A stretch of 64,000 bases of DNA, taken from Arctopsyche grandis (taxonomy: Eukaryota > Arthropoda > Insecta > Trichoptera > Hydropsychidae). Position numbers and translations under genes: made by a program. The notes under the pieces were generated by a model that saw nothing but the letters and a program-made list of their open reading frames with translations, did no database searches and was not told where the DNA came from. Every line of letters starts with the position of its first letter. The stretch's first letter is position 1. Shown piece by piece: positions 1 to 64,000 of the stretch. Location of the stretch: assembly GCF_051622035.1 (NCBI RefSeq), contig NC_135360.1:6386001-6450000 (forward strand), in the 5' to 3' direction.

Positions 1-59
1 CCGAGTAGTTCTCACCGTTAGCTCCTGCGATCCAGTAGAACCAGAGATGGATATCCTCC

Positions 60-499
60 GAGAAAAAAAACCACCAATCAACCGACCAAATGTCATATTA
101 AAATACAACAACTATACATATGGTCGGAGTACATCGAATGGATGAAAATATAGATAACTATCGAGTATCCATCACATCTAAAAAATGGTGCTCATAATGC
201 TTGGCAACTTTATAGAAAAAATCCAGAAAATATTACTTGCAATTTAGAAGAAATATAGTACAACTGTACTTAAAAATTAACATAAATCCCGTAAAGGGGG
301 GGGAGGAAGACCAAAATCTTCAAAATAATTATCTAGCATGGTGCCTGTCAATATTCGATATGATCGCCTAGATCATTGGATGATTCTAGCTGATAAACAA
401 AATGGATTTGCACTTTGTAAAAAACATGCCACAAAATGTTGTGAAAAATGTGGTGTAAATTTGCATGAAGGATGTTTTAAAACCTTTCATTTTCGTTAA
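60..499 (+). pseudogene. piggyBac transposase relic (3' part)
   Basis: The 3' end of a piggyBac (DDE_Tnp_1_7 plus cysteine-rich tail) transposase, read across frame changes. Around 155-200 one frame reads RMDENIDNYRVSITSKKW, the segment that carries the third catalytic Asp in the family. A second frame near 198-235 reads NAWQLYRKNPENI. From 338 to the TAA at 497-499 an open stretch gives VNIRYDRLDHW and then CKKHATKCCEKCG and LHEGCFKTFH, the zinc-binding C-terminal pattern. Frameshifts and an internal stop show it is dead. The upstream half would lie outside the window. It is not the parent of the copy at 11003, whose cysteine tail differs. Confidence 0.75.
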
Positions 500-1879
500 T
501 TCATGTATATATATTATATTTACATAACTTGACTTATCTATGTACACTATTTTATAAGGTTGCTTGTGTTGAAATAAACTTTTTTTCTTAATTTAGTTTT
601 GTAGCGGCTACCTCACTGTATTCCCAGTGTTCCAAATTTGGAACATCTCGAAAAACTCGTATAAAACAAATACGAATGCAAGAAAAAAAGAAAAAAAAAT
701 GTTATGTATCATATAATACTATGATTTGTTGAAATTATTATAAATTTTGAGGAAAAAAAAATTCGGGCAAAAATGGGTTAAAACTAGCACAAATAAGCGC
801 TTGAATAAAAACCACAATTCATTGTTGTTTTAAAAGAGGTTCCACTGTCGATAATAAACTCAGTTGACTCCAATAGTGTGACCTCTCAGATTAGTGTTTT
901 TATTAGACTTTCAGAGATTGCCGCGTGCTACACCGTCTATACGGATCACAGTATTACCTCAAGTTCACAATATTGTCGGAGGATTTTGAACTTTCAATAT
1001 TGTCAATATACCTATGTTTTGCTTGTTTGAACCTTCAAAATGGACAGTAGAAGAAAAGCCACTGTAGCTATAATACTCGCATTGTATGTATCTATACAAA
1101 AAATAAGTCCTTAAAATGTATGGCCCAAGGCTTTTTAGTGGGATATTTTTTTATATATTTTATTTTATTTCATAGAACTTGAACACTCGCCTTCTCCAGA
1201 GCGACGAGTGCAATAAAATCAGTATACATAAGCATTTTATACAATGAGAATTCATACAAGCATCCACAGTGACATCTATGGAGAAATTTTTGCAGCATTT
1301 TATAATCAAATTGATTGAACCTCAAGACGCTGAATAACTTGAGATTATTAGTTAAAGAAATAGGAAAGCCAATTTTACAGTTATCATTTCTTTGTTTCCT
1401 ATATATGTACATACATAGGAAAGAGTATGAGTTTTACCCATATCTCTACCCTACTCCTTTTCTTTTGGGTATGCTAGGGTATAATTCCCTCAAACTTCAA
1501 AGAAACTTCTCATTAATTCTATTTGTTCTTCAGCTACTACGTGGTAATACGTCGTGCCTGTTGTTGCTGGAACAGTTGGGACTTTATGTCCCTGATAATT
1601 ATGTGCGTGGTAGTCATCATCATTTGATGGTTGTACCTCCTGCTCTCGCACAGTTCTTTTTCGAATGGCTCCTATTCCAAGAGCTATTCGACTTCTCAAT
1701 GAAATCGTTGCTGCTGAGCCTGAATGTTATATTTCCCACCTTGGTGAGCGTAAATTATCAGATTGGAAAAGTCGACGGTGACGCAAAGCTCTACCACATT
1801 CAGGAGCCCATAATTTAATTGTATGGTTGTCCGTACTTCTCTTTATTGTATTTGGAAACGGCAACAATCCTTCTCAACA
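500..1879. other. Upstream region of DHX15, no recognised gene
   Basis: AT-rich sequence with short ORFs only. The longest minus-strand frame near 1490-1699 and the plus frame at 1315-1818 overlap and match no family I recognise; a Harbinger-type C-terminus was considered for the minus frame but not supported. The first exon of DHX15 may lie here or before the window; I found no convincing start codon with the expected basic, Arg/Asp/Glu-rich N-terminus. Confidence 0.4.
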
Positions 1880-2232
1880 AGAGTGAGTCAAAGCCTAAGG
1901 TACTATAATGTGGGAACACAGGAGAGTGTATCCGCCTGGTAAGTGCATTCAGAGGAGAACAATGGAGACCCTCCGGGTTAGGTTAGGTTAGGCCGAACGG
2001 TGCTCAGTCAGTACCCGCTAGAATTCTCTAAATCCGGGCGAGTGCACGTACTTAAACCTGTACGTGTCTCAACAATAGATAGATAAATGGATCGGGGAAG
2101 CTGTGATGGGCAACTTGCCCTTTATATGGAGGTACACTCGGTACAGCAGACTATTCTGGAGCGAGCGCTGGATCCGTATGGACCTCCTGAATTGTTCAAT
2201 AAATGCTGTGAAGCGACTTTGGCCTTCAAAGT
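1880..2232 (+). repeat. Diverged LTR fragment
   Basis: Related to the solo LTR at 50775-51160 (there on the minus strand). Shared landmarks in order: an AACAATGGAGACC block, GATAGATAAATGGATCGG, a TATA-like CTTTATATGGAGG and the polyadenylation block AATAAATGCTGTGAAGCGAC. Contains three copies of GGTTA in a row, too few to mean telomeric DNA. No internal retroelement genes follow. Confidence 0.65.
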
Positions 2233-2491
2233 TTTAAAAAAATATTAATCATAATCACAGGCCTCAATGGTTTTGATTGCAGTATTGAAATGTTACAAAT
2301 AGATTTATCGATGATTTTTGCTATTAAAATCAAATAAGAATGACTTACATATGTAGTCTAACTAAATACTAAATAGCTGATCATATGAATTTTTTATATG
2401 GAATGTTTTAATATTTATTTCTTTCCTTTAATAGAAATATTTCGAGTTTTTGTTTATGGTGTGATAAAATATGTATATATTTTGTTTTTAG

Positions 2492-17006
<14,515 letters not shown>

Positions 17007-17822
17007 ACGGCGGCTTGGAGATGTTTGTTTTAGATTTTAACTTTGTTTATCGTCGAGACGAATGCAAGCTCGCATTTTTTCATGATATGAATGTATATTA
17101 TATAGGCACAACTTTTCAGTTTTCCAGTTTTAAATTTATATTTATATAGACAATGGAAATAATGTTTGTATTGTTATTTCTTATTATGATTTGAAGAATA
17201 CGACTCTGACGTATTTGTGGATTCTGAATTTATTTCTGTATATTGAGATTCAATGAAATGTATGAATACAAAAAAGAAAAAAAAAAACAACATTTAAAAA
17301 AGAATTTTTATTTGATATAAATACAATTCATTTACCATTCGGAATATTTCGATATGAAAAAGGTATTACATGGAAGATTCAACTGAGCGATCATTCAATT
17401 CCATTGTTTATCCTTTGACCTAGTATATATGTATGTAGTGCCCAACCTTTATTACTTTATATGGATTTGCATGGAGTAATCAATCAATGATTTGTGCAGC
17501 ATGGCTATTAGCCTAAATCTTAGTAAGTCTGTTTATTTGGTTTCCGACTAAATACTTATGTACATATATACATACATTACTTTGCTTTGTTAGATTACAC
17601 AAAATCTTTTGACTAGACTTTTTGAAGGTCCTGGTGGAAATGGGTGTTCCAAAACAACTAATAACACTCATTTATAATTTATATATATATATACATAATG
17701 CGGCAACAGTGAGAAGCAGAGTTCCTTTCAGAAAACTTTCAAGTCCAAAAAGGCATCCAACAGGGATGTAGACTTTCCTGATCTTTTTAATATTATTTTT
17801 ACATAGATACATATATGTATAT
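17007..17822. other. DHX15 3' flank
   Basis: AT-rich 3' UTR and intergenic DNA. An A-rich run lies at about 17273-17290. I see no clear AATAAA and no gene. Confidence 0.5.
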
Positions 17823-18200
17823 ACCAAGAAGGCCTGACAGGTAAACCCAATGCGCCTTCCTAGATAATTAATTACAAACATTGCAGCATTTTTTATTATT
17901 ACATTCTGTATTTCGAGAGGATGAAGAACAGGAAATAAATAATTAATAGAGACATCTATGGATTTAGACTTGTACATGAATCAAATTCAGATATTTGTGA
18001 CAAAGGGTAGGATAATTTTTACCAATTTGATGGAGGAACCGTTTCAAAACTGAAATCAGATAAATTGGCAAATTCTGATAGGAAACGATCTATTCACAAA
18101 TATACAAGTCTTACCAGCAGCATTAAAGATTAGCACGGGATCGAAACCGGTAACCTCTCGGTGCTAAAAATAGACGCAACCACCGAGATATACTGCTGGC
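17823..18200 (-). repeat. tRNA-derived SINE, copy 2
   Basis: Minus-strand copy. The 3' block (AAGGCCTGACAGGTAAACCC, AATGCGCCTTCCT) lies at low coordinates; the tRNA-like head with the B-box complement GGGATCGAAACC ends near CTGCTGGC at 18200. About 380 bp, probably full length. Confidence 0.8.
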
Positions 18201-18289
18201 TATATATATATATATATATGGGGAATGCATAATGAGTACTCAATGGATGAGAAGGTGGAATGACAATAGGCAGGAGAAAGATTTGTAGA

Positions 18290-18985
18290 CATTAATGGCC
18301 GTGAATGAGGATGAAATGGCTGAACTACTTCATAGAATAGACACCTGGGTCTAGAGATAAACAAAAATCCTATTTGTTGGCAGATTTGAAACTCATAAAC
18401 GCTTTAAAAGACTGAAGAAGTTAACGACTTCATCTACCTAGGTGCATTTATCTCGGAAGGAGGATGCCAATCGGAAATCTGCAGAAGAGTTGGAATATCG
18501 GAAACAGCAATAGTACGTATGATAACGATATGGAAGAACCGCTCTATTATGAAGACGAAAATCTGTCTGGTGCGATCTCAGATGTTCCTCATTGCATTGT
18601 ATGGAGTTCAGACACCGACTCTGAGAAAGAAAGTAAGGGGCATGATAGATGCATTCGAAATGTGGTGTTGGAGGCGAATGCTGAGCATCTCATGGACTAC
18701 AAGACGCACGAACATCTCCATCCTCAAATAATTCAGTCTCAAAGAGACTCGTCAGTATGTAGGAAAAGAGTTATTTCATACTTGGGCCATATTGCCCGGA
18801 AGAATGTTTGATAGTTTGAGGGAAGGCGAGCAAGAGGACAGTATCCCAAGAGATGGTCAGACCAAATCAAAGAACTGACCATCCCTTAACGCTGCCTTCA
18901 ACTTGGCACGGAAGCGGAGGTGGATTGTCCATCAAACTCCAGACGACAACAATGACCGTGACGCTCAGCATCGAGCAAACGAGGA
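18290..18985 (+). mobile_element. RTE-like LINE fragment
   Basis: Same family as 8180-8820 but better preserved. One frame reads GVQTPTLRKKVRGMIDAFEM and WCWRRMLSISWTTRRTN, another continues SSVCRKRVISYLGHIARK. A frameshift lies between them near 18720. The end, CGACGCTCAGCATCGAGCAAAC-like, is shared with 8780-8815. Dead. Confidence 0.8.
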
Positions 18986-19269
18986 AGAAAATATCTTAAA
19001 TAAGAAGTGAATTTCATTACAGTCCATACAATGGCTAAATAAACAAATCTTCATTGGAGAAAATGTAATTTCCTTTCTTCATAAAACTTGTAGTTTCAAG
19101 CTTTAGCGCTCCGAACTACACACTTTGTGTAGTTTTTGTTGTATTGATATTATACACATGAATATCAACTCTCACTGCTGACTCTTCATACCGAGTGATA
19201 AATTCATGTAAGGTTGTTGTATGACTGGTGAGTCAGATTATGTTTGGATCGTCGTCAGTGGTGATACTT

Positions 19270-19689
19270 TCACGCATCAGAACTATCATCGTCGTTTTGC
19301 TGTTCTTCGGTATCCGCAAGGGTCTGTTCCTTCTTGAGCATGGTGAGAGCTCTGTGCGCACTGCCGTAAGATATCTTGGTCAGTGAACTGAGCTTCCGTA
19401 CTGAGAGGTTGGGTGTGTCGATAAGTCGCTGCCTCACCTCGTCCAGCGTCTGCTCGTCCAATATGGTGCTGGCTCTGACTCGTTTCCGGTCCAAGACAGA
19501 TCCGGTGCGACGAAAGCGAGTCACCGCTCGGTAAATGGTAGGCTTTTGGGGCGGGGAACAACCGGGAAAGCGTTCTCTGAACCTGGTGGCGCAAATTACG
19601 TAGGATCTGAACTTGAAGTACTCCTCGACCATAAACACGCGCTGCTCCAAGCTGAAGTGTGATTTCAGCTTTGTATCGTCGGAAACCAT
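19270..19689 (-). CDS. HTH-only protein, DUF4817-like (copy 1)
   Basis: Intronless gene of 139 residues. Residues 12-65 (FSLEQRVFMVEEYF to RRTGSVLD) look like the first helix-turn-helix of Tc1/mariner-type transposases and DUF4817 proteins. Residues 75-115 (LDEQTLDEVRQ, LSVRKLSSLTKISYGSAHRA) form a second HTH. No DDE catalytic domain follows; the protein ends in an acidic tail (EEQQNDDDSSDA). I place the start at 19689 rather than the ATG 18 bases upstream because copy 2 starts at the same point in the same context (CATCTGTCAAAATGGT). Role unknown; DNA binding is inferred from the fold only. Confidence 0.8.
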   Translation of the reverse strand: MVSDDTKLKSHFSLEQRVFMVEEYFKFRSYVICATRFRERFPGCSPPQKPTIYRAVTRFRRTGSVLDRKRVRASTILDEQTLDEVRQRLIDTPNLSVRKLSSLTKISYGSAHRALTMLKKEQTLADTEEQQNDDDSSDA

Positions 19690-19800
19690 TTTGACAGATG
19701 TGTGCATTCATCTGTCAAAGCACAGGAGCGCCAACTGTATCTGCAGTCGCAACGGTTCTATGACAAATCAACACCGGCATAATCAATACGTATCAACGTT

Positions 19801-19984
19801 AAGATTACTGGTCACAAAGTCACTAAAATCTCTATAACTGAACGTCTGGCAGCCGAAAAGTCCATCATACTAACGATAACTATCATAGTAACGAGAACTT
19901 GAGTGCCAAATATTGTGTATTCGCGATTTTCATGGCAAAAATTGTCTTTGTGACCACCCCAATGTGACGAATAGTCCAATTACC
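19801..19984. repeat. CGGTRATT hairpin MITE (a)
   Basis: Ends resemble GATTACTGGTCACAAAGTC and GACGAATAGTCCAATTACC. Almost the complement of the copy at 22485-22671 over its whole length (shared AATATTGTGTATTCGCGATT and TCATGGCAAAAATTGTCTTT). Lies just upstream of HTH copy 1. Confidence 0.65.
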
Positions 19985-20054
19985 TAAAATTACATATTGA
20001 AAATTGACATATTGGCTAACAGACAGTAGACAATTTAAATATACACATTTTCAA

Positions 20055-20370
20055 AAACATATAAATCCTCTCCAACACGCTTCCACTCGTCTCTGTTTTG
20101 TGCAACTCTCATCCATCTTACCCCACACATTTTCCTAATTTCATTAACCCATATTCCCTGCGGTCTCCCTTTCACCCTTTTGCATTCTCTAGAATACCAT
20201 TCTAGCACTTCTTTTGTCCATTCTTCTAGCCATGTGGCCCACCCATTTCCATTTCAATATCTTTACTCTGTCCACTACCCTTGTCATACTTCTCACCGAT
20301 GTATTCCGCTTCCTCTCTTTCCTCGTAATGCCGAGCATACAGCGTTCCATACTTCTTTGAATGCGTTGGA
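20055..20370 (-). mobile_element. LINE 3' fragment (RTE-like)
   Basis: On the minus strand it encodes pieces such as KWKWVGHMARR, the tail found after the reverse transcriptase of RTE-like LINEs. The same segment recurs at 48722-48845 and 50385-50640 (shared TCTCCGTTTTGTGCAACTCT and GTATACAGCGTTCCATA-like blocks). Confidence 0.65.
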
Positions 20371-20476
20371 ATTTGACATATATATATTAGAAGATTTTAC
20401 CTCGGCTATGCCGCATTTACACGAGCTCAATTATTATTAAGACATTCCACTAAGTCAAGCCAATATTAGTCTGATT

Positions 20477-20645
20477 CGGTGATTATTCCGCAAAAATCGA
20501 TCTCGTACAAGTCGGTAAAATCTCGATCGCGGAACATATGGAACCCAAAAACTCTATCAATCAAAAATTCAAGTACCAAATGTTCCGTGGTCGAGATTTT
20601 AGTGACTTGCGCGAGATCGCTTTTTGTGGAATTATCCGTTTACCA
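20477..20645. repeat. CGGTRATT hairpin MITE (b)
   Basis: Left end CGGTGATTATTCCGCAAAAA; right arm CGCTTTTTGTGGAATTATCC then GTTTACC. Inner arms TAAAATCTCGATCGCGGAAC and its near complement. Non-coding. Confidence 0.7.
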
Positions 20646-20695
20646 TCGATTAAAAAAGCTTTTCACATATTAATAAACAAATAAACATTGAGAAG

Positions 20696-20911
20696 CATAG
20701 AAGTAGAATGCATAGAATCGCTCTCAGCCTCCAAAAATTATGCTACAAAAACTCTGCGCGGCATAGTTTGTTCATTGTTTGCTCATAGTTTGCTAAACTT
20801 CGTCTCTCTCTCTCTCTTGTCTCTCTTCTGACTTTCCGTCTCTCTCTTCGATGGCTCGCTTTAGACGATACTTTTGTTAACAATGACCATTCTATGCATT
20901 CTATTTCTATG
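20696..20911. mobile_element. hAT-type MITE
   Basis: TIRs CATAGAAGTAGAATGCATAG and, inverted, CTATGCATTCTATTTCTATG. Exact 8-bp target duplication TTGAGAAG at 20688-20695 and 20912-20919. Contains a (CT)n-rich stretch. A second copy is at 54864-55190. Confidence 0.88.
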
Positions 20912-21449
20912 TTGAGAAGATTAAAAATATATTTTTTACGCCTGAATATCATAACCCACAAATGGCGGGAAAATTTAAATAGATTGTACAGTGTATATAT
21001 ATTATCGCATACAACAATTTCGATATGTATAAAGCTTACTTGTATTAATTTTTATGAATCCATTTTGTATGTATCATTATTTTTAATGTTGATCTGTCTG
21101 GTTTCTGCAGTGGTTAGCCATTATTTGTAAACAGGACAATTGTACACTCGGATTAAAATAATATTTTATCATCATATGACAATAGGTTAATATATTTCTG
21201 TCAGCTAATAATGGAACCAGAACACCATGGTAGGCACAAATGATACTCCGTAATGTAATAGGGTTTTTATTTTTTAACCAAGATTTAAGTGACCAACGAC
21301 CTAGAAAGCATGGACCCCAACTTTAACGTTTTTCCTAATTACTGTCTTGTGAAAGAAATGTGGAGAGAGAGAGAGACTGACAGCAGTGAACGATGATACA
21401 GTTGGTGCACCTGCACCTTTGACAGTTCTCGGCGGGTCCATCTGTCAAA

Positions 21450-21902
21450 ATGGTATCTTCGAAGATGAAGCCTTCGAGCCGATTCACACTGGAGCAGCGC
21501 GTTTTCATGGTTGAAGAATATTTCAAATTCCGATCTTATTCAGTTTGCATGACCAGATTCAAAGATCGCTTTCCAAACTGCTCTCCACCACACAAACCCA
21601 CGATCTATCGAGCTGTGGAGCGATTTAGAAGGACGGGGTCCGTTTTGGACATGAAGCGATCTGGAGCACCCACAGTTTTAGATCAGGAAACATTAGATGA
21701 AGTTAGACAGCTGCTGGTAGACAAGCCTGATCTGTCGGTGCGGAAACTCAGCTCGCTGGTGAAACTATCGTGTAGCACAGCCCACAAGGCTTTAACCATA
21801 GTCCGAAAGGAATTGAACGACCCTGTTGATAGTGAACAAGTAGATCCGAGAAAGCTGCTGCCGCTTTGTGACGTAAATTACGCCAGAAATGGCGAGCAAT
21901 GA
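21450..21902 (+). CDS. HTH-only protein, DUF4817-like (copy 2)
   Basis: Intronless, 150 residues, start ATG in the same context as copy 1 (CATCTGTCAAAATGGT). First HTH: FTLEQRVFMVEEYFKFRSY to FRRTGSVLD; a short SGAPTVLDQETLDEVRQ linker; second HTH: LSVRKLSSLVKLSCSTAHKA. After residue 115 the tail is short (VDSEQVDPRKLLPLCDVNY) with no sign of the DDE domain. A polyadenylation signal AATAAA lies at 22108-22113, about 200 bases downstream, as expected for a small expressed gene. Roughly 65-70 percent similar to copies 1 and 3 in the HTH part. Alternative reading: the retained N-terminus of a dead transposase. Confidence 0.83.
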   Translation: MVSSKMKPSSRFTLEQRVFMVEEYFKFRSYSVCMTRFKDRFPNCSPPHKPTIYRAVERFRRTGSVLDMKRSGAPTVLDQETLDEVRQLLVDKPDLSVRKLSSLVKLSCSTAHKALTIVRKELNDPVDSEQVDPRKLLPLCDVNYARNGEQ

Positions 21903-22107
21903 GCGAGTCGACTCTTGGATTCATTATTGAAATTAACAATCGAATGAAGGCGAATCATTGTAGCATCTATTTGCACTGGTTGTGACGAATTGAGAGCTCC
22001 CTTTCTTTCAAGGCAATGTTACCTTCAGAACTGGACGGAAAAGATATCGAAATTTTGATACCTTGTTTTTATTATGTTAGTCTTTTTGAATGTTGTGTAA
22101 AAATGTA

Positions 22108-22113
22108 AATAAA
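22108..22113 (+). terminator. Polyadenylation signal of HTH copy 2
   Basis: AATAAA followed by T- and GT-rich sequence, 206 bases after the stop codon. Confidence 0.5.
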
Positions 22114-22484
22114 ACAGTTGAATATTATGTAAAATATTTGTGTCTAATTTATTCATCACTTTCAATGTTTAATTTTTTAACACATTATAATATGTTTAAA
22201 AAAAGAAACTGGTTGTAATTTTTTAAATATCAGTTATAGTATTATATAAAAAAATATATATCTTGACAAACTTAACTGAAAAAACTGTCAATGTTTTGGC
22301 AATTTTATGAATAAAATAGCAAGCTGGCATTTTTCATTGATTACGTTTTTTTCCTATTTCATATCAAGTTTCTGGATGTTGTGAAAGTAATGTTGGATTT
22401 TATTTGCAATTCAAAACCAGTGTTCAATTTAGAAACACCGTATTCGGTCTAGTAACGTGTAGAATTTGAATGTTCCATAAAAAA

Positions 22485-22671
22485 CGGTAATTGGACTATT
22501 CGTCACATTGGGGTGGTCACAAAGACAATTTTTGCCATGAAAATCGCGAATACACAATATTTGGCACTCAAGTTCTCGTTACTATGATAGTAATCGTTAG
22601 TATGATGGACTTTTCGGCTGCCAGATGTTCCGTTATAGAGATTTTAGTGACTTTGTGACCAGTAATCACCG
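22485..22671. repeat. CGGTRATT hairpin MITE (c)
   Basis: Left CGGTAATTGGACTATTCGTC, right GACTTTGTGACCAGTAATCA then CCG. Inverted relative to the copy at 19801-19984, so the two flank HTH copy 2 and the hAT MITE. Confidence 0.7.
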
Positions 22672-23480
22672 AACCCCATAAAACATAAGCTTTTTTCTCA
22701 AAATGTACACCATTACATTTAATACATCATATATAATATCGCTATTCTGTCTGTGTATCTGAGATAACGTTGCGTACTATAATGGTCGTTTAGATTCGAA
22801 ATATATATGTATGTCACAGCTAAAACACGATATAGTGGCCAACAAAACGTATACGAATATAATAACAAAAGAAAAAAACTTCTATACATACTGTTTGCTA
22901 CCAATGTTTCCTCCAGACAAATAGACGGCGCCTGTCTTCAACATTCTCTAAGCGTTTACCGCCATCTATTGAAAATTTATTTAATTAATTAATATATGTA
23001 GGTACGTAATTTTTACCATTTTTAAAAGGTATTTGAAAAAAGTTCGACCGGATGCCGATCAAACACAATACCGACATATTACTTTTTTTTTATTTAATAA
23101 CTTAATATGCCAACATTCGTGCGATGATAAGTCATCGGGTACAACACTAGCACATATATCATAATTAGCGGAATCATTCATAATAATAATTTAAGAGTTG
23201 AAAAAATACGGCTTTCCACTTTTTTATTTTGTTTGTGGTTTTGGATTTCCTAATCTTTCTGACCAACAAGATAAAGAGTCACTAGACAAAATCGCTTCAC
23301 TGAGTTGTCATAATTATATGCGTTCTGTAATTCAAACCATCGTAGCGAGTTTTATTTGCCTTACGTGTGCCGAAGGCTCTCCCTCGTCAAATTGTCGTGG
23401 TGAGGGACAATTTGTCTCGTGAAAGAAATGTGGAGAGAGAAACTGGGTAAACGGATTATTCCGCAAAAAGCGGTCTCGCC

Positions 23481-23656
23481 AATGGTCGTTGATTATTCCA
23501 CAAAAAGAGATCACTAAAATCTCGATCACGGAACATCTGGCACTCGAGTTCTCGTTAGTACAATATTTCGCGTGGATTAATGGAGTTTTTGGGTGCCAGA
23601 TGTTCCGTGATAGAGATTTTAATGATCTCTTTTTGTGGAATAATCACCGACCATTG
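23481..23656. repeat. CGGTRATT hairpin MITE (d), long stem
   Basis: Arms of about 55 bp: AATGGTCGTTGATTATTCCA, CAAAAAGAGATCACTAAAAT, CTCGATCACGGAACAT on the left and the near-exact complement at 23600-23656. Ends about 80 bases before the start codon of HTH copy 3, so it forms that gene's proximal upstream region. Confidence 0.75.
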
Positions 23657-23739
23657 GCGAGATGTGTACTAGTGATACTGTTGGCACAACTGCGACATTG
23701 ACAGCTAGCACCAATGACAGTGACACTTTAGCAGAAACT

Positions 23740-24108
23740 ATGGCATCGGGGCAGTCGCAATTTCGCTATTTCACTCTAGAGCAGCGAGTTTTTATGGTCG
23801 AGGAATACTTCAAATACAGATCTTACACCATTTGTAGCACTCGGTTTAAAGAGCAGTTTCCGGACGTTTCCCCGCCTCACAAACTCACCATCTATCGAGC
23901 CGTGTTGCGCTTCAAGCGAACCGGTTCTGTTCTCGACACCAAGAAGAAGAGAACACGCACCGTTCTCGATCAGGAGACGATGGATGAAGTAAGGCAGTTG
24001 CTCGTTGAAAAGCCAGACCTCTCCGTGTCGAAGCTCAGCAGCATGATTAAAATATCGTGCGGCTCCGCACATACGGCCCTTACCGAGATCAGAAAAGAAA
24101 TGAAGTAG
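23740..24108 (+). CDS. HTH-only protein, DUF4817-like (copy 3)
   Basis: Intronless, 122 residues from the ATG at 23740; an upstream ATG at 23662 adds 26 residues not shared by the other copies. First HTH: FTLEQRVFMVEEYFKYRSY to FKRTGSVLD. Second HTH: LSVSKLSSMIKISCGSAHTA. It stops soon after the second HTH (LTEIRKEMK) with no catalytic domain. A polyadenylation signal lies far downstream at 24693. A hairpin MITE ends at 23656, so its promoter may include transposon sequence. Function unknown; DNA binding inferred. Confidence 0.8.
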   Translation: MASGQSQFRYFTLEQRVFMVEEYFKYRSYTICSTRFKEQFPDVSPPHKLTIYRAVLRFKRTGSVLDTKKKRTRTVLDQETMDEVRQLLVEKPDLSVSKLSSMIKISCGSAHTALTEIRKEMK

Positions 24109-25441
24109 GAAATGAACCGACAGCCCGAAACTAAAAGTTCGGCAGCGTGAAAGCATCGCTTGATCGAATCTGAATCATCATGATTAGTGACAAATGGTCT
24201 CGAAGCCGCACTCTGGATTGAGTTGACATGAGCTGTTGATTGGACCGATTACTATGGAAATATAAATAATATGAAAATCGTATTGAACTACGTATAAGTC
24301 TTACAATGTGCGATTCGAACTTCAGATTTGGGTCATTGAATGGACATATTATTTGTCGGAGGTGTGCTATGGAAACTGAAGTAAATAGCAGATAGCATCT
24401 ATATGTCGAATGGATAATTTTATAATATGAGAATTGCTATTATTAATGTTAGATAGATAGCTAAAATTTTTAATAAGGTTACATCGTCAAACTGTTTCAA
24501 TCGACTTCTAAGATCAGAGGTTACAATGATAATAAATGTTTATACGTATTCTATTGTACCGAATGTTTATTGTACTCAAATGATGGAAAATTTCTGCATT
24601 ATTTTTGTTACTTATGGGATAACTTTTTGTACATGAACTATATATAAAATGTTACAGCTATGCATTCCTTGTAAATTTATGTATTGATTTCAAATAAATA
24701 AGAAAAAACAAAAAAATGTTTTAATGCCATTTCAATTATAAATTAAAAGACTACACATATTGGTTCTCGTTTTCTCGACTCAGAAATTTAGATTTTTCGT
24801 CGGCTTGAACAGGAGTTTGTATATATATGTATGTGTACAAAAAACATGTATGTAATATCTTAAATATGCGAGAAATCTTGTGATCATTCATGGATTTTTA
24901 AGCTATTAACACACCTTAAAAATATTTTAAAAAACGTTTGAAAATTAATTCTCACCATATTTTATTAATAGTTAATGTTTACCTAGTAAAGAATTTCACT
25001 GCGTAAAACATTTTTGCATTTTTATCCCTAATACAAAGCAGACAAGAAATTTCGAAATTCCGAATTTCGCACTGATCATTTAGTAGACAAAATTTGAACC
25101 TCAATTCTTATTTGTGATTTTAAAATACCTATGTAATTCCAGCTGGTTCAGAACTTTTATCAATAATTATCATTACTTAGTTACATATACTATATGAATA
25201 CTTTTCTATCATTTATTTTAATAAATTGTAGACCTTTTATAAAAGCTTTTATTTAGTTTGTTACATGGATTTTCCTGAATGCATAAGCCTCCATTTATGA
25301 GTATTTTTTTATTGTGAAGCCTGCATATATTATATGTATTTATTAATTCTTTCAATGCTGAACAACGCTGATCGGCGTTTTGGCTTTCAACAGAAATGAC
25401 TTCAGTACTCACAGGATTAAGGATTCGATTAGTCGAAATAC
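24109..25441. other. Downstream region of HTH copy 3
   Basis: AT-rich; AATAAA at 24693-24698 could end the copy-3 transcript. No other gene, RNA or element recognised. Confidence 0.4.
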
Positions 25442-25870
25442 CAGTGGCGTCACTAGGGGGTGGTTGTCAACTAAAAAATATTCTGTAATAATTATTAATA
25501 TTTGCCAATTGTTATAACTTACGAGAAGCGCCTAAAACGAAGTTAAGTTCACACGTTGTTTCTGGATTGCGTCTCCATCTGACTGAAACAGTTAACCTTC
25601 TTACCTTTAGATACATACACTGATTTCTCAGGAATCCGAACAAAAGCCAATTATAGCTTATATTTGATGCTATATTCAGCTGCACCAGACGGATTTCGCG
25701 GTAGCTGTATAAATACAGAAAGCTGTATATATACAGACATTGCAATGAGGCTTGTAGCCGCTCGAGAACTGTCATACAAGGAATATGTCGAATTAGCGTT
25801 TTTCAATTTGAACAATTTGGTGTCACCCGGTGCAGACTGCATTCCTAGCACAGGTCTAACGACGCTACTG
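25442..25870. mobile_element. Non-autonomous hAT element
   Basis: Ends CAGTGGCGTCACTAG and, inverted, CAGTAGCGTCGTTAG. GAAATAC occurs directly on both sides (25435-25441 and 25871-25877), one base short of the usual 8. Small ORFs inside do not resemble a transposase. Confidence 0.72.
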
Positions 25871-26230
25871 GAAATACAATTTTTTTAAATGTCCAGCAAA
25901 CTTGTCTTGAAGAAAGTTTTTGATTCCAGTGATTTATTATTGCCTTCTGGGATGGAAAGAATGGATTATAATTTTGATGGGTAGGTTCTATTTTTGACGG
26001 TGCCAATTTTGTACATATTAACTAGCCTAAAACAGAAAGAAGCGCATATATATTTATTAGCAGTTATATAATACAAAGCTTACTTATGATAGATTGCCTT
26101 AAATTTAAATATTGTTCAATTGTTTTTGTTTTGTTTTTTTTTTTAATTTGCATTTTATGAAATTGAAATGTTTTAAAAGAATGACGACTAGATTCATAGT
26201 TGTCGATTTATTTAGATAGAAATGTCGACA

Positions 26231-26428
26231 TTAGACGCTCCCAGTTTTGCGAAAGCGGCTGATGATGCGATCGATGGCGGTTTTGCTGGGCGGTTTGGTC
26301 TCGGGGAATGTCTCGCTGAATTTGGTGCGACAGAGATCGTGCGACTTCAGCCTGAAGAACTCCTCGACGATGAAGATGCGCTGCTCGAGGGTGAGGTCGA
26401 TCTTCGCTTCGGCGTTCTCAGCAGCCAT
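26231..26428 (-). pseudogene. HTH-only protein, DUF4817-like (copy 4, truncated)
   Basis: Codes for the first HTH only: LTLEQRIFIVEEFFRLKSH to FRKTGSV, then a stop where the other copies continue LD. At 65 residues it lacks the second HTH. It is the most diverged copy, and the region is GC-richer than its surroundings. Either a dead copy or a one-HTH micro-protein; the first is more likely. Confidence 0.65.
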
Positions 26429-26732
26429 CGTCTAATGTTGCGGCATCAGCGCCGGAATGCGAACGAAGACAGACATTCAAGAAGCACCGCGGCAACTATC
26501 GAATGACAGACGGGCTACCAACCGACTCGTCACTGAACACTCGTAAAATATCTATAGTCGGCTATGACCCCTAGATTAATGTTTTTTTTTTAATGACACT
26601 AGTAATCAATAAATTCCAATATAAATATTGTCACGCTTAAAATGTAAACTAAATGATAACTCAGTGAAGTTTATATTTATATTTATTTAAAAAAGAAAAA
26701 AGGGGGTTTGGTAGCTAAGTGTAAAGCCTTAA

Positions 26733-27404
26733 GGTCTGTTCATACCTATCCAGCACGACCCGTAACCTGCGCGTGTCATGCAAGTGCGGATAGTATTCTT
26801 TGGTACATTTTATTAGCCAGCAGCATAGCTCGGACGTTAAGCTTCTGCTTACCGTCAAGAAGGTGCCGGGTTCTATCCCTGAATGAAAATGAATTTTTCA
26901 GAGTATGCTGTTGGTCAGACCTGGATTTGTGACTCCAGGTTGATCGTTTCCTATCAGAGTTTGCCAATTTTCTCTGATTTCATTGTTGAAACGGTTCCCG
27001 GAAAAAAAAAATTTCGCTAAAAATCCTTCCTACCTACTATGTCACCACTATTTGAAATTTGATGGATGTACAATAAAAATTTATGTACAATTCATAGATG
27101 TCTCGTTAATTTGCGAGTTTTTTCAGTGTCTCGCAATTCAACGACTTATAATAAAAAAATGCTGCATTTGTATTTGTAATTGGCCAGGAAGGCGCATTGG
27201 GATTTACCTGTAAGGCCTTCCTGGTATATATGTAAAATAAAAATAAAATAAAATAAAATAAATAAAATATGGACGCGCATGAATGCGTAAATGCGCATGC
27301 GCGAATGGAGTATGAATACGTCCATATAATGTACCAAAGAATACTATCCGCACTTGCATGACACCTGCAGGTTACGGGTCGTGCTGGATAGGTATGAACA
27401 GACC
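26733..27404. mobile_element. TTAA foldback element carrying a SINE (copy 1)
   Basis: Arms GGTCTGTTCATACCTATCCA (26733 on) and the complement ending at 27404 run about 77 bp with few mismatches (shared GTGCGGATAGTATTCTTTGG). Flanked by TTAA at 26729-26732 and 27405-27408, so probably mobilised by a piggyBac-type enzyme. The middle contains a full SINE at 26816-27226 and a GCGCATG-rich block. A second copy with the same layout is at 61610-62410. Confidence 0.8.
26816..27226 (+). repeat. tRNA-derived SINE, copy 3
   Basis: Head with AGCTCGGACGTTAAGC-like A box and GGGTTCTATCCC B box, GTGACTCCAGGTTGATCGTT, and the 3' block AATTGGCCAGGAAGGCGCAT followed by an (AAATA)n tail. Lies between the two arms of a TTAA foldback. 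Confidence 0.8.
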
Positions 27405-27571
27405 TTAAAAAGTGGTAAGTTAGTAAATTATTATTTTTTTGTTTTTCTAGTGTTTATTCAATCATATAAAAACAAATACAACAATCTGTATCAACAGAAA
27501 AAAATATTGGACTGGAATCGTTCTAGGATTTTTATATTCGAGAGTGAGGCAGTACCCCATATCTGTAATCC

Positions 27572-27980
27572 CGGTCTCCGTGACGAGACAGAATGTTAAA
27601 TTACAGAAAACGCAAATATCGGAAGGCAAAGATCGAAAATCGAAAGATCTTAAGTCGAAAGATCAAAAAAAAAAAATGATGCATGGTAAACGGTATATAC
27701 TCACGTACATACTCACTTAATTTGCGCAAGCAGGATACAACAGGAACAAGAGGAACAGGCTTTTCCTCCCGTATTAATGTGCGCGCGCAGAATACGGGAG
27801 GAAAAGCATGTTCCTCTTGTTCCTGTTGTATCCTGCTCGCGCAAATTAAGTGAGTATGTACCGTTTACCATGCATCATTTTTTTTTTGATCTTTCGACTT
27901 AAGATCTTTCGGTTTTCGATCTTTGCCTTCCGATATTTGTGTTTTCTGTAATTTAACATTCTGTCTCGTCACGTAGACCC
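27572..27980. mobile_element. Long palindromic element, 9-bp TSD (copy 1)
   Basis: A near-perfect palindrome of 409 bp. Outer ends CGGTCTCCGTGACGAGACAG and, inverted, GGGTCTACGTGACGAGACAG; then AAAACGCAAATATCGGAAGG and GAAAGATCTTAAGTCGAAAG on both arms; loop around TATTAATGTGCGCGCGCAG. Exact 9-bp direct repeats CTGTAATCC at 27563-27571 and 27981-27989. Long TIRs plus a 9-bp duplication fit a non-autonomous Mutator-like foldback. ORFs across it are artefacts. Confidence 0.87.
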
Positions 27981-28623
27981 CTGTAATCCGTATGTCCATA
28001 TGGCTTCAGTACTGTCTTTTATATGAGTAATCTGTTTTCCATCGACAATTTTGAGCAGGGACCAATCAGCCAATATAGTTTTCTTAGTTGGATATCGAGC
28101 TGTCTTGAGTAAGTTTCTCTACATTTGCGCTCAATTTGTTTCAAAAATGCTCTCATAGCCGGTATGTGTGAATGTGTATGTAGTATGTACACATGTTTGA
28201 TTATAGAATTTTGTTTTTTATCCTTCTTATAATCCTCAAATATGCACATAGATAATGTCGTAGGTTGGTCATATCCAAATTTTTTAATATAGCGCTGGCT
28301 TAAAGTTTTTTATTTACATTTATCGAAATACATATGTACCTATGTGCATACCTATGTATGTATGTACCAACAAGTTAGATAATTTGTAATCTCTAAGATA
28401 TCACTTATCAGCATTCCAGTTATCTTCAATTTATCCAGAGAGTCATCGTCAAAATATACACTTTTTGAGTGAGTAAGTGAACGCACGAATTTTTATCCTA
28501 TTATACTGTTTGTGTGTCATATTATCAGCTATCTGAACATCTTAATTAACTCAAAATGGAATAATATACCTAGCTATATATGTAATTATTATGCAGGACG
28601 GCAAATAAATAATCAACAAGAAA

Positions 28624-31600
28624 ATGCTTGAAGATTTTGACGTTGTTCTGGATCCAAACCTTGAAAGAGCTGTGCGACCGATATTGGATATATTGAGACA
28701 AATCGATGATCAATTGTTGGCTGATGGTGTAGATTACTCAGAGGTGAAGGATTTAACATTGCAAAGATTGCAACAGAATTCCGCCGAATCGCAAGATCAT
28801 GAAGCCCTTTTGAATGCATTGATTAACGCAAATGAGGGTAAGAAAATAAATTATCGTGTCTTCAATAGAATAGTTTGAGACTAATTATAGTTTTTTTATT
28901 ATTTAAAAAAATATATAAATACGCCTCCAGTTACAGAAAATGATGAAGAGAGTGTGATATCGGAGAATGTTGATGTCGATGATACAACATCAGAGAGTGA
29001 TGAAAGCATTTGGCAAAACTTGGACCAATTATATGCACTGAGAGAAATAATATTGAGAGATGTAGCTGAAACTAGCCAGGTATGTTTTTATAGTATGTAT
29101 TTGAGGTTATGTACTAGTTATATTAAATTTAAATACTGCAATAGAATTATATAGGAATATAGGATAAATGTGTCAATGAATAACCGCTAAACGATTACAA
29201 AACGTACATTTTCGATCAACATATGTATGTATTTGAGTATCTCGGTTGAAAAAATGATCATTCATTGAAGCTTTTTTTTTTTTGATCCACCTTTTTTGCT
29301 GCCCTGAGCAAAAATTATTTTTGCCGCCCTTTGTATATTATTATTTTAAAATATGATTTTTAGATGGAATTTTCGTATGTATTTTTATAAAGTGAAAACC
29401 TTATTAAAAAAAATGTATATTGTACATATGTATGTATATTAAAAATCAAAAAATAAAGATAGAAAAAAATATTGGGTACTTTTAAAAAATATGCCAAATA
29501 TTTTAAATATTTTCGAAAGACCAAATATATCTATATTACATTTGAAATATTATATCAAAAACAATACATCTTAAATTTTCTTCAGTCATTATAAAAAAAA
29601 AACATTTTTTGAACTGCAATTTCTAAAATTCCTTTGCCTAGTCTTTTCTATTTGTGTCCACGAAATGCTCAACCTATTTTTGCTAATAATTGGACTGTAT
29701 CTACAATCCTAATTAAAATTTGACGCCAGCATTTTTCTTATGAATCAATTTGAAAATCTATTGTTAATCAATTCCATTATTTATTGATGATCGACTTTTA
29801 AAATGTTGAAAATGTATGACACGTTCATGTCTTCTAATTTTTTTTTGCCGCCCCCCAAACCTGCTGCTCTGGGCAAATGCCCGGCTCACCCCCCCCCCCC
29901 CACCCTGAATCTGGCCCTGCATTGAGGGGAGGAGGAAGGTTGCTAGCTACTGTTACAGCTAGGGCGCAAACACACAGAGAGGCACGTGGCCCCTTTTTTT
30001 TAGTCTTCGTGGCATCCAGCAGGGAAGGGCTTTCCTTCAATTCATTGTTAATTCGTACGATTTTATTATTTCGACAAGTTTCTCCTACATTTTCTACAAA
30101 CAAGTTCCTCTTTTTGTATACATTTCAAGATAAAATATCACCGAAAACACTCCAGCGGGTGATTTTTGGACAGGGTGTCATAAGAAAGATTATGCGTGCC
30201 AGTTTTTTTTTAGCATATACTTATAAATGTATACAAAAAACACACGTGCCGTGTGCCTCTCAGTGTGCTTTAGCCCCTAGACCCCAAACGCGCTTGCGAT
30301 TTTCTGTCGCGCGATCATTTTTTCGCGTCAACTTAGTATTAGCCTAGTAACAATTAACTATACAAATATCAATATATAATGAAGACACTAAAAAAATATG
30401 CTTGTTTACCAAGTTTAATTATGAAGTCGATGAACTTGAAAAATGGATTGCAACAAATATGTCTAAAGTGACGAGTGCAGCTATGGGCAATAATAAAACA
30501 GAAGCCGAAGGTCTTCTCAATCAACACAAATTGTTAGAAGACGAATTGGCTGTTTTCAAACAAGACATAAAAGCTTTTGACGAATATGCAGATGACCTCA
30601 TAGCTCGAGAAATAAATATAATACAGGTATGCTCAATTGAACATTTGTCATGGTAATATTCTTATATGTACTATTCTACACATACATAGCAAGCATAAGT
30701 CATTGATATTATTTCTGTAGTTGATCGGCGAATCCGACGCCGAAGATCATGTAGGAACTCGTCGTCGTAGTCTACATACAAACTATAGTAATTACAATTC
30801 TAATTTTAATTTCGATTATAATACACTTTGTATTGAGTGGTTGAAAATACGCTATGCTTATGAGTTGTAGAAAATCTGGAGAATCTATTGATGGAGCGAC
30901 GTACAGCATTACAATACGCTATTATGTTGCATGCATTCAACGATATGTGCTCCGATTTGCAATGCTGGATGAAAGCTCAGGATGATTTGTTAAAAGCTGA
31001 CGATTCCAAGAAAACTATTAAAGACGTGAGACTCAAGTATGAGGTATGTACAAACATTACATAATATAAAATCCAAAAACATATTTTTGATTTGTAAAGC
31101 TGTCTGTGACGGAGAGATTTGTGGACAAGTCTGCAGAAAAATGTGACAAGTCTGACTACAAAATTTGTCACGAAACTACAAAATTTGAGAGAAAAATCTC
31201 TCGTACCTGAAAGTGTTTTGTCGAACAAAATGAAGACACTTGGCCGAATGAACATTAGGCCAACGGACATTTAGCCGAATGGACATTTGACCGAACAGAT
31301 ATTAGATCGACGGACATTTGGCCGATTGCGTGTCGAGTTCACTTAAAACTCACTGAACTCACAGATACATTATTCAGAAATAGCCTCGAACTCGGTAAAA
31401 TTTGGTATTTTTGATAAATTTAAACAATTTCGTTCGGCCAAATGTTAAAAATTTCATTCGACCAAATTTCCGTCGGCCTAGTGTCCATTCGGCCAAGTGT
31501 CCGCTCGAAGTGCCCGTTCGGCAAAATATCCGTCGGTCTAGTGTCCGGTCGGCCAAGCGTCCGTCGGCTTAGTGTCCGTCGGCCAAGTGTCCATTCGGCT

Positions 31601-33955
31601 AAAAGTCCGTCCGTCGGCCAATTGTCCATTCTCAAGGAAGAGGAGGGACCTTCCCAAAGTTCCGTTCCTAGTTCCTAGAATAATGGAGGGGTGGGGGTGA
31701 ATCGTTTCATAACTAGTGGCCGGATCCACAGCGCGCCGTTCATTGTTCAAATGTTGTAAATGCATTGTTAAAGGTTTTCCGAACCTTTTTTACAAAGCAT
31801 TTACAATAATTGAACAATGAGCAGCGCGCTTTGAGTCCATACTCTATAATCATAACATGTTCGTGTATAAAAAAAAACAGTTTCACTTCAAAACATATTT
31901 TTTTTGAATACAATTGTAGATTCAAAATATGTTTTCAGGAAAAATCCACAACGGTCTCGGAAAAACATAACATATAATACTTTGTAAATATTTAGTCTCG
32001 GTTGATTTTATTGTGTTATGAACAAGACAAAAAACAAAAGTTGACAGGCAAACACACCTACCGCAGACAAATTGATAGATTGTACAGACATGTCTGTTAA
32101 TTTGTCCAAAGAAAGATCTCTCTTTTTTTTTAATGAATGAATGAGAATGAGAAATTTGAAGAAGAATTTTTGAATGGATGTTTTCTTAAAGCGACACTGT
32201 CAGAGTATCAATTTAATTTAACACAAAAGATTTCCTATAGTTTCGTGATAATGTTTGTAGACTTTTTCGAACGAGTTTACTGCAAAAAATTCAAACTTGG
32301 AAGAAATAAAGTCCCACTTGCTAACAATGTCTAAAGAAAATCATCCTCAACTGACAGAAGCTCAAGCGCGAGCAAACAATGTAAATTTTCAGTGGAGAAA
32401 TCTCAGTGAAGAAAAAGTTAATAAGGGAAAAATTGTCGAATACGATTTAAGGTTACGTTTGATGTGATAATTGCTTATCATTTACATACAATGTTGATTA
32501 ATAGTATTAACAATTAATACTTTTCTGTAGTTTCGACGAATTCAAAGACACTTGTAAGAAAATAGAAGTATTAGCCAAGAATAAAAGCAGTCAATTGGAG
32601 AAGGATGACTTTGAACGCAATTTAGGCCTAGTAGAAGCATTTCCAAAAATATATTTTCAATTGGAAGAGGATATGACATCCTTGAAGAATGATATAGAGC
32701 GTGTGACCTCGCTTGCTGAAAAGTTCTGAGCCTCATTTCCACTTTTGTATTTGTATTTTTTTTTTTGAAAAAGTAAGCTAATGCAACATTATACATGTTT
32801 TAGAATAAAGTCATCATATGCAGGCGAACGTCAAGGTATTGAAGCCAAGCAAAAGGACATCCAAATAATTTCGAAAGCATTTGATGAAAAGGCTAAGAAG
32901 AAATGTGAACGTTTAATATCAGCAGTGAGCAAACAAGTCCTCAAATTAAGTGAAGATCAAATTAACTGGATAATGGTAATTGTTCGACTTTTCATACATA
33001 GGCAAAAATGTGTCTTGTCTTTATATGGGAATTTACGTTTTCGTTTAGACTGTCGAAGAGAAACTGAAGAAGGAGGTTGGAGAAAAAGACATTGATAGTG
33101 TTGAAAACCTTATCACTGAACATAATACCTTACTGAGTGAAATCCACACTCATGGTAATAAGTAAGTTGTACAATTACCTGAACAAACATGTACATTTTG
33201 GAGAAAATTTATTTATTATCGTTTTTAGGATCCAAAACCTAATAAAGGTAGATGATATATTGTTGAAAGGAAAGCAAAGAATGCCAAACGTTTCACAAAA
33301 AATTAATGTCCTTAGATCAAAAACGAGAAAAATCAACCAAGGTCAGGAGTTAAATTGTTTGATATTTTAAAAGTGGGCATTCACGGAAAGATTTATCAGT
33401 AGACACATACATACATACATATATCGCAAGATCTTTTATCACAATATTTTTTATAATTAAAAATGCTAAAAAAATCTTTCGATCTCGTTTTTGAGAAGCT
33501 TTTTTCGAGAAAAAAAACCGTATCTGTTTGCAGAAAGATCATTGGTCTTTGAGAAACCACTACAACAATAAATTGCCAGATGCAAAAAAAATGTATATCG
33601 ACATGAATGCCCACATTTAAAATTTTCCATCTATTCTAATGATCCTATTTCAAACTGATTAATATTGCAGATTGGATCAAAAAGAAAGATACATTAAATG
33701 AAATACTCCAACAACAGTATTTCTGCAGGGAAGTAGCTGAAAACAACGATTCAGTAAGAACAAGACACCAATTTCTTGAACTCCAATACCGTCAGGTGCG
33801 AACCATCTTTGTATCGATATTTTTTAACAAATTGTTTGTAAATTAAGAAATTTTTGTTTTGCTCGTAGGACAATTGGTGCATTTCTGCTCCTTCGATTCA
33901 TCACAGCAAATTTAATCCGATTGATCAACCATCAGTGGCATCCTCCCACCCCTAA
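28624..33955 (+). CDS. Small spectrin-repeat protein, beta-heavy-spectrin-like (copy A), 12 exons
   Basis: Exons 28624-28837, 28931-29079, 30414-30626, 30721-30766, 30871-31043, 32261-32451, 32531-32722, 32804-32975, 33049-33161, 33229-33341, 33671-33795, 33869-33955; about 595 residues, open throughout. The N-terminus (MLEDFDVVLDPNLERAV) is unrecognised; an in-frame TAA 15 bases upstream supports this start. Then spectrin-repeat segments: FNYEVDELEKWIATNMS, NLENLLMERRTALQY, LQCWMKAQDDLL, HPQLTEAQARANNV, WIKKKDTLNEIL. No actin-binding CH, SH3 or PH domain is visible. The last six exons match copy B at 35037 in phase and mostly in length, and copy B has CH and SH3 domains of the beta-heavy type, so A is probably a cut-down relative. 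The donors of exons 4 and 7 are weak and exon 4's end (30760, 30763 or 30766) is uncertain. AATAAA at 34037. Confidence 0.78.
29271..29919. mobile_element. Decayed hAT element in intron 2 of copy A
   Basis: Right end CACCCTGAATCTGGCCCTG is hAT-like (inverted CAGGGCCAGATTCAG). CATTGAAG at 29263-29270 and CATTGAGG at 29920-29927 match at 7 of 8 bases. Inner subterminal TTTTTGCCGCCC occurs near both ends. The left tip is replaced by a T run. Confidence 0.6.
29959..30279. repeat. AGGGCG MITE, copy 1
   Basis: Left AGGGCGCAAACACACAGAGA, right CTCTCAGTGTGCTTTAGCCCCT. Interior blocks (ACAAGTTTCTCCTA, ATCACCGAAAACACTCCA) are shared with 43847-44109. Confidence 0.65.
31238..31635. repeat. Two inverted minisatellite arrays
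   Basis: Units of about 17-18 bp built on GGCCGAATGGACATT. From 31238 to 31335 they read one way, from 31433 to 31632 as the complement (GTCCGTCGGCCAAGTGTCC), with about 100 bp of single-copy sequence between. ORFs there are repeat artefacts. Lies in intron 5 of copy A. Confidence 0.75.
31733..31835. repeat. Short hairpin MITE, copy 2
   Basis: Stem GCGCGCCGTTCATTGTTCAA, TGTTGTAAATGCATTGTTAA and AGGTT, loop TTCC, then the complement ending TTGAACAATGAGCAGCGCGC. Same family as 9760-9868. Confidence 0.75.
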
Positions 33956-34036
33956 ATAATAAAAAAAATAAGATGTGAAATATTATTAATAATCATAATT
34001 ACAATTCTAATACCAAATTTATAACTTATGATATAA

Positions 34037-34042
34037 AATAAA
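34037..34042 (+). terminator. Polyadenylation signal of spectrin copy A
   Basis: AATAAA 82 bases after the TAA at 33955, followed by a T-rich stretch. Confidence 0.55.
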
Positions 34043-34159
34043 TTTAATATAAAATATTTTATTTATGAATTAACATCGGGTTACATCTTCGTGACATCTT
34101 ATGGTACATGTATAAATATTATAGATCACTTATTTTTTTAAATCATGTTTAAATATTCG

Positions 34160-34335
34160 TGACATAGTGGGTAGGATGGTTTTGGCCAATTTGACGGGGA
34201 ATCGACTTGGAGCCACAGATATCCAAGTCTGACCAACAGTACTACAAATAACACTCGGAATAAATTATTTTCAATCAACCCACGGGATCAAACTCGGCAA
34301 CCTCTCGGTGGTTAGCATTAACACAGTCATGAATT
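34160..34335 (-). repeat. Partial tRNA-derived SINE, copy 4
   Basis: Minus-strand head and middle (ATCGACTTGGAGCCACAGAT, ACGGGATCAAACTC) without the 3' block. Between spectrin copies A and B. Confidence 0.65.
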
Positions 34336-35702
34336 TGTTTTAATTATATAGACTGTCTAAAAATTTCATTGATCAGTAGTTAATATAACATAATTTGTCA
34401 TTAGTAAATTCTTTTAATTTTGAATTTAAAGCTTATCTTTGGGTGATCCAAGGTTTTAAGCAATATTCATTTAATTACATTAATTTAAGCCGGGATTATA
34501 ATTTTGATTGAAATCTTAATCATACTAAATAATATTTTTTTTAAGTTTATATTTTATATTTTAGTACATTTTTTAAATTTTCTTTTTATTTTATTTTATA
34601 TATACATATGTATACTATATACTTTTTTATAATTTTTTTTTATTTTTTATATTTTAGTTAATAAAAATAATTGAAAATTTTCTACCTTTCTTTTTTCAAC
34701 AAAACATTAAATTATATATTTTTTGATCGAAAATTTTTATTTTCGTTTAGCAAAATTAAAAAAATAGTTACATGAAATCTGTGGCTGAGTTGTCTCCGTG
34801 ATGAAATGTACTAGAATCTTCAGAATAATATATCATGATTCATGACATACATATACATTCTTATCAACATTTTGATCGTTATCTAAAGAGAACATTTGTC
34901 ATTTGTAAAGTGGAAGTCCAACTAAGCGAGTGTTTAAAATGAGTTAAGTAAATCAATTATTATACTAATAGACTTTCCATTGTCAATTTTATTTATAACC
35001 CTGCAGAACTGCAATTGGCAATAGCTTTCCGAAACAATGGAAGTGAAATACGAGCAAGTTTTCATTAACACGTTCCAAGATGAACGATTTAAAACTCAGA
35101 AGAAAATATTCATCAAGTGGATCAATCTAAATCTGAAAACGGTGAACGTGAGTTGTTCGATAATAATAATTGTTCAATTTCAACGACACATAGTTAAAAA
35201 TCAGTAATGGAATTATTTTTTTTTGTTTCAAGACATGTATGGCCGTGAACGACTTGTTCTAGGATTTGGCCGATGGGCGTATACTTTTGAAATTGCTAGA
35301 AATCGTAACTGGCAAAAAGCTGCCGAAACCTAGCCATGGAAATATGAGAGTGCATAAAATCGAAAATGTCAATAAAAGCATCTTATTCTTGCGCACTCAG
35401 GTATCCTTAAGATTAATTACAATCAGGCTATAGCTTATCAATTGCTTTTAACCTCGTCATTTCTATGCATATACATATGTACATATGTAGTATATCTTTA
35501 TCATTTTTACATTTCATTCCATTTGATTAAAATCAAACAAAAATATAGAAGAGCCTTGTAAAAATTAATGAAACAAATGCATGTTGAAAAATTTAAAATA
35601 AAACGTATTGTTAAGACCAAAATTTGAAATTTTATACACGGAATTGCATTATTGACAACCATGAATGATCAATCGATTATTTTTTACAAGAATGCATTAG
35701 TT

Positions 35703-35892
35703 AGGTGATTATTCCGCAAAAGGCGATCTCGCGCACGTCATTAAAATCTCGATCACGGTACATCTGGCACCCAAAAACTCAATCAATCACGCGAAATATT
35801 GTACTAACGAGAACTCGAGTGCCAGATATTCCGTATTCGCGATTTTTGTGGTAACGATTGCGATCGCAATTTGCGGAATAGTCCGTTTACCG
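35703..35892. repeat. CGGTRATT hairpin MITE (e)
   Basis: Left GGTGATTATTCCGCAAAAGG, right GCGGAATAGTCCGTTTACC. Shares ATCTCGATCACGG, CATCTGGCACCC and GAACTCGAGTGCCAGAT with the copies at 23481 and 22485. In intron 2 of copy B. Confidence 0.7.
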
Positions 35893-35954
35893 AATGCATT
35901 GGGTCCCTAGTACCAGACGCTCAAGCATTCTTGTATAAAATGATTAGCCGTCAT

Positions 35955-36615
35955 GCCAGTGGCGTAACTAGAAAAATTTGACCCGCATGTAAATGCCAGC
36001 AAAAGGCCTCCTTTAGTTTTTTTTTATTTTTTAAATTAAATTGATAATTAACTCACATAATTTAAATGTTCTTAGACATTTTAGAAGCTTCTTCATGCTC
36101 AATATAAAATATAGCTAATTAACTGAGCCTGAGTTGACTCATCGAAATTTTTATTAATTTGAAAAAAAAATTATAGTAAGTCATGTTATCGAATATTTCA
36201 TTATAAAAATAAAATAACCATCCGAAAATTTCGAACGATATTAAATACGAGAATGTGATTCACAATTCACAAATGAAACGAAAATATTTTATTAACCATT
36301 ATTTTTTTTTAATTTAACATCTGGTTTATATGTAGATCATTGCAGATAATTATTATTACTTAACCATGACAGAGAAATACTAAATGTCGTGAGAAGGAGT
36401 ACAAAATAGTGAAAATTCGACACGCAATTTGGAGATATAACTAATAATAATAACCTTAACTAGTGCTTCCATTAGTCTTATGAATTATTTTAAGAAAATT
36501 TTTACGACTTTTATTTGAAAAATGTGTAGTATTTTAATTTAAAATCCTTTTGGGCCCTAAATCTAAAAGGCCCGCATGCACCGCATGCCCGTGCGGCATA
36601 GTACATAGTTGCGTC
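35955..36615. mobile_element. Probable decayed hAT element
   Basis: Left end CAGTGGCGTAACTAGAAAAA followed by GACCCGCATG. Right side has AGGCCCGCATGCACCGCATG and CATAGTTGCGTCGT, an eroded complement of the left end. No target duplication or transposase seen. Confidence 0.5.
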
Positions 36616-38456
36616 GTATCATCGAGTCAATGTTGTCACAATACAAGTTAATATTCCGAAAAAAATTCATATGCGCTTGACAGCACTTTATTAAGAGTGC
36701 ATTCGCCGCTATGACATCACGTCTTGCGAGAAAATTTTCACAGTGTCCAAAGAAAACTGGCTTTGCTTGATACGACATGCACTGCTGTACAATATGAATA
36801 GTTCGTGTCGGTTCCTGATGTATGGAACATTAATATCTAACTATAAAACCCATGTGACCAACTGCTTTGATTTACACCCAAATACAGATTGATTAGTCTT
36901 TTGTATCTTTCATTTAATGATGCGTATCGTTGAAGGTGCACTTACAAGGTATCGGAGCTGAAGACATCGTCGATGGCAGTCCAAAATTGATTCTCGGACT
37001 AATATGGACAATTATTCTGCGTTTCCACATTGAAAAGGTCCCAGCTGCCGTTAGTATACTTCTAAAACGTGGATTTTTTCAATTTGTGTAATATATTCTA
37101 AAATTTACAGTGTATTATTTAGGATGGGGAAGCCAAATTGACGAAAGAAACGCTACTATCATGGTGTCAAAAGAAGACCCGCGGTTATCCTGGGGTCGAG
37201 ATTAAAAATTTTACAGATTCTTGGAGGTCGGGTCTTGGTTTTAGCGCTCTCATCCACGCACATTGTCCCAATCTGTTTGTGTACAACAATCTACTTCATA
37301 TGTCCAATATAAGAAACCTCAAATATGCTTTTGAAGTTACCCAAACTAAATTTGATATACCGAAACTGTTGGATGCAGAAGGCTGTTTTTCATTGTATAA
37401 ATAAATATATATTCAATCTAAAGATATATGTAATACGATATTTATAATATGTACAACTCCTTCAGATGTTTGTATAAGCAAAATAGATGAGAAATCTATA
37501 ATGACTTACATCACAATTTATTACCATACTTTTGCTGGAATGACCCGAAACGTCAGAAATGTTAGTTACAAACCTATTTTTATCCATAAAACGTTTTGTT
37601 GAAATCTTTACAAAGCATTTCATTACAGTTGACAGGTGAAACTCAATCAGAACCCACTGATATTCAATCAGTAACCAAGATAGAAGAACACGAGGACCCC
37701 AAATTTCAAGCACATCATACAAGTGTAAGTTTCAATTCTTCTGAATTTTGTGATCCTTTCACTCATAAATTGATATTATAATATAAAACTTTCTTTTTTT
37801 TAGATTAAAGCGTTGTTTCCATTCGCTAGACAAATTTTTCTATAGTTGAAGATGAAGTGATGTTCCTTATAGATAACACCAACAGAGATTGGTGGCTCGT
37901 TAGAAAATCAAATGGAACCGAAGGATGGGTGCCAGCTGGTTATATTAGAGAAATACAGCCTCAAATGAATACAGTGAGTATGAAATAAGTATATTTTTTT
38001 GTATTATTTAGTATTCGACTGTCTAAATACTTCAAGTGCTATTTCTATTACAAAGGTATCAATTGCCGCAGCTGAAATAGCAAAAAAAGAAAACTTACTT
38101 CAATATGATTCAAGGTAAAGTCAAATATGACTGTGATTTTTAATAAACTTAATAAACTGTAAATTTTCCAAATAAATAAATAAATTTATGAAAATTGAAT
38201 TTTCATTTTCACTATCGATTCATATATTTATTCTAGTTTGCAAAACATTAAAACAACTTGTGATGATATTCAAAACTTGATAAGTAAGAATTGTGATCAA
38301 TTACATAAGGATGACTTGAATAATGAGGTAGAATTAATGAATACTTTTTTGACAACATACTCACAATTAGAACAAGGAACAATAAATCAAAAAATAAAGA
38401 TGGTCAATTCACTTGCCAAAAGGTTCTAAAATTTAATTTTTCATATACGTTCATAT

Positions 38457-38843
38457 CGGTCTCCGTGTCGAGCCCGAATGTGAAACGCCGGAAAACGCAA
38501 ATATCGGAGGCAAAGATCGAAAATCGAAAGATCTCAAGTCGAAAGATAAAAAAGGGTGCATGGTAAACGGTACATACTCACTTAATTTACACGAGCAGGA
38601 TACAACAGGAATAAGAGGAACAGGCTTTTCCTCCCGTATTAATGTGCGCGCGCAGAATACGGGAGGAAAAGCCTGTTCCTCTTGTTCCTGTTGTATCCTG
38701 CTCGCGCAAATTAAGTGAGTATGTACCGTTTACCATGCACCCTTTTTTTTGGTCTTTCGACTTAAGATCTTTCAATTTTCGATCTTTGCCTTCCGATATA
38801 TGCGTTTTCTGTAATTTCACATTCGGGCCCGTGAGGTAGACCC
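38457..38843. mobile_element. Long palindromic element (copy 2)
   Basis: Same 0.4-kb palindrome as 27572-27980, starting CGGTCTCCGTGTCGAGCC and ending GTGAGGTAGACCC, loop TATTAATGTGCGCGCGCAG. The flanking 9-mers (CGTTCATAT, ATGTACATA) no longer match well. In an intron of spectrin copy B. Confidence 0.8.
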
Positions 38844-39116
38844 ATGTACATACATATATAATAAAATGTTTTTATAAGATAAAATATATTTGTACATTTT
38901 TATAGGATAAAATCGCTACATCCTACTGAAACACAAAACGTTGAAAATCAGCAAAGGGAAATTCAAAATAAATTTAGGGTGTTCGAAATAATGGCTATAA
39001 GGAAATATGATCAATTCGAAAATGCATTATGCAAGCAAATATTCGAAAAGAGTGTCGATATAATCTCGTGGTGTCAATTACTATAATAAATATAAAATAT
39101 ATATGTAGGTGTACAT

Positions 39117-39805
39117 CAGTGCCGGCCTTACACCCCATGGCACCCTCGGGACAATTTTTTTCTAAGCGCCCCTAGTAAATAAAATGGGTTACCATCCTCC
39201 TTTTTCCGGGCTTGGGACCGGCAGAAAAGTGGTTAACATGGTTTCCCAACCCCATTGGGGAGTTTTTGTATTTTCGTCAAATTGCCGTTTCACTTTTTAA
39301 TTGTTTAAATGCCGACTCTATTTGTAATTCCACTGCTAAATCTTTAGCTGAAACTTACTATTTTAGCTTCCCAGCATGTGTCAAATAATTTTTTTAAGGA
39401 ATATAATTGCTCGTGATCAGTAGTTAGAATCTTCCAGCGATATATTGAAGCTGAAAATAGGATAAAACATCTTTGGAGAATACCGAAAAAAGTTTGTGAT
39501 GTTACAGAAGATTTCTCGGCGTCATATAGCACGAGATTTAAACAGTGGATGCCACAGTGAAATGTGAAACTAATTTTTTTGATAAGCATAATGTAATATA
39601 AAAGGGAATGCGCCTTCGCCCAATGAATAGAATTTGCCGAGTACAAATGTTTGAACTTAGAACGTAGAGGCGCCTTTAGCGTTCTGATCTAAAATTTTGT
39701 AGCGCCTCCGGCGCTCTTGTTTTAAATTTCGAAGCGCCTTTGGCGCATCAAGTGGCGCCCTCGGGTACCGCCCCCCCCCCCCAGCCCCCCCTAAAACTGG
39801 GACTG
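39117..39805 (-). mobile_element. hAT element with transposase fragment
   Basis: Exact 8-bp duplication GTGTACAT at 39109-39116 and 39806-39813. Ends CAGTGCCGGCCTTA and, inverted, CAGTCCCAGTTTTA. A minus frame at 39646-39344 reads GIHCLNLVLYDAEKSS, FILFSASIYRW, LKKLFDTCWEAK, the central part of ZMYM1-like hAT transposases (Ser-Ala-Ser, Arg-Trp, Asp-Thr-x-Trp). Located just after a spectrin copy B exon whose donor is lost. Confidence 0.85.
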
Positions 39806-41109
39806 GTGTACATACATACATGTACAAAAACATGTAGGATATAAATTTGGTATTTGATGTTTAGATGATTAAAGAAAAATTAGCAGACAAAGTTGACGCA
39901 GAAGCTCTTATTAAAAAGCACAATGATTTATTGGTTGATATTTACATTCATCGGAATAAATGAGTTACAATATTTATGTACAATAATTGGAATTGTACAA
40001 AATCTCAAACAGTTTGTTTCTTATTGACTTCCAGGCTAAATGTCATCATTGAAGTTGGTGATTTGATAATTAAATGGAATCAAAATATTATAAGAGTACC
40101 GGAAAAGATTGCAACTCTTAAATCAGAAAGGGAGACAATTGACAATGGTTAGTAATGTATTTTTAATTTCGAATAATTTTTTTAAAATAAGGTTTTCAAC
40201 TAGTTTCCAGCTTAGATAAATTGTATTATATTTCAATATTTTTTATATAGAATGGAAAAAAAAGAATGTCAAACTTCAAAAAATACTTGAAATTCATTCA
40301 TTCTACACAGAAGCATATCAGGAAATTAATTCAGTAAGAGGGAACGACGCATTTCTTGAATTTCAATACACGGAGGTATATATAATAAGGGAATATATAA
40401 TTGAACTTTATTTTAAATACTATTCTCTAATTACATGGAACCTCAATTCGACTACTTTAAAATTAAAATTTGATACTTTTCACTAGGTACACCATAACTT
40501 TAATTTCAATACTTGCCACTTTAAAAAGGATACTTTGCACTTTAAATTTAGATATTTTTTTCATAGTATCACAAACTTTTAGTTGAATAGTTTTCAGTCG
40601 GAAATTGAATGTTTTAAGATGTTTTTGGATAAATATGTTATAATTTCATGTTTAAGCCTTATGAGTTATCAAGAGACATAAGGAATTTTTATGAAAATTA
40701 ATATGATCCAAATTAAAGTTCTATTAATTATCACCCTAAATAATATAGCCAGAATGTGATCATTAAAAAATATAATTATTAAATGTTTTAATAATTATAT
40801 TTTTTGACTATTTATAGATGTCTTGGTGGCTATCGGCTCCATCGATTCATTATAATCAATTTAAAAAATATATTTAATTGATTTTGTTAAGAATAATATA
40901 CATATTTTTATTTATTCCACTTTCATAATAACCGGCACAATTAATTTTTTTTTTTTTGTTTAAAATACTTTTCGTAATAAATTTAAGTTATACAATAGTT
41001 TTTTTACAATAATAAAAATACAGCTTTAAAATAAAAAATAAAATTTATTTGCGGTACTGTTATATACATATATACATATATAATATTTAAATTTGACAAA
41101 AATTATATT

Positions 41110-41310
41110 CTACAACTTTATTTTACTTGCTTTCACACCAACAAAATCATTTATAATGTCATCAATGTCAAAATCATTTTTAATGATTTTCAATTTTCCA
41201 AAACTCCTTTCGGCAGTGGCAATTGCCGCTGGCATTGTAGCTTGTACAATATTTGAGTAGGATTCTTCTAAATCACACTGCCTCAGTATAGACAAACGGA
41301 GCTTGGATCT
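41110..41310 (-). pseudogene. hAT transposase C-terminal relic
   Basis: The minus frame reads SYSNIVQATMPAAIATAERSF and GKLKIIKNDFDIDDIINDFV. This is the hAT dimerisation region (AERSFSKLK motif), with the usual following SSMSQERL segment deleted. No ends found. Confidence 0.7.
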
Positions 41311-42091
41311 TTACTTTGAAATATTTTTTTTTAGTTAATACTATGTCTATGTTTACTTTTTTTTACTTAAGAGTATGTCTTTCATAGTAAAATTCCTTTT
41401 GATTCTATTTCTTCGACAGATAATGAAATGAAACCTTTTCCAGTCAAAAAATTAAATTCTTCTACAATTTTACGAATACAGTGAAATCGTTCTCTTAATT
41501 ATGTACATTACAATGAAATATAACATGATATCTTGATATCTTGACCAAGTCAAAGCTTGGCGATTCATCTTTAGCAAGTTCATAACATGACTAGAAGCGT
41601 TTTCAATTTGGTTTTCTCTAAACGCATAAGCACTAGTTTCGATAATGTTTTGATTTTTCGTATTGATCTGAGCTTTTCAATCGAATTTGTAGACAATATT
41701 ATCATACATACATATATAAAATTTTTGAAAAAATGAATTACGAGTATAATTGTTTATATTTAATTCATAGCTTGCAGATTCTAAGAAAACTTGATATCAA
41801 GCTGTAAATAAGTGTAATTAATGTTAATATTTTAAATAAAAATATAAAATTTCGGCATTATTTCTTTTAATAAAAAATGATATGATAATACTAACTATAA
41901 AAAAGGTTTCATTCAACAATTATTTAAAATAAAACTGTTTAATTTAGACAACGTTTAATACAAAAAAAAAATTGAACCTATGACAATTAAATTAATAATT
42001 TATTATATTTTGTAAGCTTTAGTATCACCTTTTTGTTTTGAAACTATTTGATCTATAGCACTTATTATTTAATATATTCATTAATTCAACT
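41311..42091. other. Intergenic AT-rich DNA
   Basis: No ORF, RNA or element recognised. TTTATT at 42091 would serve as an AATAAA on the minus strand for the TPR gene that ends at 42243. Confidence 0.4.
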
Positions 42092-42235
42092 TTATTAGAT
42101 TTACTTATTCGATCTCCCAAATCTTTGTAAGTATTATATTATATAAATGCAATAAAATTATGAAAACTTTATAATTATTCTCCCCAAAGTAAATTTATGG
42201 CAACATCGTCATATTTAAATTGACATGACATTATA
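42092..42235 (-). pseudogene. Duplicate fragment of a TPR gene 3' end
   Basis: Plus-strand blocks GATCTCCCAAATCTTTGTAA, TTTATAATT and CAACATCGTCATATTTAAATTGAC repeat, with decay, the C-terminal coding segment of the gene at 42243 (GATCTCCCAAATCGTTGTAA, GCAGCATCGTACTGATTCAATTGAC) in the same order. Frame is lost. Confidence 0.6.
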
Positions 42236-42242
42236 TGAGTTA

Positions 42243-43535
42243 TTATATCTTGAAAGCATTAGCATTATCCTTCAAAAAGTGGATGATCCTTTTATGCAGT
42301 TGACCAGCACGGATTTGATCTCCCAAATCGTTGTAAGCATGGTATAAATTCAATAGGATAATGACAGTTTTATAATTCTTCATTCCATAGCATTCTTCAT
42401 ACGAAGGTAAAATAGTCTCCAGCAAATTCTTGGCAGCATCGTACTGATTCAATTGACTTTCAACTTTGGCCAAATTGAACTGCGCACATAAATACAGAGG
42501 ATGATTAGTGTCATATACCTTTTCATACATTTTGAGAACCATGTTAAGCAACTCCTTAGCTTTAGTATGGTTACCCAAACCGCTTTCAGCAATGCTCAAA
42601 TTGAGTAAAACCCTAGCCATTTTAGTGTGCGATAGTCCATAATGTTGCTCATATATCGGTAAAACATCGTCTAAATGTTCCTTAGCTTTTTGATAATCAC
42701 CCAAGTCACATTCGACTTTACTCATGTTGAGCAGAACTCCAGCAGTTTTATAATTCAGTTTCCCATAATGATTTTCATATACTGGAAGAATGGTGTTTAA
42801 TATACATTTAGCCTCCCGGAAATTGATCAAATCGCGTTTCATAGTCATTCTACTACCATCCATTATGTCTTTAGGTATATCTAACTTATCCATGCCGCTG
42901 GTACATGCATTTAAAATTTTAGCAACTGATATTTTCGCCGCTTCGCAAATCCCCAGATCGCTTGTAATTATACTCAAATGCAACTGAGGAAGAGCTGACT
43001 CTATATGATCAGGTCCGTTAAACTCCTCATATACAGACACCACTTCTTGTATTATTGCTTTTGCTTTGCTGTGATGACCCAAATCGTTCTCCACGTAGCT
43101 CAAACTTAGCAAAACTTTAGCCGTGTGTATGCTTTCAGGTCCGTGTACCTTCTTGCACACACTCAAAACATTTTCAAGAAGGTCTCTGCTCGTTTTATAA
43201 TTGCCAAGATCTTTTTCAACGTTGCTCAAGTTACTCATAGCATTGATGGTCTTCAAATCCTCTTCTCCATAACATTGTCGACAAGTCGATGTGAGTTCTT
43301 CAAGCAGGACCTTGGCTTGTTGAAAATTTTGCAGTTTTCGTTCCACATTGATCAAATTCGATATGGCATTTACCGTTTCGGCGTGTGTTATACCATAATG
43401 CTTCTTATAAAACTGCAAGGCATTGACGAAATGTGTCTTAGCCACTGGATATTTTCCAGCTTTAAATTCTTTCAAACCAGACGCCATCAGTGCTGCTGCT
43501 TTTCCAACACTGTTTACTTCGTTGGAATCGGACAT
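42243..43535 (-). CDS. Intronless tetratricopeptide-repeat protein, 430 aa
   Basis: Single open frame starting MSDSNEVNSVGKAAALMASG. From about residue 20 it is a solenoid of roughly nine TPRs with a 42-residue period, of the kinesin-light-chain/nephrocystin-3 (TPR_12) type: for example NAMSNLSNVEKDLGNYKTSR, VLLNMSKVECDLGDYQKAKE, HLDDVLPIYEQHYG. No motor-binding coiled coil, kinase or signal peptide, so not a true kinesin light chain. A linker LDIPKDIMDG in mid-protein is shared with the 830-residue paralogue at 51441. Probably a cytosolic scaffold; function unknown. Lack of introns in a family with repeats this regular suggests retroposition or gain from a compact source, but codon and base use do not stand out from the surroundings. 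AATAAA-equivalent at 42091-42096. Confidence 0.88.
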   Translation of the reverse strand: MSDSNEVNSVGKAAALMASGLKEFKAGKYPVAKTHFVNALQFYKKHYGITHAETVNAISNLINVERKLQNFQQAKVLLEELTSTCRQCYGEEDLKTINAMSNLSNVEKDLGNYKTSRDLLENVLSVCKKVHGPESIHTAKVLLSLSYVENDLGHHSKAKAIIQEVVSVYEEFNGPDHIESALPQLHLSIITSDLGICEAAKISVAKILNACTSGMDKLDIPKDIMDGSRMTMKRDLINFREAKCILNTILPVYENHYGKLNYKTAGVLLNMSKVECDLGDYQKAKEHLDDVLPIYEQHYGLSHTKMARVLLNLSIAESGLGNHTKAKELLNMVLKMYEKVYDTNHPLYLCAQFNLAKVESQLNQYDAAKNLLETILPSYEECYGMKNYKTVIILLNLYHAYNDLGDQIRAGQLHKRIIHFLKDNANAFKI

Positions 43536-43654
43536 TATTTAGAATTTAACTAAATAACCAATCTAATCGAATTTACAATGCGCTCTGAAATACAAAAATA
43601 TTTTTTATCAATAAATTCCATTTATGTATAGATTTTTATTTATTTTATACATAT

Positions 43655-44368
43655 GTATATACCAGAAAAGCCCCAATGCGCCTTCCTGGCCAATTACAAT
43701 CATCGATATACAATTTATAGAGTATTTTTTAACAAAGCATCATAAGACATCTATGGATAATATTTTTTTTGACAAATTTTATGAGCATTTTTATATAAAT
43801 CGTCAAATTTTGAGATGCTCAAAAACTCGAAATCTGCGAGACATTTAGGGCGAAAACACACAGGACGGAACGTGGCACGTGGAACGTCGACAAGTTCTCC
43901 TATATTTCTTCAAATATGGGATACACCGTTATTGATCACTGTGAAGCAAGGATACAATATTACCGAAATCACTCCAAGAGGTCATTTAGGGACGGTGCTC
44001 GCTGGGAATTCCATGCATATGTGCAAGGCACGGCCCATTTTTTTCGCACGTTTTAAACTATCTAAAAAAAAGCATGTGCCACGTTCATCTCTGTGTGTTT
44101 TCGCCTTTATGGACAAATTTGTAGCATTTTTTATACAAATCAGCGAAATTTGAGACGTTGAAAACTCGAAAATTGTGAGAAATGAGTCAAGGTTGCCAAT
44201 TTTTTGGATCCGTTTCAATGAAAATCAGATAAATTGACAAACTCTGATAGGAAACGATCGACCTTGAGTCACAAACCATGGTCTGGCCAGCAACCACCAG
44301 TGGGACTCGAACCCGTGACCACTATTTTCGAAAGCATATATTTTTACCACTAGTCCACGCTGCTAGTA
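43655..44368 (-). repeat. tRNA-derived SINE, copy 5, split by a MITE
   Basis: 3' block AAAGCCCCAATGCGCCTTCC at 43664, then a segment with GACATCTATGG; the head with GGACTCGAACCCGTGACCAC (B box complement) ends near 44368. A MITE at 43847-44109 interrupts it, and the SINE segment GACAAATTTTATGAGCATTT recurs, diverged, on the other side. Confidence 0.7.
43847..44109. repeat. AGGGCG MITE, copy 2
   Basis: Left AGGGCGAAAACACACAG, right CTGTGTGTTTTCGCCT: a 15-bp inverted repeat with one indel. Inner arms ACGTGGCACGTGG and GCATGTGCCACGT. Related to 29959-30279. Confidence 0.75.
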
Positions 44369-44869
44369 TATATTTAATGTACATAATGTATATATTTGAT
44401 GTATAGATTTTCATTCAATTGTCAAATGATTAAATATACCTACATATACAACAGACTTATCAATGGAAGTGATATTAAGATCTAGTGAAACGTATGCTAC
44501 ATTTACTTACACGTGGAATGTTTTGAATCTTGGGAATACAAATAAAAAATACGTCTTAATGTGAAACGTAAAGGAGGTTTGTAAAAACAGACACGTTCTC
44601 ACTAATGATTGGCGAAAAACTATCGAATTTCATAAATATGTTTATGATAAATTATTAGATCAGTCAACTCTATCTAATCAAATAACGTGTGTATGAATGT
44701 TATCTTCTATAATCTAATCTATAATTTGGAAAGAGACTTTGTATGTAAATATCCTTGGTCGTCGTCGTCGTCCGTAGATCGGTGACGTCATCGAACACGT
44801 GATTCGATTTTTTTTTTTTTTCGATCCATGGGCGCCGATTTGTTTTATTCGTTTCGCGAGTAGCTTCAT

Positions 44870-45895
44870 GGGGCCCCGCCAGGGGCGCCACATGGGGCGC
44901 AGCCCCGTGGGGCCCCGAAGGGGGCCTGGAGGGCGCAGCCTCATGGGGCGCAGCCCCATGGGGCTCAAAAGGGGGCGCAGCTTTATGGGGCACAGCCTTA
45001 TCGGCCGCAGCCTTATGGGGCGCAACCTTATGGGGCGCAGCCTTATGGGGCGCTGTCTTATGGGGCGCAGCCTTAGGGGCGCAGCCTTATGGGGCGCCGC
45101 CTTATGGGGCGCCGCCTTATGGGGCGCCGCCTTATGGGGCGCCGCCTTATGGGGCGCCGCCTTATGGAGCTTAGCCACATGGGGCCCCGAAGGGGGCGCA
45201 AGGGGGCACAGCCTCATGGGGCGCAGCCCCATGGGGCCCCAAAGGGGGCGCAGCCTCATGGGGCGTAGCCCCATGGGGCCCCGAAGGGGGCGCAGGGGGG
45301 CGGAGCCTCATGGGGCCCCGAAGGGGGCGCAGGGGGGCGCAGCCTCATGGGGCGTAGCCTTATGGGGCGCTGTCTTATGGGGCGCAGTCTTATGGGGCGC
45401 CGCCTTATGGAGCTTAGCCGCATGCGGCCCCGAAGGGGGCGCAGCCTCATGGGGCCCCGAAGGGGGTGCAGCCTCATTGGGCCCCAAAGGGGGCGCAGGG
45501 GGGCGCAGCCTCATGGGGCGCCGCCTTATGGGGCGCTGCCTTATGGGGCGCTGCCTTATGGGGCGCCGCCTTATGGGGCGCAGCCTTATGGGGCGCTGTC
45601 TTATGGGGCGCCGCCTTATGGGGCGCAGCCTTATGGGGCGCTGTCTTATGGGGCGCAGCCTTATGGGGCGCCGCCATATGGGGCGCCGCCTTATGGGGCG
45701 CTGCCTTATGGGGCGCCGCCTTATGGGGCGCCGCCTTATGGGGCGCCGCCTTATGGGGCGCCGCCTAATGGAGCTTAGCCGCATGGGGCACCGAAGGGGG
45801 CGCAAGGGGGCGCAGCCCCATGGGGCCCCGAAGGGGGCGCAGCCTCATGGGGCGAAGCCCCATGGGGCGCAGCCTTATGAGGCGAAGCCCTAAAC
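44870..45895. repeat. 15-bp minisatellite array, very GC-rich
   Basis: Tandem units CTTATGGGGCGCAGC with variants (GCCGC, GCTGT) and longer interspersed GGCCCCGAAGGGGGCGCA blocks. Because the unit is five codons, both strands stay open in several frames (MGRSL repeats one way, GAAPH repeats the other); these are not genes. GC content contrasts sharply with the AT-rich window. Confidence 0.93.
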
Positions 45896-46590
45896 GGCAA
45901 CTGATCATGGGGGCGAAGCCCTTGACGGCATTTAATCATGGGGGCGCGGAGGGGCGAAGCCCTAATAGGCATTAACTAAGGGGGGCGAAGCCCTAGGCGG
46001 CATTTAATCATGAGGGTGATGAGGGGCGAAGCCCCAAAAGGCATTAATTATGGGGGGCGAAGCCCTAAACGGCATTTAATAATGGGGGCGCGGAGGGGCG
46101 AAGCCCTAAAAGGCATTAACTAAGGGGGGCGAAGCCCTAAACGGCATTTAATAATGGGGGCGCGGTGGGGCGAAGCCCTAAAAGGCAACTGATCGTGGGG
46201 GCGAAGCCCTAGACGACATTCAATCATGGGGGCGCGGAGGGGCGAAGCTCTAAAAGGCATTTACTAAGGGGGGCGAAGCCCTAGACGGCATTTAATCATG
46301 GGGGCGCGGAGGGGCGAAGCCCTAAAAGGCATAAACTAAGGGGGGGCGAAGCCCTAAACGGCAATTAATCTTGGGGGCGCGGGGGGCGAAGCCCTAAATG
46401 CATTAAATAAGGGGGGCGAAGCCCTAGACGGCATTTAATCATGGGGGCGCGGAGGGGCGAAGCCCTAAAAGGCAACTGATCATGGGGGCGAAGCCGTAAA
46501 CGGCAATTGCTCATGGGGACGTGGAGGGGCGAAGCCCTAGAAGGCAAAGGCTCAGGGGGGCACCGAGGGCGAAGCCCTAGAAGGCAAAAA
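45896..46590. repeat. Second minisatellite, about 65-70-bp unit
   Basis: Repeats of GGGGCGAAGCCCTAAAAGGC, ATTAACTAAGGGGGGCGAAG, CCCTAAACGGCATTTAATCA, TGGGGGCGCGGA. GGGGCGAAGCCC alone recurs about every 30 bases. It resembles GAGCGAAGCCGGG at the Helitron right end, from which it may have grown. Confidence 0.88.
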
Positions 46591-46807
46591 AAAAATTATT
46601 TTTTTTTTTGATTTTTTTAAATTTTTTTTTTATTTTATTTTATTTATTTATTTTTTTTTTTTTTTTTTTTTTTTTATTTTTTTTTCAAATTTTTAAAATT
46701 TAAAATTTTTTTTTTTTTTTTAATTAAATGTTTACTATTAGCTTAGTTTAACCGGTTTAAGCGGTTTATATTATAAACACTGAGCGAAGCCGGGTATTAC
46801 AGCTAGT

Positions 46808-47420
46808 ATATAATATTTAGAGATAAAATAATTTTAATTCTTATGATTAAAATCCTGATATGCATGTATAGTACAAACTATGTAACATGCAATAGCACAC
46901 GTTATTACATATTTATGTACATACATATGTAAACTGATTTCATCTCATGCCGAACATTCTAAAAATTCTATTGAAATTGCCATTTATAAATATCACTTCA
47001 GTCCGGATTAAATATTTCTTTTGTTCGTTATTTTATCAATATTTCAGTATAAGCTTCGAGGTACATGATTAGATAAATGAGTTCCTCTAGAATGCCTATC
47101 TACATTTTTTATCATTATAGGCGGGTTTAGATGATTCGATTTGTAAGTCGTTTTTCTCGCTAGATTTCCATATATAAAATATATATTTTGATAACTTCAT
47201 TATTCAAAATATCCGAATTCACGAAAATTGATATATTATAAGAATTATAATAACAGTTTTGGTCAATAATCGACACAGGCTATATACATACATACATATA
47301 TAGTCCACTCGGACATTCGACACGCTTATACAACGGAGAAATTGGATAAGTATGATTCATTTGAAACCTTATTTGGCCGAATTCGTTTAGATATTTTATT
47401 TTTATTTTTACATAGATATA
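46808..47420. other. Intergenic AT-rich DNA
   Basis: No gene or element recognised between the Helitron and the SINE. Confidence 0.4.
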
Positions 47421-47422
47421 TA

Positions 47423-48640
47423 TACCAGGAAGGCGTGACAGGAAGACCCCAATGTGCCTTCCTCGACAATTAATTACAAACAATGCAGCATTTTTATTAT
47501 TACATAAATCACTGTATTTCCAGAAGCTGAAGAACACGAAATAACAATTAATTAATTAATCAATTACAGAATGAATCCATTGAGACATATATGAATTTTA
47601 GATTTGTACATAGTTTTTAACAAATTGTATGTACATACAATAAATACAGAAGATTTGTGAGAGCAGGAAAGATGATTTTTCGCCAATTTTGAGGAACCGT
47701 TTCAACAATGATTAGATAAAATTGGCAAACTCTGATAACACTGAGCAACAAAAAAAAAATACCAGAGTGGATACTAGCCAATCTTTACTAAGTTTGACCC
47801 ACTGAATTCGAATATGATATTGATTTTTGTTGGTGGGCGATCGTTTACGATATATGAGCGTTTAAAAAAATCCGCGATTTTTACAGTTTTTTGGCTTTTG
47901 CGGTCTTTAACTCAAAATTTAGGATTGTTACGCTCAAACTGAGTATTGTAATCAATAGTCAGATATTTTTACTATTAATTGTTATATTTTATTGCTTTGA
48001 AATACTTCTAATTAATTGTCTAGCGAATTTTAAAAGTCAAAAATATATTTTTTTCCGTGCTATTTTTCATTTATTTGGCAAATTTTTTATTTCACCACGT
48101 TTATAAGGATTGGTTTTCTATCTCAATATTTTTTTTTATCTAAACTTACTAACTAAAGTGGTAATTGCAATTTAAATGCTTTCGTTGTATATATGGTTGT
48201 ATCGCGTAATATGTTAGGTGCAAGCGAGATGGCATGTAGTCCGATAAATATAGTATTTCAAAGCAATGAAATATAACAATTAATAGGAAAAATATCTGAC
48301 TATTGATTCCAATACTCACTTTGAGCGTAACAATCCTAAATTTTGAGTTAAAGACCGCAAAAGCCAAAAAACTGTAAAAATCGCGGATTTTTTTAAACGC
48401 TCATATCTCGTAAACGATCGCCCACCAACAAAAATCAATATCATATTCGAATTCAGTGGGTCAAACTTAGTAAAGATTGGCTAGTCTCCGCTCTGGTAAC
48501 TCAAAAACGTGATTTTTTGTTGCTCAGTGTAATAAACGATCGATTTGGTGTCACAAATACCCCCAAATCTAACCAGCATTATAGCGGATCGAACCCACTG
48601 TTCACTTGCTGCTTAATTAAGCGACACTGCTGGCAATATG
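47423..48640 (-). repeat. tRNA-derived SINE, copy 6, split by a foldback
   Basis: 3' block CAGGAAGGCGTGACAGGAAG and CCCAATGTGCCTTCCT at 47429; head GGATCGAACCCACTG and CGACACTGCTGGC near 48590-48635. The consensus GCAAACTCTGATAGGAAACG is broken after GATAA by the element 47739-48529. Confidence 0.78.
47739..48529. mobile_element. CACTA-like foldback, 3-bp TSD
   Basis: Ends CACTGAGCAACAAAAAA and TTTTTTGTTGCTCAGTG. Arms of about 260 bp are nearly identical complements (GTGGGCGATCGTTTACGA, GGCTTTTGCGGTCTTTAACT, ATCAATAGTCAGATATTTTT). TAA lies immediately outside both ends (47736-47738 and 48530-48532). CACTG termini with a 3-bp duplication fit CACTA/EnSpm. About 270 bp of loop carries no transposase. 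Confidence 0.78.
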
Positions 48641-48721
48641 GCTATATACCTATATAGCCGAGTAATTTTTTTACGAAATCAAAATTTTCTGATCCTGGAA
48701 ATTAAATATTGTGAATCACCA

Positions 48722-48845
48722 TTTACAGCCATTCACCACCCACTGTTGGATGAAGGCCCCTCTAATACGCTTCTATTTGTCTCCGTTTTGTGCAACTCTC
48801 CATCTCACCCCATACATTCTCTAATTTCATCCACCCACCCAGGGT
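48722..48845 (-). mobile_element. LINE 3' fragment (RTE-like)
   Basis: Shares TCTCCGTTTTGTGCAACTCT and CATACATTCTCTAATTTCAT-like sequence with 20055-20370. Too short for a reading frame. Confidence 0.55.
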
Positions 48846-48950
48846 CGCGCTTACTATATGCACAAATGTGTGCAAGGCACATAGGCGTCCCAAAGAATGA
48901 GTCGAAAAAAGTATATTCCTTAAATACGAAACAAGATATCGTACGTTTTA

Positions 48951-49401
48951 AGGGCCTCAGCACACTTGCTGGATCGTCCGGTGCGGCCCGTAATCTGCCG
49001 GTAGCCGTTCTGGACGATCGCGGCCGCATTGAGGGGGGGAACCGCAATCCGCCTCGATCGTAACAATTTTTTAAATTTCGTCCCATGCTCGTCTCTTTGC
49101 CGTTCTATCACTGTAGCTTTTGTCTTTCAAGTCCCAAAGCCATACTCTACTTTGGACAAAAATGAATCGACCGGTGTCGAAAATCGTGTAGTACTCAAGC
49201 TATACACGAATGCACGCGCCGATGACCGACTGACAACCGCATGCGGAATTGAAACATCCGCAGAGGCCTGCGGTTCGCAGGACGGGCTTGCGGGTGGTCC
49301 GCATAGTGTGGCGGCTATCGCTCATTTGTATGAAAACGGACGTACTGGCGTACGCAACGAGAGAACCGCACCGGACGATCCGATAAGTGTGCTGAGGCCC
49401 T
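48951..49401. mobile_element. DNA transposon with 36-bp TIRs, GC-rich
   Basis: Ends AGGGCCTCAGCACACTTGCT, GGATCGTCCGGTGCGG and the complement CCGCACCGGACGATCC, GATAAGTGTGCTGAGGCCCT. The interior is CpG-rich compared with the flanks. ORFs of 124-141 residues cross the TIRs and match no family. TTA/AAA flanks do not give a clear target duplication. Confidence 0.75.
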
Positions 49402-49473
49402 AAAATGCATTTTGGTTGTCTTGTAGTATAATTGTGGATTACTGTTGCAAGTTACAACTTTTAACCAGTCTTC

Positions 49474-49580
49474 GGCGGACGAATGCGCCGAAACGGGATC
49501 ATTTTGTCAATTTCTATTGTTATCAATAGAAATTGACAAAACGATCCCATTTTTTTCTGTGCTGGCGCACTTCCGCGCCG
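49474..49580. repeat. Long hairpin
   Basis: Inner stem GGGATCATTTTGTCAATTTC, TATTG, loop TTAT, then CAATAGAAATTGACAAAACG, ATCCC: one mismatch in 25. Outer stem CGGCGGACGAATGCGCC pairs with GGCGCACTTCCGCGCCG. Probably a small MITE. Confidence 0.7.
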
Positions 49581-49932
49581 CTCTCTACTTGTAACACACC
49601 CGAACTATAATTCGGGGAATTAACGGGATAGCAGATATAACTTCGGTCCGCATAGAGTTAGGTCTTTTATGTTCTATTATATCTGCGACTACCAGATGTA
49701 TTTCTTCAAGAATGTCCACATCTAGGACATTATTCATCAAGAACAATGTCTTAGACATGGGATTGCGGGTTAAAACACTAGATTTTCATGAATGAACTTG
49801 AAAGCGTTCAGTCTCTATTATCGTCTGGTCCTGTACAGAACAAAACGTTTTGGTTTTCTGTCTGTTTTTCTGGTTAATTTTTATTGTGATTAAAATTTTC
49901 AGCACTATGCTCCGAATTAATATGATTTATAC

Positions 49933-50307
49933 CGGTCTCCGTGACAAGCCAGAATGTTTAATTACAGAAAACGCAAATATCGGAAGGCAAAGATCGAAAA
50001 TCGAAAGATCTTAAGTCGAAAGATCAAAAAAAGGGTGCATGGTAAACGGTACATACTCACTTAATTTGCGCGAGCAGGATACAACAGGAACAAGAGGAAC
50101 AGGCTTTTCCTCCCGTATTAATGTGCGCGCGCAGAATACGGGAGGAAAAGCCTGTTCCTCTTGTTCCTCTTATATCCTGCTCGCGTAAATTAAGTGAGTA
50201 TGTACCGTTTACCATGCACCCTTTTTTTTGATCTTTCGACTTTCGATCTTTGCCTTCCGATATTTGTGTTTTCTGTAATTTAACATTCTGGCTCGTCACG
50301 TAGATCC
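49933..50307. mobile_element. Long palindromic element, 9-bp TSD (copy 3)
   Basis: Third copy of the palindrome, CGGTCTCCGTGACAAGCC to CTCGTCACGTAGATCC. Exact 9-bp duplication GATTTATAC at 49924-49932 and 50308-50316. Confidence 0.88.
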
Positions 50308-50384
50308 GATTTATACAAATGCTGATAAAATTAAAGAGCGGCCGATTTAAATTTGCACACAGGCGGCCGAAGGCGCTCCCCTGC

Positions 50385-50640
50385 ACCCACCATCTTTGCA
50401 GCCTGGTCTTCCTTTCTCCCTTTACATTCTCTCGGATACCATTCCAGCCATCTCCACCTTTCGTCCATCCTTCTCGCCACATGACCTAACCATTGCCATT
50501 TGCAAACTCTCCACTCTCTCCGCTATGTCAACTACCCTTGTTATACTTCTCACCCACGTTATCTCTCCTCGTTATGCCGAGTATACAGCGTTCCATATAG
50601 TATCTTTGCGAGCATGCTTGAGTGAGGCAAAATGGCATTT
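50385..50640 (-). mobile_element. LINE 3' fragment (RTE-like)
   Basis: Minus strand encodes pieces like GHVARRMDERW; shares GTATACAGCGTTCCATA and CAACTACCCTTGTTATACTT with 20055-20370. Confidence 0.6.
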
Positions 50641-50774
50641 TTGATGTAAAAATAGCGTTGATTCGCCCAAATGCACTCCGTCCTAATTTCATACGTCTCC
50701 TTATTTCCTCTTCTTAGCTACATGACTTGTCTATAATCTGTCCTAAATATAATTACTAATTGTATGTATAATAT

Positions 50775-51160
50775 TGTTGCGTAGGGGTGAATGGAGGATC
50801 CAAATGAAAGGCCAAAGTCGCTTCACAGCATTTATTGGATGATTAAGGAGGTCCACGCACAGCCAGTGCTCGTTCCAGAATAATCTGATATGGTCTAAGT
50901 ACCTCCTTTTATAGGACAGGTTCCTCACCACAGCTTCCTCGATCCGTTTGTGTATCTATTATTTAAGCAAGTACGGTCTTAAGGTCTCAGGCACGCAGTC
51001 TCACGCTTTCACACTCTCAGTTCTAAGAATTCTACCCGCCACTTAGTGCGTCCCGTTAAGCCAATTCGGGGGTCTCCATTGTCCACTCCCGACTGCACTT
51101 TAGGCGGTGGATAATCCCTAATGCACTTAACCGGCGGCTCCTCTTTCCTACACTACAACA
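50775..51160 (-). repeat. Solo LTR
   Basis: 386 bp. On the minus strand it begins TGTTGTAGTGTAGG and ends CCCTACGCAACA (TG...CA). It has a TATA box (CCTATAAAAGGAGG) and a polyadenylation signal (CCAATAAATGCTGTG) in the right order. Best-preserved member of the family seen at 1880, 3992 and 15536. No target duplication is evident and no internal part is present, so I cannot say Gypsy or BEL. Confidence 0.8.
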
Positions 51161-51325
51161 TTGTGTCTCCAAAAATATAAATAAATGGATGATTTTTTTT
51201 CAATGTTTCCAGATAATGGAAGTATAAAGTTATAATAATGTTTAATAATGAAGTATAATGTTATAATAGTATAATGGTTCCAGATTATGCTTTGAATAAT
51301 AATACAATATTTAAATATCATTTCT

Positions 51326-51331
51326 TTTATT
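51326..51331 (-). terminator. Polyadenylation signal of the 830-aa TPR gene
   Basis: AATAAA on the minus strand, about 110 bases after the stop at 51441. Confidence 0.45.
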
Positions 51332-51440
51332 ACAGATTATATTATAATGAAATTTTTTTCTAAACAATTACATAAAAACGTTAAATATACAGGTCTCATT
51401 AATTATATGTTGAAAGCATTTTAGTCTCATTAATTATATG

Positions 51441-53933
51441 TTAAAGCAAATTATTATTATCCCTTATTTCCTGTGAAAAAAATTTCAACCTTTTACCAAA
51501 ACGGTTTTTATCTTCCGAATCTTCGCAAGATACTACTATATGCAATAGAATGATTCCAATTTTTAAATGCTTCACTCCATAACATTTTTCATACAAGGGT
51601 AAGATTTTTTCTAGCAAAGTTTTAGCATCTTTACGATTATTCATTTTGTTTTCGATTTTAGCCAGATTAAACTCAGCGGTGATATATAGAGGATGATTAG
51701 GTGCAACATTAATACTATTGTATGATTTGAAAACACGATCAAGATAATCCTTCGCTTTAGCGTAGTTGCCCATGCTGCTTTCAGCGATACTCATATTGAG
51801 GTACACTCCAGTGGTTTCCGTGTGCTCAGTTCCGTAACGATGCTCGAATATCGGCAAGATCTTGTCCAAATACTCCATAGCTTTTGTATAATTACCCAAG
51901 GATACTTCCACGTTACTCATGCTGAGCAGGACGCCAGCTGTTTTATGGTGATCGGGTCCGAAATACTCTTTATAAGCGGCTAAAACTCTCTCCAACAGAC
52001 ATTTAACCTCCTGGAAATTGGTCAAACCGTGATTGATACCATCATCTATTATATCCTTGGGTATATCTAAGCTGTCTGAGTTGCCGTTGTTGTTAGATAT
52101 TTTCAAAACTTTTGCTTTTGCTCTTTCGTAGATCCCTATTTCACTTTTGACGTTGCTTAAATTCAACCGAATGCGAGCTGTTTCGAAATGATCGGGTCCG
52201 TAATGTTCCTCAAATATAGAGATGACTTTCTCGAGGCTTTCTTTGTCATACTCCCCCAAGTCGTTCTTAACATTGCTCAAATTGACCATGACTTCGGCCG
52301 TCTCAATGCTACTCGGCCCATATTGTGTTTTGTATTTAGTCAAGACATTTTCGAGATGTTCTCGACTCGATGTATAGTTACCTAGATCTTTTTCAATGTT
52401 GCTCAAATTAAGCCAAGCACTTGCACATCTCAGGTCCATTTTATAATTTTTATATATTTCCATCGCTTCAGTAACCAATTTCTTTGCTTCGAGATAGTTT
52501 TCATTTTCGATTTCGATGTTGGACATGTTCATTTTAACGTCGGCTTTGAGCACAGGAGTCAAATCACATTTGGCGAGGATCTGATTGAGATGAATTTTCG
52601 AGAGAGGGTAATTGTGCAAACCTTTTTCTACTGCACTCAAATTCAACAGGATATTAGCCAATTCAACAGATGCAGTACCATATTTTTTCTCATACGTGGG
52701 TTTGATTTCTGTGAGCAAGGTTTTGGCTTCCCTGTATTTGCCTAGATTTATCTGCACCCTGCTCATCAAAAACATTATCTCAGACGTATCGATGTCTGAT
52801 TTCTGGGTTCTGTATATAGGTATGACTTTGTTGAGCAATTCCTCTGCTTTGTTATAGTTTTTCAAAGACTTTTCGCACATGATTAGATCCAGCAGAACGT
52901 TGGTTGTGTTTATATTCCCATGTTTATAGCACACTTCGTACACTTGCAATACACGTTCGAGTAATTTCTTCGACTGTTTCACATGGTTTAATTTCATTTC
53001 GACTTTGCTCAAGTTGAACAAAATATGTGCTGTGTTTATATGTTCGGGTCCGTACAGATTTTCAAACACATTTTGTACCTTCTCGAGCGATTTCTTCGCA
53101 TTTTCGTATCTTTTCATCCTGACTTCGATATCACTCAAATTTATTAAAAGGCCAACGGATCTATAGTTGTCTTCACCATATTTTTTATTATATATTTTTA
53201 AAGCATCTAAAACATGTTTCTCTGCTGTAGAAAATTCACCTAGGATTTTAGTGACGGTACTTAAATTTAGTAAAACATTGGCAGTTTCAATTTCGTCACA
53301 TTTGTTATCATTCGTAAATACAGAGTAAGCGTTTGTGAGCGAAACCTTAGATTTTTTATATTCTGCCATATCCCTCTGAAGGATGCCTAGATTGAATAAA
53401 GCATAACCATATCTTATATCCTTGTTTCCACAAATGTGCTGATACGTGTTAACGACTTCATCGAGATGCTTCTCGGCTTGCGATTTATTCGCGACACTCT
53501 CGATGTGGCTCAGGTTCACCAGAACACGAGCAACTTCCAGACTTTTCCGATTGTACGTTTTCTCGCATATCTGTAGACACTTTTCGGCCCACTTCTTGGC
53601 TTCACTGCGATTGACCAGCACCTGTTCGACGTCGCTCAAGTCGAGCATCGCATCGACAGATTTCACGTCCTGGTCTCCATGAACTGATACGAGCTCTCCG
53701 AGTAAGACTTTGACTTCCTTGAAATTTTGCAGTTTTCGTTCGACGTCGATGAGCTTCTTTAGAACGGCGACCGTTTCATCGTGTTTTAAGCCGTGATGAT
53801 TCCTGTAGAACTGTAAGACGCTACCGAAAATGATTTTAGCCACCGGATATTTCCCGACTTCGTATTCCGTCACACCGGACGCTATCATAGTTTTGGCTTT
53901 CTCCACACTGTCCACTTTGTTCAAATCGGACAT
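51441..53933 (-). CDS. Intronless tetratricopeptide-repeat protein, 830 aa
   Basis: Single frame; I start at 53933 (MSDLNKVDSVEKAKTMIASG) because this aligns with the start of the 430-residue paralogue. An upstream in-frame ATG at 53975 would add 14 residues, and a TTTCAG just before it could be a 5' UTR splice acceptor. About 18-19 TPRs of some 42 residues fill the protein: VLLNLSTVTKILGEFSTAEK, ILFNLSKVEMKLNHVKQSKK, AWLNLSNIEKDLGNYTSSRE, VLLSMSNVEVSLGNYTKAME. First three and last four repeats, and the linker LDIPKDIIDDG, match the paralogue; the extra repeats are internal. No enzyme domain, membrane segment or signal peptide. Likely a protein-binding solenoid of unknown partner. Confidence 0.9.
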   Translation of the reverse strand: MSDLNKVDSVEKAKTMIASGVTEYEVGKYPVAKIIFGSVLQFYRNHHGLKHDETVAVLKKLIDVERKLQNFKEVKVLLGELVSVHGDQDVKSVDAMLDLSDVEQVLVNRSEAKKWAEKCLQICEKTYNRKSLEVARVLVNLSHIESVANKSQAEKHLDEVVNTYQHICGNKDIRYGYALFNLGILQRDMAEYKKSKVSLTNAYSVFTNDNKCDEIETANVLLNLSTVTKILGEFSTAEKHVLDALKIYNKKYGEDNYRSVGLLINLSDIEVRMKRYENAKKSLEKVQNVFENLYGPEHINTAHILFNLSKVEMKLNHVKQSKKLLERVLQVYEVCYKHGNINTTNVLLDLIMCEKSLKNYNKAEELLNKVIPIYRTQKSDIDTSEIMFLMSRVQINLGKYREAKTLLTEIKPTYEKKYGTASVELANILLNLSAVEKGLHNYPLSKIHLNQILAKCDLTPVLKADVKMNMSNIEIENENYLEAKKLVTEAMEIYKNYKMDLRCASAWLNLSNIEKDLGNYTSSREHLENVLTKYKTQYGPSSIETAEVMVNLSNVKNDLGEYDKESLEKVISIFEEHYGPDHFETARIRLNLSNVKSEIGIYERAKAKVLKISNNNGNSDSLDIPKDIIDDGINHGLTNFQEVKCLLERVLAAYKEYFGPDHHKTAGVLLSMSNVEVSLGNYTKAMEYLDKILPIFEHRYGTEHTETTGVYLNMSIAESSMGNYAKAKDYLDRVFKSYNSINVAPNHPLYITAEFNLAKIENKMNNRKDAKTLLEKILPLYEKCYGVKHLKIGIILLHIVVSCEDSEDKNRFGKRLKFFSQEIRDNNNLL

Positions 53934-54238
53934 CTTTGCAGAATTAAAGTCAACGTCTCGTGTGAGCTGAAACACAAAAACATTTTCACATTAGTAATGC
54001 ATTCTTGTCAAATTTGAACACATTTTTTGTACAGTTGAATGATTATAAACACATATCAGTGGCGTAGCTACCGCGCCCGCAGACCCCGCAATGCGGGGGG
54101 GGGGGGCGCCGAGACCTGGGGGGTGCCACGAAGCGCGCCTTTTTCACTGATTTTTTAATTTGTTTCGTAATTTTTTTGAAATAACTTTTTTAAAAACTTC
54201 TCTTATTTTTCAACCTATTTGTACTATATGTGTATGTA

Positions 54239-55785
54239 GGGGAGAGTGGTGTACCTATGGACGAATGTACCTGTGGACAATGACTTTATTTCGGTCGGGG
54301 AAAATATTGTTGCTACACAATGTTCTAGAGAATTATGAACATCAAATATTGGCAACATTCAATCCATCTTTTGGTGCCGCGCGCTGCCAGATTCGAGTTT
54401 TTTCGAGAATTTCGTTATTTGGGACCCAAAAGTAAACATTTACCAACGAACTATTTGTTTTTTCATATTTATTAAAATAACTTTTCATACAAGATATGCA
54501 TTTAGTTTTGTATAGTGGTTATTTAACTATTTGGTAACGACGATATATGTTGTTAAAACGTAACCACAAAGAAGTGTATTTTAATATGAGTTGAATATTT
54601 CCTTTTGTTGTACCTTTGGACATTTATTTGGTTGTACCTCTGGACGCGTCAAGAGGTAAAGGTTAGAGGTTCTTGTGAAATTAACAACCAAAAAGACTTT
54701 CAATTATGTTGCTGAAGTTATGAATAATCCAATCGAAAATGGTATTTGGAAAAATGTGTAATTGATATTATTAATGATAATTCCTTTCTGTTGTTTTTAC
54801 TTTCCTTTATTCAGTAGTGTGGAAGAGGGACTGCCGGCTGGTGTATGGTGATTGGCACATCACCATTAAAGTATAATGTATAGAATAGTCATTCCTAACA
54901 AAAGTATCGCTTAAAAGCGAGCCATCGAAGAGAGAGACGAAAAGTCAGAAGAGAGACAAAAGAGTGAGGAAAAAAAATCGTGGAAGTGATCGTCCCTTGA
55001 CGTTCAGGGACGCACGGGCACATACAGATGTTCGGACACAATTTCACTAGTAGAGCCTATTTCAAAGAGATCCTACTGCTACAGAGATTAACAATCAACT
55101 GAGCAAAACAGCCGAAATCTTCGTTTGAACGGAGTTTTTGTAGCAGCATTTTTGTAAGCTAAGAGCGCTTCTACCCATTCTACTTCAATGCACATCCCCA
55201 ATTAATGATAGGTTGACACTATGCTATTAAATATCAGTACACTGTCGGTAGACCTCTATTTATACAAATTTATATACTATATATCTGGTGGGGAGCGACC
55301 ATAACAGTATGAAGATTGTCCAATATTGAAATTAAGTATTACAAGAAAATATCGACAAACAGGTTTCTTGTGGTCGATGAAAAAATTTATAATATTTGTC
55401 AAGAGGAAATTTCTGGGAAATTGCCTCCTCCTCGAGTGGTAGGCCAGTCTGGGAGACTCAAATCACAGTTGGAATTTAATGTAGACCTTGAGAATTTCAA
55501 CATTGGATGAAATAGTTTACTTTGTATAAATTATCATATCTGTCCAAAGGTACAACATACACTGTCCATAGGTTCAACATAGTGTTGAACCTTTTGACAA
55601 TTTTTTTGTTTCTATAATTTTTGCAAAAAATAAAAAACTGTTATGCTATCATTAATTTTTCTTTTCTAATTTTAATCTTGAATATTCAACCTATCTAATG
55701 ACATTAAAAAGTTTGCATAAAACAATAAAGTTGCTGAGCTATGAGTGAAAAAGCGAAAATTGTCCACAGGTACACCACTCTCCCC
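54239..55785. mobile_element. Tc1/mariner or pogo-like element, TA target site
   Basis: TIRs GGGGAGAGTGGTGTACCTAT then GGAC, and the complement GTCCACAGGTACACCACTCT, CCCC (one mismatch in 24). TA on both sides (54237-54238, 55786-55787). Subterminal repeats GTACCTTTGGACA and TGTCCAAAGGTAC. A short plus frame at 55316-55510 (EEISGKLPPPRVVGQ) may be a transposase tail. It is itself split by a MITE. Confidence 0.8.
54864..55190. mobile_element. hAT-type MITE, second copy
   Basis: Inverted relative to 20696-20911, sharing GCGAGCCATCGAAGAGAGAG, AAGTCAGAAGAGAGACAA and GAGTTTTTGTAGCA. Flanked by CACATCAC (54856-54863) and CACATCCC (55191-55198), a 7-of-8 duplication. Confidence 0.8.
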
Positions 55786-56479
55786 TACTATATATATATG
55801 TACATACATACATATTTTGAATTTATCCTCATTGTGTATTTGATCTATGCCAATAGGGCTAGAAGACTGCGTTTTTTTCCATCTTTTGAAATTATATGAT
55901 TAAAACCGATAAAATTTATAAATTTCTCGCTGTCACCATTAACAGGTGGAAAGTCTTTAAGTAAAATTCACCATCAGTTACTTTAAACAGATTGTGCACT
56001 GCTTTTTGGTCGTCCAGATTAAACTATTAATGCACTTCGATATATAGGTACATATACCGATACGTTAAAAAGGTATAAATTATTAATTTGGAAAGTTATT
56101 TTACTGTAAGTAAATAATATGAATATATGGGGGGGGGCGCCTTAAAATATTTTGCGGGGGGACACCAGGAATTCACGCCACTGACACATATACATATGTA
56201 CATACAAGATAAGTTATATTTAACCCATTTAATCCCAAGCTAATTTGCGAGGTGCATGCGAAGAATCCCAAATAATTTATTCGAGAAAAAGGAGTCTTTA
56301 TTTTATTATTTATCTCGTCTAAAATTCAACTGTCGGAATAAATTTTTCGAAATTATATACATATATGTCATCTCCATGATCGTATATATAATTTCGCTAT
56401 TCCGTCTGTGTGACTGTGTGTCTGAGATAGCGCTCGCCGTACTATAATAGTCGTTTCGCTTCGACATACATATATAGCA

Positions 56480-58330
56480 AACTGCTAATGCATATAACAC
56501 AAAATAACAACTAAAATTATAAATCATCTTCCACAAAGGTATCCATTAACACCCTTCAAGAAAGCATCAATGTTATTAGCACTTATAATGCTTTCAGGAA
56601 GGGCATTATACATTTGAACACCTCTGTGAAAAACATCTCCTGCAGTTTTAGCTTTCTTAACTCTACCTATAATTAATTTATTCATATTTCTCGTTTTATA
56701 ATTATGTATGTCTCTATTCCTAACTATATGATTATTATATAAATATTTGGGTAATAGATTCTTATCTAGCTTATATACAGTGGCGTAACTACCGCGCCCG
56801 CAGACCCCGCAGTGCGGGGGGGCGCCGAGGCTTGGAGGGCGCCGTAAAGCGGTGCGCCTTTTTCACTGATTTTTTAACTTTTTAAGTCTTTCCGTTAATA
56901 AATAATAGAACGCGACCAAAATATGTCAAATTTACAAAATCAGTGGGTTCGTTCAGATTTTTCGACAATTGATTTTGAACACGCTCCGGAATAAGATCGC
57001 GATTGATTACAATTACATATATAAACCAACTCCCGAAATGTGTTTGATCGTTTTATATAAAAATTAACTCATTGCTCAAGGTAAAGTGTAACATTGTGTT
57101 CTCTGTAGTTGAGAAGTATTTTATGTTTTTTTTTAATATGAGTAGTTTTAAGAAGTTCAGTGAAGAAAGCGAAAAAATAATCAAATCGCGAGTTAATCTA
57201 AATTAACTAAAACTGACAGTCTCTAGTGAAATAGTGGAATTAAGTCCTTCGGCAGTTTTATCAGAAAAGCAACCCAGCTCTTCTTCGAGAAATGGAGATA
57301 ATACGGCGAACTTAATGCAAACTGTTGCAAAAATTCAATCGACTGATCATAGCCCTTCTTCCCCAGTCATTTCTGGTGAAGTGGTCAAATCATTTCTGAG
57401 GTTCCTGTTTTACTTACGATTTGTGGAAAAATTCAGAGAAAATTGAAAAATATATCTCTTCAGAAATGCAAAGTCGTGTTATTAAAAAATTATTGGCGTC
57501 AAGTCCATTATCGTGCTATTAATGTCATATTAACATTGATTAAAAATAATTTGGCATTTTGATGGACATCAAGAGAGTTTTGTATCTTCTAACAATCCTG
57601 GAAATTTTATATCTTTTATTAAACTTCTGATAGCTTATGATCCACTTTTGGAATATAAAGCAGGTTTTGTGACTTACTTGAGCGCGAAAACACAAAATGC
57701 AGAAGAAGAGATTTATGGAACAGTTGTAAGGAAATAATGTGTTTAAGAGGGGGGGGGGGGGCGCCTGGAATTCACGTTACGCCACTGCTTATATATAAAC
57801 TTTTAAGTGCTTACTTTAAGACTATTTCTAATGTCCAACCATTTCAATTCATCTAACATACTTCTTACATTCTTACGATTCCTCACATTCAAAAATTGCA
57901 CGCATTGCTCTATTCTGCACTTTCTGCAGTTTATCAATACACAAACCACTAAATAGATTGAGCACTGTAGCGCAGTATACAGTATGAGGCCGTACAATAC
58001 AATTATATATCAATATTTTACTTTTTATACTTAATAAATTTCTTAACCTACAAAGTACACTAACTCTTTTTTGCCATTTTTTTAATAATATAATCTGCGT
58101 GCACCTAAAAACTTAATTTACAATCCAAATAAATGCCTAAATAGTTAATATTATCTACTACTTCTACCACTCTCCCATCCATAATCACATCACTCACAAC
58201 GCTTTTATTATTCATCCACATCATCTTAGTCTTACTTAAGTTCACTTTCAGTTTATTCTCACATAACCAATCACTTAAATACTGTAATTCCCTACATAAA
58301 ATATCACTCATAACTTGCACATCATCACCA
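56480..58330 (-). mobile_element. 5'-truncated LINE, Jockey/CR1-like, split by a hAT element
   Basis: At 58320-58105 the minus frame reads LQYLSDWLCENKLKVNLSKT and NINYLGIYLDCKLSF, the reverse-transcriptase palm-to-thumb region. 57997-57803 gives IDKLQKVQNRAMRAIL-like and MLDELKWLDIRNS; 56750-56530 gives the C-terminus (FHRGVQMYNALPESI, AFLKGVNGYLCG). Frames differ, so it is dead. A hAT element interrupts it at 56778-57787. Confidence 0.78.
56778..57787 (+). mobile_element. hAT element, ZMYM1-type, internally deleted
   Basis: Exact duplication CTTATATA at 56770-56777 and 57788-57795. Ends CAGTGGCGTAACTACCGCGC and, inverted, CAGTGGCGTAACGTGAATTC. Interior has transposase pieces: an N-terminal part near 57234 and, around 57555-57660, HQESFVSSNNPGNFISFIKL and LIAYDPLLEYK in the plus frames, matching the ZMYM1-like GHxES...GNF...YDPxL pattern. 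Frames are broken. Confidence 0.85.
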
Positions 58331-58434
58331 AGCTACGTAAGCTAGACCGCTTCCAACAAAACGACGTACGAATGTAATACGAATAATAACAAAAGAAAAA
58401 AAGTTCTATATATACTGTACAAGTCTAAATACAT

Positions 58435-59354
58435 AAGCGTCTCTATGGATTAATTAATTAATTGTTGATTTCGTGTTCTTCGGCCTCTCGAAATTGAGCA
58501 ATGTATGTAATAAAAAATGCTGCAATGTTTATAATTAATTGTTCATTTTAGCATCAGTCATATTTGATGGTTGGTGCTCGACATATGTCCGATAAAAACT
58601 TACAGAGAAATGTAATATTAATAGAAGTGGCTTTAGGTGTTCTTTTGTTGTCAAGTGACATTCTGTCCACGGACAGATCTAAATAATTTTAGCATCAGTC
58701 GTATTTGACGCTTGGTGCTCGACGTATGTCCGATAAAAACTTCTCTGTTTGTTTATATTACTCGCAAGATGGGCAAGCATCGTTAAAAATTGCACAATGC
58801 ATTCAAAAACACACAATAAACAACATGGGATACATTTTTATAAGTTAATTGATCCGATTGTATTCCGTGCGATATAGCGTATTTATATAGACGTACCGCG
58901 TAATATTGACAACAATTATTTATTCGTAAGGGCCCTTCTATTATTATAACATTTCTCTGCATACATAGCTTTAAATTTGACAATTTTCGCCGATAATAAA
59001 TAAAAAAGAAATACAACGTCAAATGTGTTCGAAAACAGACACTGATAATAAAAAGGGTTAAGATAGGGAGATAGCATATCAATGATTACTCACTCTTGCA
59101 ATGATCAATGATGATCTTAAGCCTCTTGGACGTAAGTATATACAGTTGCAATGTAGATGCGAAGCACGTTCTTACAAGAAATTGTTGAAACTAAACTAAA
59201 CATCGAAATTTGACTTCCTGATAAATTGATATGCACGTCTTATAAAATCGATTAATGTTATCTTATCACATATTTGCACCGCTAAAGATAGAATTTATCC
59301 ATGCTTAATGTTCATTCATTTCAATATATTATTTTATATGTACATACATATATA
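58435..59354. other. Repeat debris without a gene
   Basis: 58440-58550 is an internal SINE fragment (plus strand). A direct repeat of about 60 bp (TAGCATCAGTCATATTTGAT and GGTGCTCGACATATGTCCGA) occurs at 58550-58612 and again at 58689-58750. Nothing else recognised. Confidence 0.5.
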
Positions 59355-59625
59355 TCTATATATATAAAAATGAATGTCTGTGTGTGTGTGTCTTGAATAG
59401 GCTGCTAAGCCACTGAACCGATTACAATGGAACTTTCAAGATTTGTTGTATGCATGTCCGGGAAGATTACTGTGAAAAAAAATTCGGGAAAAATGGGAAT
59501 GAGTGTCATTGCAACGCAATAATTTCAAATGTGTTCGCTACCTGCGTTTTTCCGACAAATGGGAATGGGAACGAGAATTGCATGCGTTATTATGGGATTG
59601 CAACGCATGCCGGGGTTCAGCTAGT
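59355..59625 (+). mobile_element. Short non-autonomous Helitron
   Basis: Starts TCTATATATATAAAAATGAA then TGTCTGTGTGTG and ends ACGCATGCCGGGGTTCAGCT, AGT at 59625. TC start, CTAGT end and no target duplication match insect Helitrons; 271 bp. A related 5' end follows ATAT. Confidence 0.75.
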
Positions 59626-60569
59626 ATATTATAAAATCATAATTGAAAATAAGTTTATGTTTTTAACTATTTATTAAAACAAAAAAATTAATATTTTATT
59701 TATTTTGTATGGCCACATTGTACATGTAAGCGCTTCATAACATTTTACCAATATATAAAATATTTATTAAATTAAATCTACATATGTATATATAAATTTC
59801 ATCCACACCTAATGGAAAACAAATCAATTGATTGTATTTTTTCAATTTTAATGTATCTAAACCGCCATATCTAATGCACAAATGTGTTAAATCATCCACA
59901 CCTGATGTATGACAAAACAATTCATCGGTAACTATGCATACAGCTATATTTCATTGCAATGGACTAATTTGAACATTCAATTACATATATTAGTCTCCTC
60001 CACAATTATGGTATAAAGTTATAAAGTAAATGTGTGTGATTAGTTAAGCGCTAATTTTATCTTCATTTTGGCACACATATTGTAGTATTGTTCAATGCCG
60101 TCAATTTGAGATCATTTTTAACCTTCGTGCATAAAATACCATAAGGATCAAAGACCTGGCAGACTTTACAGGCGCTGAATGTCTTTAAAATGTTCAAAGT
60201 GTTCTCCATTACAAGACTTATTAACAAAATAAATAAGCCTTGAACCTTTTCCGAGAGGATATACTATCACAGTAAAAAGGCCAACGAACTTATTGTCATG
60301 GTGTGAAGCATACTTTCTACCCTGAAGTAAGCCTGCAAAAAAGCAAACAAACATGTAAACTATTGATTGTATTGGATTATAATTTGATGTATATTAGAAC
60401 TAATTAAATTACCTTACTACATTGTAACAATTAATCCAACACAAGTTCTAGATAGCAAAATTGGTAAATTTTGGTCAAACTTTTTTCATCTTGTTCTTCA
60501 ATGAGTATGGATGGGAATTACTGCCAATTTTTTTTATCCAATTAGTCATCTTCTTTCATGACCTCTATA
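59626..60569. other. Region with unrecognised minus-strand coding-like segments
   Basis: On the minus strand, a TTTTTTGCAG acceptor-like site at about 60330 is followed by GLLQGRKYASHHDNKFVG, LFTVIVYPLGKGSRLIYFV and EHFEHFKDIQRL (stop near 60166). A neighbouring frame continues TFSACKVCQVFDPYGILC and LTALNNTTICVP. Another open stretch at 59945-59735 gives VTDELFCHTSGVDDLTHLC. They read like protein but I cannot assign a family. Confidence 0.3.
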
Positions 60570-61140
60570 TATGTATGTGCATGGAATCGGCCCAAACTGG
60601 TTCTCGATATAGCTCCTCGGTCTCGGTTCCATACCTTCCATCTAGTTCGACACTCTTCTTAAGAAGTCTTCAGTGGCTCGGGTCTCTAAATCGATATCAG
60701 AATTTCAATGTTGTCTTCAAAACCCACGAGGGCAGCCTTGAGAGAAAATATACAAAGACCTGGTTGGTGAAGTAGCTTTGTATCACTCTTGCGAGGTAGA
60801 CTACTTCCTTTAGCAATTTCTTCCCATTCAAATGGTTTATCATGTCCAGGCTTTTAGTGGCCTGGTTAGTCTCCTACTCTCTAACCATATTCATCGTATC
60901 TATCGCATCGATCGTCGACTTTCCGCTTATGAAGCCATACTCTTAAGGGGATTGTTCGTCCAGTCTCGGGAGAAGTTTCACGATCATCTTCCTCAATCCA
61001 TCGAGCACGCACATTAGTCTGTATTATATGTCAAGTGGATCGTCAGGCGGTTTGTATTTGTGAGTAAGACCAGGCCTTGCCTCTTCCATTCCTTAAGGAT
61101 GGTTTCTCTCGACAGCGTGACTAACGTCTCTCAACAATCA
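60570..61140 (-). mobile_element. R1-type LINE reverse-transcriptase relic
   Basis: Minus-strand frames read KEWKRQGLVLL, then KYKPPDDPLD and YRLMCVLDGLRKMIVKLL, then YEYGFISGKSTIDAID. This is the R1/I-group order (WKRQxLVLL, KPPDDP, YRPxCxLDxxGKxxE, QYGFRxGRSTxDAI). Several stops and shifts. Confidence 0.7.
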
Positions 61141-61609
61141 GATATCTGGATATTCGGATATCCTCAACTGTCAGGTGGAAAATGTGCAGACGAATGACTA
61201 GAGGAACAGCTGAACTCGTCTGTAAGGTAATAAATGGAATATGTACTTGTAAAATGACACGTAATCGCCGATCGACAGAACTACGACGAATATTCAAACC
61301 CAACTGACCCAAATAATTATCTACTGCGCTAACACCGTAAAAGTTGACCATACACGAGTAATTTACGAATTGGTAAAGTTTGGGAAAAACTCCAGTCATT
61401 GACCACTAAATTCAAAACATTATACTAACAACAATTGACGGTAAATGAATGGGTCCATCCTGAACTTGTTTGGCACCCATATCAAGTGGGGAAAATACTA
61501 CATGCGATAGTCGTTGGCCATTTAGATTAAAATTAAAAATAAATAAATAATGCCAATTGACGGTGAATCATCCGTTTGTATTAAATAATTCATTAAAGCT
61601 ACGTACTAA

Positions 61610-62410
61610 CGTCTATTCATACCTATCCAGCACGACCCGAATCCTGCAAGTACGGACAGTATTCTTTAGTACATTCTACATTCTATATATGCCAGCAGTT
61701 TAGCTTAATGGTAGCGTATATAATTAGCACCACTGAGAACCAAGGTTCGAATCATCAAAAACTGCTGGTTAGATTTGGGGATTTTGTGACTCCAAATCGA
61801 TCGTATCTATATCAGAGTTTGCCAATTTTATCTGATCATTGCTGAAACGGTTCCTGAAATATTGGTATTAAATCATTTTCCTATTGTCACAAAACTATCT
61901 GTCTGTGTATAATTTGTAATAATTATACACAGTAAACTGAAATCTATAGATAGCTCTATAGACATATCTATAATTTCGTATTTATTATATGTATAAAAAT
62001 TGTACACAAAAAAAAATCTAAAAATAATGCATAGATGTCTCTATGATTATTGTTTCTGATTAATTGTTATATAATTAATTGTTATATGTTATATATTCTG
62101 ATTGTATATGTATTATTGTATTTCTGATTTCTGATTGTTTATGTATTCTGTATTTCGTTATTCCCGTATTATTGCTGTATTTCGTTATTCCTGTATTTCG
62201 TTATTCGTATTCCCGTCGATTTGGAGCGATCTGTAAATGACGAGTCTATATTGATTGTAACAATAAAATAAAATATGGACGCGCATGAATGCGTAAATGC
62301 GCATGCGTGAATGCAGTATGAATACGTCCATATAATGTACCAAAGAATACTATCCGCACTTGCATGACACCTGCAGGATACGGGTCGTGCTGGATAGGTA
62401 TGAACAGACC
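61610..62410. mobile_element. TTAA-type foldback carrying a SINE (copy 2)
   Basis: Left arm CGTCTATTCATACCTATCCA, right arm ending GGATAGGTATGAACAGACC, as at 26733-27404. Flanks CTAA and TCAA are decayed TTAA. A SINE head starts near 61689, at the same place between the arms as in copy 1, and the same TGGACGCGCATGAATGCGTA block precedes the right arm. Confidence 0.75.
61689..61925 (+). repeat. tRNA-derived SINE, copy 7
   Basis: A box TTAGCTTAATGGTAGCG, B box GGTTCGAATC, then TTGTGACTCCAAATCGATCG and AACGGTTCC; the usual 3' block is missing. Confidence 0.75.
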
Positions 62411-63302
62411 TCAAAAAGTACGTAGCTACGTAAATGATTTCTGATCTAACCAACATTTCAAACACAATATTATTGAACAAATGGACCGGACGTTTTGACT
62501 TTTTATTTCAGCCGTTTGGAAGTTTTTTCTTAGACGTCTTTTGTTGAAATTGTAGGACGTAGGAAGGGGTGTTGGCCAGTGGCACGGTCTATGAAAACTC
62601 GTTCGAGTTTTTAAGAGTATCGTTTATTATTGCAAAAGTATAATGTATTCGCGGGAAAGTGGGCTAGCTGCCCACTTCAACGTAAAGGCTGGCTGAACTG
62701 ACATCTGAGTCTGATGCTTTGGGTTATATACTGGTTGAATGATGTCAATTTGCATTCTGGAGCTCGAGGCTATCCTTTGTCTCCGGGTGACGAAATCATA
62801 CCTTTGGAAGTTTTCACGGGTATGGAGGTCAGATTAGTGCCTCAAGGTTGCTCGGTTCAGGATATTGTTCTTTCGATGACTAACCAATACTCAACACTCT
62901 TGAAGAAATACATCAGGCAGTCGAAAGATAATAGAACATAAAAGGCCTAATTATATACGGACCGACGCTATACCTGCTATACCGTTATTTCCCCTAATTA
63001 TATTTCGGGTGTGTGTTACAAGATAACCTAAATGCATTTTATAAAGTACGATGTCTTGATTCGTATTTTTTAAGGAATACAATTTCTTAGACTCATTTAT
63101 TTCAGCCGTCTGTGTACGTTACAAACATTTGTAAAAATGGTAGGCACGGCCTCGGTTGCCCTTGAGTAGAGAAGATAATTTCAGGCGAGGTTAGCTCTGC
63201 ATGTTTGTACAGGAGCGCGATGATGCCATCGCACGACTTGTGCATTGTTGTGAAATAGATGATATCACTGATTTTGATTCGGAATAGCACATGTTGTGCT
63301 AT
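62411..63302. other. Unassigned region with one coding-like ORF
   Basis: The plus frame at 62714-62941 (75 codons) reads VNLHSGARGYPLSPGDEIIP, LEVFTGMEVRLVPQGCSVQD, SMTNQYSTLLKKYIRQ. It looks compositionally like protein, but I know no match and see no start context or splice site that settles it. Nothing else found. Confidence 0.3.
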
Positions 63303-63310
63303 ATTCCTAC

Positions 63311-63535
63311 CAGTGGCGGCTCGTCTATATGGGCTGCGGGGCTATAGCCCTCCCAGTATAGTACAAATGCATGTTGTTTTTGCCGTTCATATGGGCTGCA
63401 GGTCTGCAGACCTCCCAGTATAGACATATAAATGCTATTTTTGTCTTCATTTGATCACCAGTATGGTCAACGAGCTACTACAGCCCGATTAATCTCTGCA
63501 GCCCTCCCTCTATAAATTGTCACGAGCCGCCACTG
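63311..63535. mobile_element. hAT MITE
   Basis: Perfect 14-bp TIR CAGTGGCGGCTCGT / ACGAGCCGCCACTG and exact 8-bp duplication ATTCCTAC at 63303-63310 and 63536-63543. The interior has tandem TATGGGCTGCRGG ... CCTCCCAGTATAG blocks. Confidence 0.92.
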
Positions 63536-63564
63536 ATTCCTACACTTGTATTTATGGTTCGGTG

Positions 63565-63900
63565 ATTACATCCCAAATGTGAATCGCTACCAGGATAACC
63601 GCCGCTACGAAAATCGCGCGCGCCGACTCCTGTCGCACAGGAAAATTGCCGTACAGAAAACTGCCCAAATATTGCTCAGAAAATGCTTTTTTTTTTACGA
63701 GATTTTTATTATTAACAACTAGACATATGAACTTCGCATGTTGATACGGACATACAAGTCCGTAACGTCATTTAAGATTTGATCATAATAAAACTCGAAA
63801 AAAAAAAAAAGCATTTACTGAGCAATATTTGGACAGTTTTCTGTACCGAATTCTGTCTGCGATTATCCTGGTAGTGATTCACATTTTGGGATGTAACGCG
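63565..63900. mobile_element. Foldback element with arms over 100 bp
   Basis: Left arm TTACATCCCAAATGTGAATC, GCTACCAGGATAA, GTACAGAAAACTGCCCAAAT, ATTGCTCAGAAAATGC; the right arm is the complement in order, ending GATTCACATTTTGGGATGTAA. Some 80 bp of loop. Target duplication unclear (TA or TTA). Confidence 0.75.
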
Positions 63901-64000
63901 TTTACCCTATTTATAATTAGTCTGAGAGAGACTTTTGACCTTTTTGGCGATTCATAGAAAATAGTCAATGCTAATATTAAATGACCACTGAAATCAGTGA

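What the first reader, a model, noticed from the sequence alone, without database searches (positions are those of the whole stretch)
19270..26428. Cluster of stand-alone helix-turn-helix genes without a transposase catalytic domain
Four copies of a short intronless gene lie within about 7 kb on both strands. Each encodes the two HTH units typical of DUF4817/Tc1-mariner N-termini and stops right after them. Copies 1-3 keep full frames despite roughly 30 percent protein divergence, which is not expected for drifting fragments. Copies 1 and 2 share the start context CATCTGTCAAAATGGT and an upstream GATACAGTTGGYGC block, so the duplicated unit included a promoter region. They could be domesticated DNA-binding proteins, possibly repressors that compete for transposon ends.
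Basis: partly seen in the sequence, partly recalled or inferred. Interest (0 to 1): 0.72.

Follow-up and report, generated by a model that had tools for sequence, protein, structure and literature searches.

The report
Cluster of transposase-derived DNA-binding genes
Four neighbouring genes in what looks like an insect genome encode only the DNA-gripping part of a jumping-gene enzyme, showed no close copies elsewhere in that genome, and have kept their reading frames over long divergence, so they look like a former transposon part turned into host genes whose target is still unknown.

Summary
Four DUF4817 frames lie at 19270-26428; c1-c3 carry two helix-turn-helix (HTH) units, c4 only the first. 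Silent sites of c1-c3 are near saturation, yet omega is 0.084 and neutrality is rejected by 77 log-likelihood units. A 31-bp block 52-66 bp before the ATG is kept in c1-c3. A whole-genome search (475.7 Mb) with c2 found relatives outside the cluster at only 28-34% identity and no full-length transposase among them. The one dispersed DUF4817 transposon family seen is frame-broken, with one fragment resembling a transposase catalytic domain. The model resembles Pax and Mos1/SETMAR DNA-binding regions. Conclusion: an old, local host gene family made from a Tc1/mariner-type DNA-binding domain, probably sequence-specific regulators. Competition for transposon ends is not supported: no matching transposon was found. 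Elsewhere the domain sits beside a ZAD exon and beside Kelch frames, suggesting repeated capture. Transcription, orthologues and targets were not testable. Present-day constraint on c3 and c4 is not shown.

The parts
19270..19689 (-). c1, stand-alone two-HTH gene, 139 aa (in-frame upstream ATG at 19707)
21450..21902 (+). c2, stand-alone two-HTH gene, 150 aa
23740..24108 (+). c3, stand-alone two-HTH gene, 122 aa
26231..26428 (-). c4, 65-aa frame with the first HTH only; AATAAA begins 19 nt after the stop
19712..19741 (-). shared upstream block of c1 (GATACAGTTGGCGC..TTTGACAG)
21395..21425 (+). shared upstream block of c2
23674..23704 (+). shared upstream block of c3 (2 mismatches in the 14-base core)
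19690..19719 (-). inverted repeat TTTGACAGATG / CATCTGTCAAA directly before the ATG of c1
21418..21449 (+). inverted repeat TTTGACAG / CTGTCAAA directly before the ATG of c2

Best explanation
A local, old family of host genes made from the DNA-binding half of a Tc1/mariner-type transposase. SHOWN: each full copy (c1-c3) encodes two HTH units and no other domain that Pfam recognises; the copies are far diverged at silent sites yet constrained at the protein level; they share a conserved upstream block; a whole-genome search with c2 found close relatives nowhere else. INFERRED: an ancestral transposase DNA-binding domain lost its catalytic part, became a gene with its own promoter, and was copied locally with that promoter; the products bind DNA in a bipartite, paired-domain-like way and act as small sequence-specific regulators (repression by occupancy being simplest, since no activation or enzyme domain is seen). 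The first recognition helix is nearly the same in c1-c3 and the second has diverged, so I infer a shared half-site with copy-specific second half-sites.
Confidence: 0.75

Rival explanations
1. Transposon-end repressors: HTH-only proteins that occupy the ends of a Tc1/mariner transposon and block its transposase, as the short KP and 66-kDa proteins do for the P element.
For: A bare transposase DNA-binding domain could do this by competition; the P-element 66-kDa protein keeps the DNA-binding domain and represses, and KP is a short repressor (PMC7776569, passages seen).
Against: No transposon with a closely related N-terminus was found: c2 hits outside the cluster are 28-34% identical. The dispersed DUF4817 transposon family (L017, L018, L020-L022) is frame-broken and not among c2's hits at E <= 0.001. 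An extinct target, or one only in other populations, remains possible.
Confidence: 0.12
2. Fossils: separate Tc1/mariner insertions cut off after the HTH part, now drifting.
For: The domain is of transposase type; c4 is shorter; c3's own branch is compatible with recent neutrality; the neighbourhood is rich in repeats.
Against: Neutrality over the whole tree rejected by 77 log units; frames intact at near-saturated silent divergence; c1-c3 all end soon after HTH2; no paired inverted repeats above shuffled level around c1, c3 or c4 within 1.5 kb (ungapped test, 10 shuffles each), and those around c2 are MITE copies; no dispersed close copies; DUF4817 transposon copies here look different: on five contigs, four of them 87-94% alike over their longest joint stretches, broken, one with a fragment like a transposase catalytic domain.
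Confidence: 0.05
3. A self-regulating cluster (compatible with the best explanation): the conserved upstream block and the TTTGACAG/CTGTCAAA inverted repeat are operators bound by the cluster's own proteins.
For: The block is kept although silent sites are close to randomised; two convergent arms sit 22-24 bp apart directly before the ATG in c1 and c2.
Against: The repeat is not kept as an inverted pair in c3, and c4 lacks the block; CTGTCAA is the target sequence used for the homeodomain protein TGIF in Bombyx (PMC3494694, passage seen); TGACAG in either orientation also lies 65 bp or less before the ATG in L005 and L007, so it may be a general promoter element; no binding data.
Confidence: 0.2
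4. Formerly a functional family, with c3 and/or c4 now decaying (compatible with the best explanation).
For: c3's own branch is compatible with omega 1; c4 lacks the second HTH.
Against: c3's frame is complete; c4 has the best DUF4817 score of the four (45.2 bits), a GC3 of 0.80 and an AATAAA shortly after its stop.
Confidence: 0.2

Closest known systems
DNA-binding region of Tc1/mariner transposases (Mos1; Hsmar1/SETMAR)
   Same: Two trihelical HTH units in tandem; Mos1 and SETMAR entries among the top nine structural matches, spanning both units; Pfam DUF4817 and, weakly, HTH_32
   Different: No catalytic domain, no terminal repeats found, not dispersed; the linker lacks the GRPR-type motif that L005 keeps (read from the sequences; that this motif is typical is recalled)
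Pax / paired domain
   Different: 11-14% identity; no homeodomain or other effector region; DUF4817 is the sequence family
P-element KP and 66-kDa repressors
   Same: Products without a complete catalytic part that act as repressors; the 66-kDa protein keeps the DNA-binding domain (PMC7776569 passages)
   Different: Those are products of the transposon itself and of a different superfamily (THAP domain); here the genes sit alone and no matching transposon was found
[quoted passage not shown]
   Same: Transposase DNA-binding domain retained under purifying selection, lineage-specific expansions (PMC10027918 passages)
   Different: The passages I saw name these six superfamilies; DUF4817/mariner-type is not among them

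Membership tests
Tc1/mariner-type DNA-binding domain | First HTH of DUF4817 type | tested here: met
   4 of 4 above the Pfam cut-off
Tc1/mariner-type DNA-binding domain | Second HTH following in tandem | tested here: met
   c1-c3: HTH_32 at E 8.3e-5, 1.4e-7, 3.3e-4 (all under the curated cut-off) and a second trihelical unit in the model of c2; c4 has none
Tc1/mariner-type DNA-binding domain | Fold of a bipartite paired-like domain | tested here: inconclusive
Tc1/mariner transposon (mobile element) | DDE/D catalytic domain | tested here: not met
   None in the four frames nor, at E <= 0.01, in the other 55 of 59 frames of 50 aa or more around them
Tc1/mariner transposon (mobile element) | Terminal inverted repeats around the gene | tested here: not met
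   Within 1.5 kb no ungapped pair above shuffled level for c1, c3, c4; for c2 only MITE copies
Tc1/mariner transposon (mobile element) | Dispersed close copies | tested here: not met
   Query c2: all matches above 34% identity lie in the cluster
Domesticated transposase gene | Purifying selection on the protein | tested here: met
   c1-c3: omega 0.084, neutrality rejected over the tree; single branches c1 and c2 reject omega 1, c3 does not
Domesticated transposase gene | Same locus kept in related species | not testable with these tools
   states that this genome has no relatives here
Domesticated transposase gene | Expression | not testable with these tools
   No read data
KP-like transposon repressor | A transposon with ends that the protein can bind | tested here: inconclusive
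   No transposon with a closely related N-terminus found; binding untested

The most novel reading that the evidence does not exclude
In this lineage the DUF4817 half of a Tc1/mariner transposase was captured several times as a host DNA-binding module: as a stand-alone, locally duplicated and co-regulated HTH-only family (c1-c4), next to a zinc-finger-associated (ZAD) domain (L005), and next to Kelch repeats (L016), while the transposons of that type died. This would be an arthropod counterpart to the transposase capture described for vertebrate transcription factors (Cosby et al. 2021, recalled; cited in a passage of PMC10027918).
Probability: 0.35. Interest if true: 0.7.

Novelty: new member of a known kind. 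Interest (0 to 1): 0.52.

Why it matters
Pax proteins are thought to descend from a transposase DNA-binding domain of this shape (recalled). A small, locally duplicated family that is still only the bare domain, in one genome with dead transposons of the same Pfam type, would give a stage at which to ask how such a domain gains its own promoter and target before any effector domain is added. The conserved upstream block and the divergent second recognition helix make direct binding tests possible.

Tried and rejected
Composite element: c2 lies between two 98% identical inverted 182-bp copies (19803-19984, 22486-22667). They are members of a palindromic MITE family (also 20475-20644, 23474-23662, 35701-35892); the copy after c2 has CCATAAAA near both of its ends (22475 and 22676), as for an insertion of its own, so I rejected a composite transposon carrying c2. 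For the copy at 19803-19984 I saw no such pair of flanks.

A conserved 5' UTR hairpin: c1 and c2 fold into two adjacent stems (z -2.66 and -1.98), but c3 and c4 do not (z 0.69 and 0.45), so I do not claim it for the family.

Codon trees by IQ-TREE: the report lines searched for omega were not found, and in the four-gene tree the c4 branch ran to its bound (10.0), so I used my own three-gene model, on the 122 codons without gaps in c1-c3. The pairwise counts include the poorly alignable tails.

Viral or bacterial relatives: none confirmed in viral contigs, genome contigs or phages. PDB by sequence: only chance matches. Plain Foldseek against the PDB and a second AlphaFold job (c4) never ran.

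Catalytic remnant in broken transposon copies: four fragments (from L018, L020, L021, L022) gave no Pfam match at E <= 0.1; by phmmer one (L020) matched Sleeping Beauty transposase at E 0.0013 and one (L022) gave only a chance hit; the other two were not searched against the PDB.

Promoter motif in print: a search for TTTGACAG, CTGTCAAA and TGACAGCTGTCA gave 2,961 papers, and the 30 listed showed nothing pertinent by title. Literature on this family: searches for DUF4817 (4 papers, one mention each, not opened) and for domesticated mariner-type or HTH-only genes listed no paper that by title or abstract start describes stand-alone DUF4817 genes; most of those papers were not opened.
Full report
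What is there. The window is C6:6386001-6450000 of a 475.7-Mb assembly of 189 contigs; I take it to be an insect from its transposons, its ZAD-type gene and its gene style (inference; no call names the organism). Four short frames lie in 7.2 kb: c1 (-) 19270-19689, c2 (+) 21450-21902, c3 (+) 23740-24108, c4 (-) 26231-26428. All four match Pfam DUF4817 above cut-off; c1-c3 also match a second HTH (HTH_32) below its cut-off; nothing else is above a cut-off. c4 ends at the end of the first HTH. No further copy is in the window apart from one chance-level hit.

Selection. Between c1, c2 and c3 silent sites are near saturation (pS 0.73-0.89; fourfold sites 11 of 40, 15 of 35 and 10 of 36 identical, that is 28, 43 and 28%, against 25-27% expected by chance), while pN is 0.21-0.24. 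A three-gene codon model that I wrote (GY94 type, F3x4, 122 codons) gives omega 0.084 with lnL -1109.5; neutrality gives -1186.8. Forcing a single branch to omega 1 costs 3.60 (c1), 3.43 (c2) and only 0.31 (c3) log units. A neutral tail of 0.1 substitutions per site costs 1.7 (c1) and 2.7 (c2) and is favoured by 0.7 for c3; a tail of 0.2 costs 6.3, 8.6 and 1.4. So long constraint is shown for the family, and c1 and c2 cannot have drifted for long; recent constraint on c3 is not shown. c4 was compared pairwise only: pN 0.34-0.37, pS 0.74-0.80, and its fourfold sites agree with c1 in 8 of 13, with c2 in 3 of 14 and with c3 in 3 of 15. Caveat: with dS this high, omega is good to an order of magnitude.

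Upstream block. Starting 52-66 bp before the ATG, c1, c2 and c3 share a 31-column block, 26, 23 and 24 of 31 identical pairwise and 21 of 31 in all three. Local alignment scores of the 100 bp upstream are reached by 0, 3 and 0 of 2000 base shuffles, those of the 100 bp downstream by 104, 137 and 951. c4's upstream shows no such similarity (to c1, c2, c3: 975, 365 and 1794 of 2000). At up to two mismatches the 14-base core occurs only at these three places in the window, none of them downstream of one of the genes, so it is not a terminal repeat; at three mismatches the total (6) is at chance level. TGACAG in either orientation occurs 30 times in the window, 8 of them in the four 100-bp upstream stretches; 0 of 200,000 random sets of four stretches reached 8 (the stretches of c1-c3 are homologous, so these are not independent counts). 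TTGACAG/CTGTCAA occurs 11 times, 5 of them here. CTGTCAA is the TGIF target used in a Bombyx reporter (PMC3494694, passage). The hexamer also lies 65 bp or less before the ATG of L005 and L007 (ATG positions read), so it may be a general promoter element of this genome.

Genome-wide. c2 against the whole genome gives 7 matches at E <= 0.001 with all 11 candidates scored: the four cluster copies and three remote ones at 34, 31 and 28% identity (L005, L006, L007). The 'stop inside' that one search lists for c3 and c4 is each frame's own stop, which the alignment runs over. PF16087 gives 13 places with all 59 candidates scored: 4 in the cluster, 3 others covering at least 50 of 55 positions (L010 = L007, L011 = L006, L016), and 6 partial (L017-L022); it did not list L005, which is just above the cut-off (23.1 bits), so weak members can be missed. 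Five of the six partial ones (L017, L018, L020, L021, L022) are related DNA on five contigs: L017, L018, L020 and L022 are 87-94% alike over their longest joint stretches (428-945 bp) and L021 is more distant. No frame over 170 aa occurs in these 3.1-kb loci, so I call them frame-broken; they bear frames that read like a Tc1/mariner catalytic part (by eye). One such fragment matches Sleeping Beauty transposase at E 0.0013, another found nothing, and Pfam found nothing in four. L019 shares only other repeats with them. These copies are what transposons with this domain look like here: dispersed, similar, broken. The cluster differs on each count.

Capture elsewhere. In L005 a zf-AD frame (PF07776, 31.4 bits, cut-off 28) is followed by a GTAAGT donor and, before base 1408, an AG acceptor in the same phase, leading into a frame with both HTH units that ends at 1857 and keeps SGRPR in the linker. 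In L016 a frame with DUF4817 alone (37.3 bits) precedes four frames with Kelch motifs on the same strand, each above Kelch_1's cut-off. Both are gene models from sequence only. L007 has a 200-aa frame and L006 a 156-aa frame with DUF4817; neither has a catalytic frame of 90 aa or more within about 1.4 kb as far as I read the translations.

Reading. The simplest account is a Tc1/mariner-type DNA-binding domain that became a host gene long ago and was copied locally with its upstream sequence. The products should bind DNA in two half-sites; with no effector domain seen, action by occupancy or through a partner is likeliest. Competition for transposon ends lacks a target in this genome at the sensitivity used. 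What remains untested: transcription, orthology, binding, and genome-wide relatives of c4 and of the upstream block as separate queries (not completed).

Literature. Seen in passages: PMC10027918, PMC3494694, PMC7776569. Seen only as listings with abstract starts: the other papers returned, among them PMC9710019 on co-domesticated PIF/Harbinger proteins in insects. Cosby et al. 2021 (not read) and the transposase origin of Pax are recalled.

Noticed in passing
L005 (G000:C9 about 5255420), 841-1857: Probable fusion gene: ZAD (zf-AD) exon that can be spliced in frame to a two-HTH DUF4817-type domain ending right after the second HTH; an opposite-strand DDE_Tnp_4 transposase frame lies next to it at 2048-2803.
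   Followed up: partly
L016 (G000:C8 about 24860088), 237-1725 (-): Frame with a single DUF4817 HTH directly upstream of four Kelch-motif frames on the same strand; possible HTH-Kelch gene.
   Followed up: partly
window 42243-43538 (-) and 51441-53990 (-): Two long open frames of tetratricopeptide repeats that look alike (431 and 849 aa; Pfam TPR_12/TPR_10, NCBIfam FxSxx_TPR below cut-off); origin unclear, a bacterial source was not tested.
   Followed up: partly
window 11390-13133 (+): piggyBac-like transposase (Pfam DDE_Tnp_1_7) in two overlapping frames, lying between stretches that I read by eye as parts of a DHX15-like helicase gene (5.4-17 kb; Pfam gave nothing at E <= 0.01 for the two frames sent).
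   Followed up: no
window 19803-19984, 20475-20644, 22486-22667, 23474-23662, 35701-35892: Palindromic MITE family with ends like GGTRA...TNATCACC; of the five copies seen (17.5-28 kb compared with the window; aligned) four lie among the HTH genes.
   Followed up: partly
window 44700-45900: GC-rich stretch (55% in 44-46 kb) of short repeats open in several frames on both strands; a similar-looking repeat is in L022.
   Followed up: no
window 19286-19711 (-): A second 141-aa frame overlaps c1 in another phase, starting at an ATG within the inverted repeat; probably chance.
   Followed up: no
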